Part shown: positions 1 to 14,115 of the stretch, piece after piece
Layout: each line of letters starts with the position of its first letter
Numbering within the stretch: position 1 is the stretch's first letter
NCBI GenBank assembly: GCA_902516685.1
Contig: CABXZJ010000026.1
Location: 1-14,115, forward strand
Direction of reading: 5' to 3'
Source: an uncultured Formosa sp.
Lineage (GTDB): Bacteria; Bacteroidota; Bacteroidia; Flavobacteriales; Flavobacteriaceae
Length of the DNA stretch: 14,115 nucleotides
The notes under the pieces: model-generated
What the model was told of the DNA's origin: nothing
Databases searched by the model: none
The model's input: the letters and a program-made list of their open reading frames with translations, nothing else
Position numbers and translations under genes: made by a program

Positions 1-80
1 TCCTGGTCTGGGACTTGAGCCGAAGTTGTGTAAAAACTCAGAGTAATTAGGGCTGTTATAATTAAATTTATTTTTTTCAT
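1..80 (-). CDS. Exported protein, N-terminal fragment (runs off the left edge)
   Basis: Reading leftward from an ATG at 80-78, about 26 codons are visible before the window ends. They begin MKKINLIITALITLSFYTTS and continue AQVPDQ, a classic signal peptide: a lysine-rich start, a hydrophobic stretch, then an A-Q junction typical of signal peptidase I sites in Flavobacteriia. The mature part is outside the window, so the function cannot be told. The ATG overlaps the TGA stop of the upstream minus-strand gene in an ATGA arrangement (80-77). This implies the two are cotranscribed and probably translationally coupled, and that this product is exported alongside the T9SS-tailed protein. It is too short to be picked up by a length-filtered gene finder. 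Confidence 0.7.
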   Translation of the reverse strand, partial: MKKINLIITALITLSFYTTSAQVPDQ

Positions 81-781
81 TTTTTGAGTATTTTAAAATT
101 GGTTTTATTTTTATTAGTGTCTTCAACAATCAAAAAATAAAGTCCTTTTTCTAAACTAGAAACATTGATAGTTTTTGAATTTGACGTTAAGACTAATTGT
201 CCAAGAATGTTGTAGAGATAATTGGTTGAGCTTTCAAAGCCTGATATACTTAAATTTGTAGAGACAGGATTAGGGAAAACGCTAATGCCAAAATTAGAAT
301 TATCATCAATTGATAAATTATTTGCTGCGCCAGCCGTAAGCTTACTCATAGGGACTGTACCGTCGAAACTATAAGTTACAGTAAAGTCATCTGAGTCTTG
401 ATCTGGATATTCTGACCATGTTGATGTTGTATCATCAAAAATATATAATGCAGCATTATGAGATACATCATTCATAATTGATTCATCATAATTAAAAACT
501 ACAACTCCAGAGAAAGTTGTCAAGGCTTCTTGAAAACCAAAAACTTTGCTCATTGTTTCTGTATTATTCACAGTTTCCGGTGAATTAGTTAGAGAAATTT
601 GATTTGTATTATCTCCACTTAAAATATAATCTGAGTCAGGGGTTAATTCCATCCCAGCAATATTTAAAGTTGCTCCCTGTGATATAACCAATGAATTGCC
701 CGAAGCAATCGTTATTGGAAATGAGTCCTGAGCAATTAAAACAAATGGAAACATTAATAAAAAGGTAATGTATTTTGTCAT
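77..781 (-). CDS. Secreted protein with T9SS type A C-terminal sorting domain
   Basis: The product is 234 residues. Residues 1-18 are a signal peptide (MTKYITFLLMFPFVLIA, then Q). Residues about 19-155 are a Thr/Ser/Asn/Asp-rich, beta-prone region that I cannot assign to an enzyme family. Residues about 160-234 are a type IX secretion sorting tail: F-P-N-P-V, then L-Y-N-I-L-G-Q-L-V, then a G-L-Y-F-L-I motif and a lysine-rich end (NFKILKK). The protein should therefore cross the outer membrane through the T9SS and be anchored to or released from the surface. Known T9SS cargo includes adhesins and enzymes; nothing here shows catalysis. Its TGA stop overlaps the start of the next minus-strand gene. 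It is divergent from susC and probably not part of the mannose operon. Confidence 0.8.
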   Translation of the reverse strand: MTKYITFLLMFPFVLIAQDSFPITIASGNSLVISQGATLNIAGMELTPDSDYILSGDNTNQISLTNSPETVNNTETMSKVFGFQEALTTFSGVVVFNYDESIMNDVSHNAALYIFDDTTSTWSEYPDQDSDDFTVTYSFDGTVPMSKLTAGAANNLSIDDNSNFGISVFPNPVSTNLSISGFESSTNYLYNILGQLVLTSNSKTINVSSLEKGLYFLIVEDTNKNKTNFKILKK

Positions 782-934
782 TATTGTGAGTTTAAAGCCA
801 TAATATTACGAATTGAATAATTTTGGCTAATTCTGTTATAAATATAATAAAAAAAGGATTACTTTTACACTGCTTCCTAAATAAAGCTGAAAATTTCTAA
901 CCACAACATTAACACAACAAATAAATACACCAAT
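782..934. promoter_or_regulatory. Divergent intergenic region between the T9SS-cargo gene and susC
   Basis: This AT-rich, 153-base spacer is the only sizeable non-coding stretch in the window and must hold the promoters of both divergent units. The best plus-strand match to the Bacteroidota -7 consensus TAnnTTTG is TAATTTTG at 818-825, which would give susC a leader of about 100 nt. I see no convincing -33 TTG at the usual spacing upstream of it. On the minus strand, TATATTTA is one base off the consensus. No clear inverted-repeat operator, sRNA or riboswitch is seen. That the promoters lie here follows from the layout; their exact positions are weak guesses. Confidence 0.45.
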
Positions 935-3900
935 TTGATTAATTTTTTAAAAAATAAACTAACTGTTTTTTTCTTTTTATCATTTTTTTTTGCTCATTCT
1001 CAAAATTTTACAGTAAAAGGGGTAGTTGAGGATTCAAATGGAGTACCAGTAGCGGGGGCTAATATCATCGAAAAAGAAAATCCACTTAATGGCTCAGTAA
1101 CTGATTTTGATGGAGTATTTACAATAATGGTTTCTGAGAACTCAAATTTGGAAATCAGTTATGTGGGATATGAGACAAAGGAAATTTATGTTGATGGAAG
1201 AAATGAATTAAAAATAATCATTGTAGAAGACTTAAAAAGTCTTGATGAAGTTACCATTGTTGCATATGGGAAACAGAAAAAATCAAGTGTTGTAGCAGCT
1301 GTATCAACAATTGACCCTACAGAGCTGAAGCTCCCAACGAGTAATCTGACAACTTCTTTCGCAGGGAGGATAGCAGGTGTGATTGCTTACCAAAGAAGTG
1401 GTGAACCTGGTCGTGATAATGCCGAATTTTTTATCCGTGGTGTCAGCACTTTTGGATATGCTAGATCTCCACTAATATTAATAGATGGAATTGAAACAAC
1501 ATCTACAGACTTGGCAAGACTCCAGCCAGATGATATTGCTAGCTTTTCAATTATGAAAGATGCTACAGCGACGTCCTTATTTGGAGCCAGAGGTGCTAAT
1601 GGGGTTATACTTGTAACAACAAAAGAAGGAAAAGAAGGGGTAGTTAAAATTAATGTTAGGTATGAGAAGTCTTATTCTGCAGCAACAAAATCTCTAAGTA
1701 TTGCAGACCCCATCACATACATGAGACTTCACAATGAAGCCCAAACTACAAGAAATCCACTAAGTGGACGAATATACTCGTTAGAGAAAATATTAATATC
1801 CCAGGACCCAAACAGAAATAAAATGGCTTATCCAACAGTGAATTGGTTTGATGAGTTACTAGAAGAATATACATTAAATAGTCGTTTTAATTTTAGTCTT
1901 AGTGGTGGTGGAAAAATAGCTAGATATTATTTAGCTTCAACTGTTAATACTGACAACGGTAATTTGAAAGTTGACCCCAGAAATAACTTTAATAACAACA
2001 TAAATTTTAAAAGAGTTTCTCTCAGATCTAATATTAACGTTAATCTAACAAAATCTACTACAGTTGCGTTAAAGTTTAATGGCAATTTTGATGATTACAA
2101 TGGCCCTTTGGATGGGGGTGCTGAAGTTTATCAAAAAGCTATGAAAGCCAATCCTGTTCTATATCCTAAGTTTTATGAACCCGATTTACAATTTCAAAAT
2201 TCAAATCATATTTTATTTGGGAATGCTGGTCAATTTGGAGATTTCCTTAATCCATATGCAGATTTAATGCGAGGCTATAAAGATGAGAGTTACAATAATT
2301 TTTTGGCAACTGTAGAGATTAAGCAAGACCTTGGCTTTATTGCAGAGGGGTTAAAATTTAGAATACTTGGAAATACAGCTAGATATTCTTTTTATAATTT
2401 AGAAAGGAAATATGAACCGTTTTATTATTCTCTTGGCAATTATGATTTTCAAAGTGATTTGTACACTCTTATTGCCCTAAATCCAAATCAAGGGACAGAG
2501 TATTTAGATTACAGCGAAGGAAATAAAATTATTACTAATTCAACCTACTTTGAAGGTGCATTAAATTATAATAAAAGCTTTAAACAAAATCATGAAATAA
2601 CAGCAATGTTGATTGGTATAATGCGAGAACTAAAATATGCTAACGCAGGAAACCTCCAAGAATCATTGCCATACAGGAATTTGGGTCTTTCAGGAAGGTT
2701 TACCTATGCATACGGTGATAAATATTTTACAGAATTTAATTTTGGATATAATGGCTCTGAGAGATTTGCAAAGTCTCAAAGGTTTGGGTTTTTTCCTTCG
2801 TTTGGACTTGGGTGGTTAGCCTCAAACGAAAAATTTATGGATCCTTTTACTAATATTGTTGATAATTTAAAATTTAAAGGAACTTATGGCTTAGTTGGAA
2901 ATGATCAAATTGGTAGCGCCAGTGATAGATTTTTTTATATCTCACAAGTAAATCTAAGTGATGGTTCAATGGGGTCACCTTTTGGGCAGGAATTTGGAAA
3001 CTATATTAATGGAGTTAGTATTGATAGATATGCTAATGATCGGATTACTTGGGAGAAAGCTCGAATGATGAATCTGGGAATCGAGATCGGTTTATTTAAT
3101 AAAATTGATATCCAGGCAGATTATTTTACAGAGTACAGGTCAAATATATTGATGGATAGAGCTCAAATACCAGCTACAATGGGATTACAATCTCCACTTA
3201 GGGCAAATGTTGGTGAGGCTTCTTCAAATGGTTACGAAATTACAATAGACTATAATGATCAACTAAATAAGGATCTTTATGTTGGTTTTAGAGCAAACTT
3301 TTCATATGCTGATAGTAAATATGAAGTATATGAAGAGTTAGATTATCAAAATGCTGGTTTACCATGGCGCTCTAGAATAGGGCTAAATTTATCACAGCCC
3401 TACGGATACATTGCCGAAAGACTTTTTATAGACGAAGCGGATGTCGCTAATTCACCTCTACAGACGTTTGGTGATTATATGGCTGGAGATATTAAGTATA
3501 AAGATATAAACAATGATGGTATAATTGATATTAATGATGAAGTTCCAATAGGATACCCTACAACTCCAAAAATAATTTATGGTTTTGGGCTTTCCTCTAA
3601 ATATAAAAGTTTTGATTTTTCTTTTTTCTTTCAAGGTTCTGCAAAGTCATCTTTTTTTGTAGATGCATATAATTCCTCACCTTTTATAGATACATATGGT
3701 GGAAAAATTGGAAATAATGCATTATTGAATGCTTGGGCTAATGACCATTGGTCGGAAAATGATAGAAACTTATATGCAGCCTGGCCCAGACTTTCAAGTC
3801 AATTAATAGACAATAACAATAGAAATAGCACATGGTGGCTTAGAGACGGTACTTTTTTGAGATTAAAATCAGTTGAATTTGGTTATTCAATTGAAAATAA

Positions 3901-4063
3901 AGCTGCTTCAAAAATTGGTTTAACCTCTGTTAGATTTTATGTTACAGGGACTAACTTATTAACATTTAGTAAATTTAAACTCTGGGATGTTGAAATGGGT
4001 GGAAATGGACTAGGATATCCAATACAGTTGGGGTATAACTTTGGAATTAATTTAAATTTATAA
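935..4063 (+). CDS. susC: SusC/RagA-family TonB-dependent outer-membrane oligosaccharide transporter
   Basis: The product is 1042 residues, normal for SusC. Residues 1-22 form a signal peptide with a very phenylalanine-rich core (VFFFLSFFFAHS, then Q). Residues about 25-98 are a carboxypeptidase-regulatory-like N-terminal extension. A TonB box region follows at about 100-117 (DEVTIVAYGKQKK), then the plug domain with the family signature F-A-G-R-I-A-G-V and S-P-L-I-L-I-D-G-I. The rest is a 22-strand-type barrel. A calcium-loop-like D-I-N-N-D-G-I-I-D-I-N-D lies at about 857-868, as in many SusC proteins. It would import glycan fragments under the SusD lid. No ATG exists between the in-frame stop at 878-880 and the signal peptide, so TTG at 935 is the best start; no Shine-Dalgarno is seen. 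susD follows after 4 bases. Confidence 0.95.
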   Translation: MINFLKNKLTVFFFLSFFFAHSQNFTVKGVVEDSNGVPVAGANIIEKENPLNGSVTDFDGVFTIMVSENSNLEISYVGYETKEIYVDGRNELKIIIVEDLKSLDEVTIVAYGKQKKSSVVAAVSTIDPTELKLPTSNLTTSFAGRIAGVIAYQRSGEPGRDNAEFFIRGVSTFGYARSPLILIDGIETTSTDLARLQPDDIASFSIMKDATATSLFGARGANGVILVTTKEGKEGVVKINVRYEKSYSAATKSLSIADPITYMRLHNEAQTTRNPLSGRIYSLEKILISQDPNRNKMAYPTVNWFDELLEEYTLNSRFNFSLSGGGKIARYYLASTVNTDNGNLKVDPRNNFNNNINFKRVSLRSNINVNLTKSTTVALKFNGNFDDYNGPLDGGAEVYQKAMKANPVLYPKFYEPDLQFQNSNHILFGNAGQFGDFLNPYADLMRGYKDESYNNFLATVEIKQDLGFIAEGLKFRILGNTARYSFYNLERKYEPFYYSLGNYDFQSDLYTLIALNPNQGTEYLDYSEGNKIITNSTYFEGALNYNKSFKQNHEITAMLIGIMRELKYANAGNLQESLPYRNLGLSGRFTYAYGDKYFTEFNFGYNGSERFAKSQRFGFFPSFGLGWLASNEKFMDPFTNIVDNLKFKGTYGLVGNDQIGSASDRFFYISQVNLSDGSMGSPFGQEFGNYINGVSIDRYANDRITWEKARMMNLGIEIGLFNKIDIQADYFTEYRSNILMDRAQIPATMGLQSPLRANVGEASSNGYEITIDYNDQLNKDLYVGFRANFSYADSKYEVYEELDYQNAGLPWRSRIGLNLSQPYGYIAERLFIDEADVANSPLQTFGDYMAGDIKYKDINNDGIIDINDEVPIGYPTTPKIIYGFGLSSKYKSFDFSFFFQGSAKSSFFVDAYNSSPFIDTYGGKIGNNALLNAWANDHWSENDRNLYAAWPRLSSQLIDNNNRNSTWWLRDGTFLRLKSVEFGYSIENKAASKIGLTSVRFYVTGTNLLTFSKFKLWDVEMGGNGLGYPIQLGYNFGINLNL

Positions 4064-4067
4064 GTAT

Positions 4068-6011
4068 ATGAAAAAGTATTTAATAATAATATTTATATTA
4101 TTAACTTCTTGCGAGAAAGACTACTTGGATGTCGTTCCGGATAATGTAGCAACAATTGATTTGGCATTTAACACTAGATCTACAGCTGAAAATTTCCTTT
4201 CAACCTGCTATACATATATACCTGAGCATGCAAATGTTGAGCAAAATTTTTCTCTGCTAGCTGGCGACGAAATTTGGTATTATGCAGAAAATGATTTCTA
4301 TATGAACAATGAAACAAGTTTTCGATTGGCAAAAGGAATGCAAAATTCTGCAAGCCCTTATCTAAATTACTGGGAAGGCGGGCGTGGAGCTCCACATAGC
4401 CTATTTAATGCCTTGAGAGATTGTAATATTTTTCTAGAAAATTTAGTTGAGGTTCCAGGTCTCGATGAAAGTGAACGTTTAAAATGGCTTGATGAAGTTA
4501 AAGTTCTTAAGGCATTTTATCACTTTTGGCTAATGCAAATGTATGGTCCAATACCAATTATTGATGAAAATATTCCAGTTGGAGCAAGCCCTGAAGAAAC
4601 AAATGTAAAAAGAGAATCCATAGATGATATTGTTAGTTATCTGGTTCAGATTCTTGATGAGGTCATTGAGTCTGAAAATCTACCAGGCCTTGTAAATTAT
4701 ATCTATACTGATATGGGTAGAATAACGATGCCAATCGCTAAAGCATTAAAAGCCAAAATATTGACATTAGCCGCAAGTCCTATTTTTAATGGTAATACTG
4801 ACTTTAGTGAATTAACAGATAATTTAGGTAATAAACTTGTAAGCCAAGTATATGATGCTCAAAAATGGGTTTACGCAAGAGATGCTCTTTTTGAGGCTAT
4901 AGAAAGCGCTCATGCAAATGGTCACCAACTTTATGAGTTTAGTCAACAGATTCCAATTATTGGTGGTATTAATGAAGAGATCACTAGAGAATTAAGTTTA
5001 AGAGCAGCCATAACTGAACCTTTTAACACAGAGATAATATGGGCATTCGCACCTGAATGGACAGGTGATTTACAAATGTGGTGTCAGCCAAGATGGACTG
5101 CTGATCACTCAGCATTGTTTGGTTACACCAAAAAATCACACGCTCCAACATTGAATATGGTGGAAACATTTTACACTAATAATGGTGTGCCAATTGAAGA
5201 GGATATTACTTGGGATTATGGTAACAGATATAATGTAATTCAAACCCCTATTTTTGATTCAAACAATAACAACTTTCATGAATTTTATATTGAGGATGAT
5301 TATTATACTGCTAAACTTCACACTTACAGAGAACCTAGATTTTATTCATCCATTGGATTTGACGGAGGTAAATGGTTTTCATTAGAGACTGAAAATATAA
5401 ACTTTATTCCTCATTTGAATGCTAAATCAGGAGCTGCTTCTGGTAAACAAGGTTTTGAAATATATTCAATAACAGGATTTTTCGCAAAAAAGTTGGTTCA
5501 TTACGAAAATATTATTTCTTTGCAAGGATCTACCATTCAAGGATATTCTTTCCCAATTATTAGACTTTCCGATTTATATTTGATGTATTCTGAAGCGTTA
5601 AATGAAACTAAACCAGCTCCAGATAATGAAGTTTACGAATACATACAAAGAGTTAGGACTAGAGCAGGTCTTGATCCCGAAGGAGATATTCTAAATACCT
5701 GGCAGATGTATTCAAGTAATCCATCAAAACCGATGACTAAGGACGGAATGAGAAAAATTATTCAGCAAGAAAGAATGATTGAGCTTGCACTTGAGGGGCA
5801 TAGATATTGGGATATTAAAAGATGGAAATTAGCTACAGAATATTTTAATAAACCAATACAAGGTTGGAATATTTTTAGACCGGATGTAGATGGTTTTTAT
5901 GAAGTTGAAAACATATTTTATAGAAACTATTCAACAAAGGACTATTTATGGCCAATTAGCCAAAATGAATTACTAAGAAATCCAAACTTAATTCAAAATC
6001 CAGGATGGTAA
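4068..6011 (+). CDS. susD: SusD/RagB-family surface glycan-binding lipoprotein
   Basis: The product is 647 residues. The N-terminus is a lipoprotein signal with the acylated cysteine at residue 15 (ILLTSCEKDYLD), and L-D-V-V-P is the usual SusD motif just after it. The N-terminal SusD-like, TPR-containing half covers about residues 20-290. The C-terminal SusD/RagB domain includes I-R-L-S-D-L-Y-L-M-Y-S-E-A-L-N, R-V-R-T-R-A-G-L and E-R-M-I-E-L-A-L-E-G-H-R-Y-W-D-I-K-R-W. The C-terminus (N-P-N-L-I-Q-N-P-G-W) is the standard ending. SusD proteins cap the extracellular face of SusC and deliver oligosaccharide. At 647 residues it is somewhat longer than many homologues (about 500-600). It pairs with the SusC directly upstream, and the next gene starts 12 bases after its stop. 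Confidence 0.95.
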   Translation: MKKYLIIIFILLTSCEKDYLDVVPDNVATIDLAFNTRSTAENFLSTCYTYIPEHANVEQNFSLLAGDEIWYYAENDFYMNNETSFRLAKGMQNSASPYLNYWEGGRGAPHSLFNALRDCNIFLENLVEVPGLDESERLKWLDEVKVLKAFYHFWLMQMYGPIPIIDENIPVGASPEETNVKRESIDDIVSYLVQILDEVIESENLPGLVNYIYTDMGRITMPIAKALKAKILTLAASPIFNGNTDFSELTDNLGNKLVSQVYDAQKWVYARDALFEAIESAHANGHQLYEFSQQIPIIGGINEEITRELSLRAAITEPFNTEIIWAFAPEWTGDLQMWCQPRWTADHSALFGYTKKSHAPTLNMVETFYTNNGVPIEEDITWDYGNRYNVIQTPIFDSNNNNFHEFYIEDDYYTAKLHTYREPRFYSSIGFDGGKWFSLETENINFIPHLNAKSGAASGKQGFEIYSITGFFAKKLVHYENIISLQGSTIQGYSFPIIRLSDLYLMYSEALNETKPAPDNEVYEYIQRVRTRAGLDPEGDILNTWQMYSSNPSKPMTKDGMRKIIQQERMIELALEGHRYWDIKRWKLATEYFNKPIQGWNIFRPDVDGFYEVENIFYRNYSTKDYLWPISQNELLRNPNLIQNPGW

Positions 6012-6023
6012 AATTTAATTATT

Positions 6024-7247
6024 ATGAAACCAGTTTTTAAATATATGAGTAAGTATCCGGTTAGTTGCATATTTATTGCTTTAATAACCCTAATATTAAG
6101 CTGTACAGAAGATAGTCATAGTGCATATGGAGGTGATTCAATTGCACCAGGGAAAGTAATAGTGAATTCAGTAGAAAACACACCGGGAGGAGCAGTTATT
6201 AGATTTACTCCACCAATTGACTCTGATCTTTTGTACATAAAAGGAAAATATCGAGATGAAAATGACATTCAAAAGGAGGTTATTGTATCATCTTACATTG
6301 ATAGTTTAAATATTCTTGGATTCGGATTAACGGGGGATTACCCTGTTGATGTTACTGCAATTGATATTGGTGATAATGAGTCTGAAAAAGAAACTGTAAT
6401 TATATCCCCTTTAGAAGCTCCAATTCATGCAATATTAGAATCAATTGAAGGGTCCCAAGACTTTGGAGGCATTAATATTTCTTATCTAAACCCAACAAGA
6501 GCTGAAATATCTTTAAACATGTCTGTTGAAGAGGATAATGGTGAAATTGTATTTAAAGAATCATTTTTTACAAGTCAAGCTAATAGTTCATATAGTTTTA
6601 GAGGATACGATGCTGAGCCAACAGTTTTTGTAATTTATGTTGAAGACAGATGGGGAAATCAAACTTTGAGAAAAAGTTTTGAAATTACTCCACTTCAAGA
6701 TGAATTTTTAGACAAAGGCTTTTTTTCAATAGTACCAATGCCAGGTGATGAAAGTTTTAGTGAATATGGTTTTTCAGCAAATCAAATTTGGGATGGTTCT
6801 TGGAGTAGTCAATGGAACTGTGGGCACACAAATTTTTTATCTCTTCCACATCAATTAACATTAGACCTAGGTCAAACAGCTACTCTAAATAGGTTCAAAT
6901 TATATCAAAGAGGTGGTAGTGAGTTGTATAAACATGGTAATCCTAGGGTTTTTAGGATGTATGGTAGATCTAATTTAGATAATTTACCTATATATGATCC
7001 GGATGATCCTGGAGATGGTTGGATATTTTTAGGAGAGTTTGAATCATTTAAGCCTTCTGGTTTACCTCCAGGGTCTAATACAGACGAGGATTATCTATAT
7101 CAAGACAATGGAGAGGATTTTGTTTTTAGTTTTGATTCTCAACAGCACAATTTGAGATATATAAGATTGGTTAATATAGAATCATGGAACAATCAAATGG
7201 TTACCGTAATTGGGGAGTTATCTTTCTGGGGTAGTATTATTCAATAA
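6024..7247 (+). CDS. DUF4959/DUF5126/DUF5000-type surface lipoprotein (SusE-position glycan-binding protein)
   Basis: The product is 407 residues. A lipobox ends at Cys27 (TLILSC); an in-frame ATG at codon 8 is an alternative start. Three parts follow and match by pattern the architecture common behind susD in mannose- and glycan-targeting PULs. Residues about 28-130 are a DUF4959-like Ig-type domain (A-P-G-K-V, then G-G-A-V-I-R-F-T-P-P, and D-L-L-Y-I-K-G-K-Y). Residues about 131-231 are DUF5126-like (D-R-W-G-N near the end). Residues about 232-407 are a DUF5000/discoidin (F5/8 C) beta-sandwich with I-W-D-G-S-W, P-H-Q-L-T-L-D-L-G and R-Y-I-R-L-V. The expected role is binding substrate at the cell surface; no catalytic motif is visible. 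Domain names are from recognition, not a search. Confidence 0.85.
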   Translation: MKPVFKYMSKYPVSCIFIALITLILSCTEDSHSAYGGDSIAPGKVIVNSVENTPGGAVIRFTPPIDSDLLYIKGKYRDENDIQKEVIVSSYIDSLNILGFGLTGDYPVDVTAIDIGDNESEKETVIISPLEAPIHAILESIEGSQDFGGINISYLNPTRAEISLNMSVEEDNGEIVFKESFFTSQANSSYSFRGYDAEPTVFVIYVEDRWGNQTLRKSFEITPLQDEFLDKGFFSIVPMPGDESFSEYGFSANQIWDGSWSSQWNCGHTNFLSLPHQLTLDLGQTATLNRFKLYQRGGSELYKHGNPRVFRMYGRSNLDNLPIYDPDDPGDGWIFLGEFESFKPSGLPPGSNTDEDYLYQDNGEDFVFSFDSQQHNLRYIRLVNIESWNNQMVTVIGELSFWGSIIQ

Positions 7248-7252
7248 CCGAT

Positions 7253-9001
7253 ATGAGATATTTAAAACACATAAAAATTATTTTATCGATAAGTATAATA
7301 GCAGTTTGTATTGGTTGTAATGATATGAATAGAATCCATGAGCAATATTTAGGTGGAGAAATAATATATTCAGGAAAGCTAGATACACTCCTTGTGAGGC
7401 CAGGGATGTATAGAGCTCAACTAGAGGGATATACACATCTACTAGGAAATTCAAATAAAGTAATCATCGAGTTTGATAATCGAACCGAAGTTTTTGATAT
7501 AGACAATAATATTTCTGAAATTTATTCTGTTATAATTGAAAATCTTGAAGAAGATTTTTATGAATTTGATGTAACTACCCAAGACCAAGAGGGAAATGTA
7601 TCAGTACCCCAAACGGTAAGCGGTTATGCCGTTGGTGATATCTTTGTCGAGGACCAATCTCCCAGAGAAATAAATGATTTTACTTTTGAAACAGATGGTA
7701 ATTTTGTAAACTTTTTTGGGAATGCTGAATCTGAATTTGTTATTTATACAACTGTAGATTATGAAAATGAAAATGGTAGTGTAACAAGAGATACTTTGTT
7801 TTTTGAAGACAACAGAATAGAATTAATAAATTTCTTACCACAAGGCAACATCACCACTAGGTCATATATACAATCTGGACTTAGAGGAATTGACACAGTA
7901 GCTCTGGAGGAGGTTGACTATTTATTACCAGACGTTCCTTACTCTGAATTGTCAAAAGATTTTATTCAATTAGTTGATATGCCCGGAGATAATAACGGAG
8001 AATATGTTGGAGCTGATCCTAAGCAGTTTTTATTTGATGGTGATGGATTATGGAATGGAAATAATCAAGCAACATATTATTCCCAGCCTGGAAATGTACC
8101 ACATCATTTTACAATTGATTTGGGAGTAAATACAGTTTTAAGGAAAGTCAAATTAGAAATGCCAGATGCCCAAACCAATAATCTAAATAATGCAACAAGA
8201 GTTCAAATATGGGGTAGACAAGACCTTTTATTTGCTGAGACAAGCAATAGCACTGAGAGTGATTTAAACACTGCAGGTTGGATCTTAATGGAGGATGTAA
8301 ATATTGATGGCGCGAATCAAAGTACTCACAATTTTTTAATCAGCCCTACCACTAGTATTAGATACGTTAAATATAGAGTTGTATCGACAGTAGGGAATAA
8401 TCACTCTCAACTTACTGAAATGACATTTTACGGGCAAAATACAGAACCCATTAATCACGATAAATCTTTATTTTCGATAGCTTCAATGCCAAGTGATAAC
8501 CCTGGTACATTCTACAGTGCCAGTCCAAGTGATTATTTATGGGATAATAATGCTATTTGGTCTGGAAGCGATGTCTATGGGTATCATTCTGGGGAGAATG
8601 CAGTACCCGGTCATTTTACGATAGATTTGGGAGTCATTACTCAACTTAGAGTTGCTAAATTTCATTTCAGAGATCCTTCCAACTACTCAGGAAATAATCC
8701 TACAGAACTAGAGATTTGGGGAAGACTAGATTTGGTTGATGCTAGCATTTTACCTAGTTTTCAGTCTAATGGAAACAATGTAATCTCTAGTCCTACAAGC
8801 TCGACCAGCTTAATTGATGCAGGCTGGATACTACTGTCCTCACAAAATATTGAAGGTGCAAACCTTCAATCTACGGAATATGAAGTTCAACCAAATGAAA
8901 TGGTTCGGTATTTAAAAATCAGGTATGTTAATACTGTTGCTGGTAGTGGATGTCAATTTATAGAAGTTAATTTTGAAGGGAATGGTGCAATCATTGAATA
9001 A
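7253..9001 (+). CDS. DUF4998-type lipoprotein with two tandem discoidin-like (DUF5000-type) domains
   Basis: The product is 582 residues with a lipoprotein signal, Cys22 (CIGCNDM). Residues about 23-230 resemble DUF4998 (H-E-Q-Y-L-G-G-E-I-I-Y-S-G-K, then V-R-P-G-M). Two homologous discoidin-like modules follow at about 236-397 and 402-580. Each has a D/S-M-P-G/S-D start, an F/W-D-aromatic segment around a W-N-G or W-S-G, H-F-T-I-D-L-G-V, I-W-G-R-x-D-L, A-G-W-I-L and R-Y-x-K. Proteins of this type are expected on the cell surface as glycan-binding partners of SusCD. The second module makes it longer than single-module relatives I know. Its end overlaps the first GH92 gene by 20 bases, suggesting translational coupling. 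Confidence 0.82.
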   Translation: MRYLKHIKIILSISIIAVCIGCNDMNRIHEQYLGGEIIYSGKLDTLLVRPGMYRAQLEGYTHLLGNSNKVIIEFDNRTEVFDIDNNISEIYSVIIENLEEDFYEFDVTTQDQEGNVSVPQTVSGYAVGDIFVEDQSPREINDFTFETDGNFVNFFGNAESEFVIYTTVDYENENGSVTRDTLFFEDNRIELINFLPQGNITTRSYIQSGLRGIDTVALEEVDYLLPDVPYSELSKDFIQLVDMPGDNNGEYVGADPKQFLFDGDGLWNGNNQATYYSQPGNVPHHFTIDLGVNTVLRKVKLEMPDAQTNNLNNATRVQIWGRQDLLFAETSNSTESDLNTAGWILMEDVNIDGANQSTHNFLISPTTSIRYVKYRVVSTVGNNHSQLTEMTFYGQNTEPINHDKSLFSIASMPSDNPGTFYSASPSDYLWDNNAIWSGSDVYGYHSGENAVPGHFTIDLGVITQLRVAKFHFRDPSNYSGNNPTELEIWGRLDLVDASILPSFQSNGNNVISSPTSSTSLIDAGWILLSSQNIEGANLQSTEYEVQPNEMVRYLKIRYVNTVAGSGCQFIEVNFEGNGAIIE

Positions 9002-9803
9002 AAGCATATATCTATCGCTATTATTTTGTCTTGTTTTTTTAAAATCACACTCGCAAGATTTACATAATTATGTAAATACAACAATAGGATCTAAAGACAA
9101 TGGATTGAGCAGTGGATATACATTTATAGGAGCAACCTATCCATTTGGAATGCTTCAATTTACACCCAGTTTTTTTTCTCCAAATAAAGGTTTTGTTGTT
9201 ACTCAGCTTAGCGGTGCAGGCTGTCCAAATATGGGCAATTTTCCTGTTATTGCCACCTCTAACGAAATCAAAAAATCTCCAAACAACATGGAGTCATTTG
9301 ATCGCTATAAGTCAATTAAAGACTCCAAAGCTGGTTTTTTGTCTGTAGAGATGAACGATGGAACAGAAATTAGTGTTACTACCACTAAAAGAACTGCAAT
9401 TGCAAAATTTAAATTTAACTCTAATGACAAGGGTTCAATAATTATTGGATCTGGTATTAACTCAACTAAAGTTAAAGATGCATTTGTTAAAAACACTTCT
9501 TTAACGAGCTGTGAAGGTTATGCAACTGGTGGAGACTTTTGTGGAACAGATACAAATTACCCTGTATTTTTTTATGTGGAATTTGACAGGCCATCATTGA
9601 ATCATAAAGTTTGGAAAAAGAATAAAATTTCAAAAAATAAATCAATAGATGGACCAAATTCTGGTACCATTTTCACATTTGATACTTCAAAAAATAAAGA
9701 AGTTAAATATAGAATTTCTATTTCATTCGTTTCAGTTGAAAATGCTAAAATAAATATGAAATCGGAGGACGTTGGATTTAATTTTCAGTCCTATTCATCC
9801 TAA
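8982..9803 (+). pseudogene. GH92 alpha-mannosidase 1, N-terminal fragment (frame broken near 9780)
   Basis: The ATG at 8982 gives a signal peptide ending K-S-H-S-Q. TTG at 8973 (in frame, upstream) and TTG at 8994 are alternatives. The mature part opens with the GH92 N-domain signature Y-V-N-T-T-I-G-S, then G-A-T-Y-P-F-G-M-L-Q-F-T-P, and runs to S-V-E-N-A-K-I-N-M, the usual end of the N-terminal beta-sandwich. After about nucleotide 9778 the reading frame (F-N-F-Q-S-Y-S-S-stop) no longer matches the family. The family continues in another frame, but about 36-39 residues that should connect the domains are absent. As sequenced, this fragment lacks the whole catalytic (alpha/alpha)6 barrel and should be inactive. 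The matching C-terminal part follows directly. Confidence 0.8.
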
Positions 9804-11010
9804 TGTTGTAAGTGACGCTAATGGGGAATATCTAGGTGCAGATTTTAAAATTCAAAAGGTAACGAATGGAAGAGATCAGTACAGCTCTTTTAGCGTTTGG
9901 GATACTTACAGGACACAAGCACAATTGTTGGCTTGGTTGTTTCCAGAACAAAGTAGTGATATGATGCAATCTTTGGTAGATTTTGCCGATCAGTCAGGGG
10001 GTTATGGCAGATGGATTTTAGCAAACATTGAAACAGGTATTATGCAGGGAGACCCTACACCTATTTTAATCTCAAATTCGTATTGTTTTGGTGCCAAAGA
10101 CTTCGATGTTCAAAATGCATTTAAGCACATGAAAAGTGGGGCCACAATTCCTAGATTGAGGTCTCAAAATCAGGAAATTAGGCCTTATTTGGAAGAATAC
10201 ATAAAGTATGGTCATACTTTCGCTTCCATGCATCTAGAATATACGTCTTCCGATTTTGCCATTGCTCAATTTGCATTACAAGCCTTAAATGATAAAGATC
10301 AATATAATTTTTTCCTCAAAAGATCTAAAAATTGGCAAAATATATATAATTCAAAAATTAAATGGCTTAATTCCAAATATCCCAACAATATTTGGAAAGA
10401 TATTAACCATGATTGGAGAGAAGGTACTTATAAGAATTATTTTTGGATGGTGCCCTATGATTTAGACGGATTGATTGAAAAAATTGGAGGTAAAAAAAAT
10501 GCCCAAAAAAGGTTAGATTCTCTTTTTGTTAGGTTGGATGCAAGATATGAAGATGAATGGTTCGCCTCGGGGAATGAACCAGATTTTCATGTTCCATGGG
10601 TTTACAATTGGACCGATGAACCTGAGAAAACATCCAAAACAATCAACAGAATCCACAGTGAGATGTATCAAAATTCTCCATCTGGTTTACCTGGTAATGA
10701 TGACCTTGGAACAATGGGGTCTTGGTATGTTTTTTCTTCCATAGGACTTTACCCTGTCATACCAGGTGTTGGGGGTTTTGCAGTGAATTTACCAAAATTT
10801 CAAAAAATAAGTATTCGAACTCCTGATAATATTTTAACCATCCAAAAGAAAAACAAAGTTGTAGATATAATAAAATCACTAAATGTTAACGGTACAGAAT
10901 ATCATAGTACGTGGTTAAGCTTTGATAAAATCAAAAATGGTGGAGATATTATATTCAATGGTGATATAAAAAATAAATGGATAATTAAAGAGAATCCGCC
11001 TAACTACTAA
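9772..11010 (+). pseudogene. GH92 alpha-mannosidase 1, C-terminal catalytic fragment
   Basis: This frame carries the catalytic domain of the same gene. It becomes family-like at S-P-I-H-P-N-V (about 9784) and has S-V-W-D-T-Y-R-T-Q, G-G-Y-G-R-W-I-L-A-N, E-T-G-I-M-Q-G-D-P, R-E-G-T-Y-K-N-Y-F-W, S-G-N-E-P-D-F-H and G-L-P-G-N-D-D-L-G-T-M-G-S-W-Y. All the conserved acidic motifs of GH92 are retained, so the ancestral enzyme was probably active. The nominal TTG at 9772 is not a credible start: the first codons are mid-domain and there is no signal peptide. Compared with GH92 2, the loop after G-N-E-P is D-F-H rather than S-H-H, which may mean a different linkage preference (inference). The next gene starts after 14 bases. 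Confidence 0.82.
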
Positions 11011-11024
11011 TAAAAAAATCACAC

Positions 11025-13286
11025 ATGAGAATAAAACAATTAACATATACTTTATTAGCTATATTAATTAGTATTTCGATTTTTAGCTTTAAGGGCAAAA
11101 TAGAAAATAATTATGTACAATACGTGGACCCTTTTATTGGCTCAGGTGGACATGGACACGTTTTTGTCGGAGCAAATGTTCCATTTGGTGGCGTACAAGT
11201 TGGACCCACAAATTTCAATAAAGGTTGGGACTGGTCTTCTTCCTACCATTATTCTGACAGTATTGTAAAAGGATTCTGTCATCTAAATGTTAGTGGCACA
11301 GGTATGTCAGATTTAGGAGAATTAACCGTCATGCCTGTAAACGGTCCACTCAAGATAAATGCTGGGACACAAGAAAATCACATGAAGGGCTATTCATCCC
11401 TATACAGAAAAGGAAAAGAACAGGTTTCACCGGGTTATTATAGTGTCTTTTTAGAGCGTTACAATATTCAGGTAGAGTTGACGGCTTCTAAAAGAGCAGG
11501 CCTTCACCGGTATACCTACCCAAAATCGATGGATTCTAGAATTATTATTGACTTAGGAGAAGGGAGTGCCGATAGACCCACAGAAACTTTCTTAAGAAAA
11601 GTAAATGACACTTTATTTGAAGGCTATAGATTTTCCACCGGATGGGCAGTAGATCAAAGAGAATTCTTTTCTGTTGTAACATCAAAACCTGTAGAGAATT
11701 TTTTATTGTATGATAGAGGAAAAAAAATCAATAAGAATGAAAAAAAGGGTAAATATGTAAAAGGTTTTTTAGAATTCACAACAGCCAAAGATGAAGAAGT
11801 GTTTTTTAAAATGGGTGTTTCAACCGTTAGTATGAAAAATGCTTTAGAAAACTTAATTCACGAGATCCCACATTGGGATTTTGAAGAAGTTCACAATAAT
11901 GCTATCTCTGAATGGAATAGTGAATTGTCAAAAATTAAAATAAAAACAAAAGATATTAAGAAGAAGAAAATATTCTACACAGCCATGTACCACACGATGA
12001 TTGCACCTAATTTATATCATGATGTTAATGGAGAATATAGAGGAACTGATAAAAAAGTATACTCAGATAATACTTTCACAAATTATACGCTTTTTTCTCT
12101 TTGGGATACATACAGAGCGGCACATCCGCTTTATACAATAACCCATCCAGAAAGAGTGAGTGACATGGTCAATTCTATGCTCAAAATATTTGATCATCAG
12201 GGTAAGCTACCTGTTTGGCACCTCCGTGGGAATGAAACCAACACAATGCCCGGTTACAGCGCTATACCCGTGGTTGTTGATGCGGTTTTAAAAGGGTTTG
12301 ACATAGACAAAGAAGAAGCCTTTAATGCGGTTAAAAAAAGTGCTACAGGTTATTTTGAGCCCGGAGTAAAGGAATTAATGAATCTTGGATACATTCCTTC
12401 TGATTTAATGGTGGAGTCTGTGGCTAGTTCTATGGAATACGCTATTGGTGATTGGGGAATTGCTCAATTAGCAAACGAGATGAACAAGAAAGATGATTAT
12501 CATTACTTTTTAGATCGATCAAAAGCTTACAAAACATATTTTGATGAGGAAACAAAATTTATGAGAGGTAGATTATCTAATGGTGAATGGAGAACTCCAT
12601 TTGATCCTGTTTCCGCACAACATAGAATTAATGATTATTGCGAGGGGAATGCATGGCAATATCTATGGCTTGTGCCTCAAGACCCTGAAGGTTTAATTGC
12701 GCTACTTGGTGGGGATGAAAAATACATAGAAAAACTTGACACCTTGTTTAGTATGTCATCAGAACTTGAAGAGGGTTCATCAATGGATATTACAGGCTTG
12801 ATCGGCCAGTATGCACATGGAAATGAACCAAGTCACCACACCACTTATATGTATGCTTACGCAGGGGCGCAACACAAGATTCCCAAAAATGTTAGATATA
12901 TTTTAAGTGAATTATACAATGACCAGCCAGACGGACTCAGTGGTAATGAAGATTGTGGACAAATGTCTGCCTGGTATATTTTTTCTTCAATAGGCTTCTA
13001 CCCTGTCAATCCTTCTAATGGAGCTTATGTTTTTGGAAGCCCTATTTTCGATGAAGTTTTAATAGAACTTCAAGGGGATAAAAACTTTAAAATTATAACT
13101 GAAAATAATTCAGAAAAAAACATATACATAGAATCCATATCATTAAATGGTAAGAATTACAACAATTCTTACATAACTCATAAGGACATTACAAATGGTG
13201 GCGAATTAAAATTTGTTATGAGTGATAAGCCAAACAAAGAGTTTGGTAAAGATTATAAAAACAGACCAAAATCTATAGTATATTAA
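11025..13286 (+). CDS. GH92 exo-alpha-mannosidase 2 (intact)
   Basis: The product is 753 residues, normal for GH92. It has an N-terminal signal segment (about 1-25, MRIKQLTYTLLAILISISIF) without a lipobox cysteine, so it is probably periplasmic. The N-terminal beta-sandwich starts Y-V-D-P-F-I-G-S-G-G-H-G-H at about 33. The catalytic barrel carries W-D-T-Y-R at 360-364, Y-C-E-G-N with Glu540, H-G-N-E-P-S-H-H with Glu601 and the His pair 604-605, and G-N-E-D-C-G-Q with Asp643. GH92 enzymes are calcium-dependent, inverting exo-alpha-mannosidases, and these motifs carry the acidic and metal-site residues. Linkage specificity (1,2, 1,3, 1,4 or 1,6) cannot be fixed from sequence alone. It is the only complete GH92 in the window. 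Confidence 0.95.
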   Translation: MRIKQLTYTLLAILISISIFSFKGKIENNYVQYVDPFIGSGGHGHVFVGANVPFGGVQVGPTNFNKGWDWSSSYHYSDSIVKGFCHLNVSGTGMSDLGELTVMPVNGPLKINAGTQENHMKGYSSLYRKGKEQVSPGYYSVFLERYNIQVELTASKRAGLHRYTYPKSMDSRIIIDLGEGSADRPTETFLRKVNDTLFEGYRFSTGWAVDQREFFSVVTSKPVENFLLYDRGKKINKNEKKGKYVKGFLEFTTAKDEEVFFKMGVSTVSMKNALENLIHEIPHWDFEEVHNNAISEWNSELSKIKIKTKDIKKKKIFYTAMYHTMIAPNLYHDVNGEYRGTDKKVYSDNTFTNYTLFSLWDTYRAAHPLYTITHPERVSDMVNSMLKIFDHQGKLPVWHLRGNETNTMPGYSAIPVVVDAVLKGFDIDKEEAFNAVKKSATGYFEPGVKELMNLGYIPSDLMVESVASSMEYAIGDWGIAQLANEMNKKDDYHYFLDRSKAYKTYFDEETKFMRGRLSNGEWRTPFDPVSAQHRINDYCEGNAWQYLWLVPQDPEGLIALLGGDEKYIEKLDTLFSMSSELEEGSSMDITGLIGQYAHGNEPSHHTTYMYAYAGAQHKIPKNVRYILSELYNDQPDGLSGNEDCGQMSAWYIFSSIGFYPVNPSNGAYVFGSPIFDEVLIELQGDKNFKIITENNSEKNIYIESISLNGKNYNNSYITHKDITNGGELKFVMSDKPNKEFGKDYKNRPKSIVY

Positions 13287-13293
13287 ATTTTAT

Positions 13294-14031
13294 ATGAAGC
13301 GTTTAGTATTATTTTTTGTAATTTTTTTTAATGGGAATTTTTTTGCCCAAAGTGACAAAGATTTTACTAAGTATGTGAATCCATTGATTGGAAGCGATTC
13401 ATCTCACGAACTTTCTAAAGGCAATACTTATCCTGCGATTGCCCTGCCTTGGGGAATGAATTTTTGGACACCTCAAACTGGAAAGATGGGGGATGGTTGG
13501 ATTTATACACATAAAAATTCAGGACTTGTCGGGATACGACAAACCCATCAGCCAAGCCCATGGATTAATGATTACGGAGCGTTCTCTATTATGCCAACAA
13601 CAGGAGTACTTAAGGTACTGGAAAAGCAAAGAAGGGCAAACTACAAGAACCAAATCGTTAAGCCACATCACTATAAGGTTAAATTTGTTGATTCTGACAT
13701 AGATTTAGAAGTTTCCCCTACAAGGAGTTCGGCCCATTTTAAGCTTAGTTCTGGTACTCAAAAAAAATTAAATATTATCATCGATGCTTTTTTTAAAGGG
13801 TCAAGTGTTGAAATAAATTCCGAAAAAAATACAATCTATGGTATTTCAAAAAACAACTCTGGTGGAGTCCCAGAAAATTTCTCAAATTATTTTATAATTG
13901 AGTTTAAAACCCCTTTTAATAGCTATGGAACATGGAACGGATCTGGGGAATTATTTAAAAACGATAAGCTAAATGGTGACCACTCGGGCAACCAACCACT
14001 TTCCTTATATGGGTTAACCATAATGCCTTGA
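13294..14031 (+). pseudogene. GH92 alpha-mannosidase 3, N-terminal part, interrupted by an inverted segment
   Basis: The start is ATG at 13294, 7 bases after GH92 2. A signal peptide ends F-F-A-Q (residue 19). The GH92 N-domain follows: Y-V-N-P-L-I-G-S, G-N-T-Y-P-A-I-A-L-P-W-G-M and Q-T-H-Q-P-S-P-W-I-N-D-Y-G. Family-like coding runs to about N-G-D-H (13972-13983). From there to the TGA at 14029-14031 the residues (S-G-N-Q-P-L-S-L-Y-G-L-T-I-M-P) are an artefact of reading the antisense of a later GH92 segment. The true gene should be about 700-750 codons, so roughly the first third is seen here. It belongs to a different GH92 branch from the two upstream copies. Whether the gene is broken in the cell or only in this assembly is open. 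Confidence 0.85.
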
Positions 14032-14115
14032 ATAATTTCACCCATTTTTTCAGGGTATAACAAATTATAAAAAGGGAATACTGCACGAAAAGTATCCCAA
14101 AATCCATTATCTGTA
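13980..14115 (-). pseudogene. Inverted internal segment of GH92 alpha-mannosidase 3
   Basis: Read on the minus strand from 14114 to 13980, 45 codons are open and match the GH92 catalytic domain. They include T-D-N-G-F-W-D-T-F-R, then Y-P-E-K-M-G-E-I-I-Q-G, and finally Y-K-E-S-G-W-L-P-E-W. The same motifs occur on the plus strand in GH92 2 as W-D-T-Y-R (residues 360-364) and L-P-V-W. The segment has no start codon context and begins at the window edge. In an intact gene it would lie about 100 residues or more downstream of the 13980 point and on the plus strand. It is therefore a piece of the same gene, or of a close paralogue, in the wrong orientation. It is short but the motif match is strong. 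Confidence 0.85.

What the first reader, a model, noticed from the sequence alone, without database searches (positions are those of the whole stretch)
13960..14115. Strand switch inside the third GH92 gene (inversion junction near 13980)
Seen: plus-strand GH92 coding stops being family-like after N-G-D-H at about 13983, and the minus strand of 13980-14114 encodes the WDTFR-to-GWLPEW part of a GH92 catalytic domain. Family order places this part about 100 residues further downstream in the same orientation. The bases around 13975-13983 (TGGTGACCA, a near-palindrome) make sense in both readings, so the join has short microhomology. A forward-then-backward copy with a skipped interval is the pattern known for multiple displacement amplification chimeras, and it sits at the window edge, where such joins are common in assemblies. 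A real inversion is the alternative.
Basis: partly seen in the sequence, partly recalled or inferred. Interest (0 to 1): 0.72.

Follow-up and report, generated by a model that had tools for sequence, protein, structure and literature searches.

The report
Inverted chimera at a contig's end
The last 139 bases of this marine bacterial sequence are a piece of the same sugar-cutting enzyme gene glued on backwards, most likely by a copying error in the laboratory rather than by the bacterium.

Summary
Compared with close relatives (L001, G004, G010), the third GH92 gene is colinear up to 13982. Then 13977-14115 matches the opposite strand of the same gene, from 499 bp further on, at 96% identity. 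The two matches share six bases, TGACCA (13977-13982), not the nine proposed. The last 139 bases of the 499-bp interval are present backwards; the first 360 are absent. In 80 of 80 related loci the two parts lie in normal order on one strand, none inverted within 3 kb. G004, 96% identical, has an intact 765-codon gene. Breakpoints carry no conserved inverted repeat, so a programmed inversion is unlikely. Inverted order, short complementary overlap and proximity fit the commonest class of multiple-displacement-amplification chimeras (PMC1855051). Other library chimeras and a private real inversion cannot be excluded without reads. A second junction was found: a 110-bp frameshifting deletion in the first GH92 gene at 9792-9799, absent from four relatives. 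Verdict: real in the letters, very probably not a biological feature.

The parts
13294..13982 (+). N-terminal part of the third GH92 gene, colinear with relatives up to the join
   Evidence: Pfam PF17678; 89% DNA identity to L001 and 88% to G010 over 9792-13982, 96% to G004 over 12882-13982, where its contig ends
13977..13982 (.). six-base overlap TGACCA shared by both sides of the inverted join
   Evidence: forward match ends at 13982 and inverted match starts at 13977 in L001, G004 and G010; G004 has TGACCA on both sides
13977..14115 (-). inverted piece of the GH92 catalytic domain (TDNGFWDTFRAV...GWLPEWS), joined from 499 bp further on in the gene
   Evidence: Pfam PF07971 positions 83-126; 96% identity to L001:11188-11050 minus; 46 of 46 residues identical to P0122, P0123 and P0191
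14029..14031 (+). stop codon of the 245-residue plus-strand frame, created by the inverted piece (not a native gene end)
   Evidence: ORF list; the gene is 765 codons in L001 and in G004
9792..9799 (.). second junction: 110-bp deletion with frameshift in the first GH92 gene, at near-matching 8-base stretches (TATT exact)
   Evidence: offset changes by 110 against L001, G010, L002 and G007; intact 712-aa counterpart P0247

Best explanation
The end of the window is an artificial inverted chimera. A DNA strand ending in TGACCA (or, read on the other strand, TGGTCA) came loose, paired through six bases with the complementary site about 0.5 kb away on a same-sense single strand of the same GH92 gene, and was extended backwards. 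The chimeric molecule was then built into the end of the assembled sequence. Shown: the geometry, the six-base overlap, and the normal order in the relatives examined. Inferred: that this happened in vitro, most likely in whole-genome amplification by phi29 polymerase. Which of the two ends primed cannot be read from the sequence.
For: Inverted 96% match 499 bp downstream in the same gene, with the same interval of 499 in L001, G004 and G010. Normal order in 80 of 80 loci, none inverted within 3 kb. Intact 765-codon gene in G004, 96% identical. Six-base overlap, 0.24% by chance. The frame is destroyed at once (stop at 14029-14031). The chimeric 245-residue frame has no near-identical entry among the 120 listed of 1606 protein hits (best 90% over 72%), and its tail is not in the 361 protein files held. 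The inverted tail is 139 bases at the very end of the window, about one short read (inference). PMC1855051 (parts 1-2 of 4 read): 85% of 475 MDA chimeras inverted, 83% of these under 10 kb apart, 93.5% of the near inverted ones with complementary bases at the join, about one junction per 22 kb.
Against: No reads, coverage or method of DNA preparation are available, and the window's own genome is not held. Whether 14115 is the real contig end is not told. The second junction (9792-9799) is a direct deletion, a type that makes up only 11 of 475 MDA chimeras when under 10 kb (PMC1855051), so it does not strengthen the MDA reading and could point to a locus that is really damaged.
Confidence: 0.87

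Rival explanations
1. A library-preparation or PCR chimera without MDA: single-stranded ends pair through a short inverted match during end repair and are filled in, and a few such reads extend the contig end. (This 0.35 is a share of the 0.87 given to an artefact of any kind.)
For: Same geometry; such artefacts are described for sonicated and enzymatic libraries (PMC10908179, passages seen), and that paper speculates that more distant sites able to pair would also give chimeric reads. The tail is shorter than a typical short read (inference).
Against: The cases shown in the passages seen concern inverted repeats or palindromes in the reference; here the sites are 499 bp apart with six matching bases. 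It cannot be separated from MDA by sequence.
Confidence: 0.35
2. A real, strain-private inversion of the 499-bp segment bounded by TGACCA/TGGTCA, inactivating the third GH92 gene in this cell line.
For: The two breakpoints sit at a short inverted match, and another GH92 gene in the same locus is also broken (9792-9799), as in a decaying locus.
Against: 80 of 80 related loci are uninverted. G004 (96%) and P0123 (96.5/100% protein) have the gene whole. Only one breakpoint is visible, and the window ends before the other would appear.
Confidence: 0.08
3. A programmed (site-specific, phase-variable) inversion switching the GH92 gene on and off.
For: Only that invertible DNA is common in Bacteroidota (recalled, no call).
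Against: The longest exact inverted match between the surroundings (about 45 bases either side) of the two breakpoints is 5-7 bases in four relatives (the left site in L002 is extrapolated). TGACCA is not kept: the forward side is GGACCA in L001 and G010 and TGAGCA in L002. None of the ten translations scanned matched a recombinase in Pfam at E 0.001.
Confidence: 0.02

Closest known systems
Inverted chimeras of multiple displacement amplification (Lasken and Stockwell 2007, PMC1855051)
   Same: Inverted second segment, skipped interval, under 10 kb apart, short complementary overlap (6; published range 2-21).
   Different: Amplification of this DNA is not documented here; seen once, in an assembled sequence rather than in reads.
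End-repair/fragmentation chimeric reads (PDSM model, PMC10908179)
   Same: Sequence switches to the opposite strand at complementary stretches.
   Different: Cases in the passages seen are inverted repeats or palindromes in human libraries; here six bases, 499 bp apart.
GH92 gene of a marine Formosa-type polysaccharide utilization locus
   Same: Both pieces are ordinary GH92, 96.5/100% identical in protein to the whole protein P0123.
   Different: Here cut and partly inverted.

Membership tests
MDA inverted chimera | second segment in inverted orientation relative to the genome | tested here: met
   (against relatives; the window's own genome is not held)
MDA inverted chimera | segments less than 10 kb apart with a skipped interval | tested here: met
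   499 bp in L001, G004 and G010; first 360 bp not represented
MDA inverted chimera | complementary overlap of 2-21 bases at the join | tested here: met
   TGACCA, 6 bases
MDA inverted chimera | DNA was amplified with phi29 polymerase; junction rare among reads | not testable with these tools
   no reads, no sample record; window genome not held
Site-specific invertible DNA | conserved inverted repeats at both ends | tested here: not met
Site-specific invertible DNA | both orientations in one population | not testable with these tools
   no reads; 80 of 80 loci of other genomes in one orientation
GH92 | N-terminal and catalytic Pfam domains | tested here: met
   each piece matches its own domain; whole gene in L001 and P0123 matches both

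The most novel reading that the evidence does not exclude
A real inversion mediated by six matching bases has switched off a GH92 gene in a marine flavobacterium whose first GH92 gene in the same locus is also broken by deletion, so that the mannan locus is decaying or varies within the population.
Probability: 0.08. Interest if true: 0.3.

Novelty: not a real feature. Interest (0 to 1): 0.06.

Why it matters
It matters for data hygiene: the 245-residue protein predicted here should not enter databases as a distinct GH92-like protein, and the sequence should be trimmed at the join (13976-13982). If the inversion were real it would be a case of microhomology-mediated gene inactivation in a polysaccharide locus.

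Tried and rejected
Rejected: chance match of the minus strand (E 5.8e-60); phase-variable inversion (no inverted repeats); a nine-base palindromic overlap.

First taken and then corrected: the second junction at 9792-9799 looked like an 8-base direct repeat (so also in my note). In L001 and G010 the left copy reads TATTTATC against TATTCATC on the right, so only TATT is exact. P0247 has Leu where the window reads Ser, consistent with the left copy of the relatives. The 8-base chance figure therefore does not apply; for 4 or more shared bases it is 2.4% of 300,000 random direct joins. The junction may equally be a real slippage deletion.

Of limited use: 149 of 360 proteins match both pieces and all 149 have them in order, 112-132 residues apart. 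A translated protein cannot show an inverted piece, so this only fixes the distance. The counts that bear on the inversion are those of the 80 DNA loci. One search looked only at the three nearest catalytic matches per locus; one search repeated the count with all of them and gave the same 80 of 80 and no inverted match within 3 kb. Elsewhere in those loci, 2 of 160 catalytic matches lie on the minus strand, more than 3 kb from the gene; I did not look at these two.

Paper searches on library chimeras and contig ends gave nothing on point in their listings; one search gave PMC1855051, PMC9723552 and PMC10908179 and PMC6218980.

Full report
Observation. The window carries a polysaccharide-utilization-type gene set: SusC-like 935-4063, SusD-like 4068-6011, two proteins with DUF5000 domains (6024-7247, 7253-9001), and three GH92 genes, the first split in two frames. 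The third GH92 gene starts at 13294. Its plus-strand frame of 245 residues ends at 14031, but the family match stops at residue 231 (GH92N domain). The minus strand of 13975-14114 is open for 46 residues and matches positions 83-126 of the GH92 catalytic profile (E 5.8e-12).

Comparison with relatives. The nearest, L001 (NYVA01000035.1, titled MAG Formosa sp. CPC323), is colinear with the window at 84% (3404-9799) and 89% (9792-13982), apart from the deletion described below. Then 13977-14115 matches L001:11188-11050 on the opposite strand at 96%. The more distant L002 shows the same relation. Among 11 genomes of the genus of G001, 4 had a match to 8973-14115. G001 (=L001), G004 and G010 contain both parts in normal order. 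G007, more distant, has short matches (69% and 85%) in the same normal arrangement. G004 covers only 12882-13982 and the tail, because its contig ends there; its gene is open for 765 codons. The interval between the breakpoints is 499 bp in L001, G004 and G010. Its last 139 bases are present backwards and the first 360 are absent.

Generality. In 80 of 80 loci the catalytic part lies on the same strand as the N-terminal part, 337-406 bases downstream of the end of the forward match, and in none is it inverted within 3 kb. The closest full-length proteins are P0123 (96.5% to the forward piece, 100% to the inverted piece) and P0122 (91.7% and 100%), each 765 residues. The inverted piece is thus ordinary GH92 of this lineage.

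The join. G004, 96% identical here, reads AAATGGTGACCATGT on the forward side and ACTTGACCACTCGGG on the inverted side; the window reads AAATGGTGACCACTCGGG. The overlap is therefore TGACCA. Of 400,000 random inverted joins of sites 100-999 bp apart on L001, 0.24% had 6 or more shared bases. The surroundings hold no exact inverted match beyond 5-7 bases, and the six bases are not kept in L001, G010 or L002, so recombinase-driven inversion is not supported.

Mechanism. PMC1855051 (parts 1 and 2 of 4 read) reports 475 mapped MDA chimeras: 406 inverted, 337 of those under 10 kb apart, overlaps of 2-21 bases in 76.8%, and about one junction per 22 kb. The paper explains them by displaced 3' ends priming on nearby displaced 5' strands. 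The join here has the features that sequence can show. Which end primed cannot be told, since the double-stranded product reads as a downstream switch on one strand and as an upstream one on the other (inference). Library end-repair chimeras (PMC10908179, passages) and palindromic chimeras of whole-genome amplification (PMC6218980, passages) are neighbouring artefacts. The shortness of the tail at the window's end suits a chimeric read or two extending a contig end, but it is not known that 14115 is the contig end, so this is inference only.

Second junction. The first GH92 gene changes frame at 9792-9799, where 110 bp present in L001, G010 and L002 and G007 are missing. P0247, 712 residues, is 99.6% identical to the piece before and 98.3% to the piece after and carries both GH92 domains; its cluster has 197 member sequences and 4 contigs, the longest 193,559 bp. 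So an intact counterpart exists in what is probably the same species (inference from identity). Only TATT is exactly shared at the join. Direct short-range joins are rare in MDA (11 of 475, PMC1855051), so this may be a real deletion or another artefact; I leave it open.

Verdict. The best reading is an in-vitro inverted chimera (0.87 for an artefact of any kind, MDA somewhat likelier than other library steps). A real private inversion is 0.08 and a programmed one 0.02. Without reads the inverted join should not be pursued as a biological feature.

Noticed in passing
window 9792-9799 (first GH92 gene, frames 8973-9803 and 9772-11010): First GH92 gene is split by a 110-bp deletion with frameshift; L001, G010, L002 and G007 lack the deletion and a 99.6/98.3% identical whole protein (P0247) exists.
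   Followed up: yes
P0003 (389 aa, contig of 1,377 bases) and P0017 (185 aa): Two database GH92 proteins end in tails that do not look like the family (seen by eye), possibly further chimeric or frameshifted contig ends.
   Followed up: no
window 935-13982: SusC/SusD-like pair, two genes with DUF5000 domains and three GH92 genes in a row; resembles GH92-rich loci of marine Formosa and Polaribacter proposed for glucuronomannan (PMC9723552, passages).
   Followed up: partly
window 77-781, minus strand: Divergent gene for a 234-residue protein with a Por secretion-system C-terminal sorting domain.
   Followed up: no
G004:C41, end at 69626 (window 12882): The closest relative's contig ends inside its second GH92 gene, so it cannot inform on the deletion in the first.
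   Followed up: no
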